NCBI RefSeq assembly: GCF_023370775.1 | Contig: NZ_JAMCCQ010000005.1 | Coordinates: 248,001-312,000 of the forward strand | Length of the DNA: 64,000 nucleotides | Source of the DNA: Marivita sp. GX14005 | GTDB taxonomy: Bacteria; Pseudomonadota; Alphaproteobacteria; Rhodobacterales; Rhodobacteraceae | Reading direction: 5' to 3' | Shown: piece after piece, positions 1 to 64,000 of the stretch | Layout of the letters: the number at the start of each line of letters is the position of its first letter | Numbering within the stretch: the first letter of the stretch is position 1 | Position numbers and translations under genes: made by a program | The notes under the pieces: generated by a model | The model's input: the letters and a program-made list of their open reading frames with translations, nothing else | The model's database searches: none | Told to the model about the DNA's origin: nothing

Positions 1-1355
1 CGGGGGTGGAAACGGTGGGCGACGGGCGCTTGCGGCGCAAGGTTCTGGCGGGGTTGCCCTACCGTCCGACCGGTGCGCAGGAGCGTGCGATCCGGGAGAT
101 TACGGACGACATGGCCAGCCCGAAACGCATGAACCGGTTGCTTCAGGGCGATGTCGGCGCGGGCAAGACGCTGGTGGCGTTCATGGCGCTGCTGACGGCG
201 GTTGAGGCCGGCGGGCAGGGCGTGATGATGGCTCCGACGGAAATCCTCGCGCGGCAGCATCTGGAGGGGTTGCGCCCTCTGGCCGAAGAGGCGGGCGTGG
301 TGCTCGAGCTGCTGACCGGGCGCGACAAGGGGGCGGAGCGGCGCGCCAAGCTGGCGGCGCTGGCGCGGGGCGATATTCGCATCCTCGTCGGCACCCATGC
401 GGTGTTTCAGAAGGACGTAGCCTTTCACGATCTGCGGCTTGCGATTGTCGATGAGCAGCACCGCTTCGGCGTGCGCCAGAGGCTGGAGCTTGGCCGCAAG
501 GGGCAGGCGGTGGATGTACTGGTGATGACCGCGACGCCGATCCCGCGCAGCCTCGCTCTGGCACAATATGGCGATATGGATGTCTCGGTGCTGGATGAAA
601 AGCCGCCCGGCCGTACGCCGGTCAAGACGGCGCTCGTTTCGGCCGACCGCATGGATGAGGTGATCGACCATCTGCGCCGCGCGGTGGCCGAGGGCAAGCA
701 GGCCTATTGGGTCTGCCCGCTGGTCGAGGAAAGCGAGCTGTCGGACCTGACCGCCGCCGAAGAGCGCTTCAAACGCCTGCGCGCAGCATTGGGCGAAGGC
801 GTCGTCGGTCTGGTGCATGGCCAGATGCCGCCGGCTGAAAAGGACGCGGCGATGGCGCGGTTCGTTGCGGGCCGAACGGGTGTTCTGGTGGCGACAACGG
901 TGATCGAAGTGGGGGTGAATGTGCCCAACGCATCCATCATGGTGATCGAACGGGCGGAGATTTTCGGCCTCGCGCAGCTTCATCAGCTGCGCGGGCGCGT
1001 GGGGCGCGGGGCCGAGGCCTCGACCTGCCTGCTGATCTATCAGGCGCCGCTGAACGAGTCGGGGCTGAAACGGCTGACCACGCTGCGCGAGACGGAGGAC
1101 GGGTTCCGCATCTCGGAAGTCGATCTGGAAATGCGCGGCGCGGGCGATGTTCTTGGCACGGCGCAATCGGGTTTGCCCCGGTTCCGCATCGCCGATCTGG
1201 AACGGCAGGCGGGGCTGATGAAGATCGCGCAGGACGATGCGCGCAAGCTTCTGAGCGATGATTCCGCGCTGAAAACCGCGCGCGGAGAAGCGGCGCGCGT
1301 GCTGCTGTATCTCATGCGACAGGAACAGGCGATACAGCTCATAACCGTAGGCTGA
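1..1355 (+). CDS. recG: ATP-dependent DNA helicase RecG, 5' end outside the window
   Basis: RecG is a superfamily 2 helicase that remodels stalled replication forks and Holliday junctions. About 449 residues are visible, roughly the C-terminal two thirds of the usual 690-700, so the wedge domain and the true start lie upstream. Visible motifs are the Walker A GDVGAGKT (about 147-170), the Walker B variant DEQH (about 447-458), TATPIPRS (about 531-552) and the motif VI stretch LRGRVGRG (about 988-1011). The family's C-terminal region follows the second helicase lobe. An SOS box and a small gene follow on the same strand. Identity is very secure. Confidence 0.97.
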   Translation, partial: GVETVGDGRLRRKVLAGLPYRPTGAQERAIREITDDMASPKRMNRLLQGDVGAGKTLVAFMALLTAVEAGGQGVMMAPTEILARQHLEGLRPLAEEAGVVLELLTGRDKGAERRAKLAALARGDIRILVGTHAVFQKDVAFHDLRLAIVDEQHRFGVRQRLELGRKGQAVDVLVMTATPIPRSLALAQYGDMDVSVLDEKPPGRTPVKTALVSADRMDEVIDHLRRAVAEGKQAYWVCPLVEESELSDLTAAEERFKRLRAALGEGVVGLVHGQMPPAEKDAAMARFVAGRTGVLVATTVIEVGVNVPNASIMVIERAEIFGLAQLHQLRGRVGRGAEASTCLLIYQAPLNESGLKRLTTLRETEDGFRISEVDLEMRGAGDVLGTAQSGLPRFRIADLERQAGLMKIAQDDARKLLSDDSALKTARGEAARVLLYLMRQEQAIQLITVG

Positions 1356-1373
1356 CGAGATTTGTTCGCGTTT

Positions 1374-1388
1374 GTTCTCATAAAGTTC
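1374..1388 (+). promoter_or_regulatory. LexA (SOS) box, GTTC-N7-GTTC
   Basis: GTTCTCATAAAGTTC is an exact match to the alphaproteobacterial LexA operator GTTC-N7-GTTC known from Rhodobacter and Caulobacter. It lies 18 bp after the recG stop and 53 bp before the start of the 42-codon gene, a normal operator position. A further GTTC at 1364-1367 is spaced by only 6 bp and is not a full site. Confidence 0.75.
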
Positions 1389-1441
1389 TTTACATCGCGT
1401 TAACGATGTGAGAACAAAGTGGCAACACGGAGGGCAAGACG

Positions 1442-1570
1442 ATGATGAAGCGGATCAAGACTTTCCACGACATGACCGGCACCCGCGCGGGACTCGTGCA
1501 GGATGCGCTCGGCGCGCTGTCGCTTGTGGTCATGCTGGTCGGGGCGCTGCATCTTCCGGTTCTTGTCTGA
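1442..1570 (+). CDS. 42-residue membrane peptide, probably SOS-induced
   Basis: This 43-codon frame starts with ATGATG at 1442 and has a strong Shine-Dalgarno, GGAGGG at 1429-1434, seven bases upstream. The product has a basic, polar first half (MMKRIKTFHD...) and a hydrophobic second half from about residue 22 to the C-terminus, so it should be a single-span inner-membrane peptide. It is preceded by a perfect GTTC-N7-GTTC LexA box and followed by a strong intrinsic terminator, which makes it a self-contained transcription unit. Caulobacter has a comparable LexA-controlled micro-protein, SidA (about 29 residues, membrane-bound, blocks FtsW/FtsN). I infer a similar damage-response or division-inhibitor role from size, topology and operator, not from sequence similarity. 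Confidence 0.65.
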   Translation: MMKRIKTFHDMTGTRAGLVQDALGALSLVVMLVGALHLPVLV

Positions 1571-1701
1571 CGCGTTGCCTTTTCTGCCTGCGTGTTGCGC
1601 CGCCAAGCCTCACCCCGATGCGTCCTGTCCCGAGAGATGCACCTGTCCCGGAAGGTATCCCGCCTTCCACGGCCTGAGCGGTGTTCAACGAACGCACCTT
1701 G

Positions 1702-1736
1702 CCGCCGCCTTCATTTCGAAGCGCGGCGGTTTTTTT
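1702..1736 (+). terminator. Rho-independent terminator
   Basis: CCGCCGC (1702-1708) pairs with GCGGCGG (1723-1729). An inner CTTC/GAAG extension is present, and seven T residues follow at 1730-1736. It terminates plus-strand transcription from the SOS-box unit. The 130 bases between the peptide stop and this hairpin hold nothing else I can support. Confidence 0.8.
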
Positions 1737-1748
1737 CGCTTTTAGGGC

Positions 1749-2201
1749 TTATGCGGTTTGCGGATCGGCAAGCTGCGCCGCCGCTTCGCTCGCGGCATCG
1801 AGCGTGAGCAGGATGGAGGCATGGCGGTTCTTGAACGCGCCGGCGGGGCGCAGCACGTCCAGATCACCGAAAGGCGCGCTCGGTGCCGGGCCATCCTCTT
1901 CTAGCATGGCGCGCAGCTGGCGCCGCGCCGTCTCGATCTGCTCCGGTGTGCAGCCGATGATCGCATCGCCCACCACCGACGCCGCCGCCTGCCCGAGCGC
2001 GCAAGCCTTCACATCCTGTCCAAAACCGCTGACCTTGCCATCCGTGAGCGCGAGATCGACCGTGACCGTGGAGCCGCAAAGCGGTGCGCGTTTCTTGACC
2101 GTTGCGTCGGGCGCGGGCAGCCGTTGCAAATACGGGATATCGGCGGCCAGTTCGAGGATGCGGCCGGAATAGAGCTTGATGAGATCGGTTTCGCCGGACA
2201 T
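1749..2201 (-). CDS. IscU/NifU-type iron-sulfur cluster scaffold protein
   Basis: A 150-residue protein of the NifU N-terminal/IscU fold, which assembles Fe-S clusters on conserved cysteines. The cluster cysteines are visible in APLCGSTV and KACALGQAA, with a third in IIGCTPEQ. I chose the ATG at 2201 (MSGETDLIKL) because a GAAGGGA Shine-Dalgarno precedes it. An in-frame start nine codons upstream lacks support. It is divergent from hisI across 67 bases that must hold both promoters. No sufB/C/D or isc genes are adjacent, so its exact pathway cannot be told here. Confidence 0.85.
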   Translation of the reverse strand: MSGETDLIKLYSGRILELAADIPYLQRLPAPDATVKKRAPLCGSTVTVDLALTDGKVSGFGQDVKACALGQAAASVVGDAIIGCTPEQIETARRQLRAMLEEDGPAPSAPFGDLDVLRPAGAFKNRHASILLTLDAASEAAAQLADPQTA

Positions 2202-2268
2202 GGCTTTCCCTTCTGCGTGTTGCCTCATAGATAGAGCGCGGGCATGGGATGCAAAAGGGGGTTTTGCA

Positions 2269-2631
2269 ATGAGTTTCGATCCGGCGACATTGCGCTATGA
2301 CGCGCGCGGGTTGATCCCGACCATCGCGCAGGACGCGGAAACCGGCGAGGTGCTGATGATGGCCTGGATGAATTCGGACGCCGTTGCCCGCACGCTGGAG
2401 ACGGGCCGCGTGACCTATCGGTCGCGCTCGCGGGAGGCGTTCTGGGTCAAGGGGGAGAGTTCGGGCCATGTGCAGGAGCTTGTTTCGCTGCGTCTGGATT
2501 GCGACCGCGATTGCCTGCTGCTGCAGGTGCGCCAGACCGGCCCGGCCTGTCATACCAACCGGCGGTCCTGTTTTTACACGGAAGTGCGGGATGGTGCGGA
2601 GGTCGAGATCATGGCGCCGGTGGAGGCGTAG
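2269..2631 (+). CDS. hisI: Phosphoribosyl-AMP cyclohydrolase
   Basis: HisI opens the purine ring of phosphoribosyl-AMP, the third step of histidine synthesis, in the cytoplasm. The 120-residue length is typical of the monofunctional enzyme. The metal-binding signature is clear: LDCDRDCLL with its aspartates and cysteine, then GPACHTNRRSCF with the paired zinc cysteines and histidine. The ATG at 2269 (MSFDPATLRY) is preceded by AGGGGG; longer in-frame starts run into the divergent scaffold gene's promoter. No other his genes are near, which is normal in this group. Confidence 0.96.
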   Translation: MSFDPATLRYDARGLIPTIAQDAETGEVLMMAWMNSDAVARTLETGRVTYRSRSREAFWVKGESSGHVQELVSLRLDCDRDCLLLQVRQTGPACHTNRRSCFYTEVRDGAEVEIMAPVEA

Positions 2632-2633
2632 CA

Positions 2634-2694
2634 GGGGGCTCTGCCCCCGTCGCGCAAAGCGCGACTCCCCCGAGATATTTGGAAAACAGAGAAG
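2634..2694 (+). repeat. Recurrent intergenic hairpin/TATTT element, copy 1
   Basis: Directly after the hisI stop come two hairpins, GGGGGCTCTGCCCCC and GTCGCGCAAAGCGCGAC, then the tail CCCCCGAGATATTTGG ending in GAGAAG. Related elements with the core R-x-TATTT and a purine-rich AAGAAG end occur at 38144, 38221 (reverse), 47499, 51861 and 54864 (reverse). The position after a stop codon suggests a role in 3'-end formation or mRNA stability. Confidence 0.55.
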
Positions 2695-2695
2695 G

Positions 2696-3565
2696 TCAGG
2701 ACGCCGGGAGGCCGACCATTGCGCGTATATCGTTCGGGGTTGCACCCTCGGCGCGGTAAAGGGCGATGGCACGTGCATCGTCGCGTTTGGCGAGGCGTTT
2801 GCCCGTCTCGTCGCGGATCAGTTCGTGGTGGTGATAGATGGGCGTCGGCAGACCAAGCAGGGATTGCAGCAGGACGTGGATCGGTGTTGCGCTGGCCAGA
2901 TCGGCGCCGCGGATGACATGGGTGACGCCTTGCGCGGCATCGTCCACCACGACGCTGAGATGATAGGCCGCGGCGCCGGTGTCGCGCCGGGCCAGGACGA
3001 TATCGCCGATCCCGTTCAGCAGCATGTCGCGTGTCAGGGTGCAGGGCGCGGTGATGCCGGTCTCCTCGTATTGCGGCAGTTGCGGTCGCAGGTCGAGGGC
3101 GCGGCGCATGTCGAGGCGGATCGCGTCTTCGGGGCGGCGCTCGGACCAGGCGCGGTGGCGACAGGTGCCGGGGTAGATCAGCCCGTCCGGCCCGTGCAGC
3201 GGCGCGCCTTCCTGCGGCGCGGTGGCGGCACGGCGGATGTCGCCGCGCGTGCAGCGGCAGGGGTAGAGCACACCCATCTCTCCCAGCCGGGCCAGCGCGG
3301 CGTCATATTGCGCGCTGTTCTGTGATTGCCGAAGGACGGGGGTTTCCCAAGCCAAGCCGAGCCAGGCGAGGTCTTCGTAGATTTGCGCCTCGTATACGGG
3401 CCGGCAGCGCGCGCTGTCGGTATCCTCGATCCGGAGCAGGAAGCGACCCCCGGCCCTGCGCGCCATATCATGCGCGAGCATGGCCGAATAGGCATGACCG
3501 AGATGGAGCTGTCCGGTCGGGCTGGGCGCGAAACGGGTGACGAAAGCGGCGCGGCCCTCACTCAT
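2696..3565 (-). CDS. gluQ: Glutamyl-Q tRNA(Asp) synthetase
   Basis: GluQ activates glutamate and attaches it to queuosine 34 of tRNA(Asp). It is a 289-residue relative of the GluRS catalytic core without the anticodon-binding domain. The N-terminus has the class I start RFAPSPTGQLHLGHAYSA with the HIGH-like HLGH. Zinc-site cysteines lie in YPCRCTRGD and YPGTCRHR, and KRLAKRDD is the KMSKS equivalent. The start overlaps the stop of the upstream small membrane gene by 8 bases (ATGAGTGA), so translation is probably coupled. It is last in the trmFO operon, linking two tRNA-modifying enzymes. Confidence 0.95.
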   Translation of the reverse strand: MSEGRAAFVTRFAPSPTGQLHLGHAYSAMLAHDMARRAGGRFLLRIEDTDSARCRPVYEAQIYEDLAWLGLAWETPVLRQSQNSAQYDAALARLGEMGVLYPCRCTRGDIRRAATAPQEGAPLHGPDGLIYPGTCRHRAWSERRPEDAIRLDMRRALDLRPQLPQYEETGITAPCTLTRDMLLNGIGDIVLARRDTGAAAYHLSVVVDDAAQGVTHVIRGADLASATPIHVLLQSLLGLPTPIYHHHELIRDETGKRLAKRDDARAIALYRAEGATPNDIRAMVGLPAS

Positions 3566-3767
3566 CGCGGCCGTATTTGCGCATCCTTCGATCCTCGCGG
3601 CTTTGGTAGATCAGGATCCAGGCCAGCAGGATGAACATCGGATGGGTCAGCCCGCCCGAGAAGACGATCGCCGGGATCCAGATGATGAGCACGATGATCG
3701 CGGTGAAGATGCGCCCCGTCAGAAGGATCGAGAGCGGCGGCAGGAAAAGGGCGAGAACGTAGTTCAT
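3558..3767 (-). CDS. Small membrane protein, YqaE/Pmp3-like
   Basis: A 69-residue protein with two or three hydrophobic segments, beginning [19 protein letters not shown] and ending in a charged tail ([14 protein letters not shown]). The proline-containing first helix and short double-span layout resemble the YqaE/Pmp3 family of small membrane-stress proteins, but this is a weak assignment. The ATG at 3767 forms an ATGA overlap with the trmFO stop. Its own stop overlaps the gluQ start, so it sits inside the trmFO-gluQ operon with coupled translation on both sides. Confidence 0.7.
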
Positions 3768-5116
3768 GCAGGCTCCATCTGTGCGGTCAGCCAGCCCGAC
3801 CATGCGGCTTTTGCGCGGTCGGTATAGGCCTTGTATCGGTCGCGGCGGCCCCGGCGTCCGCCCTTGAGGCCGTCCACCGGGCGGAAAAGGCCGAAATTCA
3901 CGTTCATCGGCTGGAAGGTCCTGGCATCGGCGCCGCCGGTGATGTGGTGAATGAGCGCGCCATGGGCACTGTCCTGCGGCACCTCGGGCAGGGGCTGGCC
4001 AAGCATGTCGGCGGCGGCCATGCGGCCTGCGAGGAGGCCCATGGCGGCGGATTCGACATAGCCTTCGACGCCCGTGACTTGCCCCGCGAACCGGATATGC
4101 GGGCGCGAGCGCAGGCGCATTTGCGCGTCGAGCAGCGTCGGGCTGTTGAGGAACGTGTTGCGGTGGATGCCGCCGAGCCGGGCGAAGCTGGCATTTTCCA
4201 GACCGGGAATCATCCGGAAAACAGAGGCTTGCGCGCCGTATTTCATCTTGGTCTGAAAGCCGACGATATTATAGAGCGTGCCCAGAGCATTGTCGCGGCG
4301 CAGCTGCACGACCGCATGGGGTTTGACGTCGGGCGCGTGCGGATTGGTCAGGCCCACCGGCTTCATCGGCCCGTGCCGCAGCGTTTCGCGGCCGCGGTCT
4401 GCCATCACCTCGATGGGCAGGCAGCCGTCGAAGTAACCGGCGGTTTCGCCCTCGTGAAACTCGGTCTTATCGGCGGCGAGCAGCGCGTCGATGAACGCCT
4501 CGTATTGATCCTTGTCCATCGGGCAGTTGATATAGGCGCGGCGCTCTTCTTCGGTCTCGCCCTTGTCATAGCGCGATTGCAGCCAGGCCTGCTCCATGTC
4601 GATGCTGTCGGCATAGACGATGGGCGCGATGGCGTCGAAGAAGGCGAGCCGGTCGGTGCCGGTTTCCTGCTGGATCGCGCTACCCAGCGCGGCGCTGGTG
4701 AGCGGGCCGGTGGCGATGATCCACTGGCCATCCTCGGGCAGGGCGGTGATTTCCTCGTGGCTGACGCGCACGTTCGGATGGGCGTGCAGGCGGCGGGTGA
4801 TCTCGGCGCTGAAGGCGTCGCGGTCCACGGCCAGGGCGCCGCCGGCGGGCAGGCGGTGCTTATACGCGGTGTCGATCACCAGACCGCCGGCTTGCTGCAT
4901 TTCCCAATGCAGAAGGCCCACGGCGTTCTGTTCGTGATCGTCCGAGCGAAAGGAGTTCGAGCAGACCATCTCGCCCAGATCGCCGGTCTTGTGAGCGAAG
5001 GTTTCGACCTTGGGGCGCATTTCGTGGATGACCACGGACGCGCCCGCCTCTGCGGCCTGCCAGGCGGCTTCGGAGCCGGCCATGCCGCCGCCGACGATGT
5101 GAAGTTCTTTTGTCAT
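3764..5116 (-). CDS. trmFO: Methylenetetrahydrofolate-tRNA (uracil-54-C5)-methyltransferase
   Basis: TrmFO makes 5-methyluridine at tRNA position 54 using methylenetetrahydrofolate and FADH2. The 450-residue length matches the family. The N-terminal FAD-binding motif is [17 protein letters not shown], followed by the diagnostic CSNSFRSDD segment (conserved cysteine) and NVNFGLF near the C-terminus. I chose the ATG at 5116 ([10 protein letters not shown]), which puts the dinucleotide motif at the family's usual position. In-frame GTG 5152 and ATG 5134 are possible, since no start has a convincing Shine-Dalgarno. It is 36 bases downstream of the TetR gene. Confidence 0.95.
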
Positions 5117-5152
5117 GGGCAGGCATGTAGGCATTCGGGGTGGATTTGTCAC

Positions 5153-5770
5153 CTATTGATCGGGGCCGATCAGCCCCAACCCGCGCAGGTAGACGCCGAT
5201 GCCCGATTCCAGCAGATCCTCGGGCGGGAAGGGTGCCACCGTGCCGGGAGAATTGCGCGCGAAAAGCTCCACCACGCCGTGGCTCAGCGCCCAGATATGG
5301 GCCGAGAACATCGAGGCAGGCGGGCGTTTTTCCGGCGGGATATGCTGCGACAGGTCGGCAGCCGCCTGTTCCAGCACGCGGCGCGCGCGGGCCGAGACGG
5401 CGGCAAGCTCGGGCGTGCGGTTGACGGAGATGCCGCTTTCGAACATCGCGATGTAATGGCCGGGATATTTGCGCGCGAAGGCGAGATAGGCACGGCCCGT
5501 CGCCTCGAAGGCGGAAAGGGCGGAGGGCTGGCCACTGTCATAGGCGTATTGCATGACATCGGCGAAGATCTCGTAGCCCTGCCGCGCGGCTTCGGCGATC
5601 AAATCCTCGCGGCCTTCGAAATGGCGATAGACGGCAGCCGGGGTGACACCGGCGCGCTTGGCGGCTTCCGACAGGGTAAAGCCGGTCGGCCCCTTTTCGG
5701 TGATGAGATCGAGAGCGGCCTCGATCAGTGCCTGGCGCAGGTTGCCGTGATGATAGCCGCGTTTAGCCAT
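5153..5770 (-). CDS. TetR/AcrR-family regulator with WHG-type C-terminal domain
   Basis: A 205-residue repressor. The N-terminal helix-turn-helix is clear: [15 protein letters not shown] leads into [20 protein letters not shown]. The C-terminal half has the W-x-x-x-H-G signature ([13 protein letters not shown]) of the TetR_C_33/WHG domain, whose ligands are largely unknown. The ATG at 5770 lies inside the last codons of ppk2 (8-base overlap, ATGGCTAA), so the regulator is translationally coupled to polyphosphate kinase 2. It may control this operon, but no operator can be defined from one site. Confidence 0.88.
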
Positions 5771-6632
5771 CCCAGACCTCCGGCCCGCCGCAGATCGCCG
5801 GATCGATGGTGCCGAGCGCCTCTTCGTCCTTGCGCGCATAGTCGAGCCGGCTCAGCACGCTGCGGATCGCCATGATCCGCGCGCGGCGCTTGTCGTCCGA
5901 GCGGATCACCGTCCAGGGGGCGTGATCGGTATGGGTCTTTTCGAAAGTCTCGCGGATCGCGGCCGTGTAAGCGTCCCAGCGCTGCAGCCCTTCGACATCG
6001 ATCCGGCTCAGCTTCCATTGCTTGAGCGGGTCGCGTTCGCGCTTGAGAAAGCGGCGCAGCTGTTCGGCCTGGCCGACATTGAGCCAGATCTTGAACAACC
6101 GCAGCCCGTCCTCGACCAGCATCTTCTCGACCTCGGGCACCTGCCGGAAGAAAAGCTGCCGTTCCTCTTCGGTGCAAAAGCCGAACACCTTTTCGACGAC
6201 CGCGCGGTTATACCAGCTTCGGTCGAAGAAGGTCAGATCGCCGGCGGCGGGCATATGATCGATGTAACGCTGAAAATACCATTGCGTCGCCTCGGTTTCG
6301 GAGGGCTTGGACAGCGCCACGACATGCGTGCCGCGCGGATTGAGATTCTCGCGGAAGCGCTTGATCGTGCCGCCTTTTCCGGCGGCATCGCGCCCTTCGA
6401 AGACAATGGCGATGCGGGTTCCGGTATCGCGCGCCCAGGCCTTCATCTTGACCAGTTCGATCTGCAACGCCTCCAGATCGCGCTTGTAGGCTTTGCGCGC
6501 CATGCGTTCCGAATAGGGATAGTCGGGCGTGATGATATCGTCCTTGTCCGCGCGCGCGATCGCGGCCTTCACCCGGTCCGGGGCGTCATGCTCGAAAAAG
6601 GCGCTGATCGCGCCGTCGAAGGGAAGCTCCAT
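5763..6632 (-). CDS. ppk2: Polyphosphate kinase 2
   Basis: PPK2 transfers phosphate between polyphosphate and nucleoside diphosphates. The 289-residue single-domain length and the P-loop [16 protein letters not shown] are typical of the one-domain (class I-like) enzymes. The lid and catalytic segments [14 protein letters not shown] and [13 protein letters not shown] are also present. The preferred nucleotide (GDP or ADP) cannot be read from the sequence. It is followed by the overlapping tetR gene and preceded at 52 bases by a lipoprotein hydrolase on the same strand. Confidence 0.95.
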
Positions 6633-6684
6633 ATGCTGGCTCGTTACAAGAGTTCGGTCGTTCGACTATGGGGTGCGGGGGCGC

Positions 6685-7638
6685 CTAACGCAAACCCGCA
6701 CGGCGCGCGGCGCGGTCTATGGCATCGATCACCGCCGGCTCGTCCGCGTGGTGGGGCATATGCCCGACCCCTTCGAGAACCGTCAGATTGGCGTTTTCAA
6801 GCTGCCGGGCCAGCGGAACCGAATGGATCGACAGTCCGACAGTGGTATCGGCATCGCCATGCACAAGTTCGATCGGCACATCGATGGCGTCGTAGCGCGT
6901 ATGCAATGACTCGATCTGGGGCAGAAGGTTGGCCCTTTGCTTTGCATTGGCGCGCAGCGATGTGCTGCGCAGCGACAGCGGCGCCCCGATATGCTCCATA
7001 TAGCCTTCGGGCGGCTCTTGCGGCGCAAAGATCCCCTCGACCACGTTCTGCACCGCCGATTTCGGCGCGAAGGCGGTGATCGCCGGAACCACGGTCGCGC
7101 CGCCGAGATCGCTCGATGTGATCTGATAGAAGAGACTGAGATCGCTCTCCCAGGGCTGCGAAGGCGCCGAGAGCAGCACCAGCGCCGATAGGCTGCCGGG
7201 CCGCTCCACCGCCCAAGCGAGCGCGACCGCGCCGCCGAAGGAATGACCCAGAACGATGGGCTCGCGCAGGCCAAGCTGCTCGGATGCGCTGGCCAGCAGG
7301 TTGGCTTGATCTGTGATCGACGTGCCGTCCGGGTCCATCCGCTCGGTATAGCCGAGGCCGGGCCGGTCGAAAGCGGTGACGCGGTAGCGATCTTCGAGCT
7401 TGCCCACCAGCGAGAAGGTGAAATCGCGCAGATTGCCGCTCGCGCCGTGGATCAGCACCAGATCGGGGCCGCTGCCACGCGTGACGTAATGCACCCGCGT
7501 TCCGTTCACCTCTATGAACTGGCCCTCCGGCGGAAACCGCGCCTCCGCCCGGTCTTCGCGGTAATCAGAGGTGCAGGCGGTCGCGGCGACCAGAACGGCC
7601 GCGCAGCCTATCGCGATGCCCAAAGCTCTCAACGCCAC
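6685..7638 (-). CDS. Alpha/beta-hydrolase lipoprotein
   Basis: A 317-residue alpha/beta-hydrolase with a lipoprotein signal: a hydrophobic N-terminus ending in VAATAC, so Cys22 should be lipidated and the enzyme periplasmic. The oxyanion region HGASGN, the nucleophile elbow GHSFGG (serine), an acid in HGDADT and the catalytic histidine in GVGHMPHH are all in order. The substrate is unknown. It lies 10 bases downstream of metA, probably co-transcribed. The family also includes haloperoxidases and proline iminopeptidases, so I make no substrate call. Confidence 0.88.
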   Translation of the reverse strand: MALRALGIAIGCAAVLVAATACTSDYREDRAEARFPPEGQFIEVNGTRVHYVTRGSGPDLVLIHGASGNLRDFTFSLVGKLEDRYRVTAFDRPGLGYTERMDPDGTSITDQANLLASASEQLGLREPIVLGHSFGGAVALAWAVERPGSLSALVLLSAPSQPWESDLSLFYQITSSDLGGATVVPAITAFAPKSAVQNVVEGIFAPQEPPEGYMEHIGAPLSLRSTSLRANAKQRANLLPQIESLHTRYDAIDVPIELVHGDADTTVGLSIHSVPLARQLENANLTVLEGVGHMPHHADEPAVIDAIDRAARRAGLR

Positions 7639-7648
7639 GGCGCGCTCC

Positions 7649-8593
7649 TTATCTGTTGCGCAGATCGGTGCGGGACGCGCCGATCTGGTCGATATCGAAG
7701 GGAGTCGTCAGATAGATCTCTGAAATCCAATTGCCATAAAGAAGATGCGCATGGCTGCGCCAGCGGTTCTGCGGCGGCTTCGACGGATCGTTGTCCGGAT
7801 AGTAATTCGCCGGAATGTTGATAGGCGTGCCGCTGGCCACGTCGCGGTCGTATTCTTCCTTCAGCGTGCCGCTGTCATATTCGAGATGGTTGAAGATATA
7901 GAGCGCCCGGTGGGCCGCATCCTCGACGAGGCAGGGGCCGGTCTCGGCACTGTCGATCAGGATGGGCAGGCCAGCGGCCTGCACGTCCTCGCGGCGAATC
8001 TCGGTCCAGCGGCTGACCGGGATCACCATGTCGTCGGAAAAGCCGCGCAGATAGGGCGAGGCGGGCGCGAGGTTGCGATGGCGCACGCAGCCGAACGCCT
8101 TGGCGGGCAGATCGATCTTGGGGATGCCGTGAAAATGGTTGATCATCGCCATGCCGCCCCAGCACACGCCGAAAGTGGAATGAACATGGGTTTGCGTCCA
8201 GTCGAACACCTGCGTGAGCTCATCCCAGTAAGTCACTTCCTCATAGGGCAAATGTTCGATCGGCGCGCCGGTGATGATGAGCCCGTCGAATTTCTCTCCG
8301 GTCTCCATCACCTCGCTGAACGGGCGGTAGAAGCTGCGCATATGCTCGGCCGCGGTGTTGCGCGTGCGGTGTTCGGACATGCGGATCAGGTTCAGTTCGA
8401 TCTGCAAGGGCGTTGCCCCGATCAGCCGTGCGAACTGGTTCTCCGTCTGGATCTTCTTCGGCATCAGGTTCAGCAGCGCGATCCTGAGCGGGCGGATATC
8501 CTGCTTGCTGGCCAATTCGTCGGACATGACCATGACGCCCTCGCGCGCGAGCACATCATAGGCGGGCAGATTGTCAGGCAGTTTGATCGGCAT
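7649..8593 (-). CDS. metA: Homoserine O-acyltransferase MetA family, predicted acetyl-CoA specific
   Basis: MetA acylates homoserine to start methionine synthesis. The protein has 314 residues. The catalytic cysteine is Cys144 in [10 protein letters not shown], and [11 protein letters not shown] and HNHLE-like FNHLEYD are family motifs. In the acyl-donor loop [12 protein letters not shown], Glu113 sits where acetyl-CoA enzymes carry Glu and succinyl-CoA enzymes (E. coli Gly111) carry Gly. I therefore predict homoserine O-acetyltransferase activity despite the metA name. The P-loop gene upstream ends 4 bases before this start, so the pair is co-transcribed. Confidence 0.93.
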
Positions 8594-8597
8594 GAGG

Positions 8598-9464
8598 TCA
8601 GCGGGTCTTTCTGTCGATGGCGTCGGCGATCAGATCGTCGAACCGCTCGGGCGTAGGCGCGTCTGTCAGATCGTGGGCGTCGATGGTCACGCCCCAGTTG
8701 CGCGCCATCGCCTCGTAGAGCGGGCGGCGGTGATCGAGCGCCTGAGCGTAGGTCCAGCGGATGAAGCCGTCAGGGTCAACGTCGCTGCCCTTCACGTTGT
8801 TATGACTGAGGTATTCAGCCCAGACGCGGTCGAGGAATTGCGGCTGGTAGGCCATGGGTTTCGGCGCCTTGTCGAACCGGCGGACCAATTCCTGCGTATG
8901 CGCATCATCGCCCTTGATCCAGACCAGAAGCGCATGGCGCGACAAATCCGTCAGGATGGGGTCGGCCGGATCTTCGGGATCGACCCATTCGCAGATCGAT
9001 CCGCCGGTGTCGCAGACAAAATGCGGGTAGCCATAGAGATCCATCGCCCGGTCGATGAAATACCCGGTATCGAGCAGCGCGGCCATTTCCGCCCGGCGGA
9101 ACTGGTCCTGCCGCTTGCGATAGATATCGATGGGCAGCCCGCCGCGCGCCGGATCGCCCGGCTTGCCGAGATAGGCCGACACGGGCGCGAGGTTGTGAAA
9201 GCTGATATTGGAGCCGATATAGATCGAATCCGTCATCAGCAGATCGCGCAGGAACGGCACTTTCATCGCTTCGCGCTTGGCGTTGTCGGCGATGTATTCG
9301 CCCATGTAGCGGGTGCCGATGCGGTAATCGATGGAGTAGTGAAACCACGCGCCTGTCTCGCGCAGCAGGTTCGACAGATGTGTCTTGCCGAGCCCCGACA
9401 TGGCAAAGAGAACAACACGCTTATGCGGCGCGCGCCGCCAATCCTCACCCGATCTGTAGATCAT
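8598..9464 (-). CDS. Uncharacterised P-loop NTPase coupled to metA
   Basis: A 288-residue protein with a Walker A motif in its first 30 residues ([16 protein letters not shown], residues about 20-35), directly after a short basic start and a beta-strand-like VVLF. The acidic [17 protein letters not shown] follows, then a long domain without recognisable motifs. The layout resembles small nucleoside- or shikimate-type kinases, with one P-loop near the N-terminus, but no substrate motif is evident. Its stop is 4 bases from the metA start. I do not know its function. The context suggests methionine or homoserine metabolism. Confidence 0.8.
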
Positions 9465-9521
9465 CCTGCCGCCCCGATGCCCGCCTTCTTCGCTTGGAAG
9501 TAGCGATTGGGCGGCGGGCCG

Positions 9522-10433
9522 TCAAACCGTTGTCGCCCGGCGGCTCCACAAACGCCCGTCGATGATGCTCAACCCCAGCGCCAGCAGCGCGAAGCCCAGA
9601 TATTCTGCCGGGTAAAGGCTTTCACCGCGCACCAATGCACCGAGCGTGATGGCCACCGGCGGGATAATGAGCGTGACGAGAAGCAGGTTGCCGCTGCCGG
9701 CCATTGCCAGAACGCGGTAATAAAGCAGAAAGGCCAGCGCGGTGGCGATGACGGCGTAGTAGGCGATGGCGGCCCATGTCGTCGGGGCCAGCGTGAGATC
9801 CGGCACCCCTTCCACGAGGATCGCAAGCGGTGCCATGACGAGCGACGATCCAGCCAGCATGCTGGCTGCGGCCAGCACGGGCGGCACGCCGCCCAGCATC
9901 TTGCGCCCCCAAGCGCCGGCGCAGGCGTAGGACAGCGTTCCGGCCACCACCGCAAGTTGCGCCAGCGATGTCGTGTCGAACTGCGCCAGCGCCTCCGGCC
10001 CGATCGCCGTCAGCACACCGGCGAACCCGATCCCGACCCCCAGCAGCTTGCGCGGCGTGAGCCGTTCATCGGCAAAGACGATGGCAGCGACGACAATGCC
10101 GAAAATCGCCGTCGATGCGTTGAAGATGGACGTCAGCCCGGACGGGATATGAAGCTGCCCCCAGGCCATCAGGCTGAACGGGATCACGTTGTTGAGCAAC
10201 CCCATCACCAGGAACGCGCCCCAGAGCTTCGGATCGCGGGGGATGGGAATGCGGCGCAGCGCAACCACAGACCAAAGAACCAGCATCGCCCAGAACGTGC
10301 GATGCAGAACCGACGTCAGCGGCCCGATTTCATCGAGCGCGGTGCGGATGGCGAGGAATTAGCCGCCCCAGATCAGCCCAAGCAGGAGAAGCTCGGTCCA
10401 TGCGCGGGAGGACAAGGAGGTTTGCTGTGTCAT
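9522..10433 (-). pseudogene. EamA/DMT-family transporter interrupted by an in-frame stop
   Basis: From an ATG at 10433 (MTQQTSLSSRAWTELLLLG) the frame encodes a ten-helix drug/metabolite transporter, but codon 25 is TAA (10359-10361). It sits in the family motif LIWGG-x-FLAIRTAL, where a serine is usual; TCA to TAA is a single base change. The frame then stays open for 278 codons (two EamA halves, ending RLWSRRATTV). The ATG at 10286 could restart translation but would lose the first one or two helices. It may be a recent null allele or a sequence error. A coding gap of about 130 bases upstream holds only the fadL terminator. Confidence 0.8.
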
Positions 10434-10501
10434 GCCACAGCCATAACGCGATGCGGGGACGCGGCGCGACCCGGAACCTGCGCCTAGACGCAGTAGGCAC
10501 G

Positions 10502-10534
10502 AAAAAGCCCCGCCGACAGTGTGCGACGGGGCTC
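10502..10534 (-). terminator. Rho-independent terminator of the fadL-like gene
   Basis: Read on the minus strand, GAGCCCCGTCG and CGGCGGGGCT form a strong stem around a short loop, followed by five T residues (the AAAAA at 10502-10506 on the plus strand). It lies about 33 bases after the fadL-like stop and upstream of the EamA pseudogene, so it separates the two units. Confidence 0.8.
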
Positions 10535-10566
10535 TGGAGGCTCCGGGCGGTGGGCACCCGGAGAAA

Positions 10567-11850
10567 TCAGAATTCGGTCGTCAGCGTCAGGCCGATGCCG
10601 ATGGCGTTGTTGTCCTCGAACTTCACGCCAGAGGCGTCTTCGGCGTCGCCGACCCAGGCATATTCGATCCCGCCGCGCAGGGTCATGTTGTCCATCTTGT
10701 ATTGCCCGCCGATGCCAAGGCTGACGATCCCGTCACGCGGCGCGAGGCGCGACTGGATATCGTCGAGATCGGGCTCATAGGTGATCTGCGCAAAACCGGA
10801 GACCGCATCGGTGAACTGCCGTCCAACGCCCAGCTTGTAGGTCCAGACATCGCTCGGGAAACTGGTGATCTCGCCGCCGGTGACGTCCTCGTATTGCGGT
10901 GTCGCGACCGACCATTTCTCCCACTCGGACCACTTGATCTGGCCGAAGACGAGCGTGCCGGGGGCAACGCCGGTCTGGAAATCGAGCGCGACGGTCTGCG
11001 GGATGGTCACGTCGTTCTCGCCATCCTCGGTATCGATGCCAAGGCCGGGGATCGTCTCGGACGCATCGAAGGTATGCGTGATCTCGGATTCGTAGGTCAG
11101 CGCGACGCGCAGCGCGATATCGGGGATCTCGTAGGCGACGCCCAGAACGGCGCCCCAATCGCCCTCGTAATCGGCGGAGGCGTTGAATTCCATGCTGGTG
11201 CCGAAATCCTGCGCTGCCCCGCCGAGCCGCTGCGCCTTCGCACCGAGCTGCTGCGCCTGCGCGCCGAGCGCTTGCGCTTCGGCAAGGTTCCCGGCGGCCT
11301 GTGCGGCGGCGGCCTGCGCGCCAAGCTCCTGCGCCCGCGCGCCGATGGCCTGCGCGTTGCCGCCGACGCGGCTCCGCACCAGAAGGTCGGGAATGGTGAT
11401 TTCTGCCTTGCTGCGCAGATAGCGCGCGCCGCCATAGACCGACACGCGATCATTGATCCGGTAGCGCGCGAGGGCGGCGATCTGCTGGCTGTCCCATTCG
11501 GCGGCCAAGCCGGTATAGACGCCCTTCGAATAGTCCGAATCCGCACCATAGGGCGTGTTGACGTATAGACCGAAGGCCAGTTTCTCGTTGATGTCGTTCT
11601 TATACGCAAAGCCGAAATTCTGGTAGCTTTCGGCCATATCTCCGGTTTTGTCCTGCCCGCCGCCGGCGGCGGTCAGCTCGGGCGTGTATTCGCCCGAAAC
11701 GTCGGGGGACACGGCCGAGAAGCTCAACCGAACCTTGTTGCCGCTTTCGAACAGCAGCCCGTAATCATTGCTCATGCGCTCGATCCCGCCGGCCTGCGCA
11801 GCGCCCGCTGCCACAGCCAGCGCGAAGGCGCTCGTCATCAGTCGTGTCAT
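10567..11850 (-). CDS. FadL/OmpP1-family outer-membrane transporter with a heptad-repeat insert
   Basis: A 427-residue outer-membrane beta-barrel related to FadL, which takes up long-chain fatty acids and other hydrophobic compounds. A signal peptide ends at AGAAQA (about residue 20), and the chain ends in phenylalanine (TLTTEF), as barrel proteins do. The N-terminal NDYGLLFESGN region matches the family hatch. Residues about 165-217 are unusual: a run of A-Q-x-L-G-A-x heptads predicted to be a long helix, inserted between strands. It has its own terminator (10502-10534) and a 121-base upstream region, so it is probably monocistronic. Confidence 0.88.
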   Translation of the reverse strand: MTRLMTSAFALAVAAGAAQAGGIERMSNDYGLLFESGNKVRLSFSAVSPDVSGEYTPELTAAGGGQDKTGDMAESYQNFGFAYKNDINEKLAFGLYVNTPYGADSDYSKGVYTGLAAEWDSQQIAALARYRINDRVSVYGGARYLRSKAEITIPDLLVRSRVGGNAQAIGARAQELGAQAAAAQAAGNLAEAQALGAQAQQLGAKAQRLGGAAQDFGTSMEFNASADYEGDWGAVLGVAYEIPDIALRVALTYESEITHTFDASETIPGLGIDTEDGENDVTIPQTVALDFQTGVAPGTLVFGQIKWSEWEKWSVATPQYEDVTGGEITSFPSDVWTYKLGVGRQFTDAVSGFAQITYEPDLDDIQSRLAPRDGIVSLGIGGQYKMDNMTLRGGIEYAWVGDAEDASGVKFEDNNAIGIGLTLTTEF

Positions 11851-11971
11851 GGTCCCTCATCCCTTGTCATGGGTGTCTCATCCTACCCGCGACGGTAGAG
11901 AGCCGCTTGTCGCCGGGTCAATTTTGACCATACGTCACATGGCGCGGAACTTGCGCAGCGTCACATTCTTG

Positions 11972-12835
11972 TTACGCCCGCGCGCTGGCACGGATGTTGT
12001 AGTAATTCGCCGCGAAAATCACCGCCGCGCCGAGCAGCACGTATGGGTCGAGCGGTTCGGCATAAAGCAGTACACCAACGATGACGATCACCGGCAGGCG
12101 GGTGAAATCTATCGGCATCACGATGCTGGCCGGGGCGAGCGACAGCGCCGTGGTCAGGCAGAAATGCGCGACCAGCCCCGCCACCGCGATCACCGCGACA
12201 AAGGGCAGGTTGGCCAGCGTCGGCAACGCGATGGCGCCATCCGCACCGGCGCAGATCAGCCCGAGCGCGGCCTGCATGGTGGTCAGGTAGAACAGGATGC
12301 AGGTGATCGTCTCCGTCCGCGTCAGCCGGCGCGTCAGCACCGCCGATCCGGCAAAGCCGATAGCGGCAAGCGCGGCGGCGATGAGCCCGGCATCGACGCT
12401 TTGCGCACCGGGGCGGGTGACGATCAGGATACCGATGAACCCCGCCGCGCCGGCGATGAGCTGCGAGCGGGTCAGCCTTTCGTTCAGCACCAGCGGCGCC
12501 AGCACCATCACCCAGAGCGGCGAGGTGAACTCCAGCGCGAAGACCTGCGCGAGCGGGATGGTCGCGATCGCATAGAACCAAAGGTTCTGTCCGGTGAAGT
12601 GGCAGATGTTGCGGGCAAGATGCGCGCCCGGCTTGCGTGTGCGGATTTGCGTCAGCGTGCCGGCGTAGCCCGCCACGACGATCACGATCCCGGCGCCGAT
12701 CACGCTGCGATAGAGCATGATCTCGAACGTATCGAGATCGAGGCTCACCGCGCGCCCGGCAATCGCCATGGCGGTGAAGGACAGGATCGATCCGATCATC
12801 CAGAGGCAGGCGCGCAGGGTGGGAGACAGCAACAT
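11972..12835 (-). CDS. EamA/DMT-family transporter
   Basis: A 287-residue inner-membrane protein with ten predicted helices in two EamA repeats. Examples are GSILSFTAMAIAGRAV near the start, PLWVMVLAPLVLNERLT at the end of the first half, and PIDFTRLPVIVIVGVLLYAEPL in the second. This subgroup resembles the Rhodobacterales transporters often annotated as S-adenosylmethionine or riboflavin exporters, but the substrate cannot be assigned. The ATG at 12835 (MLLSPTLRACL) begins just before the first helix. It lies 38 bases after the SH3-like gene and probably forms the end of the guaA operon. Confidence 0.88.
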   Translation of the reverse strand: MLLSPTLRACLWMIGSILSFTAMAIAGRAVSLDLDTFEIMLYRSVIGAGIVIVVAGYAGTLTQIRTRKPGAHLARNICHFTGQNLWFYAIATIPLAQVFALEFTSPLWVMVLAPLVLNERLTRSQLIAGAAGFIGILIVTRPGAQSVDAGLIAAALAAIGFAGSAVLTRRLTRTETITCILFYLTTMQAALGLICAGADGAIALPTLANLPFVAVIAVAGLVAHFCLTTALSLAPASIVMPIDFTRLPVIVIVGVLLYAEPLDPYVLLGAAVIFAANYYNIRASARA

Positions 12836-12873
12836 GCGCCCAGCCCTAGGCCGGGTGCGACAGGCTCGCAAGA

Positions 12874-13482
12874 TCAATCCGGCAGGAAGGTGCAGCAGCC
12901 CGACAGCAGGCGTCGCTCTGCGCCATGTTGCAGCCCCACAAGCGCGGTCCAACCATAGCTGCGATCGCTCATCCCATCGGAGCAAAGCGCGCCGAACACA
13001 TGCGCCTCGGCCCGCGCGTCTGTGCCGGTCAGCGTGACGCGTGCAGGGCTGCCGATCCGGCCCTCGGCAATGGTCACGTCAGAGATATCGAGCGCCAGCG
13101 GCGGGCTGCCCGGTGCGTCGAACCGGGCGGCAGAACTCGACAGGGTGAGGGACCAGAACGGCTCGGTTCCGCTGCAGGACAGACCGTCCGGCAGGGATGA
13201 GGTTTCAAGCGTATCGGGTTGATCGGGAACAAGGAACCGCGCCGCCGCCCAGAGATCACGCTCGCCCCGCGCGATGCGCGCCCAGTCGCCGCTGTCGTCA
13301 AAGCCGATCACTTCGACATGCCGCGTATCGGGGTCGAGATCGCCCAGATCCTCGGCCTGCGCCGATGGCGCGGCGCGCAAGTTCAGAACGTCGTCCTGCG
13401 CCACGCCGGTCACCCGGAAATAGCCCGGCTCCGCGCCCGCAAGAGCAGGAAGCGCCAGGAAAAGGCAGGCCGCGCGGATCAT
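12874..13482 (-). CDS. Secreted SH3-like domain protein
   Basis: A 202-residue exported protein with a signal peptide [17 protein letters not shown]. An SH3b-like domain follows, with the diagnostic [16 protein letters not shown] at about residues 33-48 (a hallmark of bacterial SH3 modules that bind cell-wall peptides). The C-terminal part contains EPFWSLTL and the cysteine-rich ends [13 protein letters not shown] and [10 protein letters not shown], resembling the COG3650/DUF306-like lipoprotein region. I chose ATG 13482, which forms an ATGA overlap with the guaA stop; an ATG two codons earlier is possible. Function beyond the envelope location is unknown. Confidence 0.82.
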
Positions 13483-15050
13483 TCCCATTCGATGGTGCCC
13501 GGCGGTTTCGACGTGATGTCATAGGTCACGCGGTTGATCCCGCGCACCTCGTTGATGATGCGCGTTGCTGTCTCGCCAAGGAAATCATGGCTGAACGGGT
13601 AGTAATCGGCGGTCATGCCGTCTACCGAAGTCACGGCCCGCAACGCGCAGGCGAAATCATAGGTGCGCCCGTCGCCCATCACGCCGACGGTGCGGACGGG
13701 CAGGATGGCGACGAAGGCCTGCCAGATCTCGTCGTAAAGACCATGCTTGCGGATCTGGTCGATATAGACGGCGTCGGCCTTGCGCAGGATGTCGAGCTTT
13801 TCGCGCGTGATCTCTCCGGGGCAGCGGATGGCAAGGCCGGGACCGGGGAAGGGGTGGCGACCGATGAAGCTGTCCGGCAGGCCCAACTCGCGGCCCAGCT
13901 CGCGCACCTCGTCCTTGAAGAGCTCGCGCAGCGGCTCGACCAGCTTGAGCCCCATCTTCTCCGGCAAGCCGCCGACATTGTGGTGCGATTTGATCGTGAC
14001 GGAGGGGCCGCCGCTGAAGCTGACGCTTTCGATCACGTCGGGGTAAAGCGTGCCCTGCGCAAGAAACTCTGCACCCTCGATCTCGCTCGCGTATTTCTGG
14101 AACACGTCGATGAACAGCCGCCCGATGATTTTTCGCTTTGTTTCCGGGTCGCTTACGCCGTCAAGCTCACCCAGAAAGAGCTCCTGTTCCTGCGCGTGGA
14201 TCACCTGAAGGTTCATGTGATCGCGGAACATCGTGACGACCTCTTCGGCCTCGTTCAGCCGCAGCAGTCCGTGATCGACGAACACGCAGGTGAGCTGATC
14301 GCCGATCGCCTCGTGCAGAAGCGCCGCCGCGACCGAGCTGTCAACGCCGCCCGAGAGGCCGCAGATGACCTTCTTGTCGCCGACCTGATCGCGGATCTTG
14401 CGGATCGCTTCATCCTTGTAGGCGTCCATCGTCCAATCGCCGGAGAACCCGGCCAGTTGCACGAAATTCTGGTAAAGCGTGCGCCCGTTCGGCGTGTGAT
14501 GCACTTCGGGGTGGAACTGCACCGCGTAGAAATGGCGCGCGCGGTCGGCCGTGATCGCGAAAGGCGCGCCGGGGGACGTGCCAAGAACCTCGAATTCCGG
14601 TGCAAGATCAGCGACATGATCGCCGTGGCTCATCCAGACCTGCTCGCGCCCCGAGCCGTCCATGAACCAACCCTTGAGGATATCGTCGCGCCTGTCCGAC
14701 GGTTTGACCCAGGCGCGCCCGAACTCGGCGGTCGCGTGCTCGCCCGCTTCCACGCGGCCGCCCAGATCCTGCATCATCACCTGTTGGCCATAGCAGATCC
14801 CGAGGATCGGAACGCCCAGATCGTAGACCTGCCGCGGCGGGCGGGGCGAGCCTTCGCGCATGACGCTGTCCGGGCCGCCGGAAAAGATCACCGCCTTGGG
14901 CGCAAATTCCTCGAGAAAGGCGGCGGTGACGTTCTGATACGGATGGATTTCGCAATAGACATTCAATTCCCGCAAGCGCCGCGCGATAAGCTGCGTCACC
15001 TGGCTGCCGAAATCAATGATGAGAAGGCGGTCATGCTGGTCTGTGATCAT
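13479..15050 (-). CDS. guaA: GMP synthase (glutamine-hydrolysing)
   Basis: GuaA converts XMP to GMP. The 523-residue protein has the N-terminal class I glutamine amidotransferase (start [17 protein letters not shown], nucleophile in ILGICYGQQ, histidine in [10 protein letters not shown]). The ATP-pyrophosphatase domain has the P-loop [12 protein letters not shown], and the dimerisation domain ends GTIEWE. ATG 15050 gives the standard start ([10 protein letters not shown]). It shares an ATGA overlap with the downstream SH3-like gene and lies 51 bases after a small membrane protein. Confidence 0.98.
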
Positions 15051-15101
15051 GCCGTCTGATAGGCACAGCCCGCGCAAATGGCAATATGAGCCGTGCCGCG
15101 A

Positions 15102-15287
15102 TCAGATGCGATCATAGGCGCGGTGCACCAGATAGGCGCCGCCGATCCAGACCAGAAAGCACACGACGATGGACCATCCGAAGGGGATGACATCGCCCGC
15201 GAAGCCGAAGAGCAGCACCGCCACGCCCGCAAGCAGGACAAGGAACATCATCAGGGTTTTTTTCGTGCCGTAACGCATGGGGAACAT
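15102..15287 (-). CDS. Small two-helix membrane protein
   Basis: A 61-residue protein with two hydrophobic helices (LMMFLVLLAGVAVLLFGF and WSIVVCFLVWIGGAYLVH) joined by a short turn and ending in a basic tail (RAYDRI). I do not recognise a family. ATG 15287 has AGG nine bases upstream; ATG 15278 (MRYGTKKTL) is an equally plausible start. It lies just upstream of guaA and just after the DUF2270 gene, all on the minus strand, so it is probably co-transcribed with guaA. Confidence 0.6.
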   Translation of the reverse strand: MFPMRYGTKKTLMMFLVLLAGVAVLLFGFAGDVIPFGWSIVVCFLVWIGGAYLVHRAYDRI

Positions 15288-15341
15288 CCGGTGTTGCCTG
15301 AACCTTGCAGGCATAACCGCGCCGCCGCGCCGCCGGTTCCG

Positions 15342-16046
15342 TCAGCCCATGGAATCGGATCGGCTCTTGCCGCTTTTCGCGCTTCGGTAGGCGTCATGCC
15401 GCTTCGACCAGATCGCGATCCCGGCCCAGATGCCGACATAGATCGTGCCGACGAGGAAAAGAATCTCGCCCGGAATCGGCCCCACATCGGCGCGGTCGAT
15501 CACCTGCGACCAATGCTCGATGGGCGTGGGATGCACGGCGAGCTTGCCGATGAAGGCCACCGCCTGAATGAGCAGGATCCAGAGGTAATTGCTTCGGATG
15601 CGCCGGCCTACGGCGACCAGAAAGCCGACATGGTATTTCGGGCGCATGTAATCTTCGGCCAGCGTGTCCTGCCAGTTCTCCTCCAGATGCAGGTCGCCCT
15701 CGATCAGCATCGGCGCGTAGAAGTGCTTTTCCATCCAGCGGCAGCGCGCGCGCCAGACGTTGAAATAGCGATAGCGCCGCGCCTCCAGCATCAGGAACAG
15801 CAGGATCAGGATGCCCACCAGCACCAGCGGCAGCGGCGAGGCGGTGGGCGAGGAAAACGAGATCGACAGCGCAACGCCCAGCGTGACCACCGACCAATTC
15901 GTCGTCGTATCGAGCCGCGTGCGCCAGATGGTGCTGCGATAGACCTCGCCGCGATAAAGATGCGCGACCGCGCCGATCTCGGCGGTGGTGAGCGCATTGC
16001 GCTCGGTCTCGGCGGCGGGGGGCGGTTCGGAAAGGTGTGAGGTCAT
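15342..16046 (-). CDS. DUF2270 integral membrane protein
   Basis: A 234-residue membrane protein of the DUF2270 family (function unknown). Family motifs are visible: HLYRGEVYRSTIWRTRLD before the first two helices, EARRYRYFNVWRARCRW and MEKHFYAPML in the cytoplasmic segment, and a C-terminal pair of helices. The start is uncertain. ATG 16046 (MTSHLSEPPPAAETE) and ATG 16076 (ten codons longer) are both possible and neither has a clear Shine-Dalgarno. It is divergent from the MttB-like gene across about 190 bases. Confidence 0.82.
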   Translation of the reverse strand: MTSHLSEPPPAAETERNALTTAEIGAVAHLYRGEVYRSTIWRTRLDTTTNWSVVTLGVALSISFSSPTASPLPLVLVGILILLFLMLEARRYRYFNVWRARCRWMEKHFYAPMLIEGDLHLEENWQDTLAEDYMRPKYHVGFLVAVGRRIRSNYLWILLIQAVAFIGKLAVHPTPIEHWSQVIDRADVGPIPGEILFLVGTIYVGIWAGIAIWSKRHDAYRSAKSGKSRSDSMG

Positions 16047-16234
16047 GAAAAGGCCGGTTTTTTCTACTTTGGCCATGTTGCACATCCGCAGCCGAGCGGT
16101 CAAAGCGTCCGGGCCGCGCGATACGCATGCTATGTCGTTTTTGCCCCGCAAGTGGCGCAAACCGCAAGAGAGGCAAGGCGCGCGCAAGCTATGCCAATCG
16201 TCAAGGACGCATTGCGCGAATGAAGGAGCAGGCC

Positions 16235-17773
16235 ATGGCAGAGGGAGCGATCCGCAGACGGGGCGGCGGGGGCGCATCGCGGCGCGCCGCGCGTTCGGCC
16301 GTCAGCTTCGAGACCGCCCGGTTCATCGAGCGCAAGATCCCGAATTTCGAGATCCTGACCGAAGAGGCGCTCGAAATCATCGAGGCCAATGCCGAAACCG
16401 TACTGGAAGAGATCGGCGTGAACGTGGTGAACAATCCCGGCGCGCTCGATTTGTGGCGCGAGGCGGGCGCGGATGTGACCGGCGAGCGGGTGCGCATCCC
16501 GCGCGGCCTTGCGCGCAAGCTTTGCGCGACGGCGCCGTCGAGTTACACGCAGCACGCCCGCAACCCCGACCGTTCGGTCGAAATCGGTGGCAAGAGCCTC
16601 GTTCTCGCGCCGGTCTACGGGCCGCCTTTCGTGCATGATGCGACCGCCGGGCGGCGCTACGCGACGATGGCCGATTTCGAGAATTTCGTGAAGCTGGGCT
16701 ATATGTCCAAATGGCTGCACCATTCCGGCGGCACCGTGTGCGAGCCGACGGATATTCCCGTCAACAAGCGCCATCTCGACATGCTGATGGCGCATATGAC
16801 GCTGAGCGACAAGCCGTTCATGGGGTCGGTCACTGAACCCAGCCGCGCGCAGGACAGTGTGGAGATGTGCGAGATCCTCTTCGGAAAGGAGTTCGTGCCG
16901 AACAACACGGTGATGACCTCGCTCGTCAACATCAACTCCCCGATGACCTTCGACGACGTGATGATGGGCGCGCTGGAGGTCTATGCGAAGAACAACCAGG
17001 CCTGCATCATCAGCCCCTTCATCGTCGGCGGTGCGATGGCGCCTGTGTCGGTCGCCGGAACGCTGACGCAGGTTCTGGCCGAGGTGATGGCGGGCATCGC
17101 CTATAGCCAGCTGATCCGTCCCGGTGCGCCGGTGATCTTCGGCGCTTTCGTCACCTCGATCGACATGAATTCCGGCGCGCCCACCTTCGGCACGCCGGAG
17201 GCGAGCCAGATCACCTATGGCGCGGGCCAGCTTGCGCGCCGGCTTGGACTGCCGTTCCGTTCGGCGGGCAGTTTCACCGGATCGAAACTGCCTGACGCGC
17301 AGGCCGCCTATGAGACGGCGAACACGCTCAACATGGGGCTGCTGTCGGGCGTGAACTTCATGCTGCATGCCTGCGGCTGGCTCGAAGGCGGGCTTGTCGC
17401 GTCGTTCGAGAAATTCGTGATGGATGCCGACCAGCTCGGCGCGCTGCACAAAATGGCCGAAGGCATCGCGATGGACGACGAGGCGCAGGCGATGGGCGCG
17501 ATCGCCGAAGTGGGGCCGGGCGGGCACTACCTTGGCTGCGCCCATACGCAGGCGCATTTCAAATCCGCCTTCTGGAAATCGGAGGTGTTCGATTTCAAAC
17601 CCTACGAGACGTGGTGGGAAGAGGGCGCGCGGGACACAATCGCGCTTGCGGCGGAGCGGGTGCGCAAGCAGCTCGAAACCTACCGCCAACCCGCTCTCGA
17701 TCCGGCCATTCACGAGGCGCTGAGCGACTATGTCGCGCGTCGCAAGGCGTCCATGCCGGACGCGTTCACGTAA
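16235..17773 (+). CDS. MttB-family corrinoid methyltransferase, non-pyrrolysine type
   Basis: A 512-residue member of the trimethylamine methyltransferase superfamily, whose members move a methyl group from a quaternary or tertiary amine to a corrinoid protein. ATG 16235 has a good Shine-Dalgarno (AAGGAG, eight bases before). The frame has no in-frame TAG, so it is not a pyrrolysine enzyme. The non-Pyl relatives include glycine betaine and carnitine demethylases. Family segments include HHSGGTVCEPTDIP, VGGAMAPVSVAGTL and GGHYLGCAHTQAHF. No corrinoid protein or tetrahydrofolate methyltransferase is adjacent, so partners must lie elsewhere and the substrate is open. Confidence 0.9.
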   Translation: MAEGAIRRRGGGGASRRAARSAVSFETARFIERKIPNFEILTEEALEIIEANAETVLEEIGVNVVNNPGALDLWREAGADVTGERVRIPRGLARKLCATAPSSYTQHARNPDRSVEIGGKSLVLAPVYGPPFVHDATAGRRYATMADFENFVKLGYMSKWLHHSGGTVCEPTDIPVNKRHLDMLMAHMTLSDKPFMGSVTEPSRAQDSVEMCEILFGKEFVPNNTVMTSLVNINSPMTFDDVMMGALEVYAKNNQACIISPFIVGGAMAPVSVAGTLTQVLAEVMAGIAYSQLIRPGAPVIFGAFVTSIDMNSGAPTFGTPEASQITYGAGQLARRLGLPFRSAGSFTGSKLPDAQAAYETANTLNMGLLSGVNFMLHACGWLEGGLVASFEKFVMDADQLGALHKMAEGIAMDDEAQAMGAIAEVGPGGHYLGCAHTQAHFKSAFWKSEVFDFKPYETWWEEGARDTIALAAERVRKQLETYRQPALDPAIHEALSDYVARRKASMPDAFT

Positions 17774-18080
17774 ACCGCGCCCGTTCGATCATCGCATCGG
17801 CCTGCGCGCGCAGCAGCTGCGTCTCGCCCATCACCGCGCTTAGAATCTCGACATGCTCGGCCACGCTGTAGGACGCGTCGCCCCCGGTGCGCCTTGCGTT
17901 CATCTCGGCTTCCATCTCCATCAGCTTGATCAGCGCCGGGCCCGAGCGCGGCACCATGCCATAGCCCAGCAGTCGCGGCAGCCGTGCATCGCGGCGATAA
18001 TCCTGCGCGGCGATCCGCGCGGCACGGATGAGAAGGCGCGGACGGCGCAGTTTCGAGATCGTGGTCAGAAGGTCTTGCAT
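17766..18080 (-). CDS. DUF6477 family protein
   Basis: A 104-residue basic, helical protein that I recognise as DUF6477, a family I know from Rhodobacteraceae: it starts MQDLLTTISKLRRPRLLIRA and has the conserved GYGMVPRSGPALIKLMEME segment. Function unknown. It converges on the MttB-like gene with an 8-base overlap and is divergent from the DUF6456 helix-turn-helix gene, sharing a 246-base AT-rich intergenic region. No membrane segment or signal peptide is present. Confidence 0.82.
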   Translation of the reverse strand: MQDLLTTISKLRRPRLLIRAARIAAQDYRRDARLPRLLGYGMVPRSGPALIKLMEMEAEMNARRTGGDASYSVAEHVEILSAVMGETQLLRAQADAMIERARFT

Positions 18081-18326
18081 GTGTGTTTCCTTGTGGATCG
18101 TTGGCGCTTCGCCATGTGAACGATTCCTCTATTACACAACCTGAGCGGGTGTTGCGCAGAGCCGTTGGCTGCGAACGATGCCTTTGCGACCCGTTTACGT
18201 TTTAGAAACACAAATTCCCTGCAGTAACCAAAGTTAACAAATCAGAAACAAATACAACGTTAGGTTGTGTTGGGTCTGGGGACAGGGCTGTGGATGGCTT
18301 CTGTCAAATCGAATGAGGGGGAACCG
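18081..18326 (+). promoter_or_regulatory. Divergent intergenic region between DUF6477 and DUF6456 genes
   Basis: These 246 bases are clearly more AT-rich than the flanks, especially 18190-18265, and must carry both divergent promoters. A small inverted repeat, ACAACGTTAGGTTGT, lies near 18254-18268. I cannot define -35/-10 boxes with confidence and see no RNA gene. Confidence 0.4.
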
Positions 18327-19349
18327 ATGAACGATACCGCATGTCTGAACGCCGCGACCGAAACGCTTATGCCGGATGCCGCGCGGCGCTATCTTGCGCA
18401 TACCGCCGATGGACGGCCGATCCGCGAGATTGCGCGCGAGGCGGGATGCCACGCGTCCACCGTCCTGCGGCAGGTGCGCAAGCTCGAATCGCTGCGCGAC
18501 GATCCGCTGGTGGATGGCGCGCTCATGGGGATGAAGGCGCGCGATGGCGGCGATGAGAGCCTGATCGATGCAGCGACGGATGCGCTGCGCGATCTCTGCG
18601 CGCCGGGGGCGATGATGCTTTACAACAGCGATCTGCCGCAGCCGGCCATCGTCCAGTCGGCGGGCGAGGGCAACGCGCGGGTGCTGCGCACGGTGGGGCT
18701 CGATCTGGCCGGATCGCTGGTGATGCGCAAATGGATCGCGCAGGAGGGCGGCACCACCGTCAAACGCTACCGCGTCACGCAGGAGGGGCGCAGCACGCTG
18801 CCGACCCTCATCGCCGCCCGCGACCGCCGCGCGGATCACGCGCTCGATCCCGAAGCGCGGTTCGAGGCCGGCGCCCCGGACCGGCGCCGCCGCGGCCGAA
18901 CAGTGTCCAGCGGGCCGGGCTTCGAAAGCCCGCTCGCCATCCTCGCGCGCCGTCGCGGACCGGACGGGCAACCCTTCCTGACCGCTGATTACGTCAAGGC
19001 CGGAGAGCGGCTTTACGAGGATTACGCGATTGCCGGTTTCCGCCCCGACGATCTGCTGGGATGGATCACGCCCGACGCGCTGCATCGCCACTATGCGACC
19101 GCCAAGCTGACCGACGACCGGCTGCGCCGCGCGGCGATCCTGCGCGTGCTCGATGCGGTGCGCGATCTCGGGCCGGGGCTCAGCGATGTGGTGCTGCGCT
19201 GCTGCTGTCTGCGCGAAGGGCTTGAGGCAGCCGAGAAGCGCATGGGCTGGTCGGCGCGGTCGGGCAAGGTCGTGCTGCGCATCGCGTTGCAACGCCTCAG
19301 CCATTTCTATTCCGGCACGCGCAGCAAGGAGAGCGCGCTGATCGGTTGA
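18327..19349 (+). CDS. DUF6456 helix-turn-helix protein
   Basis: A 340-residue probable DNA-binding protein. The N-terminal part has a helix-turn-helix (PIREIAREAGCHASTVLRQVRK, about residues 32-53). The C-terminal third is the DUF6456 domain, with AGERLYEDYAIAGF and a final segment around GWSARSGKVVLRIALQRLSHFY typical of it. The middle is arginine-rich and probably disordered. ATG 18327 follows GAGGGGG. Members I know are from Rhodobacterales and other alphaproteobacteria; no target is known to me. It is divergent from DUF6477. Confidence 0.82.
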   Translation: MNDTACLNAATETLMPDAARRYLAHTADGRPIREIAREAGCHASTVLRQVRKLESLRDDPLVDGALMGMKARDGGDESLIDAATDALRDLCAPGAMMLYNSDLPQPAIVQSAGEGNARVLRTVGLDLAGSLVMRKWIAQEGGTTVKRYRVTQEGRSTLPTLIAARDRRADHALDPEARFEAGAPDRRRRGRTVSSGPGFESPLAILARRRGPDGQPFLTADYVKAGERLYEDYAIAGFRPDDLLGWITPDALHRHYATAKLTDDRLRRAAILRVLDAVRDLGPGLSDVVLRCCCLREGLEAAEKRMGWSARSGKVVLRIALQRLSHFYSGTRSKESALIG

Positions 19350-19466
19350 CACCGGACGGGGCAGGGCCGGGGTGCGACCGCAAGGCAGCTATGCAATTCT
19401 GGCCCTATCCCGCGCGGCGCTATATGCTAAGGCGAACCATCCGTGAAAGTTGGGGGGAGCAAGCCT

Positions 19467-20417
19467 TTGCGTGATCTGAAGATACCCGAGCAGCGCCATC
19501 CGGAAAAAGCGCATCGCCCGGACAATGCACAGCCGAAAAAGCCAAGCTGGATTCGCGTGAAGGCGCCCGGCGGCGAAGGGTACAACGAAACCCGCCGGAT
19601 CATGCGCGAAAACAGGCTCGTCACCGTCTGCGAAGAGGCAGGCTGCCCCAATGCCGGCGAATGTTGGTCGCAGGGTCACGCCACCATGATGATCATGGGC
19701 GAGATCTGCACGCGCGGCTGCACTTTCTGCAACATCGCCACCGGCCGGCCCGACACGCTAGATGCGTTCGAGCCGGGGCGCGTGGCCGATGCCGTGCAGA
19801 AACTGGGCCTCAATCACGTTGTCATCACCTCGGTGGATCGCGACGATCTCGAAGATGGCGGGGCGGAGCATTTCGCCCAGACCATTCGCGCCGTGCGGCA
19901 CCGGTCGCCCAAGACCACGATCGAGATCCTGACGCCGGATTTCTTAAAATGCGCGCCCTCGGCGCTGGAAACGGTGGTTGCGGCGAAGCCGGATGTGTTC
20001 AACCACAACCTCGAAACCGTGCCGGGCCTTTATCCCTCGGTCCGCCCGGGCGCGCGATATTTCCATTCGCTGCGCCTGCTCCAGCGCGTGAAAGAGATCG
20101 ACCCGTCGATCTTCACCAAATCCGGCATCATGGTCGGCCTCGGAGAAGACCGTCAGTCGGTGCAACAGGTCATGGACGACATGCGCGCGGCGGATGTGGA
20201 TTTCCTGACCATCGGGCAATATCTGCAACCCACGCCGAAGCATCACGCCGTCGACCGCTTCGTCACGCCCGAGGAATTCGCGGGCTATGAGAAAGCTGCC
20301 TATGGCAAGGGATTCCTCATGGTGTCGGCCACGCCGCTCACGCGTTCGTCCTACCACGCGGGCGACGATTTCGCGCGTCTGCGCGCCAATCGCGAGGCGA
20401 GGCTGGCCGAAGCGTGA
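19467..20417 (+). CDS. lipA: Lipoyl synthase
   Basis: LipA inserts two sulfurs into protein-bound octanoyl groups by radical SAM chemistry, making the lipoyl cofactor that the PDH complex encoded at 38-42 kb needs. The 316-residue protein has the auxiliary-cluster cysteines [12 protein letters not shown], the radical SAM motif CTRGCTFC and the C-terminal serine ligand RSSYHA. I chose TTG 19467 because it yields the family start [16 protein letters not shown] and GGGGGGAG lies seven bases before it. An in-frame GTG at 19443 would add eight unusual residues. Confidence 0.96.
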
Positions 20418-20427
20418 CGATGGCAGG

Positions 20428-21312
20428 CTAATCCAGCGCCTTGATATAAGCGGCGACCGCCGAGCGGTCGCTTGCGGGAAGTTGCGCGAAATTTTCAACC
20501 ACGGCAGCCATGTGCCCGCCGACGCTGTCGAACTCGGGGGTGAACCCGGTTTCCAGGTAATAGGCGATATCCGCAGCCGACCAGTTGAAATCGGCGGGCT
20601 TTAGCGACGGGATGCGCCCCTTTCCAGTCGGATTGGGCGCGCCCGAAAGCCACGCGGCCCGGTCCATCCCGCCAAGCGCGGTGCGCGGTGTGTGACATTC
20701 GCCGCAATGGCCCAGAGCCTCCACCAGGTAGCGCCCGCGTTGCAATTCCGGGGTTTCGGCATCGGTCATGACCCATCCATCGGTCAGGTAGAGGCGCTTC
20801 CACAGGCCGACCGCCCGGCGGATATTGAACGGAAAGCCGACCTCATGCGCCTTGCTCGGCGTCGCATCCGGCGGGAGTGTCTGCATATAGGCCCAAAGAT
20901 CGGCGACATCCTCATCGGCCATATGCACGTAGGACGCATAGGGAAAAGCCGGGTAATAATGCGCGCCGCCCGGCGACACGCCGCGCTGCACGGCGGAGGC
21001 GAATTGCGACAGCGTCCAACCGCCGATCCCCGCCTCCTTGTGCGGCGAGACATTGGGCGCGATGAACGTGCCGAAATCGGACGGAAACCGCTGCCCGCCG
21101 GCAAGGACCAGCTTGGCTTCACCCTCCGCATCGGGCGCGTGATGGCACGAAGCGCAACCGGCGGCGGTGAAAACGCTCTCGCCTCGTGCCGCATCGCCCG
21201 TCAGCCCGTCGAGCGCTGCCTCCTCGACCGGAACGGCGCGGGTCAGGAACAGCCCGGCGGCAACAGCGAGACACGCCGCCGCCACGGTGCCATAGATCAG
21301 ACCGCGCCGCAT
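20428..21312 (-). CDS. Membrane-anchored dihaem cytochrome c
   Basis: A 294-residue protein with an N-terminal signal anchor (residues about 5-25) and two haem c sites, CASCH (53-57) and CGECH (203-207), in two cytochrome c domains. It should sit on the periplasmic face of the inner membrane. The pattern resembles the cytochrome subunits of gluconate/alcohol/aldehyde dehydrogenases or electron-shuttle cytochromes, but no dehydrogenase is adjacent. It lies 4 bases after the stop of a cytochrome c'-like gene on the same strand, so the two are surely one operon. It converges on lipA. Confidence 0.9.
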   Translation of the reverse strand: MRRGLIYGTVAAACLAVAAGLFLTRAVPVEEAALDGLTGDAARGESVFTAAGCASCHHAPDAEGEAKLVLAGGQRFPSDFGTFIAPNVSPHKEAGIGGWTLSQFASAVQRGVSPGGAHYYPAFPYASYVHMADEDVADLWAYMQTLPPDATPSKAHEVGFPFNIRRAVGLWKRLYLTDGWVMTDAETPELQRGRYLVEALGHCGECHTPRTALGGMDRAAWLSGAPNPTGKGRIPSLKPADFNWSAADIAYYLETGFTPEFDSVGGHMAAVVENFAQLPASDRSAVAAYIKALD

Positions 21313-21316
21313 CGGT

Positions 21317-21784
21317 TTACTGGTCCTCCGGCGCCCGGTGCTCGTCGTGGCACGCCTTACAGGTGCCGCCCACCTTCGCCATCATCGGCCCGAGCGCCTC
21401 GCGCCCGCTGCCCGCCGCCTGCTGCAATTCCAGCGCTGCGGGGTGCAGATCGGCCCATTTGCCCAGGAAATCGTCGTTCTTTTCCCAGATCGTCGGCTGC
21501 GCGCGGGTTCCGTCGATGCTCATGTTGTCAGAGCCTTCGGGCCACATCGGCGCCTGGCTGATAGTGCTGACGGCGACCAGCGTGTCGGCAGCGGCCTGCG
21601 CAAGATCGGCGTTGTATTCGATCTCGCCCTTGGCCATGCCGCCCAGAATCCCGAGATTGATCGCCATGATGCGGAACTGACCCTGACGCGCCTTGAGCTG
21701 CGCCTCGTGTTCCGTTTCGGCAAATACGGCGGCGCCGGTCAGCAGCGTGGCTGCCGCGATCGTCGCGGTAAGAACGGTTTTCAT
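21317..21784 (-). CDS. Cytochrome c'/c-556 family protein
   Basis: A 155-residue exported protein with a signal peptide ending AAVFA and a single haem-binding site CKACH at residues 142-146, close to the C-terminus. That placement is the mark of the four-helix-bundle cytochrome c'/c-556 class. Members bind NO or shuttle electrons in the periplasm; the axial ligand cannot be fixed by eye. It is followed after 4 bases by the dihaem cytochrome, suggesting a joint redox role. Confidence 0.9.
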   Translation of the reverse strand: MKTVLTATIAAATLLTGAAVFAETEHEAQLKARQGQFRIMAINLGILGGMAKGEIEYNADLAQAAADTLVAVSTISQAPMWPEGSDNMSIDGTRAQPTIWEKNDDFLGKWADLHPAALELQQAAGSGREALGPMMAKVGGTCKACHDEHRAPEDQ

Positions 21785-21868
21785 CTCTTCACTCCCTTGA
21801 TCGGTTGCTCGCCCTTTGACGATACCGTTTTCGAAAGCAAACGAAAGGAAATTTCCCGTTATCCGGGT

Positions 21869-22414
21869 TCAGCTTTCATCTTCGAACCGAACCTTGCCGA
21901 TGAACGGCAGGTTACGGTTGCGCTGTGCGTAATCGATTCCATAGCCGACGACGAACTCATCGGGGATCGAAAACCCGATCCAGTCGGCCTTCACATCCGT
22001 CTCGCGCCGCGACGGCTTGTCGAGCAGCGCGATCGTGCGCAGCCGCCCCGGCTTGCGCGCCTTGAGCAACCCGACGACATGCTTGAGCGTATGCCCGGTA
22101 TCGACGATATCCTCGACCACGAGCACATCGCGCCCCTCGATCTGCCCGCGCAGATCCTTGAGGATGCGCACCTCGCGGCTCGATTCCATCGCATCGCCAT
22201 AAGAGGACGCTTCGAGGAAATCGACCTCGACCGGCAGGTCCAGCTCGCGCACCAGATCGGCGATGAAGACGAAACTGCCGCGCAGCAGGCCGACGACGAC
22301 CAGTTTGTCGGTGCCGCGAAACTCGGCGTGGATCTCGTGGCACAGCTCTTCGATCCGCGCGGCGATGGCCTTGGCCGAGATCATCTCGTCGATGACATAA
22401 GGACGCTTTGTCAT
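21869..22414 (-). CDS. hpt: Hypoxanthine phosphoribosyltransferase
   Basis: A 181-residue purine-salvage enzyme that joins hypoxanthine (and often guanine) to PRPP. The PRPP-binding loop is [14 protein letters not shown], with the upstream GLLRGSFVF and the dimer/flexible-loop segment LEASSYGD also typical. ATG 22414 ([10 protein letters not shown]) has AAGGGA upstream; a start nine codons earlier is less likely. It is divergent from the RatA-like gene over 85 bases. Confidence 0.94.
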
Positions 22415-22499
22415 AGGTTTCCCTTGATTTTTCGCGCGCACAATACGACATCCAACGCCACTGTCACGGTCTAATCCAGTTCAAAACAACGCAGAGCAG

Positions 22500-22970
22500 A
22501 TGCCGACACATTCAGAGACCCGCACCCTGCCTTATACGGCCCAGCAGATGTATGACCTCGTGGCCGATGTGCGGCACTACCCCGAGTTCCTGCCCTGGAC
22601 GGCCGCCGCACGCATCCGCTCGCGCGAGGATCGGGGCGATCACGAGGAAATGCTGGCCGATCTGGTGATCAGCTTCAAGGTGTTCCGCGAACGCTTCGGC
22701 AGCCGTGTCGTGCTATGGCCCGAGCAGATGAAAATCGATACCGAATATCTCGATGGCCCGTTCAAGCACATGCATTCCAACTGGGCCTTCCGCGACGTGC
22801 CGGAGGGGGTCGAAGTGACCTTCTATGTCGATTTCGAGTTCAAGAACCGTCTTTTGCAAGGCGCGGCGGGAATGTTCTTTTACGACGCGATGCAGCGCAT
22901 CGTGCGCGCGTTCGAGCGCCGCGCGGCGGAGCTTTACACGCCCAAGTCCGCACCCGCATCCGGCACCTGA
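22500..22970 (+). CDS. RatA/Coq10-type START-domain protein
   Basis: A 156-residue protein of the polyketide cyclase/Coq10 START fold. The family pattern LPYTAQQMYDLVADVRHYPEFLPW is present at the N-terminus and FEFKNRLLQGAAGMFF near the end. E. coli RatA was named as a ribosome-association toxin, whereas mitochondrial and many alphaproteobacterial members act as ubiquinone-binding chaperones. I favour the Coq10-like role, as no antitoxin (RatB) gene is adjacent. It overlaps the 3' end of the convergent pncC gene by 37 bases. Confidence 0.88.
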   Translation: MPTHSETRTLPYTAQQMYDLVADVRHYPEFLPWTAAARIRSREDRGDHEEMLADLVISFKVFRERFGSRVVLWPEQMKIDTEYLDGPFKHMHSNWAFRDVPEGVEVTFYVDFEFKNRLLQGAAGMFFYDAMQRIVRAFERRAAELYTPKSAPASGT

Positions 22971-23440
22971 CGTTTCCCGAGCGCATCGCGGATCAGCGTC
23001 AGCGCGTGATCGCGGGATTTCTCACGCACGGTGGCGCGGCCCAATGCGCCGAACTCCACCGTTTGCGCAAGGATGTCCGCGCCGCTGGCCAGCGCGAAGC
23101 AAACGCGCCCCTCGGGCTTGTGCTCCGACCCGCCCGGCCCGGCAATGCCGCTGATCGACACCGCGAATGTCGCGCCCGCCGCGCGGCGCGCGCCTTCCGC
23201 CATCTCCCGCGCCACCTCTTCGGACACCGCGCCATGCGCCTCCAGCGTGGCCCTGCGCACGCCCAGCATGTCCGACTTGGCGGCGTTGGAATAGGTGACG
23301 AAACCGCGTTCGAAGATATCGGACGATCCGGCCACGTCGGTGATCGCGGCGGCGACCATCCCGCCAGTGCAGCTTTCCGCGGTGGTGATCGTCGCTCCGG
23401 CCGCGCGCGCAAGGCGCAGGATCTCGTCCGCGAGGCTCAC
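22934..23440 (-). CDS. pncC: Nicotinamide-nucleotide amidase (CinA C-terminal family)
   Basis: A 168-residue stand-alone CinA C-terminal domain, which deamidates nicotinamide mononucleotide in the NAD salvage cycle. Conserved motifs are TAESCTGGMVA, the FVTYSNAAKSDMLGV segment and the glycine-rich SGIAGPGGSEHKPEG. The start forms an ATGA overlap with pgpA. Its 3' end overlaps the convergent RatA-like gene. Confidence 0.92.
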   Translation of the reverse strand: MSLADEILRLARAAGATITTAESCTGGMVAAAITDVAGSSDIFERGFVTYSNAAKSDMLGVRRATLEAHGAVSEEVAREMAEGARRAAGATFAVSISGIAGPGGSEHKPEGRVCFALASGADILAQTVEFGALGRATVREKSRDHALTLIRDALGKRQVPDAGADLGV

Positions 23441-23925
23441 ATCAGAACCCGGTGAAAGAGTGCAGCCAGAACGATCACGCCGATCGCGGCGAAAAAGCCG
23501 GCGAAGACGTCATCCATCATCACGCCAAGCGCATCGCCCCGCGCATCGGCGCGGCCCACGAGCCACGGCTTCCAGATATCGAACAACCGGAACAGCACGA
23601 ATGCGGCAAGCCATCCGGGCCAGAGCCGTTCCACCGGAACGCCCATCATCATCGCGCCGTACCCCACTGGAAAGAGGGCAATCCATTGGCCGACAACCTC
23701 GTCGATGACGATCCAGGACGGATCGTGATCAACCATCCCGTCGGTGACCGCACGCGTCGCCATCCAGCCGGCGAAAAAGACGATCACCGCCGCCACGGCA
23801 AGCAGCCACGGCCCGCCCAGCTTGAGCAGCGCATAGCCGACCGGCAGCGCGGCGAGCGAGCCCCAAGTGCCGGGCGCAGGCTTCAGCCAGCCCGCGCCGA
23901 AGAAGCTCGCCACCAGCCGCATCAT
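23437..23925 (-). CDS. pgpA: Phosphatidylglycerophosphatase A
   Basis: A 162-residue inner-membrane phosphatase that makes phosphatidylglycerol. The N-terminal [19 protein letters not shown] and the acidic [13 protein letters not shown] and DVFAGFFAA segments are family signatures, spread over four hydrophobic helices. It overlaps both neighbours by ATGA (ispF upstream, pncC downstream), so ispF-pgpA-pncC form a tightly coupled operon. Confidence 0.93.
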
Positions 23926-24401
23926 GCCTGCACCAGCGCAGCGGTCGCGATTGAGGCGATACCTTCACCGCGCCCCGTAAATCCAAGTTTTTCCGAGGTT
24001 GTTGCCTTTACGGAAATATCCTCCACCGGAATGCCCATGATTGCCGCCAGCGCCGCGCGCATCGCATCGGCATGCGGGCCGATCTTCGGCTCTTCGCAGA
24101 TCAGCGTGCAATCGACATTCGAGATCGCGAAGCCCGCATCGCGCACCAGACCGGCGGCATGGGCCAGGAACACCTCGCTCGCGGCGCCTTTCCATTGCGG
24201 ATCGGAGGGCGGGAAGTGCCGCCCGATATCGCCCGCCGCCATCGCGCCATACAGCGCGTCGGTTATCGCGTGCATGCCGACATCGGCGTCGGAATGGCCC
24301 GCAAGCCCCTGATGATAGGGAATCTTTATACCGCAAAGGATGACGTGATCGCCGGGGCCGAAGCGGTGCACATCATACCCGTTGCCTAGCCGTATCTTCA
24401 T
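23922..24401 (-). CDS. ispF: 2-C-methyl-D-erythritol 2,4-cyclodiphosphate synthase
   Basis: A 159-residue MEP-pathway enzyme for isoprenoid precursors. The metal-binding residues are visible in GNGYDVHRF and [14 protein letters not shown], and the substrate-loop segment [17 protein letters not shown] is complete. It is a monofunctional IspF, not an IspDF fusion: the ATG at 24401 ([12 protein letters not shown]) follows AAAGAGG and no IspD domain is encoded upstream. It is divergent from dusB over about 180 bases. Confidence 0.95.
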
Positions 24402-24583
24402 CCGCACCGCCTCTTTCCTCTGATGCGGTCTGTCTACCCGCGCCGACACGTTTGCGCAATCGCTCGCCGGGAGTTGCACAAAAAACAGGCAATGCGCGGC
24501 CCATTGGTGACAAGAGAGGCAAAACCCTTGATCGCACGGTCGCTCCGGCGTAGCTCTCGCGGGTGTTTTCAAGGAGCGCCCCC

Positions 24584-25564
24584 GTGCCGCCGGTTGCCGA
24601 TGATCTGATTTCGCCGCCCGTTCTGCTTGCCCCGCTCGCCGGGATCACCGATCTGCCGTTCCGCAGCCTCGTCTCGCGTTTCGGCGCGGGACGGGTCGTG
24701 TCCGAGATGATCGCCAGCGGCGAATTCCTCACCGCCCGCCCCGGCACGCGCGAGAAGGCCGAGCTTGGCGTGGCGGCGGCCAACACCTCGGTGCAGTTGG
24801 CCGGCCGCGCGCCGGAGGCGATGGCCGAGGCGGCACGGCGGGTCGAGGGGATGGGCGCGCGGGTGATCGACATCAACATGGGCTGCCCGGCGAAAAAGGT
24901 CGTCGGCGGCTATTCCGGCTCCGCGCTGCTGCGGGATCTCGATCACGCTTGCCGGCTCATCGAAGCGGTCGCGGGGGCCGTATCCGTGCCGGTCACGCTC
25001 AAGACGCGGCTCGGCTGGGACGCAACATCGCTGAACGCCGCCGATCTGGCGAGGCGCGCGGAAGGCATTGGCGTCGCGATGATCGTCATTCATGGCCGCA
25101 CCCGCTGCCAGTTCTACAAGGGCCGCGCCGATTGGGCCGCAATCCGGGCGGTCAAACAGGCGGTCTCCATCCCGGTGATCGCCAATGGCGACATTACGAG
25201 CACCGAAACCGCGCGGCAGGCGCTGCGCCAAAGCGGGGCGGATGGCGTGATGATCGGGCGCGGCGCGCAGGGGCGTCCGTGGCTGCTGGCGCAGGTCGCG
25301 GCCGATCTCTATGGCGCAGCGGCACCGGACATCCCTGCAGGCTCTGCGTTGGTGGATATGGTCTGCGGCCATTACGAGGACATGCTGTCCTTCTACGGCA
25401 CCGATCTGGGCCTGCGCGTTGCGCGCAAGCATCTGGGCTGGTATATGGACGAGGCCGGCACTGCGCCCGATCTGCGGCGAACCATTCTGACCGCCGACGC
25501 GCCGTCCCGCGTCCTGCGCAGCCTCGGCCCGGCGCTGGAAGGCGCACAGAGGTGCTCCGCATGA
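24584..25564 (+). CDS. dusB: tRNA-dihydrouridine synthase B (NifR3)
   Basis: DusB reduces uridines in the tRNA D-loop with FMN. The 326-residue protein has the TIM-barrel start [14 protein letters not shown], the catalytic cysteine in NMGCPAKKV, and the phosphate-binding [14 protein letters not shown] chose GTG 24584 because AAGGAG lies seven bases upstream; a GTG seven codons earlier would contain the Shine-Dalgarno. It is the first gene of the nifR3-ntrB-ntrC unit known from Rhodobacter capsulatus, and its stop overlaps the ntrB start (ATGA). Confidence 0.95.
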
Positions 25565-26637
25565 TCGCGGAGGCTGCGTTCGACGAGGCGATCTGGTCCG
25601 CGCTGCCCGCGCCCGTGATCGTGATCGACGCGGCCGACCGGATCGTCGATCTCAACCCGGCGGCGGAGGGGTTCATGAACCAATCGGCGCGCGCGCTGCG
25701 CGGGGAGCCGGTCTGGGACAGGCTGGCCGTCGATGCGCCGCTCGAAAGCGGGCTGGAGCGCGCGCGCCGGCTCGGCACGCCGCTTTTCGTCAATGACGTG
25801 GATATCGGCACCGGATCGAGCGCGCCGGTGCAATGCACGCTCCACATCGCGCCGCTGCAGGGCGGGCAGGGGCGGATGCTGCTTCTGATCGCCGCGCGGG
25901 ATTTCGCGCTGCGTGCGCAACCGTCCGCATCCTCGGCCAGATCGGCCATCGGCATGGCGGAAATGCTCGCCCATGAGATCAAGAACCCGCTTGCCGGCAT
26001 CACCGGCGCGGCGCAGCTTCTGGGCATGTCGCTGGGCGCGCAGGACCGGGAACTGACCGATCTCATCGTCGCCGAGACGCGCCGCATCGTCACCCTGCTG
26101 GACCGGGTGGAGCAATTCGGCAACCGGGCCGGGGCGCAGCTTGTCCCGACCAACCTTCATGACGTGCTCGACCGGGCGGCGCGCTCCGCCGCGCTGGGGC
26201 TGGGGGCGCATATGCGCATCGAAAAGGCCTATGACCCCTCGCTGCCGCCCGCGCTGGCCGATCCCGATCAGATGCTTCAGGTCGCGCAGAACCTCATCCA
26301 CAACGCCGCCGATGCCGCAGGACGCGCGGGCGGGACGATCACGCTGCGCACCTATTACGAGCAAAGCTACAACAAGCGCCCGATAGGCGCGTCGGGGCAA
26401 TCGCTGCCGCTGCAAATCGAGGTGATCGACGATGGCCCCGGCCTGCCGTCCGAGATCGCAGCCGATATCTTCGCCCCCTTTGTTTCGGGGCGCGAGAACG
26501 GCACCGGGCTGGGGCTGGCGCTGGTCAGTAAGATCATCGCCGATCACGATGGCTGGATCGCGGTGGACAGCCGCCCCGGACGGACGGCGTTCCGCATCTC
26601 GTTGCCACAGGCCAGACGCGCGAAGGGAGACAGCTGA
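25561..26637 (+). CDS. ntrB: Nitrogen-regulation sensor histidine kinase NtrB
   Basis: A 358-residue soluble kinase that phosphorylates NtrC when nitrogen is limiting, under PII control. The N-terminal PAS domain ([18 protein letters not shown]) is followed by the phosphoacceptor His138 in [13 protein letters not shown]. The ATP-binding N, G1 and G2 boxes are [17 protein letters not shown] and GTGLGLALV. Starts by ATGA overlap with dusB and ends in a TGATG overlap with ntrC, so the three are translated in a coupled way. Confidence 0.96.
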
Positions 26638-28001
26638 TGGACGGCACCGTTCTTGTCGCCGATGACGACCGCACCATCCGCACGGTGCTGACGCAGGCGC
26701 TGACGCGGGCTGGCTGCAAGGTTCATGCGACCTCGTCGCTGACGACGCTCATGCGCTGGATCGCGGAAGGGCGCGGCGATGTCGTCATCTCGGATGTGGT
26801 CATGCCGGATGGCAACGGTCTGGAAATGCTGCCGAAGATCGCGCAGGACAGGCCCGATCTGCCGGTAATCGTGGTGTCGGCGCAGAACACCATCATGACG
26901 GCGATCAAGGCTGCCGAGGCCAAGGCCTTCGACTACCTGCCCAAACCCTTCGATCTGCCCGACCTGATGGCCCGCACTGGCAAGGCACTGGCGGCGCGCG
27001 GCACGGCACCGCGCGCCGCGCCAGAGCCGCGCGCCGAGCGCGAGAGCCTGCCGCTTATCGGGCAGACCCCGGCGATGCAGGCGCTTTACCGGCTTGTCGC
27101 GCGGCTGATGCACAGCGATTTGCCGGTGCTCATCCGCGGCGAATCCGGCACCGGAAAATCGCTTATCGCGCGCGTCTTGCACGATTATTCGGATCGCAGA
27201 TCGCGGCCCTTCGTGCTGGCCCCGACGACCGATCTGGACGATCCGGATCGCGGCGCACGCCTGCTGGCGGCGGCGAACGGCGGCACGGTGGTGATCGACG
27301 GCGTGGCCGATCTGCCCGATGGGGCGCAGGCCGGGCTTGTGCATCTGATGGACCGCGCGCCCGAACACGGCATCCGCTTTGCCGCCACATGCCGAACCGG
27401 GCCGGAGGGCGCGCAGGCACAAGCGGCCCTGCGCGACGATCTCTATTACCGTATCAGCGGCGCGAGCCTGACCGTTCCGCCGCTGCGCGAACGGGTGGAC
27501 GATATCGCCGAGCTTGCCGTCCATTTCCTGCGAAAAGCCGCGCCCGAGACCGATCCGCCGCGCCGGCTCTCGCCGGACTGCGCCGATCTTTTCCGCGCCT
27601 ATCCCTGGCCCGGCAATGTCCGACAGCTCGAAAACGTGCTGCGCCGGCTTGGCCTGACCGGAAGCGGCGGCGAGATCACCCGCGCGGAGGCGGAGAACGC
27701 GCTGGCCGATCAGCCGCAGGCCGGCCCCGTTCTCGGCCCCGCAGCGGGGGACCGGCTCTCGGCCTCGGTCGAGCGGCACCTGCGCCGCTATTTCGATCTG
27801 CACGGCGACGATTTGCCTCCCGCCGGCGTTTATGCGCGCATCCTGCGCGAGATCGAGACGCCGTTGATCGAGATCTGCCTCGATGCAACCGGCGGAAATC
27901 AGGCCAAATGCGCTGATTTGCTTGGCATAAATCGTAATACGCTGAGAAAGAAGATCACGGACCTCGATATTCAGGTGACACGGCGCCGCAAATTGATGTA
28001 A
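26637..28001 (+). CDS. ntrC: Nitrogen-regulation response regulator NtrC, GAFTGA-less
   Basis: A 454-residue response regulator with phosphoacceptor Asp53 (ISDVVMPDG), an AAA+ domain with Walker A GESGTGKS (168-175), and a C-terminal Fis-type helix-turn-helix ([19 protein letters not shown]). The loop that should carry GAFTGA is replaced by a shortened [15 protein letters not shown] region (about 195-212). R. capsulatus NtrC likewise lacks it and works with the housekeeping sigma factor, so I infer sigma54-independent activation here. It ends the dusB-ntrB-ntrC run; 94 bases precede ntrY. Confidence 0.96.
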
Positions 28002-28095
28002 AAACGCCACATAAACGTGTTTCGGCTGCGACGCAGCGGGCTGCGGACACATAATATAGCGGTTGTCGGGCTGCGCGACACATCAAGGGCGGGGG

Positions 28096-30399
28096 ATGGC
28101 CGTGGCCACTTGGGCACGATCCTTCAACTGGAGCCGGCTCAGCCGGATCCGCAGGCAAAGACGCTACCAGAACGCGATGACGCTCGGGCTGGTGGTGCTT
28201 GGCCCGCTGCTCGCCATTGCCACGATCCTCGTTCTCGGACCGCTCGACAGCGGGCGCGGCGCACAGCTCAACCTGCGGCTCGTGCTGCTGGCCGATCTTG
28301 TCTATGTGCTGCTGCTGGCCGCGCTCGTGCTCAGCCGGGTGGCCAAGATGATCGCCGCGCGGCGCGCCAAATCCGCCGGATCGCGGCTGCATCTGCGGCT
28401 GACGGGGGCGTTTGCCCTGATGGCGCTTTTGCCGACGATCACCGTGGCGGTGTTCGCGGTGCTGACGATCAATATCGGTCTGGAAACGTGGTTTTCCGAA
28501 CGTGTGCGCAACGTGGTGGGCGCGTCGCTCTCTGCGGCGGAGGCTTACGAGCAAGAGCATCGCGAGGGGCTAACGCAGGACGCCCGCGCGCTCGCGGCCT
28601 TTCTCGATGCCAACCGCCGCGCGACCTTCATCATGGATGACGGCGAATTGCGGCAAGCGCTCAGCCAGGGTCAGGCGCAGATCCAGCGCGGGCTGCGCGA
28701 AGCCTATGTCATTGACGGGGCCGGGGAAATCCGCGCGCGCGGCGAGCGGTCCTATCTCTTCGATTACGAACGCCCGAGCGAAGCGCAGATCGCAGGTGCG
28801 GATGAGGCCGGGATCGCGCTGATGCAGGACTGGGATCGCAACGAGCTGCGCGCGCTCGTCCCGCTTGAGGCATTTGCCGACAGGTATCTTTACGTCACGC
28901 GCGAGGTGGACGGGCAGATCCTCAATCTGCTCGACGACACGCAGGCCACCGCGCGCTTCTACCAGCAACAGGAAAACGATCGCGGGCGCGTGCTCTTCGA
29001 TTTCGCGTTGCTCTATCTGGGCTTCGCGGTGCTTCTGATCCTCGCTGCGGTCTGGCTCGGCCTGTGGTTCGCCGAACGGCTCAGCCGTCCGGTCGGTCGC
29101 CTCACCGGCGCGGCGCAGCGGGTCGGGGCGGGGGATCTCGACGTCAAGGTCGTCGAGGAGGATGGCGACGACGAGATCGCCATGCTGGGGCGCTATTTCA
29201 ACCAGATGACGCGCCAGCTGAAGGGCCAGCGCGACACGTTGCTCGACAACACCCGGCAAATCGAACGCCGCCAACGGCTCTTCGATTCCGTGCTGACCTC
29301 CGTGACCTCGGGCGTGGTAGGGCTCGACCCCGACGGGCGCGTCACCTTCGTCAACCGCTCTGCCGAACGGCTGCTCGGCTGGCAAGACAACCCGAGCCGC
29401 GTTCAGATCACCGTTGCGGTGCCGGAATTCGGCCCGCTTTTCGACCGGTTGCGCGAGCAGGGGATCGAAACCGCGCAGGAAGAGGTGCGCGTGACCCGCG
29501 AGGGGCGGCACGAGAACCTCCTGGTGCGCCTGTCCACCCGCCGGCGCGAGGATGGCGGGCTCGAAGGCTATGTGATCGCTTTCGACGACGTGACCGATCT
29601 GGTCAGCGCGCAGCGCATGGCGGCATGGGGCGACGTGGCGCGGCGGATCGCGCATGAGATCAAGAACCCGCTCACCCCGATCCAGCTGTCGGCCGAACGC
29701 ATCCGCCGCAAGTTTCGCAAGGGTCTTCCCGAGGAGGATGCGGAGCGGCTGGAACAGATGACGGAAGTGATCGTGCGGCAGACGAACGATTTGCGCCGCA
29801 TCGTCGACGAGTTCTCCAAGTTCGCGCGGATGCCCGAGCCGGACCGCAAGCCCGAGGATCTGGCAGATATCCTGCGCGGCGCGGTGCTGCTTCAGGAAAC
29901 CGGCCAGCCGGGCGTGCACTTTGTCACCGACCTGCCGGAAGGCGAAATCCCGGCCGAGCTTGACGCGACGATGATCGGCCAAGCCTTCACCAATCTGGTG
30001 AAGAACGCCGGGGAAGCGATTGAAAGCTATCGCGAAAAATACCCTGATAGCGCGATAGACCCGGAAGTTCGGATCACCTGCCGGATCGACGGGGACAGTG
30101 CCGAGATCACCATCGCCGACAATGGCATCGGCCTGCCGGACGACACGTCGCGCCTCTTCGAGCCTTACGTGACGACGCGCGAGAAAGGCACCGGGCTGGG
30201 CCTTCCCATCGTGAAGAAGATCATCGAGGAACATGGCGGCACGCTCGTTCTGGACCGTGCGGAGCCCTTCGGCGAGGACGGCCGCTGCGGCGCGCAGGCC
30301 ACGGTGCGCCTGCCGATCCTGACCGCGCCCGAGCCGCACGAGACAGCCGAGACCATCGCGGCCGACAGGCTGGCCGCGTTGAACGATTTCGAGACATGA
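28096..30399 (+). CDS. ntrY: Sensor histidine kinase NtrY
   Basis: A 767-residue membrane kinase paired with NtrX. Two N-terminal helices and a third (about residues 85-120) precede a long periplasmic part; a further helix (LLYLGFAVLLILAAVWLGLWF) leads into HAMP, then PAS (VVGLDPDGRVTFVNRSAERLL), the phosphoacceptor [16 protein letters not shown] and an ATP-binding domain (GTGLGLPIVKKIIEEHGG). ATG 28096 follows AAGGGCGGGGG. The 94 bases before it may hold a separate promoter. NtrYX signals nitrogen and redox state and affects the envelope in alphaproteobacteria. Confidence 0.95.
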   Translation: MAVATWARSFNWSRLSRIRRQRRYQNAMTLGLVVLGPLLAIATILVLGPLDSGRGAQLNLRLVLLADLVYVLLLAALVLSRVAKMIAARRAKSAGSRLHLRLTGAFALMALLPTITVAVFAVLTINIGLETWFSERVRNVVGASLSAAEAYEQEHREGLTQDARALAAFLDANRRATFIMDDGELRQALSQGQAQIQRGLREAYVIDGAGEIRARGERSYLFDYERPSEAQIAGADEAGIALMQDWDRNELRALVPLEAFADRYLYVTREVDGQILNLLDDTQATARFYQQQENDRGRVLFDFALLYLGFAVLLILAAVWLGLWFAERLSRPVGRLTGAAQRVGAGDLDVKVVEEDGDDEIAMLGRYFNQMTRQLKGQRDTLLDNTRQIERRQRLFDSVLTSVTSGVVGLDPDGRVTFVNRSAERLLGWQDNPSRVQITVAVPEFGPLFDRLREQGIETAQEEVRVTREGRHENLLVRLSTRRREDGGLEGYVIAFDDVTDLVSAQRMAAWGDVARRIAHEIKNPLTPIQLSAERIRRKFRKGLPEEDAERLEQMTEVIVRQTNDLRRIVDEFSKFARMPEPDRKPEDLADILRGAVLLQETGQPGVHFVTDLPEGEIPAELDATMIGQAFTNLVKNAGEAIESYREKYPDSAIDPEVRITCRIDGDSAEITIADNGIGLPDDTSRLFEPYVTTREKGTGLGLPIVKKIIEEHGGTLVLDRAEPFGEDGRCGAQATVRLPILTAPEPHETAETIAADRLAALNDFET

Positions 30400-30422
30400 C
30401 GATTGAAAAGGGGACTGAGGCA

Positions 30423-31838
30423 ATGAGCGACATTCTGATCGTGGACGATGAGCGGGACATTCGCGAGCTGATCGGCGATATTCTCGAAGACGAGGGCTAC
30501 ACCACCCGGCTTGCCGGCAATTCCTCGGATGCGATGGCCGAGATCAACGCCGAGGAACCGGCGCTCTTGATCCTCGATATCTGGCTGAAGGACAGCAAGA
30601 TGGACGGGATCGACATTCTCAAGACCGTCAAACGCGACAATCCAGATGTGCCGGTCGTCATCATCTCGGGGCATGGCAATATCGAGATCGCGGTCGCCGC
30701 GATCAAGCAGGGCGCGTATGATTTCATCGAAAAGCCCTTCAATATCGATCAGTTGCTGGTCGTCATCCGCCGCGCGATGGAAACCAGCCGCTTGCGCCGC
30801 GAGAACCAGAGGCTCAAGCGCGGCGAGACCGACGTGGCGCAGATGGTCGGCGAATGTGCCGCCTATCGCGGGCTTTTGTCGAATCTCGACAAGGTGACGA
30901 AATCGAACGGCCGGGTGTTGCTGACCGGCCCGGCAGGCTGCGGCAAGGAACTGGCCGCGCGTTACATTCACGCCAATTCGAACCGCGCCAGCGCGCCCTT
31001 CATCTGCGTCAACTGCGCCGGCGTCGCGCCGGAGACGATGGAGGAGGTGCTCTTCGGCCGCGAAACCGCCGATCGCGGTGTCGAGCCGGGGCTGCTGGAG
31101 CAGGCGCATGGCGGCGTGATCTATTTCGACGAGGTGGCGGACATGCCGCTCGGCACGCAATCCAAGATCCTGCGCGTGCTGGTCGATCAGCAATTCCAGC
31201 GCGTGGGCGGCGCCGACAAGGTGCGCGTCGATCTGCGGGTGATCTCCTCGACCAATCGCGACCTGCAGGAGGCCATCGCGGATGGCAGCTTCCGCGAGGA
31301 GCTTTATCACCGGCTCAACGTCGTGCCGATCACCGTTCCCAGTCTCGAAGACCGACGCGAGGACATTCCACTTCTGGCCGAACATTTCATCGCGCAGTTC
31401 AACGAAACGCAGGGTCTGCCGAAGCGCGCGCTGAGCGGCGACGCGGTGGCGCTGCTGCAGACGATGATCTGGCCCGGCAATGTGCGCCAGCTCAAGAACC
31501 TGATCGAACGCGTGCTCATTCTTGGCGACGGCACCGGCGACATCGCCGCGCGCGAGCTTCCGCAGGACAGCGCACCGCAAGGCGGCGAGGAGGGCCGGGT
31601 GGTCCTGTCCGGAACGCTGGCCACCATGCCGCTGCGCGAGGCGCGCGAAGCGTTCGAGCGGGAATATCTGCTGACCCAGATCAACCGCTTCGGCGGCAAT
31701 ATCAGCCGCACTGCCAGTTTCGTCGGCATGGAGCGCAGCGCGCTGCATCGCAAGCTGAAATCGCTGGGCGTGGTGACAGGCTCGAAATCCGGCAGCCGCG
31801 TGGCCTATCTGGAGGACGAGGTGGAGCCGGCATCTTGA
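30423..31838 (+). CDS. ntrX: Response regulator NtrX, GAFTGA-less
   Basis: A 471-residue response regulator. The receiver domain has Asp52 (LILDIWLKDSKMDG), and the AAA+ domain has Walker A GPAGCGKE (169-176) and Walker B VIYFDEVADM. A Fis-type helix-turn-helix closes the chain (GGNISRTASFVGMERSALHRKL). As in NtrC, the GAFTGA sigma54 loop is absent; the region reads FGRETADRGVEPGLL. I chose ATG 30423 (MSDILIVDDE). An ATG overlapping the ntrY stop (30396) would add nine residues. It is followed by a TTGA-coupled lipoprotein gene. Confidence 0.95.
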   Translation: MSDILIVDDERDIRELIGDILEDEGYTTRLAGNSSDAMAEINAEEPALLILDIWLKDSKMDGIDILKTVKRDNPDVPVVIISGHGNIEIAVAAIKQGAYDFIEKPFNIDQLLVVIRRAMETSRLRRENQRLKRGETDVAQMVGECAAYRGLLSNLDKVTKSNGRVLLTGPAGCGKELAARYIHANSNRASAPFICVNCAGVAPETMEEVLFGRETADRGVEPGLLEQAHGGVIYFDEVADMPLGTQSKILRVLVDQQFQRVGGADKVRVDLRVISSTNRDLQEAIADGSFREELYHRLNVVPITVPSLEDRREDIPLLAEHFIAQFNETQGLPKRALSGDAVALLQTMIWPGNVRQLKNLIERVLILGDGTGDIAARELPQDSAPQGGEEGRVVLSGTLATMPLREAREAFEREYLLTQINRFGGNISRTASFVGMERSALHRKLKSLGVVTGSKSGSRVAYLEDEVEPAS

Positions 31839-32431
31839 GGCAGGCCGCTCGCGCGGCGGCGCTCTTGGCCCTGCTTGCCGGCTGCGCAGTGCAGGACGCC
31901 GCAGGCACCGGGCCGGCGAGCCGCGCGGATACGAACAGCCTCGCTGCCCAGGGCCAGACAGAGGAAAAGATCGCGGCGGTGCGGGATGCGCTTCTCGCGA
32001 TGGATGCGTCCGTCGATCGGGAAGAAGCCGCCCGCGCGGCCCGCATAGCGGTCCAGCAGCCCCTTGTCTGGGCACGTGCGTGGCGCATGACCGATCCACC
32101 GCTGATGCACAATTTCAAGGTTGTGCATGGGCTGCGCGAAAAAGGTGTTTGTCAGGACTTCGCCGACGCAATGCACGTCGCGCTGCGCGATGAAGGCTTT
32201 CGCACACTCGAAATCCACCGCGCCCTTGGCAATATCCGCACGCTGGGTCTGGAGCACGCCACCGTGATCCTCAGCGCCCGCGGCCAGCCAATGGAGCAGG
32301 GCATCGTCCTCGACCCGTGGCGCCTCGGGCAAGGCCGCCTCTGGTTCGGCCGCACCACCGAAGACCCGCGCTACGAATGGGAAACGCCGGAATCGGCCCG
32401 CGCCTGGCGGTTGCAGCGGCGGGGCGGGTAG
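31835..32431 (+). CDS. Lipoprotein with possible Cys-His-Asp triad
   Basis: A 198-residue lipoprotein that starts at TTG 31835, sharing the four bases TTGA with the ntrX stop. The signal ends in the lipobox LLAGC (Cys17). The mature part has Cys106 in KGVCQDFADAMHVAL at the start of a helix, His141 in LEHATVIL and Asp160 in IVLDPWR. That order and spacing match transglutaminase-like and other papain-fold cysteine enzymes. I infer a periplasmic peptidase- or transglutaminase-like enzyme; the exact family is not recognised. Coupling to ntrX hints at a role in NtrYX-linked envelope functions. Confidence 0.7.
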   Translation: MRQAARAAALLALLAGCAVQDAAGTGPASRADTNSLAAQGQTEEKIAAVRDALLAMDASVDREEAARAARIAVQQPLVWARAWRMTDPPLMHNFKVVHGLREKGVCQDFADAMHVALRDEGFRTLEIHRALGNIRTLGLEHATVILSARGQPMEQGIVLDPWRLGQGRLWFGRTTEDPRYEWETPESARAWRLQRRGG

Positions 32432-32442
32432 GGGCCGCCCGG

Positions 32443-32676
32443 TCACGCCCAGCGAACGAGGCCGATCAAGGCCGAAGACGCATAGAACGCCTGCAGCAGC
32501 AGGAACGTCCAGCGCCTGTCGATGAGCGCCCAACCCGAAAACAGAAGCGCGGAGACCAGCAGGAGCGAGAACCCCAACATCTCATTGCCGGTATTGGAGG
32601 CGATCAACAGGGCGTAGGCCATCGCGGAGACCGAGCCCAGAACCTCGAATACCGTTGTCAATCTTCGGTTTTCCAT
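32443..32676 (-). CDS. Small three-helix membrane protein
   Basis: A 77-residue protein with three hydrophobic segments (SVSAMAYALLIASNTG, EMLGFSLLLVSALLFSGWAL, FLLLQAFYASSALIGLVRW). The ATG at 32676 (MENRRLTTVFEVLG) has GGGGCGAG upstream. A longer in-frame version would read through a tandem DNA repeat coding AVSHTGAVSQTG. The pattern recalls single YgjV/PnuC-like repeats but I make no family call. It converges on the ntrX-linked lipoprotein gene and is divergent from the LysE-type exporter. Confidence 0.65.
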   Translation of the reverse strand: MENRRLTTVFEVLGSVSAMAYALLIASNTGNEMLGFSLLLVSALLFSGWALIDRRWTFLLLQAFYASSALIGLVRWA

Positions 32677-32692
32677 CACGCTCGCCCCTGTC

Positions 32693-32722
32693 TGAGATAC
32701 CGCCCCGGTGTGAGATACCGCC
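32693..32722 (-). repeat. Tandem 12-bp direct repeat, 18-bp period
   Basis: TGAGATACCGCC occurs twice on the plus strand, at 32693-32704 and 32711-32722, separated by CCGGTG. On the minus strand this is GGCGGTATCTCA repeated, ending 16 bases upstream of the small membrane protein's ATG. It may be an operator or a duplicated leader segment. Confidence 0.5.
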
Positions 32723-32835
32723 TCATGGTTTAGCCGCCTGCGCGATACGGGCAACGGATTTCTGTCGATCCGCGTTGACCGGTTGAAAACCGCAGTCTAC
32801 CGTCGCGCGATGATCGGGTTTGCATCGGGGATCGC

Positions 32836-33465
32836 ATGGACTTTCACATCTGGCTGACATTCGTGATCGCATCTTGCGCCCTTCTTGTCATTCCGGGGCC
32901 GACCGTGCTGCTGGTTCTCAGCTACGCGCTCAGCCAGGGCCGCAGGGTGGCGCTCGCGATGGTGGCCGGCGTTGCGTTAGGCGATTTCATCGCCATGTCC
33001 GCATCGCTTGCAGGGCTGGGGGCCTTGGTGCTCGCTTCGGCCACGCTGTTCACCGTTATCAAGTGGATCGGAGCGATCTACCTCGTTTATCTTGGCATCA
33101 GGCTGTTGCGCACGGCACCAAAGGCGGCGCCTGACGTCTCGGACGGTCTGCCCGCCGCGCGGCCCTCGCGAATCTTCGGCCATGCAACCGCCGTGACCGC
33201 GCTCAACCCGAAATCGATCGTGTTCTTCATCGCCTTCGTTCCACAATTCGTAGAACCGGGACGGCCGCTTCTGCCGCAGTTTTCCGTTTTGATCGTCACC
33301 TTCGTTGGTCTTGCCGCGTTGAACGCGCTCGCCTACGCGTTTCTCGCGGACAGGGTTCGGGCAAAGGTCTCGCGTCCATCCGTTATGGCCTGGGTTTCAC
33401 GGATCGGAGGCGGCGCGCTGATCGCGATGGGTGTCGCAGCCGCCGCTGTCCGGCGCGCGCCATAA
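32836..33465 (+). CDS. LysE/RhtB-family amino-acid exporter
   Basis: A 209-residue inner-membrane exporter of six helices. The family motifs are VIPGPTVLLVLSYALSQGRR near the N-terminus (the P-G-P signature), KWIGAIYLVYLGIRLLR, and NPKSIVFFIAFVPQFV in the second half. Members export amino acids such as lysine, threonine or homoserine lactone; the substrate cannot be assigned. The 101 bases to trkA hold no gene I can see. Confidence 0.9.
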   Translation: MDFHIWLTFVIASCALLVIPGPTVLLVLSYALSQGRRVALAMVAGVALGDFIAMSASLAGLGALVLASATLFTVIKWIGAIYLVYLGIRLLRTAPKAAPDVSDGLPAARPSRIFGHATAVTALNPKSIVFFIAFVPQFVEPGRPLLPQFSVLIVTFVGLAALNALAYAFLADRVRAKVSRPSVMAWVSRIGGGALIAMGVAAAAVRRAP

Positions 33466-33566
33466 AGCACGCCGCCCGCAGGTCCGGCATCAATTGACCC
33501 GGCCCCCCGCCTCTGCCAAACAGAACCCTGCGCCACAGCCAGGGAACCCCGACGGGGGCGAATGCC

Positions 33567-34943
33567 ATGAAAGTCATCATCTGCGGGGCCGGTCAGGTCG
33601 GGTGGCAGATCGCGCGACATCTGTCGGGCGAGCGCAACGATGTCACGGTCGTGGACAGCAATGCCGACCTCGTGCGCCGGGCGACCGATGCGCTCGATGT
33701 GCAGGGGATCGCGGGCTTCGCCTCCTATCCGGACGTGCTGGAGCGGGCGGGCGCCAAGGATGCCGACATGATCATCGCCGCGACCCATTCGGACGAGGTC
33801 AACATGGTGACCTGCCAGGTCGCCCATTCGGTGTTTTCCATCCCGCGCAAGATCGCGCGGCTGCGCGCCAAGAGCTATCTGACGGCGATCTATTCCGACC
33901 TTTACCGCCGCGATCACATGCCCATCGACGTGGTGATCAGCCCCGAGATGGAGGTGGCCGAGGCCGCGATGCAGCGGCTTGCCGCGCCGGCGGCCTTCGA
34001 TACCGAGAAGTTCCTGGGCGGCAAGGCCTCGCTTCTGGGGCTGACGATCGACGAGGACTGCCCCATCGTCAACACGCCTCTCAACCAGCTGACCGATCTT
34101 TTCTCGACGCTTCGGGTGATCGTGGTCGGCATTCGGCGCGAAGGCACGCTTTTCGCGCCGGAATCGGGAGACCAGATCTTTCCGGGCGATGCCTGTTACG
34201 TCATGGCGCATGAGGAAGACGTGCGCCGCACTCTGGAGGTGTTCGGCAAGACCCATCGCAAGCAGGAACGCGTTGTCATCATCGGCGGCGGCAATGTCGG
34301 GCTGATGGTTGCCCGGCAGCTCGAGGAACGCACGACGCGCGTGCGGGTCAAGGTGATCGAACGCAACCGCAAGATCGCCGAACGCGCCGCAGAGGCACTG
34401 GAGAAAACCATCGTGCTGAACGGCGACGGGATGGATGTCGCGCTTCTGGCCGAGGCCAATATCGAACGCGCCGATGCGGTGCTTTGCGTGACCGATGACG
34501 ACAAGACCAACATGCTCGCCGCCGTGCGCGCCAAGTCCGAAGGCTGCCCGATGGCCATCGCGCTCATCAACGATCCCACGCTGGAGCCTTTGATGGAGAC
34601 GCTGGGGATCGATGCCTATATCAACCCGCGGTCGGTCACCGTCAGTTCGATCCTGCGCCATTTCCGACACGGGCGCGTGCGCGCGGTCTATTCCATCGGC
34701 GATGCCGAGGCCGAGGTGATCGAGGCCGAGGTGCTGTCCACTTCGCCGATGGCCGGGCGCAAGATGCGCGACATCGATTTTCCCGAAGGCGTGCTTGTCG
34801 GCATGATCCGCAAAGGCGACAAGGTGGTGCGCCCCACCGGATCGACCGTGATCGAGGAGGGCGATCAGATCGTCCTTTTCACCCTGACGGGCGATGTGCC
34901 CGAGGTCGAACGCCTGCTTCAGGTGTCGATCGATTTCTTCTGA
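33567..34943 (+). CDS. trkA: Trk potassium uptake regulatory subunit TrkA
   Basis: A 458-residue cytoplasmic protein that gates the TrkH channel in response to NAD(H)/ATP. It has two RCK halves, each with a Rossmann motif (IICGAGQVGWQIARHL at the start and VIIGGGNVGLMVARQL at about residue 231) and each followed by a TrkA-C domain (the last around VLVGMIRKGDKVVRPTG). Its start is preceded by GACGGGGGCGA. trkH begins 3 bases after the stop. trkA next to ntrYX is the standard order in this group. Confidence 0.97.
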   Translation: MKVIICGAGQVGWQIARHLSGERNDVTVVDSNADLVRRATDALDVQGIAGFASYPDVLERAGAKDADMIIAATHSDEVNMVTCQVAHSVFSIPRKIARLRAKSYLTAIYSDLYRRDHMPIDVVISPEMEVAEAAMQRLAAPAAFDTEKFLGGKASLLGLTIDEDCPIVNTPLNQLTDLFSTLRVIVVGIRREGTLFAPESGDQIFPGDACYVMAHEEDVRRTLEVFGKTHRKQERVVIIGGGNVGLMVARQLEERTTRVRVKVIERNRKIAERAAEALEKTIVLNGDGMDVALLAEANIERADAVLCVTDDDKTNMLAAVRAKSEGCPMAIALINDPTLEPLMETLGIDAYINPRSVTVSSILRHFRHGRVRAVYSIGDAEAEVIEAEVLSTSPMAGRKMRDIDFPEGVLVGMIRKGDKVVRPTGSTVIEEGDQIVLFTLTGDVPEVERLLQVSIDFF

Positions 34944-34946
34944 CCG

Positions 34947-36461
34947 ATGCGCGTTCTCTTTCGCCTGCCGCTTCTGATCCTGCTGACCGGCCTTGCCTCG
35001 CTCGCGATGCTGGTTCCGGCGATCGTGGCGCTGGCGAATGACGCGCACCAGGACGCGCGCAGCTTCTTCTATTCCGCGCTCGTGGGGCTGATCTTCGTTG
35101 CGCTGATCGGTACGGCGCTGGCCAACCGGTCGCATAACCGCAACGCGATCCGGCAATTGCTGGCGCTGCTGGCAAGCTTCATCGTCCTGCCGGCCGTCCT
35201 TGCCGTGCCGTTCTACGAGGCGCTGCAGACGACGAGCTTTCTCAATGCCTATCTCGACATGGTCTCCAGCCTGACCACGACGGGCGTGCCGCTCTTTCCG
35301 GCCGAACGGCTGTCGATGGCCGAACATCTCTGGCGCGCGCAGGTGGGCTGGATGGGCGGGCTGCTGATGTGGGTCGCGGCGGCGGCGATCCTCGCGCCGC
35401 TCAACCTCGGCGGGTTCGAGGTGATCTCGCTCGGCGAGCCGGGGCAGGACATCGTCGCCGGCGCCGCGCGGCGCGACACGGCGAACCCGGCAAGCCGGCT
35501 CGCGCGCAGCGCGACGGTGCTCGTGCCGACCTACAGCCTGCTCACGCTGGCGCTCTGGGTGCTGCTGCTGGTCTCGGGCGATACGCCGTTCATCGCGCTG
35601 ACCCATGCGATGAGCGTGATGTCCACCTCGGGCATCTCGCCGGTGGGCGGCCCGCCCGGCGCCGGCAGCGGCTTTGCCGGAGAGGCGATCATCGCGGTGT
35701 TCCTGCTTTTCGCGCTCTCGCGCATGACGTTCTCGCAGGATACCGGGCGGCGTGACGAGGCGGGCCTGTTGCACGATCCCGAATTCCGCCTCGGGCTCTT
35801 CATCGTCGCGCTGGTCCCGATGACGCTTTTCGTGCGCCATTTCTTCGCCGCGCTGGACGTGGGCGATCAGAACAACCTCATCGCCGGGCTGCGCGCCTTC
35901 TGGGGCGCCGCCTTCACCGTCCTGTCCTTCCTGACGACGCATGGTTTCGTCAGCGTGGACTGGAACGAGGCGCAGGCCTGGTCGGGGCTGGAGACGCCGG
36001 GGCTCATCCTGATGGGCCTCGCGCTGATCGGCGGCGGGGTCGCGACGACGGCGGGCGGCGTCAAGCTGCTGCGGGTTTTCGCGCTGCTTGCCAGCGGCAT
36101 GCGCGAGGTCGACCGGCTGGTCCACCCATCCTCCATCGGGCGCTCGGGGCTGGTGTCGCGCCGAACCCGGCGCGAGGGCGCCTTCATTGCCTGGGTGTTC
36201 TTTATGATCTTCGCGATCACGCTGGCCGCGACGACAACCGGATTTGCCGCCTTCGGCATCCCCTTCGATCGCTCGCTGGTGCTTGCGGTCTCCACCCTGT
36301 CCAATTGCGGCCCGCTGATCGACATGGTGCAGGCCGGGCGCGTCTCCCTGCTCGATCTGGGCGCGGGGCCGAAGCTCGTGGCGGCGCTGGCGATGATCAT
36401 GGGCCGGCTGGAAATGCTCGCGCTGGTGGTGATCCTGACGCCGGGGCTTTGGCGGGATTGA
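34947..36461 (+). CDS. trkH: Trk potassium transporter channel subunit TrkH
   Basis: A 504-residue membrane protein that conducts potassium under TrkA control. The four selectivity-loop repeats are visible as SSLTTTGVPLFP, SVMSTSGISPVGG, SFLTTHGFVSVD and STLSNCGPLIDM. About ten hydrophobic helices surround them. It follows trkA by 3 bases in one operon. The 120 bases to hfq contain a short GCCGG/CCGGC hairpin just after the stop but no T tract. Confidence 0.95.
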   Translation: MRVLFRLPLLILLTGLASLAMLVPAIVALANDAHQDARSFFYSALVGLIFVALIGTALANRSHNRNAIRQLLALLASFIVLPAVLAVPFYEALQTTSFLNAYLDMVSSLTTTGVPLFPAERLSMAEHLWRAQVGWMGGLLMWVAAAAILAPLNLGGFEVISLGEPGQDIVAGAARRDTANPASRLARSATVLVPTYSLLTLALWVLLLVSGDTPFIALTHAMSVMSTSGISPVGGPPGAGSGFAGEAIIAVFLLFALSRMTFSQDTGRRDEAGLLHDPEFRLGLFIVALVPMTLFVRHFFAALDVGDQNNLIAGLRAFWGAAFTVLSFLTTHGFVSVDWNEAQAWSGLETPGLILMGLALIGGGVATTAGGVKLLRVFALLASGMREVDRLVHPSSIGRSGLVSRRTRREGAFIAWVFFMIFAITLAATTTGFAAFGIPFDRSLVLAVSTLSNCGPLIDMVQAGRVSLLDLGAGPKLVAALAMIMGRLEMLALVVILTPGLWRD

Positions 36462-36581
36462 GCCGGTCTTCCGGCCTGCGGAGATTTCGCTGTTTTTCCG
36501 CTGGAATTTACCCGTATGGCGCGACATAGTGAGCCATGTCGACGATCAGACGCGCAGGACCAGCAAGAATAAAGGCGATTT

Positions 36582-36821
36582 ATGGCATCCGATAGGCAGA
36601 ATCTTCAGGACGCGTTTCTCAATCATGTCCGCAAGACCAAGGTTCCGGTGACAGTGTTCCTGATCAACGGCGTCAAACTGCAAGGTGTCATCACCTGGTT
36701 CGACAATTTCTGCGTGCTGCTGCGGCGCGACGGACAATCGCAGCTCGTCTACAAGCACGCGATTTCCACCATCATGCCGGCCCAGCCGATCAACCTCTAT
36801 GACGGCGAAGCCGAGAGTTGA
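36582..36821 (+). CDS. hfq: RNA chaperone Hfq
   Basis: A 79-residue Sm-fold hexameric chaperone that pairs small RNAs with mRNAs. The Sm1 motif ([21 protein letters not shown]) and the Sm2 motif YKHAIST are complete, and the short acidic tail is typical of alphaproteobacteria. AAAGGCGA precedes the ATG. The stop shares TTGA with the downstream hflX, the usual partner. Confidence 0.98.
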
Positions 36822-38098
36822 AGGAACACGCCCCGCATGTGACCCGCGCCTGGGTTCTGCATCCCGACATCACCAGCGACCGGACCCGCCGGGCCCCCGA
36901 GCCTGCGCTGGAAGAGGCGGTGGCGCTGGCCGCGGCCCTGCCGGGGCTCGAGATCGCCGGCAGCGATGTCGTGCGCCTGCCCAAACCGCATCCCGGCGCG
37001 CTTTTCGGATCGGGCAAGATCGATGAGCTGCGATCCGTCTTCGAAGACTCCGGGATCGAGCTCGTCCTGATCGACGGCCCCGTCACGCCCGTGCAGCAGC
37101 GCAATCTCGAAAAGGCCTGGGGCGTGAAACTGCTCGACCGCACCGGGCTCATTCTGGAGATTTTCAGCGACCGTGCGGCCACGCGCGAAGGCGTGTTGCA
37201 GGTCGAAATGGCCGCGCTCAGCTACCAGCGCACGCGGCTGGTGCGCGCCTGGACCCATCTGGAACGCCAGCGCGGCGGGCTCGGCTTCGTCGGCGGCCCC
37301 GGCGAGACCCAGATCGAGGCCGACCGCCGCGCCATCGATGACCAACTCGTGCGCCTGCGCCGGCAACTCGACAAGGTGGTCAAGACCCGCGGCCTCCACC
37401 GCGCGGCGCGGGCCAAGGTGCCTTACCCGATCGTCGCGCTCGTGGGCTATACCAATGCGGGCAAATCGACGCTTTTCAACCGGCTCACGGGGGCGGAGGT
37501 GATGGCGAAGGACATGCTCTTCGCCACGCTCGATCCGACCATGCGCTCGGTGCGGCTGCCGGGCGGGCCGGAGGTGATCCTGTCCGATACGGTGGGGTTC
37601 ATCTCCGATTTGCCGACCGAACTCGTCGCCGCCTTTCGCGCCACGCTCGAAGAGGTGCTGGCCGCCGATCTCATCCTGCATGTGCGCGACATCAGCCACG
37701 GCGAAACGGAGGAACAGGCGCAGGATGTGCGCGATATCCTGTCCTCGCTCGGCGTGATGGAGACGGTGCCGCTCATCGAGATCTGGAACAAGATCGACAT
37801 GATGGATCCCGAAAGCCGCACCGCCGCCGAAGCGCGCGCGGCGCGGCACGACAACGTCTTCACCGCCTCCGCGCTGACCGGCGAAGGACTGGAGCCGCTC
37901 CTCGCCGCCGTGACCCGAACGCTCGAGGGCGAGCGCCGCGAAGAGGTGATCCGGCTATCCTTCGGAGAGGAACGCAAACGCGCCTGGCTTTTCGAAAGAT
38001 CGCTGGTCGAGCACGAAGCGCAGGACGAAACAGGCTATCGTCTCACGGTGCGCTGGTCAGCCAGGGAGGCGCGCCAGTTCGAGACGCTGGAGAATTGA
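36818..38098 (+). CDS. hflX: GTPase HflX
   Basis: A 426-residue ribosome-associated GTPase that splits or rescues stalled ribosomes. The N-terminal domain has [14 protein letters not shown] and the arginine/glycine signature [19 protein letters not shown]. The G domain has [12 protein letters not shown] (G1), [10 protein letters not shown] (G3) and NKIDMMD (G4). I annotate the TTG at 36818, in a TTGA overlap with the hfq stop; GTG 36839 (start MTRAWVLHP) is a reasonable alternative. A hairpin/TATTT element follows the stop. Confidence 0.95.
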
Positions 38099-38143
38099 GT
38101 GCGCGCGGCGCACCCTTGATGAGCTGCCTTGCGGCAGCGGGAA

Positions 38144-38203
38144 GGGGGCGTTGCCCCCTCGGCCTGCGGCCTCACCCCCAAGGTATTTGAAGCCCAAAGA
38201 AGC
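38144..38203 (+). repeat. Recurrent intergenic hairpin/TATTT element, copy 2
   Basis: After hflX come the hairpins GGGGGCGTTGCCCCC (38144-38158) and GGCCTGCGGCC, then CCCCCAAGGTATTTGAAG and CCCAAAGAAG. The orientation follows hflX. It faces an inverted copy at 38221-38270 that follows the convergent pdhC gene. Confidence 0.55.
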
Positions 38204-38220
38204 CGCGGATCCGCGATCCC

Positions 38221-38270
38221 CTTTCTTCTTGCCGGAAATATCCCAAGGGGTTCGGGGGACTGGTCCCCCG
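38221..38270 (-). repeat. Recurrent intergenic hairpin/TATTT element, copy 3 (inverted)
   Basis: Read on the minus strand it runs GGGGGACCAGTCCCCC (hairpin), then CCCCTTGGGATATTTCCGG and CAAGAAGAAAG. It lies just downstream of the pdhC stop and is oriented with pdhC, mirroring copy 2. Each of the two convergent genes therefore has its own copy. Confidence 0.55.
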
Positions 38271-38293
38271 ATACTGCCACGGAATGCGGGCCC

Positions 38294-39604
38294 TCAGGCC
38301 AGCATCGCCATCGGGTTTTCCAGATTGTCGGTGATCGCCTGTAGCAGTTCCGCCCCAAGTGCACCGTCGATGACGCGGTGATCGACCGACAGGGTCATGG
38401 ACATGCGGGTGGCGACGGTCACGTCGCCGTCTTCACCCACCACCGGTTTTTTCAGCCCGGCGCCGACGGCGAGGATCGCGCCGTGAGGCGGGTTGATGAC
38501 CGCGTCGAAATTCTCGATCCCGAACATGCCGAGATTGGAAATGGCAAAGCTGCCGCCCTGGTATTCGTGGGGCGCCAGTTTGCGCTCGCGGGCGCGGGCG
38601 GCCAGATCCTTCATCTCCGCCGATAGGGCCGAGAGCGACTTCTGCTCTGCGTCTTTCAGAATAGGCGTGAAAAGCCCGCCCTCGATGGCGACGGCGACGG
38701 CCACGTCCGAGGGGTCGAGTTGCAGGATGCGGTCTCCCGCCCAGACGGCGTTGGCGGTTGGCACCTGTTGCAGCGCGAGGGCGCAGGCCTTGATGATGAA
38801 ATCGTTGACCGACAGTTTCACACCGCGCTTTTCCAGCTGCGCATTGAGCTCGGCTCGGAACTCGAGCAGCGGATCGAGCGTGACGGACCGGCGCAGGTAG
38901 AAATGCGGGATGGTCTGTTTCGCCTCAGACAGCCGCGCGGCGATGGTCTTGCGCATGCCGTCGAGCATGATCTCGGTATGGGGCCGTTCCTCGTAGATTT
39001 TCGCGATGGCGCCGGTATCGGCGGGTTTCGGGGCCGGGGCGGTGCCGGGTTCTGTGTCCTGTGCAGCGCGGGGGGCCGCGTCTTGCGGACGGGCGCTTTC
39101 GACATCGGCCTTAACGATCCGCCCGCGCGGACCGGAGCCGGTGATCTGCGCGAGATCCAGCCCTTTCTCGGCGGCGATGCGGCGGGCGAGGGGGGAGGCG
39201 AAGATGCGCTCTCCCTTTGTCGCGGGATCGGCCTGCGGCGTCTCGCCGCGTCCGTAGCCTTGCGCCGAGGCGGTTGCCTCGGAGGGCTTTGCCGGGGCGA
39301 CATGGGAGGAGGCGGGTTCTGCTGCCGGTTCGGAGTGTTCAGGCATGTCCTCGGCGCTTTCGCCGTCTTCCAACAGCACGGCAATGGGTGCGTTGACCTT
39401 GACGCCCTGGGTGCCTTCACCGACCAGCAGCTTGCCGATCACACCCTCATCCACCGCTTCGAATTCCATCGTCGCCTTGTCGGTCTCGATTTCGGCGAGG
39501 ATATCGCCCGAGGACACGGTATCGCCCTCCTTCACCAGCCACTTGGCGAGCGTGCCGTCCTCCATCGTGGGCGAGAGCGCGGGCATCAGGATCTGAATGG
39601 GCAT
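38294..39604 (-). CDS. pdhC: Pyruvate dehydrogenase E2, dihydrolipoyl acetyltransferase
   Basis: The 436-residue core of the pyruvate dehydrogenase complex. An N-terminal lipoyl domain carries Lys43 in [13 protein letters not shown]. An Ala/Pro/Glu linker follows, then a peripheral-subunit-binding domain ([20 protein letters not shown]) and the catalytic domain with [10 protein letters not shown] near the end. The ATG at 39604 begins [14 protein letters not shown]. It lies 11 bases after a small exported Cys-rich protein that interrupts the usual pdhB-pdhC junction. The lipoyl group would be supplied by LipA encoded at 19.5 kb. Confidence 0.96.
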
Positions 39605-39615
39605 GTCGAAACGCC

Positions 39616-39957
39616 TCAATATTTGAAGACAGGTGGGTTGGCGGATGCAGACATTTCCTCTTTCACGCAGTATTCGAGCATCTCGTAGGACGGCGTGCCG
39701 AAGGAGGCGATTTTATTGCAGTGGGCCTGAACCTGCGCAGGAAGAGTGTCCCATTGTGGCTTGAGCGCATTATACGCCGATTGCTCACTTTCCACGCAAT
39801 AGTTGTACATCTCGGCGCTGTAGGTGCCACCGAATTCCGCGATCGTCGTGCAGTGGGTATCGACGTCATATCGGGGCGGTCCGGCCATCGCAACCGAGGT
39901 TCCAATACCGGCCAGCATCAACGCTGGTAAGGAACGGCGTAGGTAAATTAGCATCAT
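39616..39957 (-). CDS. Exported protein with duplicated two-cysteine motif, between pdhB and pdhC
   Basis: A 113-residue protein with a signal peptide ending SVAMA (about residue 25). The mature part holds two copies of one motif: [20 protein letters not shown] (35-54) and [19 protein letters not shown] (79-97), each with two cysteines 17-18 residues apart and each followed by V-x-x-E. An internal duplication with two intramolecular disulfides is likely. I do not recognise a family. It overlaps the pdhB stop (ATGA) and ends 11 bases before pdhC, so it must be co-transcribed with cytoplasmic PDH genes, which is odd for a secreted protein. Its GC content is somewhat lower than its neighbours' (58% over 39721-39780, counted by hand). 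Confidence 0.75.
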
Positions 39958-41336
39958 TTGTAACAGACCTTTTTCGCGGCCTCGATCACCTCCTGCACGG
40001 TCACCAGAGCGTGTTTCTCGAGGTTGGCGGCATAGGGCATCGGCACGTCTTTCCCCGTGAGGTTCAGCACCGGCGCATCGAGCCAGTCGAAGGCGCGTTC
40101 CATGATGACGGCCGACAGGTGATTGCCGATGGCGCCGACCGGAAAACCCTCCTCGACGGTGATGCAGCGGTTGGTTTTCTGCACCGAGGCGATCACCGTG
40201 TCATAATCCATCGGGCGCAGCGTGCGCAGGTCGATCACCTCGGCCTCGATCCCGTCTGCCGCGAGCTTTTCGGCGGCCTCCAGCGCATAGGTCATGCCGA
40301 TGCCGAAGCTGACGATGGTCACGTCCGCACCCTCGCGCCAGATGCGGGCCTTGCCGAAGGGGACGGTGTAATCCTCGATCTGCGGAACGTCGAAGCTTTT
40401 GCCGTAGAGGATTTCGTTCTCGAGGAAGATCACCGGGTTGGGATCGCGGATCGCGGTTTTCAGTAGCCCCTTGGCGTCGGAGGCGGAATAGGGCATCGCC
40501 ACTTTCAGCCCCGGGATATGGCTATACCACGCAGCGTAATCCTGGCTGTGCTGTGCCGCAACGCGGGCGGCGGCGCCGTTGGGGCCGCGGAACACCATGG
40601 GCGCGCCCATCTGGCCGCCCGACATGTAAAGCGTCTTGGCCGCAGAATTGACGATCTGGTCCATCGCCTGCATCGCGAAGTTGAAGGTCATGAATTCGAC
40701 GATGGGACGCAGCCCGCCAAAGGCGGCGCCGACGGCAAGGCCGGTGAAGCCGTGTTCGGTGATCGGCGTATCGACTACGCGCTTGGCGCCGAACTCGTCC
40801 AGCAACCCCTGGCTGATCTTGTAGGCGCCTTGGTATTCGGCCACCTCCTCGCCCATGAGAAAGACGGTCTCGTCGCGGCGCATCTCTTCGGCCATCGCGT
40901 CGCGCAGCGCTTCGCGAACCGTCATCTCGCGTGTCTCGGTGCCTTCGGGCCAGGGCGCTTCGGCTTTCGCGATGGCAGCGGCCGGGTCCGGGTGGTCCAT
41001 GCCGGCTGCGTCCTGATCCTCGGAGCTTTGGGCCTTGTCCGCCGGGACGGGCTGCAGCGGCGGTGCGGTGCGCTCTGCATCCTCTACGGATTCGCCTTCC
41101 TCGACCAGCAGCGCGATGGGGGTGTTGACGCGCACCGCTTCGGTGCCTTCCGGGATCAGGATCTTGCCGACGATGCCTTCATCCACCGCTTCGAATTCCA
41201 TCGTCGCCTTGTCGGTCTCGATCTCGGCCATGATGTCGCCGGCATTGACGGTATCGCCTTCCTTCACCAGCCATTTGGCCAGCGTGCCTTCCTCCATCGT
41301 CGGAGAGAGGGCGGGCATGAGAACTTCGGTTGCCAT
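39954..41336 (-). CDS. pdhB: Pyruvate dehydrogenase E1 beta subunit with lipoyl domain
   Basis: A 460-residue E1 beta subunit. Unlike the usual 320-330 residues, it carries an N-terminal lipoyl domain (Lys43 in [13 protein letters not shown]) nearly identical to that of PdhC, then an acidic/Ala linker, then the transketolase-like part ([42 protein letters not shown]). Lipoyl-bearing PdhB is typical of alphaproteobacteria. Its start shares TAATG with a small coiled-coil gene and its stop overlaps the Cys-rich gene. Confidence 0.96.
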
Positions 41337-41560
41337 TATTGATCCCTCAGCGATAGTCGGGCTTCGATTCGATCCAGCCGATCGTAGATTTCGGCGATCC
41401 GTCCGTCTTGTAATGCGTCGTCCGAGATGATCGCGCCGAGCATCGTTTTGTGGGTCCGAAGCTCGCTTTGAATATCCCGCTGACCTCGATCCAGTTGAAC
41501 CAGCTTGTCCTGGATCGATTTGAGATGCTCAAGGATCAACTCATTCGTCACCTCCGCCAT
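41336..41560 (-). CDS. 74-residue coiled-coil protein between pdhA and pdhB
   Basis: A short charged helical protein ([20 protein letters not shown] ... [20 protein letters not shown]) with heptad spacing of leucine and isoleucine through most of its length, so probably a coiled coil. It starts in a TGATG overlap with the pdhA stop and ends in a TAATG overlap with the pdhB start; both junctions are translationally coupled. Similar small proteins are common in Rhodobacterales near unrelated genes. Here it could be a scaffold or assembly factor for the E1 subunits, or a passenger. No function is known to me. Confidence 0.75.
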
Positions 41561-42567
41561 CACACGGCCTCCTCGGCATAGATATCCGTCCAGAGCTCTT
41601 CCAGGGCCGGCTCGGGGCTTTCGCGGGCGAAATCGGCGCTGGCATTGACGGTGTCCTTGATCTCCTTGTCGATGGCCTTGAGATCGTCCTCGCTCGCGTG
41701 TCCGCCCTGCAGCAGCAATTCGCGCACATGTTCGATCGCGTCGCGTTCGGAGCGCATTTTCTGGACCTCTTCGCGGGTGCGATACTTGGCCGGGTCCGAC
41801 ATGGAATGGCCGCGATAGCGGTAGGTTTTCACTTCGAGTATATACGGCCCCTTGCCGGAGCGGCAGTGTTTCACGGCCGCCTCCCCGGCCGCCTTCACCG
41901 CCAGAACGTCCATGCCGTCCACCGCTTCGCCGGGGATGCCGAACGCCTCGCCGCGGGTGTGCAGATCGGGGGTGGAGGTGGAGCGTTTCTGCGCCGTGCC
42001 CATCGCGTACTGGTTGTTCTCGATCACGAAGATCACCGGCAATTCCCAGAGCGCGGCCATGTTGAAGGTCTCGTAGACCTGTCCCTGATTGGCCGCGCCA
42101 TCGCCGAAATAGGTGAAGGTCACGCGCCCCGTGCCCTTGTATTTGTCGGCAAAGGCCAGCCCCGCGCCGATGGGCACTTGCGCGCCGACGATGCCATGCC
42201 CGCCGTAGAAATCCTTTTCCTTGGAGAACATATGCATCGAGCCGCCCTTGCCCTTGGAATAGCCCCCCTCGCGGCCCGTGAGTTCGGCCATCACGCCCTT
42301 GGGATCCATCCCGCAGGCAAGCATGTGCCCGTGATCGCGATAGGAGGTGATGCGCTTGTCGCCGTCCTCGGCGACGGCCTCCAGCCCGACGACGACCGCT
42401 TCCTGCCCGATATATAGATGGCAAAAACCCCCGATCAGACCCATGCCGTATAGCTGGCCGGCCTTTTCCTCGAACCGGCGGATGAGCAGCATGTCGCGGT
42501 AATAGGCGGTCAGCTCCTCGGCAGAAATATTGGTTTTGGCCTTGGCCGGCGATTTGCGTGCGGACAT
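41560..42567 (-). CDS. pdhA: Pyruvate dehydrogenase E1 alpha subunit
   Basis: A 335-residue thiamine-diphosphate enzyme subunit that decarboxylates pyruvate. The ThDP motif is FGDGAANQGQVYETFNMA, and the phosphorylation-loop-like region YRYRGHSMSDPAKYR is conserved. The N-terminal MLLIRRFEEKAGQLYGMGLI GGF segment matches the family. ATG 42567 follows GGGAGG. It is the first gene of the operon; 264 upstream bases, with an AT-rich stretch at 42591-42605, separate it from the divergent glycoside-hydrolase-like gene and should hold both promoters. Confidence 0.97.
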   Translation of the reverse strand: MSARKSPAKAKTNISAEELTAYYRDMLLIRRFEEKAGQLYGMGLIGGFCHLYIGQEAVVVGLEAVAEDGDKRITSYRDHGHMLACGMDPKGVMAELTGREGGYSKGKGGSMHMFSKEKDFYGGHGIVGAQVPIGAGLAFADKYKGTGRVTFTYFGDGAANQGQVYETFNMAALWELPVIFVIENNQYAMGTAQKRSTSTPDLHTRGEAFGIPGEAVDGMDVLAVKAAGEAAVKHCRSGKGPYILEVKTYRYRGHSMSDPAKYRTREEVQKMRSERDAIEHVRELLLQGGHASEDDLKAIDKEIKDTVNASADFARESPEPALEELWTDIYAEEAV

Positions 42568-42831
42568 GCGCGCCTCCCTCGGAACAGGTTTAATAATAAA
42601 CCTTTTTTCGAGCCTAGTGCTTTCTCGGGATGGAAGGCAAGGGGGCGCATGACGCCGCGGCGATTCGCGGCCGGGCGGTGAATGTGGCGGAACAATGGCC
42701 ATGCGGGGCGGGGCATTGTTGAGCGATCTGCCGGAAATGCGGCAAAATTCAGTCACGATTCATCTTTTCTCAAGACAACATGGCACAATTAAGGACAAAT
42801 TTGGGCTGCTGCTGACTTGGGGAACATAATT

Positions 42832-44577
42832 ATGCCGGAAATCTCCGCCTTCGGTTTCATGGGATCGGAAGCGTCCCAGGCGCTCTTCGGCGCCAATGTG
42901 CTGGCGACCCGGCTCGATCTGGAGCAGGGCGGCGATTACGACCGCGTGATCGAACAGCTCGGCATCGGCACCTTCCGCTATCCGGGCGGCTCGCTCACGG
43001 AACGTTATTTCGACATCGCCAATCCCAATGCCGGCACGGTCGTCGACCGCGACACGGGCGAGACGCGCGATTTCATCCCCCTGAACGAGGCGCTGAGCTA
43101 TGCCGGGCAGGAGGGTCTGTCCGTCACCATCGTGATCCCGACGCGCAATTTGCTGTCGGACATGGCAGACGAAAACGGCGACCGGTTCGCGGCCATCGAT
43201 GACGATGTCCTGCGCGGTTTCGTGCGCGATGTGGTGGGCGGTGTGCATGGCGAGGCCGAGATCGAGGCGTTCGAGATCGGCAATGAATACTGGGGCAGCG
43301 GGCAGATGAGCTCCATCGAATACGGGCGCCTCGCCTCGCAGATGGCGCGCGTGGTCGATGACGAATTGACCGCGCTCAACCACGACGCCGACATCATCGT
43401 GCAATCGGGCACGAATTTCGATTTCGCCCGCCTGTCGGACGGGGTCGATGAGGATATGTCAGGCGCCGAGATCCTCGCCGATCTGAACGACACCTACGGG
43501 CTCGATCTGGGTGAGGACAGCCTGTTCGGCTCTGGCGCGGTCAACTGGACGCATGTTGCGAACGAGATGATCCTTTCGGAGTTCGACACCGCCGAGGAAC
43601 GCGCCAGCGTCGATCAGATCGCGGTGCACGTCTATTCGCGCGGCCAGGTGAACGAGAGCCAGCGCAGCTTCATGCTGAACACGGCCGATGAGACATGGGG
43701 CGAGGACATTCCCGAAGCGCGCATCGCGGCGACGGAATGGAACACCGCCGGCAATAGCGGATCGCTCGACCGGACGGAGGATTACGGGCTCTTCCAGGCG
43801 CAGGAGATGCTGAACGTGATGGAGGAATTTCTGCGCTACGACGTGGAGCAGGCGCATGTCTGGCCGCTGATCCAGAACACGCCGAATACGTTGAGCGTGG
43901 ATGACGGGCAGGCCGATCTGTCTCCGGGCGGCGCGATGTTCGCGATGATGCAGGACGCGTTGCCGGGCAAGACGGCGCTCGATCTCACACCTGAACGCGG
44001 CGCGGATACCGAGGCCGAGGAGGACGGCGTCGCCGTTCACGGCTTCTGGGAGCCGGACGAGCTCTTGTTCTACATCGCCGCCACCGGAGAGGCCGGCGCG
44101 CGGACAAGCGTGGATCTGTCGGCCCTCGCCTCCGATCCCGGTGAGATCGAGGTCACCCATCTGGGCGTTGCGGATGGCGCCGAAGCCGGATCGAGCCGGT
44201 CGGACGCGGTAGTGTCGGCGCTCGATCCCGAGGAGGTGATGGAGGGCACGACGCTCGGCGTCGATCTGCGCGCGGGCGAGATCCTCGAATTGCGCATGTT
44301 CGGCTTCACGCCCTCGCGGGAGTTCCAATCGCTGATTTCGCAGGAGGCGCCCGAGGATCTGCCCGATCCGATGATCGAGGCGGATGCGGCCGAGGCCATC
44401 GCGCCGGAGATGCCGCTTCCCACGATTCCGTTCGATGCGGCCGAACAGGAGCGGCTGGCGGCTCAGCAGTCCGATGAAATGGCGGAGGAAGAGACGGAGG
44501 ACGAGGGCGATCTGGCCGGGCTTGGCGATCTGATGGCCGCGATCCCGTTTCTGGGCCTCTTGGCCTATTTCATGTAG
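42832..44577 (+). CDS. Acidic glycoside-hydrolase-like TIM-barrel protein
   Basis: A 581-residue, strongly acidic protein. The first 400 residues look like a clan GH-A barrel (GH39/GH79-like): FRYPGGSLTERYFD at about 48-61, the acid/base pair Asn151-Glu152 in EIGNEYWG, and a nucleophile candidate Glu302 in AATEWNTAG, spaced as in the clan. A beta-rich region follows, then a Glu/Asp/Ala tail ending in a hydrophobic stretch (LMAAIPFLGLLAYFM). No signal peptide is visible, so export by type I secretion or a cytoplasmic role are both open. ATG 42832 follows GGGGA. It converges on ftsB. Confidence 0.72.
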   Translation: MPEISAFGFMGSEASQALFGANVLATRLDLEQGGDYDRVIEQLGIGTFRYPGGSLTERYFDIANPNAGTVVDRDTGETRDFIPLNEALSYAGQEGLSVTIVIPTRNLLSDMADENGDRFAAIDDDVLRGFVRDVVGGVHGEAEIEAFEIGNEYWGSGQMSSIEYGRLASQMARVVDDELTALNHDADIIVQSGTNFDFARLSDGVDEDMSGAEILADLNDTYGLDLGEDSLFGSGAVNWTHVANEMILSEFDTAEERASVDQIAVHVYSRGQVNESQRSFMLNTADETWGEDIPEARIAATEWNTAGNSGSLDRTEDYGLFQAQEMLNVMEEFLRYDVEQAHVWPLIQNTPNTLSVDDGQADLSPGGAMFAMMQDALPGKTALDLTPERGADTEAEEDGVAVHGFWEPDELLFYIAATGEAGARTSVDLSALASDPGEIEVTHLGVADGAEAGSSRSDAVVSALDPEEVMEGTTLGVDLRAGEILELRMFGFTPSREFQSLISQEAPEDLPDPMIEADAAEAIAPEMPLPTIPFDAAEQERLAAQQSDEMAEEETEDEGDLAGLGDLMAAIPFLGLLAYFM

Positions 44578-44583
44578 CGCCGC

Positions 44584-44886
44584 TCAGCGCACCACGATTT
44601 CATTGCCCCGCACCATGCCGAGCATGTCGCGCGCGCGCTCGTCCAGCAGATCGAGATCGAGATAGGTATCCGACAGCCGCCGCGTCAGGTTTTCCATGCG
44701 CGCGACCTCTTCGCGCAGCTCGGCGAGTTCGGCGCGAAGCTCGCGCGTTTCGACGGTGATCTCGGCGCGGCGGAACACGCCGTAATCGCCCTGCACGGCG
44801 GCGAAGATGAAATAGGCGCCGATGCAGAAGGAGCCGGCGAAAAAGAGCAGCGCGCCAAGCGCCGGGCGGGATCTGGAATGCGTCAT
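44584..44886 (-). CDS. ftsB: Septum formation initiator FtsB/DivIC family
   Basis: A 100-residue bitopic division protein: one N-terminal membrane helix (ALGALLFFAGSFCIGAYFIF), then a periplasmic coiled coil (ETRELRAELAELREEVARMENL) and the family's DLDLLDERARDMLGMV end. In this group ftsB is often found just before pdhA; here the two flank the glycoside-hydrolase-like gene. ATG 44886 has GAGG seven bases upstream. It lies downstream of pgk on the same strand, about 140 bases away. Confidence 0.88.
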   Translation of the reverse strand: MTHSRSRPALGALLFFAGSFCIGAYFIFAAVQGDYGVFRRAEITVETRELRAELAELREEVARMENLTRRLSDTYLDLDLLDERARDMLGMVRGNEIVVR

Positions 44887-45025
44887 CTCGTGCCTCGTTC
44901 GGCGCCTCTTGCCGGGCGCACAGCGGCAGGTTGCACGGGGCGGTGGGCGAAGAAAATCCCCCGCCGGGGAAATTTTCGACAGCATCCGCCGGCTGTGGCT
45001 TTCCGGCCCCGCCGCCCGGCAGGTT

Positions 45026-46201
45026 TCAGCCTAATGCGGCGACGCCCGGCAGGGTCTTGCCTTCCATCCATTCCAGGAACGCGCCCCCGGCGGTCGAGAT
45101 ATAGGTGAAGCTTTCCGCCGCATCCGCCTTGTTGAGCGCCGCGACCGTATCGCCGCCACCGGCGACCGAGACCAGCTTGCCCGACCGGCTGAGCCCGGCG
45201 GCATAGGCCGCCGCCGCGTTGGTGGCGGCATCGAAGGGCGCGATCTCGAACGCGCCGAGCGGGCCGTTCCAGATCAGCGTTCTCGCGCGCTCGAACGCCT
45301 GCGTGATATGCGCCACGCTGTCCGGCCCGGCATCGAGGATCATGGCATCGGGCGGGCAATCCTCCACCTTGACGGTTTCGGCGTCCGCCCCGGCCTTGAA
45401 TTCGCGCGCCACCACCGCATCGCGCGGCAGCAGCAATTCGCAGCCCGTCTGCGTGGCTTTCTCGGCAATCTCGCGCGCGGTGCCTGTCAGATCGTGCTCA
45501 CAGAGCGATTTGCCCACATCGATGCCCTGCGCGGCCAGAAACGTGTTCGCCATGCCGCCGCCGATCACGAGGATGTCCACCTTCTCGATCAGGTTGGACA
45601 GCAGATCGAGCTTGGTCGAGACCTTCGCCCCGCCGACAACCGCCACCACCGGGCGCTCGGGATCGCCGAGCGCCTGCTCCAGCGCGCGCAGCTCGGCCGC
45701 CATGAGCCGACCGGCGCAGGAGGGCAGCAGGTGGGCAAGCCCGGTGGTCGAGGCGTGATCGCGATGGGCGGCTGAAAAAGCATCGTTGCAGAACACATCG
45801 CCAAGCGCGGCGAGTTCCCGCGCCATGTCGGGATCGCCCGCTTCCTCGCGCGGATCGAAACGGGTGTTCTCCAGAAGGGCAACGGCGCCCTGCGGCAGCT
45901 TGACGATCTCCTCCGGCGACGGGTGTTCGAGGAATGTCACCTCGCGCCCGAACGCCTGTTCCAGTGCGGGAACAAGCTGGCGCAGGCTCATATCCGGGTT
46001 CGGTTTGCCCTTGGGCCGCCCGAAATGCGCCAGCAGGATCGGCGTGCCGCCCTTCGCCAGGATATCGGTGATCGTCGGCACGATGCGCTCGATCCGCGTC
46101 GCGTCGGTGACGCGGCCCTCCTCGAGGGGCACGTTGATATCAACCCGCGTAAGCACGCGCTTGCCGTCCAGATCCATGTCGTCGAGCGTTTTCCAGGCCA
46201 T
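45026..46201 (-). CDS. pgk: Phosphoglycerate kinase
   Basis: A 391-residue glycolytic enzyme that interconverts 1,3-bisphosphoglycerate and 3-phosphoglycerate with ADP/ATP. The N-terminal [13 protein letters not shown] and [13 protein letters not shown] segments bind substrate. [24 protein letters not shown] and the C-terminal [12 protein letters not shown] form the nucleotide side. ATG 46201 ([10 protein letters not shown]) follows GGAGG. The 139 bases to ftsB hold no other gene I can support. Confidence 0.97.
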
Positions 46202-46326
46202 GTCATCCTCCGAAGTCTGCTTTTGCCAGTGATGGCGGGGTGCGGTGCGATGGTCAATGCGGTCCTTGGCAATCGCCGGGGCGCGCCTTAAGTCTGGCGG
46301 CAAGCAAACACGCGAAGGAGCTACGC

Positions 46327-46833
46327 ATGGCCGAGATCAAAGACCCCGAAAACACCATCCTGATGGAGTTGAAGGACGGCACCGTCACCATCGAACTGCT
46401 GCCCGATGTGGCCCCGAAACACGCCGAGCGCATGAAGGAACTCGCGCGTTCGGGCGCCTATGACAATGTCGCGTTTCATCGGGTGATCGACGGGTTCATG
46501 GCGCAGACCGGCGATGTGGAGCATGGCGACATGGAGGACAATTTCAACATCCGCCGCGCCGGAACCGGCGGGTCCGATTTGCCGGATCTGCCGGCCGAAT
46601 TCTCCAAGCTGCCGCATGATCGCGGCACGCTGGGCGCTGCGCGCTCGCAGAACCCCAATTCGGCCAATTCGCAGTTTTTCATCAATTTCACCGACAATCA
46701 CTTCCTGAACGGGCAATACACCGTCTATGGAAGGGTGATTTCGGGGATGGAGCATGTCGATGCCATCACCCGCGGCGAGCCGCCGGCGAACCCGGACCGG
46801 ATGATCTCGGTCAAGGTGGCCGCCGATGCGTAA
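46327..46833 (+). CDS. Cyclophilin-type peptidyl-prolyl isomerase, cytoplasmic
   Basis: A 168-residue cyclophilin without signal peptide. Catalytic and binding residues are in [14 protein letters not shown] and ANSQFFINF, and [13 protein letters not shown] closes the barrel. ATG 46327 follows AAGGAG. It overlaps by 8 bases the next gene, which encodes an exported paralogue, so the pair provides proline isomerases for cytoplasm and periplasm from one transcript. Confidence 0.95.
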
Positions 46834-47374
46834 ACTGGCGATCGTATTGAGCGTTCTGGCCTCCCCCGCGCTGGCGACGGGCCTGGAGATCGACATCGCC
46901 GGCGAGGCGGAGGGCACGGTGCGCGTCGATCTTTTCGAAGACGTGGCCCCCGCGCATGTCGAGCGGATTACCACGCTGGCCGAAAAGGGCGCCTACGACG
47001 GCGTCGTCTTTCACCGGGTGATCGACGGGTTCATGGCGCAGACGGGCGATGTGGAATTCGGCAAGCTCGATGGCGGCGACATGGCGATGGCCGGGCGCGG
47101 CGGCTCGGATCTGCCGGACCTGCCGGCGGAGTTTTCCGATCTGCCCTTCGACCGGGGCGTGATCGGCATGGCGCGCTCGCAAAGCCCCGATTCGGCCAAT
47201 TCGCAGTTCTTCATCATGTTCGATCAGGGCCATTTCCTGAACGGGGACTATACCGTCGTCGGTGAGGTCACCGAAGGAATGGACGTGGTCGACGCGATCA
47301 AGCGCGGCGAGGGCCAGAACGGCGCGGTGATCGGCAAGCCCGACGTGATGCAAAACGTGCGCGTCACCGAGTGA
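46826..47374 (+). CDS. Cyclophilin-type peptidyl-prolyl isomerase, exported
   Basis: A 182-residue cyclophilin with a short signal peptide ([17 protein letters not shown]). The core motifs [18 protein letters not shown] and ANSQFFIMF are almost identical to those of the upstream gene, indicating a tandem duplication followed by gain of an export signal. It should fold envelope proteins. A GC-rich hairpin follows the stop. Confidence 0.94.
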   Translation: MRKLAIVLSVLASPALATGLEIDIAGEAEGTVRVDLFEDVAPAHVERITTLAEKGAYDGVVFHRVIDGFMAQTGDVEFGKLDGGDMAMAGRGGSDLPDLPAEFSDLPFDRGVIGMARSQSPDSANSQFFIMFDQGHFLNGDYTVVGEVTEGMDVVDAIKRGEGQNGAVIGKPDVMQNVRVTE

Positions 47375-47383
47375 CGCAAAGGA

Positions 47384-47406
47384 GCGCGGCCCCCGCGGGG
47401 CCGCGC
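47384..47406 (+). terminator. GC-rich hairpin after the cyclophilin pair
   Basis: GCGCGGCCCC (47384-47393) and GGGGCCGCGC (47397-47406) form a perfect 10-bp stem with a 3-base loop ten bases after the cyclophilin stop. No T tract follows, so it may act as a stability element or a Rho-assisted terminator. Confidence 0.5.
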
Positions 47407-47498
47407 GCTGGTTGAGCCATGCTTGCGCATGGCGGCAAGCGCTTGGCGAGCGCGGCGGCTTGCGTTCGGCGGGCGCGCTCGGGCCGCGTGGCGGTTTT

Positions 47499-47523
47499 CG
47501 AGTATTTGGGACGAGAAGAAGGA
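47499..47523 (+). repeat. Recurrent TATTT element, copy 4 (short)
   Basis: CGAGTATTTGGGACGAGAAG followed by AAGG matches the tail of the hairpin/TATTT elements elsewhere in the window, without the GGGGG/CCCCC hairpin. It lies in the 233 bases between the cyclophilin pair and the DUF3179 gene, which otherwise hold nothing I can identify. Confidence 0.45.
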
Positions 47524-47607
47524 GGCTCGCGCGCGGGTCACGGTTGCGTGTGCCTGTCTATGCAGAGCGGCGCGCCTGCGGCAAGCTTGAGCTTTGGGAG
47601 AAAGCTC

Positions 47608-48570
47608 ATGCGCGTTCTGGTGATTGCGGGTTTGATGGCTCTTATCGCGTCGCTCGCGGCGGCGCGTCCGGAGTTTTGGCAGGGCGAATGGCCGCGGACC
47701 GATTTCAGCCGAAGCGCGGTTGCCGACTGGTCCGAGATACGGTCCGGCGGCCCGCCCAAGGACGGTATCCCGGCGCTGAGCGATCCGGACTTCGTCGAGG
47801 TATCGGAGAAGACAGGGCTGGGCGATGCCGAGCCCGTCATCACGCTCGAGATCGGCGGCGATGTGCGCGCCTATCCGATCCGTTACCTGACCTGGCACGA
47901 GATCGTGAACGATGTGGTCGGCGGTGTTCCGGTGGCGGTGACCTTTTGCCCGCTTTGCAATTCCGCGCTCAGTTTCGACCGCCGCGTTCGCGGGCGGGTG
48001 CTCGAATTCGGGGTGACGGGCAAGCTGCGCCATTCGGACATGGTGATGTATGACCGGCAGACCGAAAGCTGGTGGCAGCAGGCGCTTGGCGAGGCAATCG
48101 TCGGGGAATTGACGGGCGCGGTTCTGGATCCGCTGCCGGGCTTCATGGAAAGCTGGGCGCAGTTCCGCGCGCGGCATCCGGGTGGGCGGGTGATGGCGGA
48201 GCCGGCTTACAACCGCGATTACGGGCGCAACCCTTATGCCGGGTATGACAGTCTCGACCGGCCGTTCCTGTATTCCGGGGAGATGCCGCCGCACGGGATC
48301 GCGCCGCTGGCGCGCGTGGTGCGCGTGGGCAAGCGGGCCTGGCCGATGGAGCGGTTGCGCCGGGCGGGCGAGATCGCGGAGGCCGGGGTGGTGATTTCCT
48401 GGACCGCCGGTCAGGCCTCCGCGCTCGACACGGCGCGGATCGCCGAGGGGCGCGATATCGGGTCGATCCGGGTGCGCGACGCGGCCGGGCGTGACGTGGC
48501 GCATGACGTGATGTTCGCCTTCGCCTATCACGCGTTCTGGCCTGACGGGATCTGGATGCTCGGCCGGTGA
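47608..48570 (+). CDS. DUF3179 exported protein
   Basis: A 320-residue exported protein with a signal peptide (MRVLVIAGLMALIASLAAA) and the DUF3179 domain of unknown function. Family features are the PIRYLTWHEIVNDVVGGVPV stretch, the two-cysteine motif VTFCPLCNSALSFDR (a possible metal or disulfide site), and the SDMVMYDRQTESWWQQ segment. ATG 47608 follows GGGAG. Its 3' end overlaps by 43 bases the convergent GNAT-type pseudogene. Confidence 0.88.
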   Translation: MRVLVIAGLMALIASLAAARPEFWQGEWPRTDFSRSAVADWSEIRSGGPPKDGIPALSDPDFVEVSEKTGLGDAEPVITLEIGGDVRAYPIRYLTWHEIVNDVVGGVPVAVTFCPLCNSALSFDRRVRGRVLEFGVTGKLRHSDMVMYDRQTESWWQQALGEAIVGELTGAVLDPLPGFMESWAQFRARHPGGRVMAEPAYNRDYGRNPYAGYDSLDRPFLYSGEMPPHGIAPLARVVRVGKRAWPMERLRRAGEIAEAGVVISWTAGQASALDTARIAEGRDIGSIRVRDAAGRDVAHDVMFAFAYHAFWPDGIWMLGR

Positions 48571-49373
48571 AGGCGCGGCAGGCGCAGCCATGTGCCGCCC
48601 AGGGCCGTCCGTCTTGCTCCGCTGCGCAGCTTGAACCGGTCCAGCCCCGGCGGGCCGGTGAGCGTGCCGAGATCGAGCGTGGTGTAGCCGCGGGCGGCCA
48701 GCCAGAGCATCGCCTAGAAGAGCAGCCGGTGATGGGCGCAGGCGGCGCGGCCCTCATCGCTCGTCACGCCGAGATGGTAGCTGGCCCAGGGCGGGTGACA
48801 CAGGATCATCATTGCCGCTACAGTGCGTGTGCCGCCAGCGCTCAGCACGCGCAGTTTGCCGGCATTTTCCTTTGCGAACGCGGCGGTGAACCGTGCCGGC
48901 CAGTTGCGGTAGCGGCGGTTCTTCTGCTGGCGGGTTTCCGCGTCGATCAGCCAGCCATGGCGCGCGGGATCGAACGGCTCGTTCGTGATGGCGAGCGCCG
49001 CGCGTTCCGCCCTGCGCAGGCTGGCGCGCCAGTTGGGGTGCATGGCGCGCCGCATCCGCGCCGGATCGCCGAGCGGCAAAAGCGCCACCTCCTTCGGGGC
49101 GGCGAGGCGCAGGAAGCCCGCGCCGAGATTGCCGAGGCTGTTGATGCAGAGCGGGCCGGGCAGGTCGAGTCGCGCGAGCCAAGCTGCGGCGTCTGCCGGC
49201 GGCAGATCAGGACCGCGCGAGATGAGGTTGACCGGGCCGAGCAAGGGCAGGCGCCGCGTCTGCACGAGGCAGGCGGTTTCGCCGCCCGGCACGGGCAGGC
49301 GATGCGTGCGTGTTCCGAGCGCGGCGAGCGTGCGGGCGAATTCGCGCGATTGGGGCAGCGGGCAGGGCGTCAT
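48528..49373 (-). pseudogene. GNAT/FemAB-like acyltransferase interrupted by an amber codon
   Basis: From ATG 49373 the frame codes for a GNAT/FemAB-type transferase (MHPNWRASLRRAERAAL, QQKNRRYRNWPARF, AAMMILCHPPWASYHLGVTS). At 48714-48716 it meets TAG inside HHRLLF-stop-AMLWLAARGYTTLDLG, and the same frame then continues for about 61 codons with the expected C-terminal acyltransferase end (GLDRFKLRSGARRTALGG). A single base change or a sequencing error explains this. The truncated product would lack the last quarter of the domain, so I call it a pseudogene. Confidence 0.75.
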
Positions 49374-49407
49374 GCCCGCAGCGTGGCACCGAGAGGTTGC
49401 GATCCGG

Positions 49408-50661
49408 TTAAGACCCGCAGAGCCGGACCAGCGCGTGCCGTTTCTTGCCGGCGCTGAGTTTCATGCCGTCGCGGATCTCTTCGGGCGCCATCAGGCGCAC
49501 CTCGCCGACAGGCGCATCGTCGATGCTGGCGCCGCCTTCGGCGATCAGGCGCTTGGCTTCCTTGCCCGATTTGCACAGCCCTGCCTGAACGAAAAGCGCG
49601 GTGTTGGAGAGCCCGCCCGCGATCTGTTCGGGGGTGAGGATGAGGGTCGGAAGATCATCCCCGACGCCGCCTTTCTCGAACACCTCGCGCGCGGTCGCCT
49701 CGGCCGTTGCCGCCGCATCGGCGCCGTGACAAAGCGCCGTCACTTCGTTCGCCAGCACGATCTTGGCGTCGTTGATCTCCGATCCTGCCAGCGTGCCGAG
49801 GCGGTCGCAGTCCTCGACGGGCAGTTCGGTATAGAGCTTGAGGAACCGGCCGACATCGGCATCGGTCGTGTTGCGCCAGAATTGCCAGAACTCGTAGGGG
49901 CTCAGCATGTCGGCATTGAGCCAGATCGCGCCGCCCGCCGATTTGCCCATCTTGCGCCCGTCACTGGTGGTCAGGAGCGGCGAAGTCAGGCCGTAGATCT
50001 CCTGATCGAGCACGCGGCGCGTGAGGTCGATCCCATTGACGATATTGCCCCATTGATCCGAGCCGCCCATCTGCAACCGGCAGCCGTAGCGGCGGTTGAG
50101 CTCAAGGAAATCATAGGCTTGCAGGATCATGTAGTTGAATTCGAGGAAGGACAGCGATTGTTCGCGGTCGAGCCGGGATTTCACGCTCTCGAAGGACAGC
50201 ATGCGGTTCACGCTGAAATGCCGCCCGATATCGCGCAGGAAATCGAGGTAGTTCAGCCCGTCCAGCCATTCGGCATTGTTGAGCATCAGCGCATCGGTCG
50301 GCCCGTCGCCATAGGTCAGGTATTTGGCGAAGACCTGTTTCATGCCGCCTATGTTGGCGTCGATCGCCTCGGGCGTCAGAAGCGGGCGCTCGTCGGCGCG
50401 AAAGCTCGGATCGCCCACCTTGGTGGTGCCGCCGCCCATCAGCGTGATCGGCTTGTGCCCGGTCTTTTGCAGCCAGCGCAGCATCATGATGTTGAGCAGG
50501 TGCCCCACATGCAGCGATTTGGCGGTTGCGTCATAGCCGATATAGGTCGGCACGATGCCCTGGCTCAACGCCTCGTCGAGACCCTGGTAATCGGTGCAAT
50601 CGGCCAGAAAGCCACGCTGCATCATGGTTGCCATGAATTCCGATTTGGGATGGTAGGTCAT
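49408..50661 (-). CDS. tyrS: Tyrosyl-tRNA synthetase
   Basis: A 417-residue class I synthetase. The HIGH motif is [16 protein letters not shown], substrate recognition lies in [15 protein letters not shown], and KMGKSAGG is the KMSKS loop. A C-terminal S4-like domain (SKTLxx-type [18 protein letters not shown]) binds tRNA. ATG 50661 begins [10 protein letters not shown]. It is divergent from anmK over 67 bases. Confidence 0.97.
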
Positions 50662-50728
50662 CGCGTCGCCCCGTTATAGACTGGTGCGCGCAGCTATAGT
50701 CAGGGCGGGGCGAAAGGTGAAGGGCAAG

Positions 50729-51829
50729 ATGAAATCGGGGCCGGTCCGTGCCTTGGGGGCGATGTCCGGCACATCGCTCGACGGGGTGGATGCGGCCCTG
50801 GTCGAAACGGACGGCGTGACGATCACGCGCTTCGGGGCAACGCGCTACCGGCCCTATAGAGAGGCCGAAGCCGCGGTGTTGCGCGGCGCGCTCGGCAAGT
50901 GGCCGCAGGACGATATCGCCGAGGCGGCGCGGATCGTGCTGGCCGCGCATGTCGGGGCGCTGGCGGGGATGGAGGGCGAGCTTGTCGGCTTTCATGGCCA
51001 GACGCTCGCGCATGAGCCGGACGGGCGCGGCACGCATCAGGCCGGGGATGGCGATGCGCTGGCCGCGGCGCTCGGGTTGCCGGTGATCTGGGATTTCCGC
51101 AGCTCGGATATCGAGATGGGCGGGCAGGGCGCGCCGCTCGCGCCGTTCTTTCACTGGGCCTGCGCAAAATGGATCGGGGCGGAGGGGCCGCTGGCCTTTC
51201 TCAATCTCGGCGGCGTGGGCAATCTCACCTGGGTCGACCCCGCCGCCGCGGCGCCGGAGGCGGAAGGCGCGCTGCTGGCCTTCGACACGGGGCCGGCCAA
51301 TGCGCCGATCAACGATCTGATGATGCAGCGGCGCGGACTGGCTTTCGACCGCGATGGCGCGTTGGCGGCCACGGGGCGGGTGGTCGATGGGGCGCTGGAG
51401 CTGTTCCTCGAGGAGGGGTATTTCCGCAAGATGCCGCCTAAATCGCTCGATAGGAACGATTTTTCCGTCATGCTCGATCTGGTGCGCGAGTTGGGCGATG
51501 CCGATGCGGTGGCCACGATGACGGCGATGGGCGCGGCGGCGGTGATGCAGGGGATGGAGCACTGCCCCGTCCCGCCCGCGCGGCTTCTCGTGACGGGGGG
51601 CGGGCGGCACAATCCGGTGATGATGGCGATGCTGCGCTCCGCGCTCGATTGCCCGGTGGAGCCGGTCGAGGCGGTGGGGCTCGATGGGGACATGCTGGAG
51701 GCGCAGGCCTTTGCCTATCTCGCCGTGCGGGTGATGCGCGGGATGCCGACCTCGGCGCCGGGAACGACGGGCGTGCGTGCGCCTGTCGGGGGCGGGCGGA
51801 TCTCGCGGCCATTGAAGCGCGCCGGCTGA
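50729..51829 (+). CDS. anmK: Anhydro-N-acetylmuramic acid kinase
   Basis: A 366-residue kinase that recycles cell-wall anhydro-MurNAc to MurNAc-6-phosphate. The phosphate-binding start [38 protein letters not shown] and the C-terminal [12 protein letters not shown] match the family. ATG 50729 ([10 protein letters not shown]) follows AAGGG. It is divergent from tyrS. The 230 bases that follow hold the element at 51861, a GCCCGCCG/CGGCGGGC hairpin near 51917-51943, and no gene. Confidence 0.95.
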
Positions 51830-51860
51830 CCGGGCGGCGGCGCGTGCGGCAGGTTTCGGG

Positions 51861-51894
51861 AGCCTCCGGCGGAGGTATTTTCGGCCCAAAGAAG
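51861..51894 (+). repeat. Recurrent intergenic TATTT element, copy 5
   Basis: AGCCTCCGGCGGAGGTATTT followed by TCGGCCCAAAGAAG begins 31 bases after the anmK stop. The CCTCC/GGAGG arms form a small hairpin before the TATTT core. It is oriented with anmK and shares the CCCAAAGAAG end with copy 2 after hflX. Confidence 0.5.
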
Positions 51895-52059
51895 CCGGGG
51901 GTCTTTTTCGAAGAATGCCCGCCGCGCTGGTGGCACGGCGGGCTGGAAGCGATCCGGTTTGGGGCCGGAGGCTTCTTCGGGCACGGTCATCGGCTCCTCA
52001 GCCTGTTCCGCAAGCCCAGTATAGCCGGTTAACCTTAACGAAGCGTTACGGCGCGCGGA

Positions 52060-53457
52060 TCAGGTCAGCTCATAGGGCAGAATCCCGCGCCGGTGGGTCT
52101 GGATCGTCAGCTTTCGCTCCAGCGGCGGGACAGAGCGTTGATGGCAATTCGTGCGCTCGCAGATGCGGCAGGAGATCCCGATCGGCTCGAACGCGCCGTC
52201 GCGTGTCAGGTCGAGCCCGTCGGCATAGACAAGCGCGCCGGCATGTTTCACCTCGCATCCGAGCGCGATGGCATAGCGGCGGACCGGCGCGCCGAAATGG
52301 CCGCCGGTTTTCGACACGTCCCGCGCAAGGGAGATATAGCGCACCCCGTCCGGGGTCTCGGCCGGCTGGCGCAGGAAGCGGCCCGGCGTCTCGAAGGCGC
52401 GGTGGACGTTCCAAAGCGGACAGGCACCGCCGAAACGGGCGAATTGCAGCCGCGTGGCGCTGTGGCGCTTGGTGATCGTGCCGGCCTGATCGACGCGGAC
52501 GAAGAAGAACGGGATCCCCTTGGCGCCGGGGCGTTGCAGGGTCGAGAGCCGGTGGGCCACCTGTTCGATGGAGGCGCCGAAGCGGCGCGCCATGAGTTCG
52601 AGATCGTGCCGCGTGTCCTGCGCGGCTTGCAGGAATTGCGTATAGGGCATCATCGCCGCGCCGGCGAAGTAATTGGCCAGCCCGAGCTTGGCGATGTCGC
52701 GTGCCGCGCCCGACTGGAACCGCGCCAGATCGAGCGTGGCATCCAGCAGCGCGCCGTGGCGCGTGAGTGCCAGTTGCAGCAGCATCTGGAAGGTCTGGGT
52801 TTCCGGCGCGGCGAGCGAGGAGAGCGTGAGTTCGTGGCGCAATTCGTCGAAGCGGCGCAGGTCGGGCGCGGCGGCGAAGCGCACTTGCAGACCTTCGGCT
52901 TCCAGACCGCGAATGGTGGCGCGCACGCGGTCGCTGCCTGTCATGCGGCTGGCGGCGCGTTCGGCGGCGCGATCCACCGCGTCGATGTAATTGTCGCAGT
53001 AATGGAAGAAATCGCGCACCTCTTCCCAGGGGCTGGGTTGCAGCTGCGCGCCCTCGCGGCCCAGCGCCTCGTCGAGCGAGGCGAGCCGTTCATGGGTCTG
53101 CCGGTAGGCGCGGTGCAGTTGCAGAAAGGCGCGCGCCAGCCCCGGTGCGTTGGAGGCGGTCAGGCGCAGATCGGCGACGGGCGGCACGGCCTCGGCGAAG
53201 ACCGGATCGGCCAGCGCCTCGCGCATATCGGAGATCATCCGTTCGGCATCGCCCTGGCCCAGTTCGGTGACGTCGATGCCGAATTCCTGTGCCAGCGCCA
53301 GCACCACGATGGTCGAGAGCGGGCGCTTGTTGTTTTCCATCTGGTTCAGATAGGGCAGGGACACGCCCATCTTGGCGGCGAAATCGCGCTGCGTGATGCC
53401 GAGCCGCGTGCGGATCTCGCGCAGCTTGGCGCCGGCATAGAGTTTTTGCGTGGGCAT
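52060..53457 (-). CDS. pccR: PccR-type (ScfR family) regulator of propionyl-CoA assimilation
   Basis: A 465-residue regulator of the short-chain fatty-acyl-CoA regulator family. An N-terminal XRE helix-turn-helix (LGITQRDFAAKMGVSLPYLNQ) is followed by a long middle domain related to IrrE/DUF955 proteins, with the YFAGAAMMPYTQFLQAA segment. The C-terminal region ends with a four-cysteine stretch (ISCRICERTNCHQRS) typical of the family. In Rhodobacter sphaeroides PccR controls pcc genes in response to propionyl-CoA. TTTGC repeats overlap its Shine-Dalgarno, which suggests autoregulation. ATG 53457 follows AAAGGA. Confidence 0.9.
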   Translation of the reverse strand: MPTQKLYAGAKLREIRTRLGITQRDFAAKMGVSLPYLNQMENNKRPLSTIVVLALAQEFGIDVTELGQGDAERMISDMREALADPVFAEAVPPVADLRLTASNAPGLARAFLQLHRAYRQTHERLASLDEALGREGAQLQPSPWEEVRDFFHYCDNYIDAVDRAAERAASRMTGSDRVRATIRGLEAEGLQVRFAAAPDLRRFDELRHELTLSSLAAPETQTFQMLLQLALTRHGALLDATLDLARFQSGAARDIAKLGLANYFAGAAMMPYTQFLQAAQDTRHDLELMARRFGASIEQVAHRLSTLQRPGAKGIPFFFVRVDQAGTITKRHSATRLQFARFGGACPLWNVHRAFETPGRFLRQPAETPDGVRYISLARDVSKTGGHFGAPVRRYAIALGCEVKHAGALVYADGLDLTRDGAFEPIGISCRICERTNCHQRSVPPLERKLTIQTHRRGILPYELT

Positions 53458-53465
53458 GGCGGTCC

Positions 53466-53502
53466 TTTGCGGATTTGCAGCGCGTGGGCGCGAGTTTGCA
53501 AA
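53466..53502. promoter_or_regulatory. TTTGC repeats upstream of pccR, putative PccR operator
   Basis: TTTGC at 53466-53470 and 53474-53478 and the palindrome TTTGCAAA at 53495-53502 lie between the MFS stop and the pccR start. The first copy overlaps the pccR Shine-Dalgarno (minus strand). The same words recur upstream of pccB. ScfR-family regulators are reported to bind TTTGCAAA-type repeats, so autoregulation is likely. Confidence 0.6.
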
Positions 53503-53506
53503 TCCT

Positions 53507-54733
53507 TCAGGCGCTGTCCAGCCCCGGCATCCGGGCTTCGCGTCGGATCACCAGCGCGATGGCGGCGATGGCGCCGATGGCCGTGACGAGCATGATCCAC
53601 AGGAGCGGCCAGGGTCCGTTGCCGCCCACCAGGAGCGCTCCGGCCAGCGCCGAGAGCGCCGCGCCGCCGCCGAGCATGATCGCGCCGCCCAGACCGCTTG
53701 CCGTGCCGGCCAGGTGCGGGCGCACCGACAGCGTGCCGGCGGTCGCGTTGGGGATGGTCATGCCGTTGCCGAGTCCGACGAAGGTCATGAAGCCGAAGAA
53801 GGTCCATTCGCTGCCCAGCCCGGCCCAGAAGACCATCATGGAAAGCGTGATGCCCACCCCGTTGACCAGCGTGCCGAAGAGAACCATCCGGTTCACGCCG
53901 ATCCGCGCAGAATAGCGTCCCGAGAGGAAATTGCCGCCGAAATAGCCGATGGCCGGTGCGCCGAAGAAGAAACCGAGCTGCGCGGGTGTCATGCCGAACA
54001 CTTCGGAGCCGACATAGGGCGCCCCGCCCAGATAGGCGAAGAACGCGCCCGAGGACAGTCCCGCCGCCAGCGCATAGCCCCAAAAGCGCGGGCTGGTCAG
54101 AAGTTCGGGATATTGCGCGAATTGCTGGCCGAGCGTCAGGCCGCTGACACTGGCGGTTTCGCCCAGATCGGCCCAGCTGAGCCACAGGATCGCACCGCCG
54201 AGCGCGAAGAGCAGCCAGAAATTGGCCTGCCAGCCGAAGAATTCATCCAGAACGCCGCCGAAGGCCGGGCCGATCATCGGAACCACGGCCATGCCCATCG
54301 TGACATACCCGATCATGGAGGCGGCCTGATCGGCAGGCACGCAATCGCGCACCACCGCGCGGGAGAGCACCATCGCCGCTACGATCACCGCCTGCGCCAT
54401 GCGGAAGGTGAGGAACAGCCAGATGTTCGGTGCGAAGATGCAGCCGAGCGTGGCGACGCAGAACGCGCCGATGCCCCAGAGGATCACCGGGCGGCGGCCC
54501 AGCTTGTCGGAGATCGGACCGATCAGGATCTGAAGCACCGCGTTCACGCCGAGATAGACCGCGATCGACAGTTGCATGATCCAGTATTCGGTCTGGAAAT
54601 AGGCCGTCATGTTGGGCAGCGACGGCAGGAAGATGTTCATCACCAGCGCCGACAGGCCCGAGAGCAGGATCAGTGTGACGATATGCGGCGGTGTGGAACG
54701 GTCGAGGAATCGGACCTTGTTGGCGTAACTCAT
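53507..54733 (-). CDS. Bcr/CflA-type MFS exporter
   Basis: A 408-residue transporter of twelve helices from the drug-resistance branch of the major facilitator superfamily. The loop 2-3 signature LIGPISDKLGRRPVILWG and the helix 5 PMIGPAFGGVLDEFFGW segment mark the Bcr/CflA group. It lies 49 bases upstream of pccR on the same strand and is divergent from pccB. PccR-site repeats in the 208-base divergent region could thus control it as well. The substrate is unknown. Confidence 0.9.
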   Translation of the reverse strand: MSYANKVRFLDRSTPPHIVTLILLSGLSALVMNIFLPSLPNMTAYFQTEYWIMQLSIAVYLGVNAVLQILIGPISDKLGRRPVILWGIGAFCVATLGCIFAPNIWLFLTFRMAQAVIVAAMVLSRAVVRDCVPADQAASMIGYVTMGMAVVPMIGPAFGGVLDEFFGWQANFWLLFALGGAILWLSWADLGETASVSGLTLGQQFAQYPELLTSPRFWGYALAAGLSSGAFFAYLGGAPYVGSEVFGMTPAQLGFFFGAPAIGYFGGNFLSGRYSARIGVNRMVLFGTLVNGVGITLSMMVFWAGLGSEWTFFGFMTFVGLGNGMTIPNATAGTLSVRPHLAGTASGLGGAIMLGGGAALSALAGALLVGGNGPWPLLWIMLVTAIGAIAAIALVIRREARMPGLDSA

Positions 54734-54811
54734 GTCTATCGGCTACGCCCAAGGACGAAGTTTGTCCATATCGGCGGTGGTTTAGAGAGATCTGAAAGGG
54801 ATGGGCCGGGG

Positions 54812-54871
54812 TTTGCTAATTTGCAATTTGCGAAGGTTCAGCTTTTCGAACTTTGCAAATTTGCTCGAAAA
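54812..54871. promoter_or_regulatory. TTTGC repeat array upstream of pccB, putative PccR operator
   Basis: Two clusters are visible. TTTGCTAA, TTTGCAA and TTTGCGAA run in a row at 54812-54834. TTTTCGAA, TTTGCAAA and TTTGC-TCGAAA occupy 54843-54870. They lie 71-130 bases before the pccB start, in the divergent region shared with the MFS gene, where a PccR operator is expected. An inverted TATTT element (54864-54888) abuts the array. Confidence 0.65.
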
Positions 54872-54888
54872 TACTTGAGGCTCCGCCG
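54864..54888 (-). repeat. Recurrent TATTT element, copy 6 (inverted, degenerate)
   Basis: Read on the minus strand it is GGCGGAGCCTCAAGTATTTT then CGAGC, matching the GGAGGTATTTTCGGC of copy 5. Unlike the other copies it lies in a divergent promoter region, next to the TTTGC array, so its relation to the 3'-end copies is uncertain. Confidence 0.35.
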
Positions 54889-54941
54889 CACCGCAGTATT
54901 GTCCGCGCAAGCATGATTGCGCCGATCAACAGGGAACAGCG

Positions 54942-56474
54942 ATGAAAGATATTCTGCAAGAGCTCGAAACCCGCCGTGCCGCTGCCCGTATGGGCGGGGG
55001 GCAAAAACGCGTCGACGCGCAGCACGAGAAGGGCAAGCTGACGGCGCGCGAACGGATCGAGCTTTTGCTCGACGAGGGCAGTTTCGAAGAATACGACATG
55101 TTCGTCACCCACCGCTCCACCGATTTCGGCATGGAAAAGAACCGCCCCGCTGGCGACGGCGTCGTGACGGGGTGGGGCACGATCAACGGGCGCATGGTCT
55201 ATGTGTTCAGCCAGGATTTCACCGTGCTCGGCGGTTCTGTCTCGGCGACGCACGCGCAGAAGATCTGCAAGATCATGGACATGGCGGTGCAGAACGGCGC
55301 GCCTGTGATCGGGCTCAACGATTCTGGCGGCGCGCGCATCCAGGAGGGGGTGGACAGCCTTGCAGGCTATGGCGAGGTGTTCCAGCGCAACATCATGGCG
55401 TCGGGGGTGATCCCGCAGATCAGCGTCATCATGGGGCCTTGCGCGGGCGGGGCGGTCTATTCACCGGCGATGACCGATTTCATCTTCATGGTAAAGGACA
55501 CGTCCTACATGTTCGTCACCGGCCCCGACGTGGTCAAGACGGTGACGAACGAGCAGGTGACGGCCGAGGAACTGGGCGGCGCCACCACCCATACCCGCAA
55601 ATCCTCCGTTGCCGATGGCGCGTTCGAGAATGACGTGGAGGCCTTGGCCGAGGTGCGGCGGCTGGTCGATTACCTGCCGCTGAACAATCGCCAGACCCCG
55701 CCGGTGCGGCCTTTCTTCGACAGCGTGGACCGGATGGAGCCGTCGCTCGACACGCTGGTGCCGGCCAATGCGAACACGCCTTACGATATGAAGGAGCTGA
55801 TCGTGAAGATCGCCGATGAGGGCGATTTCTACGAGATTCAGGAAGAATTCGCCAAGAACATCATCACCGGCTTCATCCGGCTCGAAGGCCAGACGGTGGG
55901 CGTGGTCGCCAATCAGCCGATGGTGCTGGCCGGCGTTCTGGATATCGACAGCGCCCGCAAGGCGGCGCGGTTCGTGCGGTTCTGCGATTGCTTCGGCATC
56001 CCGATCCTGACGCTGGTGGATGTGCCGGGCTTTTTGCCCGGAACGTCGCAAGAATATAACGGGGTCATCAAGCACGGGGCGAAACTGCTTTTCGCCTATG
56101 GCGAGGCGACGGTGCCGAAGGTCACGGTGATCACCCGCAAGAGCTATGGCGGCGCTTACGTGGTGATGGCGTCGAAGCATCTGCGCGCGGATGTGAACTA
56201 TGCCTGGCCTACATCCGAGATTGCGGTGATGGGGGCGAAAGGCGCGACCGAGATCATCCACCGCGCCGATCTGGGCGACGCCGAAAAGATCGCCGCCCAT
56301 ACGGCAGAATACGAGGACCGTTTCGCCAATCCCTTCGTCGCCGCCGAGCGCGGTTTCATCGACGAAGTGATCCAGCCGCACAGCACGCGCAAACGGGTGG
56401 CCCGCGCCTTTGCCGCGCTGCGGTCGAAGAGCCAGGACATGCCGTGGAAGAAGCACGACAACATTCCGCTGTGA
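54942..56474 (+). CDS. pccB: Propionyl-CoA carboxylase beta (carboxyltransferase) subunit
   Basis: A 510-residue carboxyltransferase that moves CO2 from biotin to propionyl-CoA, forming methylmalonyl-CoA. N-terminal and C-terminal crotonase-like halves are complete: [21 protein letters not shown] and [17 protein letters not shown] form the first oxyanion region, and [17 protein letters not shown] and [15 protein letters not shown] the second. ATG 54942 follows CAGGGA. The upstream TTTGC array suggests PccR control. An AT-rich orphan gene begins 8 bases after the stop. Confidence 0.97.
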
Positions 56475-56482
56475 GGGGGCCA

Positions 56483-57256
56483 ATGCAAGACTACGGAGTT
56501 GATAAGCTCGCGGATGCGTTTTCGCGACTAAAAGAAGAAACAATGAATCAAACGATCGCGGATGCCTTCGCGTGCGTTTATACTGATAACTCTGGCATTA
56601 GCAATCAGATTTACGTAACTCTTCTTTTTCAAGACTCAATTCGTGAGATTGCTAAAGCAACGATAGGTGAGCGGGCGAAAAACCGCGCAATATCAAAACT
56701 GACTGAATTGCATATTAGCTTTCAAAAAGCTTTGAATGGCGCGCCAAATTGGGCGAAGTTCCGCGAGGGTTTTGATTTTGATGCAATAATCTACCAGCTA
56801 AATGATCTAAGCGATTTATTGGATACCGCCGGCGCGCCAAAGTCGATACGTCTCGACCGACAAGAGATTATTTCTGATACCCATGCGCTGATAGATCGAG
56901 TGAGAGCGCAAGCCATACCGCAAAAAGCAAAACAATCCGCGGCCGCGCTTCTTTTTGGAACGATAAAAATAATTGACGAAGGGGCTTACCTTTCTGATGA
57001 ACAAGTTGCCAGCGTTATAAAAAGTACGACGGCTGACCTGCTAGCAATTCTCAATGAACTAGAAGTTGATCAGTCTCACCTTATCAAGGATGTGATCTCT
57101 TGGGGTAAGTCCGCCACAAAAGCCACAGCATTTGCTTTGGGTTTTCTTGTTGACGGGAGAGCAGCAATAGAAATGCTTAGTGCTGAAAAGACACCCTTGG
57201 CAATTGCTGCTCCACCTCGACAGATCGGCGATGATACTCACGGTGATCAGACTTGA
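56483..57256 (+). CDS. AT-rich orphan gene inserted after pccB
   Basis: A 257-residue protein with no family I recognise. It is mostly helical and polar, with one weakly hydrophobic segment near residues 213-230 (KATAFALGFLVDG) and no signal peptide. ATG 56483 has GAGGGGG upstream. Its base composition stands out: 56581-56640 has 20 G+C of 60 and 56761-56820 has 22 of 60, against a clearly GC-rich flank. It therefore looks horizontally acquired. It fits seamlessly between pccB and a DUF6497 gene, with a TTGA stop-start overlap, and is probably transcribed with pccB. Confidence 0.7.
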   Translation: MQDYGVDKLADAFSRLKEETMNQTIADAFACVYTDNSGISNQIYVTLLFQDSIREIAKATIGERAKNRAISKLTELHISFQKALNGAPNWAKFREGFDFDAIIYQLNDLSDLLDTAGAPKSIRLDRQEIISDTHALIDRVRAQAIPQKAKQSAAALLFGTIKIIDEGAYLSDEQVASVIKSTTADLLAILNELEVDQSHLIKDVISWGKSATKATAFALGFLVDGRAAIEMLSAEKTPLAIAAPPRQIGDDTHGDQT

Positions 57257-57627
57257 TTACTTATCAAATCACCATATTGATCAGCGCAATAGCGTATGCG
57301 GTGACGGTCTTTGACGGGCTACTTTCTGTTCCATCTGGCCAGCCGGTGACGTTCCAGGAGATGATCGCGGAGCCGCCGGTCTATCGCTTTCGCTTTGTCG
57401 CGCCGCAGATCGGGGATGCGGGGCGCGCCTATGAGGATGTCGAGGGCGACATGCGGTATCTGTGCGAAACCTACGCGCTGCCGCACCTGGGCGTTCGGGA
57501 GGGAGCGCAGATCGTGATTTCGCTGGCGCGGCGCGAGACGGAATTCGGCGTGGCGGAGCCGGATGTGACGCAATTCTTCGAGGCCTATCGCGCCGAGGGC
57601 GGAAGCTGCATCTTGGAGATTTTCTGA
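57253..57627 (+). CDS. DUF6497 family protein with replaced N-terminus
   Basis: A 124-residue protein. From about residue 24 (LLSVPSGQPVTFQEM) to the end (TQFFEAYRAEGGSCILEIF) it matches DUF6497, a Rhodobacteraceae family of exported proteins with two cysteines (YLCETY and GSCI here). The first 23 residues (MITYQITILISAIAYAVTV...) are encoded by AT-rich DNA continuous with the preceding orphan gene. They form a hydrophobic segment lacking the usual basic start, so export is doubtful. The start is TTG 57253, overlapping the orphan stop. Confidence 0.72.
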   Translation: MITYQITILISAIAYAVTVFDGLLSVPSGQPVTFQEMIAEPPVYRFRFVAPQIGDAGRAYEDVEGDMRYLCETYALPHLGVREGAQIVISLARRETEFGVAEPDVTQFFEAYRAEGGSCILEIF

Positions 57628-57672
57628 TGTATCCACATTATGTTGAGGCTGCGCGCCGCGACGCTCACGGGG

Positions 57673-57774
57673 ATGAGTCTTTTGCGCCACATCCCGCCGG
57701 TCTCGGTCTGCGCGGCCCTCGTGCGGGGCGCGGGAACGGCTATCCTGCGCGCGATTGCAAAGAGGCAATCGTAA
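57673..57774 (+). CDS. Possible 33-residue basic peptide
   Basis: A short frame, MSLLRHIPPVSVCAALVRGA...AIAKRQS, starts at ATG 57673 after ACGGGG in the 214 bases between DUF6497 and the small lipoprotein gene. It is basic with a moderately hydrophobic middle. There is no similarity I recognise. It may be a leader peptide or a chance frame. Confidence 0.25.
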   Translation: MSLLRHIPPVSVCAALVRGAGTAILRAIAKRQS

Positions 57775-57841
57775 CCTCGATTCGGGGGCGAACAGCGCCG
57801 GATGGTGCTGCGCTCGCTCTCGATCCCGAAAGGAGATGGCA

Positions 57842-57988
57842 ATGTCCAAGACCCTTAAACTGTTTGCCGCCGCAGGGCTGCTCGCCGCGCTTGGCGCTTG
57901 TGCGAACGAGCCGGCGGAAGAGGAATTCGTGGTCATCGATCCCGAGCCGATCAGCCAGGAACCTGTCTACACCGGCAAATACAAGTAA
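57842..57988 (+). CDS. 48-residue lipoprotein
   Basis: A tiny lipoprotein: hydrophobic signal LKLFAAAGLLAALGAC with lipobox LGAC (Cys19), then a 29-residue acidic tail (EPAEEEFVVIDPEPISQEP). ATG 57842 follows AAAGGAG with good spacing. Small acidic lipoproteins of this kind are common in Rhodobacterales. No function is known to me. It lies in the pcc locus between DUF6497 and an uncharacterised cytoplasmic gene. Confidence 0.78.
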   Translation: MSKTLKLFAAAGLLAALGACANEPAEEEFVVIDPEPISQEPVYTGKYK

Positions 57989-58048
57989 GCGAAACGCGGG
58001 GCGGGCCGGTGCGTCCGCCCCGCGCCGCGCCGGATGCGGAGGCGTGTC

Positions 58049-58408
58049 ATGCTGAAGCATCGCGGCTTTCCGGGGCGGCTGCCCGGCACCGATTACCAGT
58101 TCACCATTCGCCGCGCCAATCCCAAGGGCGTCACGCCGCTGAAGCGGCTGGAGCGATATCGCGATCGCAGGCCCGGCGACAAGCGCGCCGATTCTGCCTT
58201 CATGGCCGCCCTGTGGGCGCATTTCGGCGCCGAGCCGTTCGAACGCGGCAATCTCGATGCGGGGCGGCTCAGCTGGCTCTTCGGGCGCGAAATCCTGCCC
58301 TATGACGACCCGTTCGATCCGGCCTCCTACGAAGCGCTTCTGATCATTGACGAAACCGCCGCACGCGCCGCGTTTCCCGATGCGTTCGATGGCGAGGGGT
58401 GGGCGTAA
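58049..58408 (+). CDS. Uncharacterised conserved protein of the pcc locus
   Basis: A 119-residue soluble protein starting MLKHRGFPGRLPGTDYQFTI and rich in arginine and aromatic residues. It has no membrane segment or signal and no motif I can name. ATG 58049 has GGAGG about seven bases upstream. It sits between two lipoprotein genes ahead of pccA. The codon pattern and GC content match the flanks, so I regard it as a real native gene. Confidence 0.7.
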   Translation: MLKHRGFPGRLPGTDYQFTIRRANPKGVTPLKRLERYRDRRPGDKRADSAFMAALWAHFGAEPFERGNLDAGRLSWLFGREILPYDDPFDPASYEALLIIDETAARAAFPDAFDGEGWA

Positions 58409-58612
58409 TGTCGCTTACCCTACGTCACCGCAGGCGAGAAAACGCCGATGCTTTCGGTTGTATCGAAACGACGATTGACGCTTCAAGCGGTTGTGGCACT
58501 GTGGAGAAGTTCCTAGTGACATGGCGTTGGCAGATTGCGTCATTTGTTCACCGTTACCCTTCCCTGGTCGGGCGCCTTGGTCACACCCCATGCCAAGCGC
58601 CCGACTTTTTTT
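58409..58612 (+). ncRNA. Candidate intergenic small RNA or long 3' UTR
   Basis: The 334 bases from 58409 to 58742 hold no convincing gene but contain a strong intrinsic terminator at 58567-58612, about 160 bases after the nearest stop. A TTGACG box at 58475-58480 could be a -35, but no good -10 is visible at 17 bases, so the 5' end is undefined. The transcript upstream of the terminator may be an Hfq-type small RNA or simply the 3' UTR of the preceding gene. Confidence 0.3.
58567..58612 (+). terminator. Strong rho-independent terminator
   Basis: GTCGGGCGC (58567-58575) pairs with GCGCCCGAC (58597-58605). A further TTGG/CCAA extension follows a one-base bulge, and seven T residues lie at 58606-58612. 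It separates the upstream small genes from the lipoprotein-pccA part of the locus, so pccA must have its own promoter downstream. Confidence 0.85.
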
Positions 58613-58742
58613 CGCTCCGGGATTGTCGTTTCGAATGGCGGGGTTCCGCCAATTTCCGGGCTGTTTCGGCAAGGTTCTGGAACCCTGCGCGGCTTCGGTG
58701 TGTTCTGCCCCTAGAGGTCAACCAAATCGAAGGAGCCGACAC

Positions 58743-58958
58743 ATGCAACGCCATTCCCTCAAGCCGAAACTCATCCTCGCAACCTGCGCGCTGCTCGGCC
58801 TGTCGGCCTGCGGCGATACGCTGGGCGAACAGGCGCTTGGCGGCGGTGCGGCCGGCGCGGGCGTTGCGGCGGCCACGGGCGGCGATCTGCTCACCGGTGC
58901 AGCCGTCGGCGCGGCAGGCAACGTCGCCTATTGCCAGACTTACCCGGATCGCTGCTGA
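58743..58958 (+). CDS. 71-residue glycine-zipper lipoprotein
   Basis: A small lipoprotein: signal ILATCALLGLSAC (lipobox LSAC, Cys23), then a glycine/alanine-rich stretch LGGGAAGAGVAAATGGDLLT resembling a glycine zipper, and two cysteines at the end (YCQTYPDRC). ATG 58743 follows AAGGAG. Similar short proteins are frequent in this group. A hairpin with a short T tract follows. Confidence 0.8.
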   Translation: MQRHSLKPKLILATCALLGLSACGDTLGEQALGGGAAGAGVAAATGGDLLTGAAVGAAGNVAYCQTYPDRC

Positions 58959-58991
58959 CACCGCAGCCGCCACGGGCAGACTTTCCTTTCG

Positions 58992-59023
58992 AGCCGCCGG
59001 AGCCCCGCGCTTCGGCGGCTTTT
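58992..59023 (+). terminator. Rho-independent terminator after the glycine-rich lipoprotein
   Basis: AGCCGCCG (58992-58999) pairs with CGGCGGCT (59013-59020), followed by TTTT. It lies 34 bases after the lipoprotein stop and 47 bases before pccA. It may terminate or attenuate transcription into pccA. Confidence 0.6.
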
Positions 59024-59069
59024 CGCGTGCCGTGCCGCGCCTACATAAGACCAAGCCAAGGGGACATCC

Positions 59070-61070
<2,001 letters not shown>

Positions 61071-61074
61071 CGCG

Positions 61075-61659
61075 ATGGAACCCGCCGTTCCCCTTTACGA
61101 CCCCCGCTTCGGCGCCGCCTTGGTCGGCGCGGCGGTGGTGGCGCTTGGCTGGCTGGTGGCCAGCGCGCGGGAGCGGGGGCGGGACCGGCGGCGCCGGCAG
61201 GAGCGCAGCATCGATGTGCAAAACGCGCTGGCCGCCGAAATTCAGCACTATGTCGATATCCTGGGCAATCCGGAATTCGATCTGGACGGCGCCTGGAAGG
61301 ACATGGTCGAGAAGATGGATGCGGACGAAAGCTACGTTCCGCTGATCCCGAGCGAGCGGAACGATACGATGTTCCAGTCGATCCTGCCGGATGTGCAGAT
61401 TCTACCTGAGGGCGTGATCCGCCCGGTGGTGCGCTATTATAACCAGGTTTTCGCCATCGAGGCGATGATCGAGGATCTGCGGTCGGAGCATTTTCGCGCC
61501 GGAGTGACGCCGCAAATCCAGCGGATTCGCATGTATACGGATTATATTTCCATGAAAAAAGAAGCGCTCAGCCTTGGGAAAGCGGCCTGCGATGCGCTTG
61601 GTGACAGCCTGAACGGCCGCCCGGTCAATAGCCGGGGCGCGGGCCGGTCTGGCCGGTGA
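61075..61659 (+). CDS. Membrane-anchored protein of the pcc locus
   Basis: A 194-residue protein with one N-terminal membrane segment (about residues 13-29, AALVGAAVVALGWLVAS). A basic stretch (ARERGRDRRRRQERS) then suggests that the helical rest is cytoplasmic. I recognise no family. It begins 4 bases after pccA and must be co-transcribed. It overlaps a possible minus-strand micro-gene at its 3' end. Confidence 0.72.
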   Translation: MEPAVPLYDPRFGAALVGAAVVALGWLVASARERGRDRRRRQERSIDVQNALAAEIQHYVDILGNPEFDLDGAWKDMVEKMDADESYVPLIPSERNDTMFQSILPDVQILPEGVIRPVVRYYNQVFAIEAMIEDLRSEHFRAGVTPQIQRIRMYTDYISMKKEALSLGKAACDALGDSLNGRPVNSRGAGRSGR

Positions 61660-61693
61660 TCGGGGGTTTGTGCTTGATCGGTTTGTTCGACAT
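61625..61693 (-). CDS. Possible 22-residue peptide antisense to the pcc-locus membrane gene
   Basis: MSNKPIKHKPPITGQTGPRP ends in GY. The ATG at 61693 has a strong Shine-Dalgarno (CGGAGG, 7-8 bases upstream), unusual for a chance frame. It overlaps the last 35 bases of the plus-strand gene and lies downstream of the DUF4174 gene on its own strand. A GGCGCAAAGCTGCGCC-type hairpin precedes it. No homologue is known to me. Confidence 0.4.
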   Translation of the reverse strand: MSNKPIKHKPPITGQTGPRPGY

Positions 61694-61774
61694 ATCGCAG
61701 CCTCCGGTTCAGGGCGCAGCTTTGCGCCACACCCTTAATATAGGGTATCGCCCGCGGTCGCGCAACGGCGCGGC

Positions 61775-62242
61775 TTACGGGCGCGAAGCGCGGCGGTCGC
61801 GGATTTCCTGTTGCCGGATGGGCATCTTGTCGATGGTGCGGCTGAGTTCGCGCACGCTCCAGGGCAGGGGTTTGCGCTGTTTGACCTGCCCGTCCTTACC
61901 GATGAGCACGAGCATGAACCCGCGTGGGCGCAGCTTGTCGCGCAGGGGGCTGGCGGCGGCCGGATCGGTATCCGTGATGATGACCACGTCGCGCTCTTCC
62001 AACTCGTCGAGGCGGCGGGTCAGGTATTGCATCTGCTGCACATATGTCGGATCGGCCGGGGAGTCGGCGAACACGATCACGGGGCGCTTGACCCAGCGGA
62101 ACGCGTCGAGATCGACATCGGCGGCGTCGAGGATGATCTCGACATCGAGCGCCTCGGCCTCGCCGGTCGTATCGGCGGCGGAGCCGGACATGGGGCCGGT
62201 CAGCGCGGTGCAGGCCAGCAGGATCGACAGAAATTTCTTCAT
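61775..62242 (-). CDS. DUF4174 exported protein
   Basis: A 155-residue exported protein with a signal peptide ([20 protein letters not shown]) and a DUF4174 domain: [20 protein letters not shown], an acidic [13 protein letters not shown] and the closing [20 protein letters not shown]. The fold is thioredoxin-like without the CXXC, so it is probably a periplasmic binding or structural protein. It is divergent from the methylmalonyl-CoA mutase gene over 111 bases. Confidence 0.85.
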
Positions 62243-62353
62243 ATCCCCCTACATAGGGCCTCCTCGCGGCAAAGCGAAGAGCGCGCAGGCGGGGCAGGGG
62301 GAAAATCATCATGCGCCGCGCGGCGGCGGATCGTTACAAGGGAAGGACGGGTG

Positions 62354-64000
<1,647 letters not shown>

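Follow-up and report, generated by a model that had tools for sequence, protein, structure and literature searches.

What does the short unit directly behind recG in Marivita sp. GX14005 produce, and is a membrane peptide its only product? The original prediction for this locus, which lies in a 64,000-nucleotide stretch of DNA (the window), described a LexA box, a strong Shine-Dalgarno, a 42-codon frame and a strong terminator as a complete mini transcription unit. It took the encoded peptide for a damage-induced, SidA-like candidate inhibitor of cell division. The box, the strong Shine-Dalgarno, the 42-codon frame and recG ahead of them were each located in the sequence (Table 1). The mini transcription unit itself had to be redrawn: its box, Shine-Dalgarno, frame and terminator exist, but it extends to position 1736 and includes a structured 3'UTR RNA that had been overlooked. 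The predicted terminator was found as well, with its stem and T-run, but it lies further downstream than predicted; a simple scan of positions 1100-1900 gave none, whereas folding and alignment did show it. The covarying 3'UTR RNA may be half of the function of the locus.

Our best explanation is that the locus arrests division under LexA control through two products, a peptide that would act like SidA and a 3'UTR RNA that is perhaps DinR- or DicF-like, the unit being a core SOS gene of the Rhodobacteraceae. We hold this reading as a whole tentatively, at slightly less than an even chance. It is supported in the sequence by the linkage of the LexA box to the peptide, coding selection, membrane-helix character, RNA structure and family-wide co-occurrence.

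Table 1. Features of the recG-linked unit and its surroundings (positions in the window).
Feature	Position	Strand	Evidence
recG end, directly ahead of the unit	1355		NCBIfam NF008164
Additional GTTC half-site, GTTC-N6-GTTC with the main box	1364..1367	+	sequence
LexA box GTTCTCATAAAGTTC, GTTC-N7-GTTC	1374..1388	+	motif scan; kept in relatives
Candidate -35 element TTTACA (putative role)	1389..1394	+	spacing to GAACA
GAACAA, inverted LexA half-site and/or -10 region	1412..1417	+	GAACA kept in relatives; operator consensus
Shine-Dalgarno GGAGG	1429..1433	+	sequence
42-aa membrane peptide ORF, stop TGA 1568-1570	1442..1570	+	ORF, profiles, alignments, dN/dS
C-terminal membrane helix of the peptide with D21, G24 and LP motif	within 1442..1570	+	alignments, hydropathy
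Conserved structured 3'UTR RNA including terminator, 158 nt	1579..1736	+	covariance model 79.2 bits; covariation
RNA 5' motif UCUGCCUGC, complementary to host ftsZ Shine-Dalgarno GCAGGCGGA (9 bp, one G-U)	1583..1591	+	
Motif CCUGUCCC, copy 1	1624..1631	+	motif count, 3'UTR alignment
Motif CCUGUCCC, copy 2	1642..1649	+	motif count, 3'UTR alignment
Intrinsic terminator, 12-bp stem then T7	1701..1736	+	folds; helix 99.5% paired with covariation
Convergent NifU/SufU-like gene (159 aa), downstream of the terminator	1752-2228	-	below curated cut-offs (Pfam, NCBIfam)

Distribution of the unit and character of the peptide

The peptide was present in 23 of 41 related genomes, including all 17 of the host genus. 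A profile built from ten peptides was matched by 357 of the 390 order genomes, representing 136 of 139 genera, at a threshold of E ≤0.1, at which the weakest matches may be due to chance. Additionally, a second collection yielded 105 relatives, of which 80 were kept for comparison of the locus; recG was found immediately upstream of the unit in all 80, and the convergent NifU-like gene downstream in 50. Both the frame and the box are conserved in relatives, and the original prediction has stood at the two points where computation could challenge it.

Twenty listed genomes of the 33 without a profile match were followed up and, together with eight genomes that had a weak or no match to the peptide or the RNA, made up a divergent set of 28. 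All 28 contained recG. It was found that in 23 of them an exact box follows recG ahead of a short hydrophobic frame (frames read by eye); L195, with a frame and a box that differs at one position, brings this to 24. Neither box nor frame was seen within the stretch read after recG in the other four (L178, L180, L201 and L203). Counting only the 20 listed genomes without a profile match, 17 have a boxed, more divergent peptide. The alignment of 23 sequences showed a core of D..G..A/S... with LP at the end, in which the G is invariant and the D and P are kept in at least 90% of the sequences. The length of the peptide ranges from 31 to 45 aa, the shortest form having 31 aa. One genus, g31 (L181-L186, L188 and L191), combines a minimal peptide of 31-36 aa with a shortened 3' RNA, and GCCTGTG was kept in all eight of these RNAs as read by eye.

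The occurrence of the peptide in other alphaproteobacteria was considered and rejected, as profile A3 matched all four family members and only one of 285 other genomes, the sole match lying inside a 404-aa frame. The looser profile A5 gave weak matches outside the family in sampled genomes of the class, with a best E of 0.0087 among the matches listed, and these were taken as chance. Searches of Pfam and NCBIfam gave nothing for the window peptide up to E=1. The unit is a concrete, nearly universal candidate for a damage-induced division checkpoint of the Rhodobacteraceae, that is, the roseobacters and their relatives.

Based on 13 close relatives, third codon positions varied at 33 of 44 sites, compared to 13 first and 9 second positions, and the median dN/dS was 0.13 over 78 pairs, with a highest value of 0.38 among pairs with dS >0.05. 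The best 19-residue Kyte-Doolittle mean was 2.26, at residues 24-42; the frame has a second ATG at 1445. Hydropathy, alignments and dN/dS strongly support a real, conserved single-span peptide, and the single C-terminal membrane helix of the original prediction is confirmed in this respect. The peptide shares with the SidA type the short length and the single membrane helix. Its topology is uncertain, because the N-terminal net charge is +2 here and +1 in the consensus but -1 in the 31-aa form; judged from the sequence, an N-in orientation is likely. Inhibition of division by the peptide is plausible from its likeness to SidA and YneA, and on this analogy we consider it rather probable that the peptide would block division.

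A structured RNA behind the stop codon

Relatives keep the stretch after the stop codon, which ends in a terminator and measured 116-253 nt as cut. Common to many are a long closing stem, a GCATC...GATGC hairpin and further hairpins, and in many the terminator consists of CCGCCGCC...GCGGCGG and a T-run. A T-run of at least 7 ends 59 of the 80 measured terminators, and the unit has a conserved, structured mRNA 3' end with a U-rich terminator tail, a trait of DinR-like 3'UTR-derived sRNAs. For the structure test 35 of the 80 UTRs were chosen (alignment A2). The structure had 90.9% paired cells, compared to 31-49% in slid controls, and 17 of its 31 pairs showed changes on both sides; double-change cells numbered 95 against 24.3 in shuffles, and none of 500 shuffles reached 95. 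The tested structure was read from these same sequences, and the test therefore favours it. When the terminator was left out, 85.4% of cells were paired (79.4 in shuffles, 29-49% in slid controls), 12 of 19 pairs had double changes, which was reached by 5 of 500 shuffles, and there were 51 double-change cells against 13.8, which was reached by none of 500. The number of further pair types (30 against 27.2, reached in 50 of 500 shuffles) was not convincing. RNAalifold unaided recovered only the GCATC hairpin and the terminator.

A covariance model matched all 67 sources (66 loci and the window) with 41.9-142.2 bits, but not all of these are independent, as L079 is a training row and others are training genomes under a second handle (L019 = L123, L072 = L094), and the lowest scores come for the most part from the terminator (65 nt in L142 and L148). 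It also matched 110 of 121 genomes of the order, 104 of them at E <1e-5; usually there is one strong copy per genome, and in G093 a weak match was located away from the peptide locus. An occurrence of the RNA beyond the family was rejected, as only weak matches were obtained, in 13 of 140 genomes and with at best 26.1 bits. No Rfam match was found up to E=5 in positions 1300-1850 of the window. Ten relatives gave one Rfam match at E ≤0.5, to Ysr141, which was outside the locus and on the other strand (L106 1639-1680; 25.5 bits, compared to a gathering score of 196). An RNA that has no Rfam entry would thus come off a putative SOS promoter as part of a 3'UTR.

Two short motifs recur in this RNA. 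CTGCCTG is present in 71 of 81 UTRs, a total of 101 copies where base composition would predict 2.6, although these copies are not independent because the UTRs are related. CCTGTCC is present in 58 of 81, whereas its reversed control GTCCGTC is found in one. The median unpaired probability of the motifs was 0.67 (190 instances in 80 transcripts). The RNA element folds alike within the whole message in the five full transcripts inspected. L092 was excluded from the transcript folds; its UTR, which lacked a terminator match, had been cut at 220 nt. The Shine-Dalgarno had a median unpaired probability of 0.23 in full-length folds (58 measurable transcripts). We rejected the idea that the RNA seals its own Shine-Dalgarno, as such pairing was absent from these five folds and the 3' element folds alone there.

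The peptide could also be the sole effector, as a SidA-like inhibitor, with an RNA that works only in cis, either in mRNA stability or in strong termination before the convergent gene. We regard this explanation as unlikely, though it deserves serious weight. It agrees with the position of the RNA directly behind the peptide, its usual single strong copy, its folding independently of the coding part and the terminator being the most consistently paired helix of all. However, a stabilising hairpin does not need the kept CTGCCTG repeats, and the convergent NifU-like gene lies behind just 50 of the 80 loci. For the two-product reading the RNA would have to act in trans, and we consider the chances of this evenly balanced.

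The ftsZ gene was examined as a target because DinR of Klebsiella is reported to occlude the ribosome-binding site of ftsZ (PMC10907235). The ftsZ Shine-Dalgarno is unusual and conserved, reading CAGGCGG in 41 of 48 Rhodobacteraceae genomes (loci L239-L256 and L298-L327). The 5' motif of the host RNA can pair with it (Table 1). A pairing of CUGCCUGU with ACAGGCGG is possible in most relatives and one of CUGUCC with GGACAG in many; the core pairing CUGCCUG:CAGGCGG contains one G-U.

The tests of this pairing were mixed. Against the host ftsZ site TTTCTGCCTGC gave -16.6 kcal/mol, which was reached by none of 717 ATG candidates, the 5' motif thus pairing best with ftsZ in the host, and in G158 its strength at ftsZ was matched by 10 of 617. 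Among the host and G158 candidates, 6 of 717 and 2 of 617, respectively, matched the pairing of CTGCCTG with ftsZ, and 13 of 717 and 9 of 617 that of CTGCCTGTCC. Shuffled 10-mers equalled the ftsZ pairing in 49 and 73 of 2000 cases. The host motifs CCUGUCCC and CCTGTCCC showed no preference for the host ftsZ site, 156 of 717 candidates being as strong. An unbiased gene-level test with accessible 9-mers in four genomes, for which gene calling was crude and without annotation as in the other pairing tests, found 12 of 350, 33 of 310, 26 of 315 and 22 of 269 genes at least as good as ftsZ, so that ftsZ ranks no better than within the top 3-11%; shuffled segments were as good in 3, 21, 0 and 14 of 200. 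In a cruder test that allowed any segment, ftsZ was equalled or exceeded by 32 of the 356 host genes and by 119 of the 316 of G158; with the 5' motif alone the numbers were 1 of 356 and 94 of 316. There are 31 CAGGCGGA-N3-11-ATG sites in the host genome, 30 of which were examined, and five of these, ftsZ among them, look like gene starts (a frame of at least 100 aa, a codon-position GC bias of at least 0.2 and an in-frame stop within 200 nt upstream). A 332-aa host frame (L407:1513-2508), which had no NCBIfam match at E ≤1e-5, has the rare CAGGCGGA ribosome site in common with ftsZ.

Additionally, we compared the RNA with the ftsZ site across genomes. Of the 35 genomes with ACAGGC at ftsZ, 27 had GCCUGU in the RNA and 8 did not; it was present in 1 of 7 genomes with GCAGGC, in none of the 4 with ACAGGT and in one of the two that have neither. 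The RNA column of this table was entered by hand, and G078 and G085 were read by eye. The difference between the ACAGGC and GCAGGC groups gave a Fisher p of 0.003, uncorrected for kinship, with four of the seven GCAGGC genomes belonging to one genus. A version with an automatic Shine-Dalgarno search gave 23 of 31 against 3 of 8 (p = 0.09), with wrong sites in G007, G236, G043 and G120. In genus g60 the ftsZ site has changed to ACAGGT, and no matching change of the RNA was seen by eye. The pairing with ftsZ is a lead, not a result, and an action of the RNA on ftsZ is possible, though on balance doubtful. Should an action on ftsZ prove true, a single message of ~320 nt would place divisome activity as well as FtsZ supply under LexA control, and DinR of Klebsiella would cease to be an isolated case.

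The LexA operator and the SOS circuit of the host

The perfect GTTC-N7-GTTC box of the original prediction is present, but taken alone it is at chance level (1 found compared to 1.4 expected in the shuffled window). Throughout the host genome 123 such sites were found, compared to 79 for the reversed control motif. Chance was nevertheless rejected as an account of the box, as its linkage to the peptide is not at chance level: 77 of the 80 relatives have an exact box in the 200 nt ahead of the peptide, against a background of 0.003 per 200 nt (6 sites in 447,542 nt of flanks of the 80 loci), and the other three show near-variants by eye. The significance of the box therefore comes from its conservation in relatives and not from the motif alone. 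The first set of relatives had an exact box at 22 of 23 peptide loci, the odd one being a match inside a 425-aa frame of another family. Within the host genus the position of the box is fixed at -68 from the ATG.

The window contains more half-sites than the original prediction had listed, with GTTC at 1364, 1374 and 1385 and an inverted GAACA at 1412. A third GTTC is found within 12 nt upstream of the box in 71 of the 77 boxed relatives, and GAACA within 40 nt downstream in all 77. The consensus of 77 distinct operators was GTTC.CaAATGTTCtcAaAAAGTTCTTTACa-N10-aA.aTGAGAACAAAg.ggCAACA. The distance from a TTTACA-like element to GAACA was 17 nt in 73 of 76 measurable relatives, a spacing that would fit a -35/-10 pair beneath the LexA half-sites. 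No clear -10 consensus was seen across the operators, and the promoter is therefore one that we infer. Control of the unit by LexA, as originally predicted, is strongly supported by the conservation of the operator in relatives, and the unit would almost certainly be induced by DNA damage.

The host has a lexA gene with a box of its own 34 nt upstream. Boxes were also found shortly before a DnaE2-like error-prone polymerase gene (partial, E 1.8e-156) and a Y-family polymerase-like gene (E 2.3e-8), and before a FliG-like gene (E 2.1e-28; box at L163:1524-1538), all three assignments being below the NCBIfam curated cut-offs. The boxes at lexA and the polymerase genes suggest that the host LexA has this specificity, and the unit would thus carry a GTTC-N7-GTTC operator at its promoter in a host with a matching LexA. 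The same motif is reported for LexA of Caulobacter (PMC12700426). In Dinoroseobacter, LexA sites have been predicted at lexA, recA, dprA and flagellar, pilus and gene-transfer-agent genes (PMC6473078), and the main text of that study does not mention recG. The box at the FliG-like gene of the host agrees with the flagellar sites predicted there.

These sites also bear on the reading in which the SOS-controlled membrane peptide has a target outside the divisome, such as a membrane protease, the flagellar motor, or a component of DNA uptake or of the gene-transfer agent. We consider such a target improbable; the Dinoroseobacter sites at flagellar, pilus, dprA/recA and gene-transfer-agent genes (PMC6473078) and the box of the host FliG-like gene speak for it. 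The locus itself shows no link to such genes, its upstream neighbour being recG in 80 of 80 cases. Quite improbable is a TisB-type SOS membrane toxin that depolarises the membrane, slows growth and is silenced by LexA together with an antisense or structured RNA, for although a LexA box, a small hydrophobic peptide and a partly sequestered Shine-Dalgarno would suit it, type I toxin modules are patchy in distribution, whereas this unit is near-universal, mostly single-copy, fixed in position and strongly constrained, a weak scan of positions 1100-1900 gave no promoter-like site on either strand, and the conserved acidic residue and terminal LP of the peptide hint at a specific partner.

A proposed division-arrest mechanism and comparison with known systems

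The two-product division-arrest reading can be put as a sequence of steps. LexA would repress the unit through several half-sites until its damage-triggered self-cleavage releases it, and RNA polymerase would then read from about 1420 to 1736 in a single transcript. The first product would be the peptide of 31-45 residues, the one helix of which (D..G..A/S..LP) would be inserted in the inner membrane and would most likely stall a late divisome protein such as FtsW via helix-helix contact; the late divisome is the likeliest target because of the precedents of SidA and YneA. The second product would be the structured 3'UTR RNA, with several CUGCCUG/CCUGUCC segments and a U-tailed terminator, which would most likely pair with G-rich mRNA sites, the ftsZ ribosome-binding site being the leading candidate. 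Both products together would delay division until repair ends. The full form of this proposal, in which one recG-linked, LexA-repressed transcript halts division twice, with the peptide stalling the late divisome and the RNA shutting down ftsZ translation, is in our judgement rather unlikely to hold in every part. If it is true, the dual-route locus would parallel the dicBF pair of the prophage, but as a core part of the chromosome wired into the SOS response, with new peptide and RNA families.

No description of the peptide or the RNA, and no damage-induced division checkpoint of the Rhodobacteraceae, was found in searches of open-licence PMC papers. Each half, peptide and 3'UTR RNA, has known analogues. 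Within the same family, UdsC of R. sphaeroides is similar in that an mRNA for a hypothetical protein gives rise to a 3'UTR-derived sRNA (PMC9779115, PMC8625941). Unlike the RNA described here, UdsC is reported to be 67 nt long, RpoHII-dependent and derived from RSP_7527, and neither report names LexA in its main text. An identity with UdsC was rejected for its length and RpoHII dependence; this rejection covers UdsC and not UdsB or UdsD. A paper on Ruegeria sRNAs is silent on recG, LexA and SOS in its main text, its sRNA coordinates being outside this comparison.

SidA of Caulobacter (29 aa) is reported to interact with FtsW and FtsN (PMC4211646). Compared by description only, both peptides are LexA-controlled inner-membrane micro-proteins of alphaproteobacteria that use GTTC-N7-GTTC (PMC4211646, PMC12700426), but the present one has 31-45 aa, is confined to the Rhodobacteraceae in profile searches, and is linked to recG and a structured 3'UTR RNA. 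YneA, SosA and ChiZ are likewise SOS-induced small membrane inhibitors of division, a function that the present peptide would share by analogy. The transmembrane helix of YneA of Bacillus is reported to bind TM7 of FtsW (PMC13396833); YneA has an extracellular LysM domain that is needed for activity, whereas here the helix is nearly the whole protein.

For the RNA, a close counterpart is DinR of Klebsiella, which is reported to arise by processing at the 3' end of an mRNA under LexA control and to repress ftsZ (PMC10907235). The stretch by which DinR is predicted to pair is specific to Klebsiella, whereas the RNA described here is conserved and structured throughout the family, with a predicted ftsZ pairing. 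The dicBF operon of the E. coli Qin prophage is reported to encode a division-inhibiting protein and an ftsZ-pairing sRNA (PMC10448788), and the present unit would resemble it in that one transcript yields a small protein that inhibits division and an sRNA that pairs with ftsZ, both functions being putative here. As reported, dicBF is prophage-borne and DicA-controlled and DicB acts via MinC, unlike the recG-linked unit with its LexA operator.
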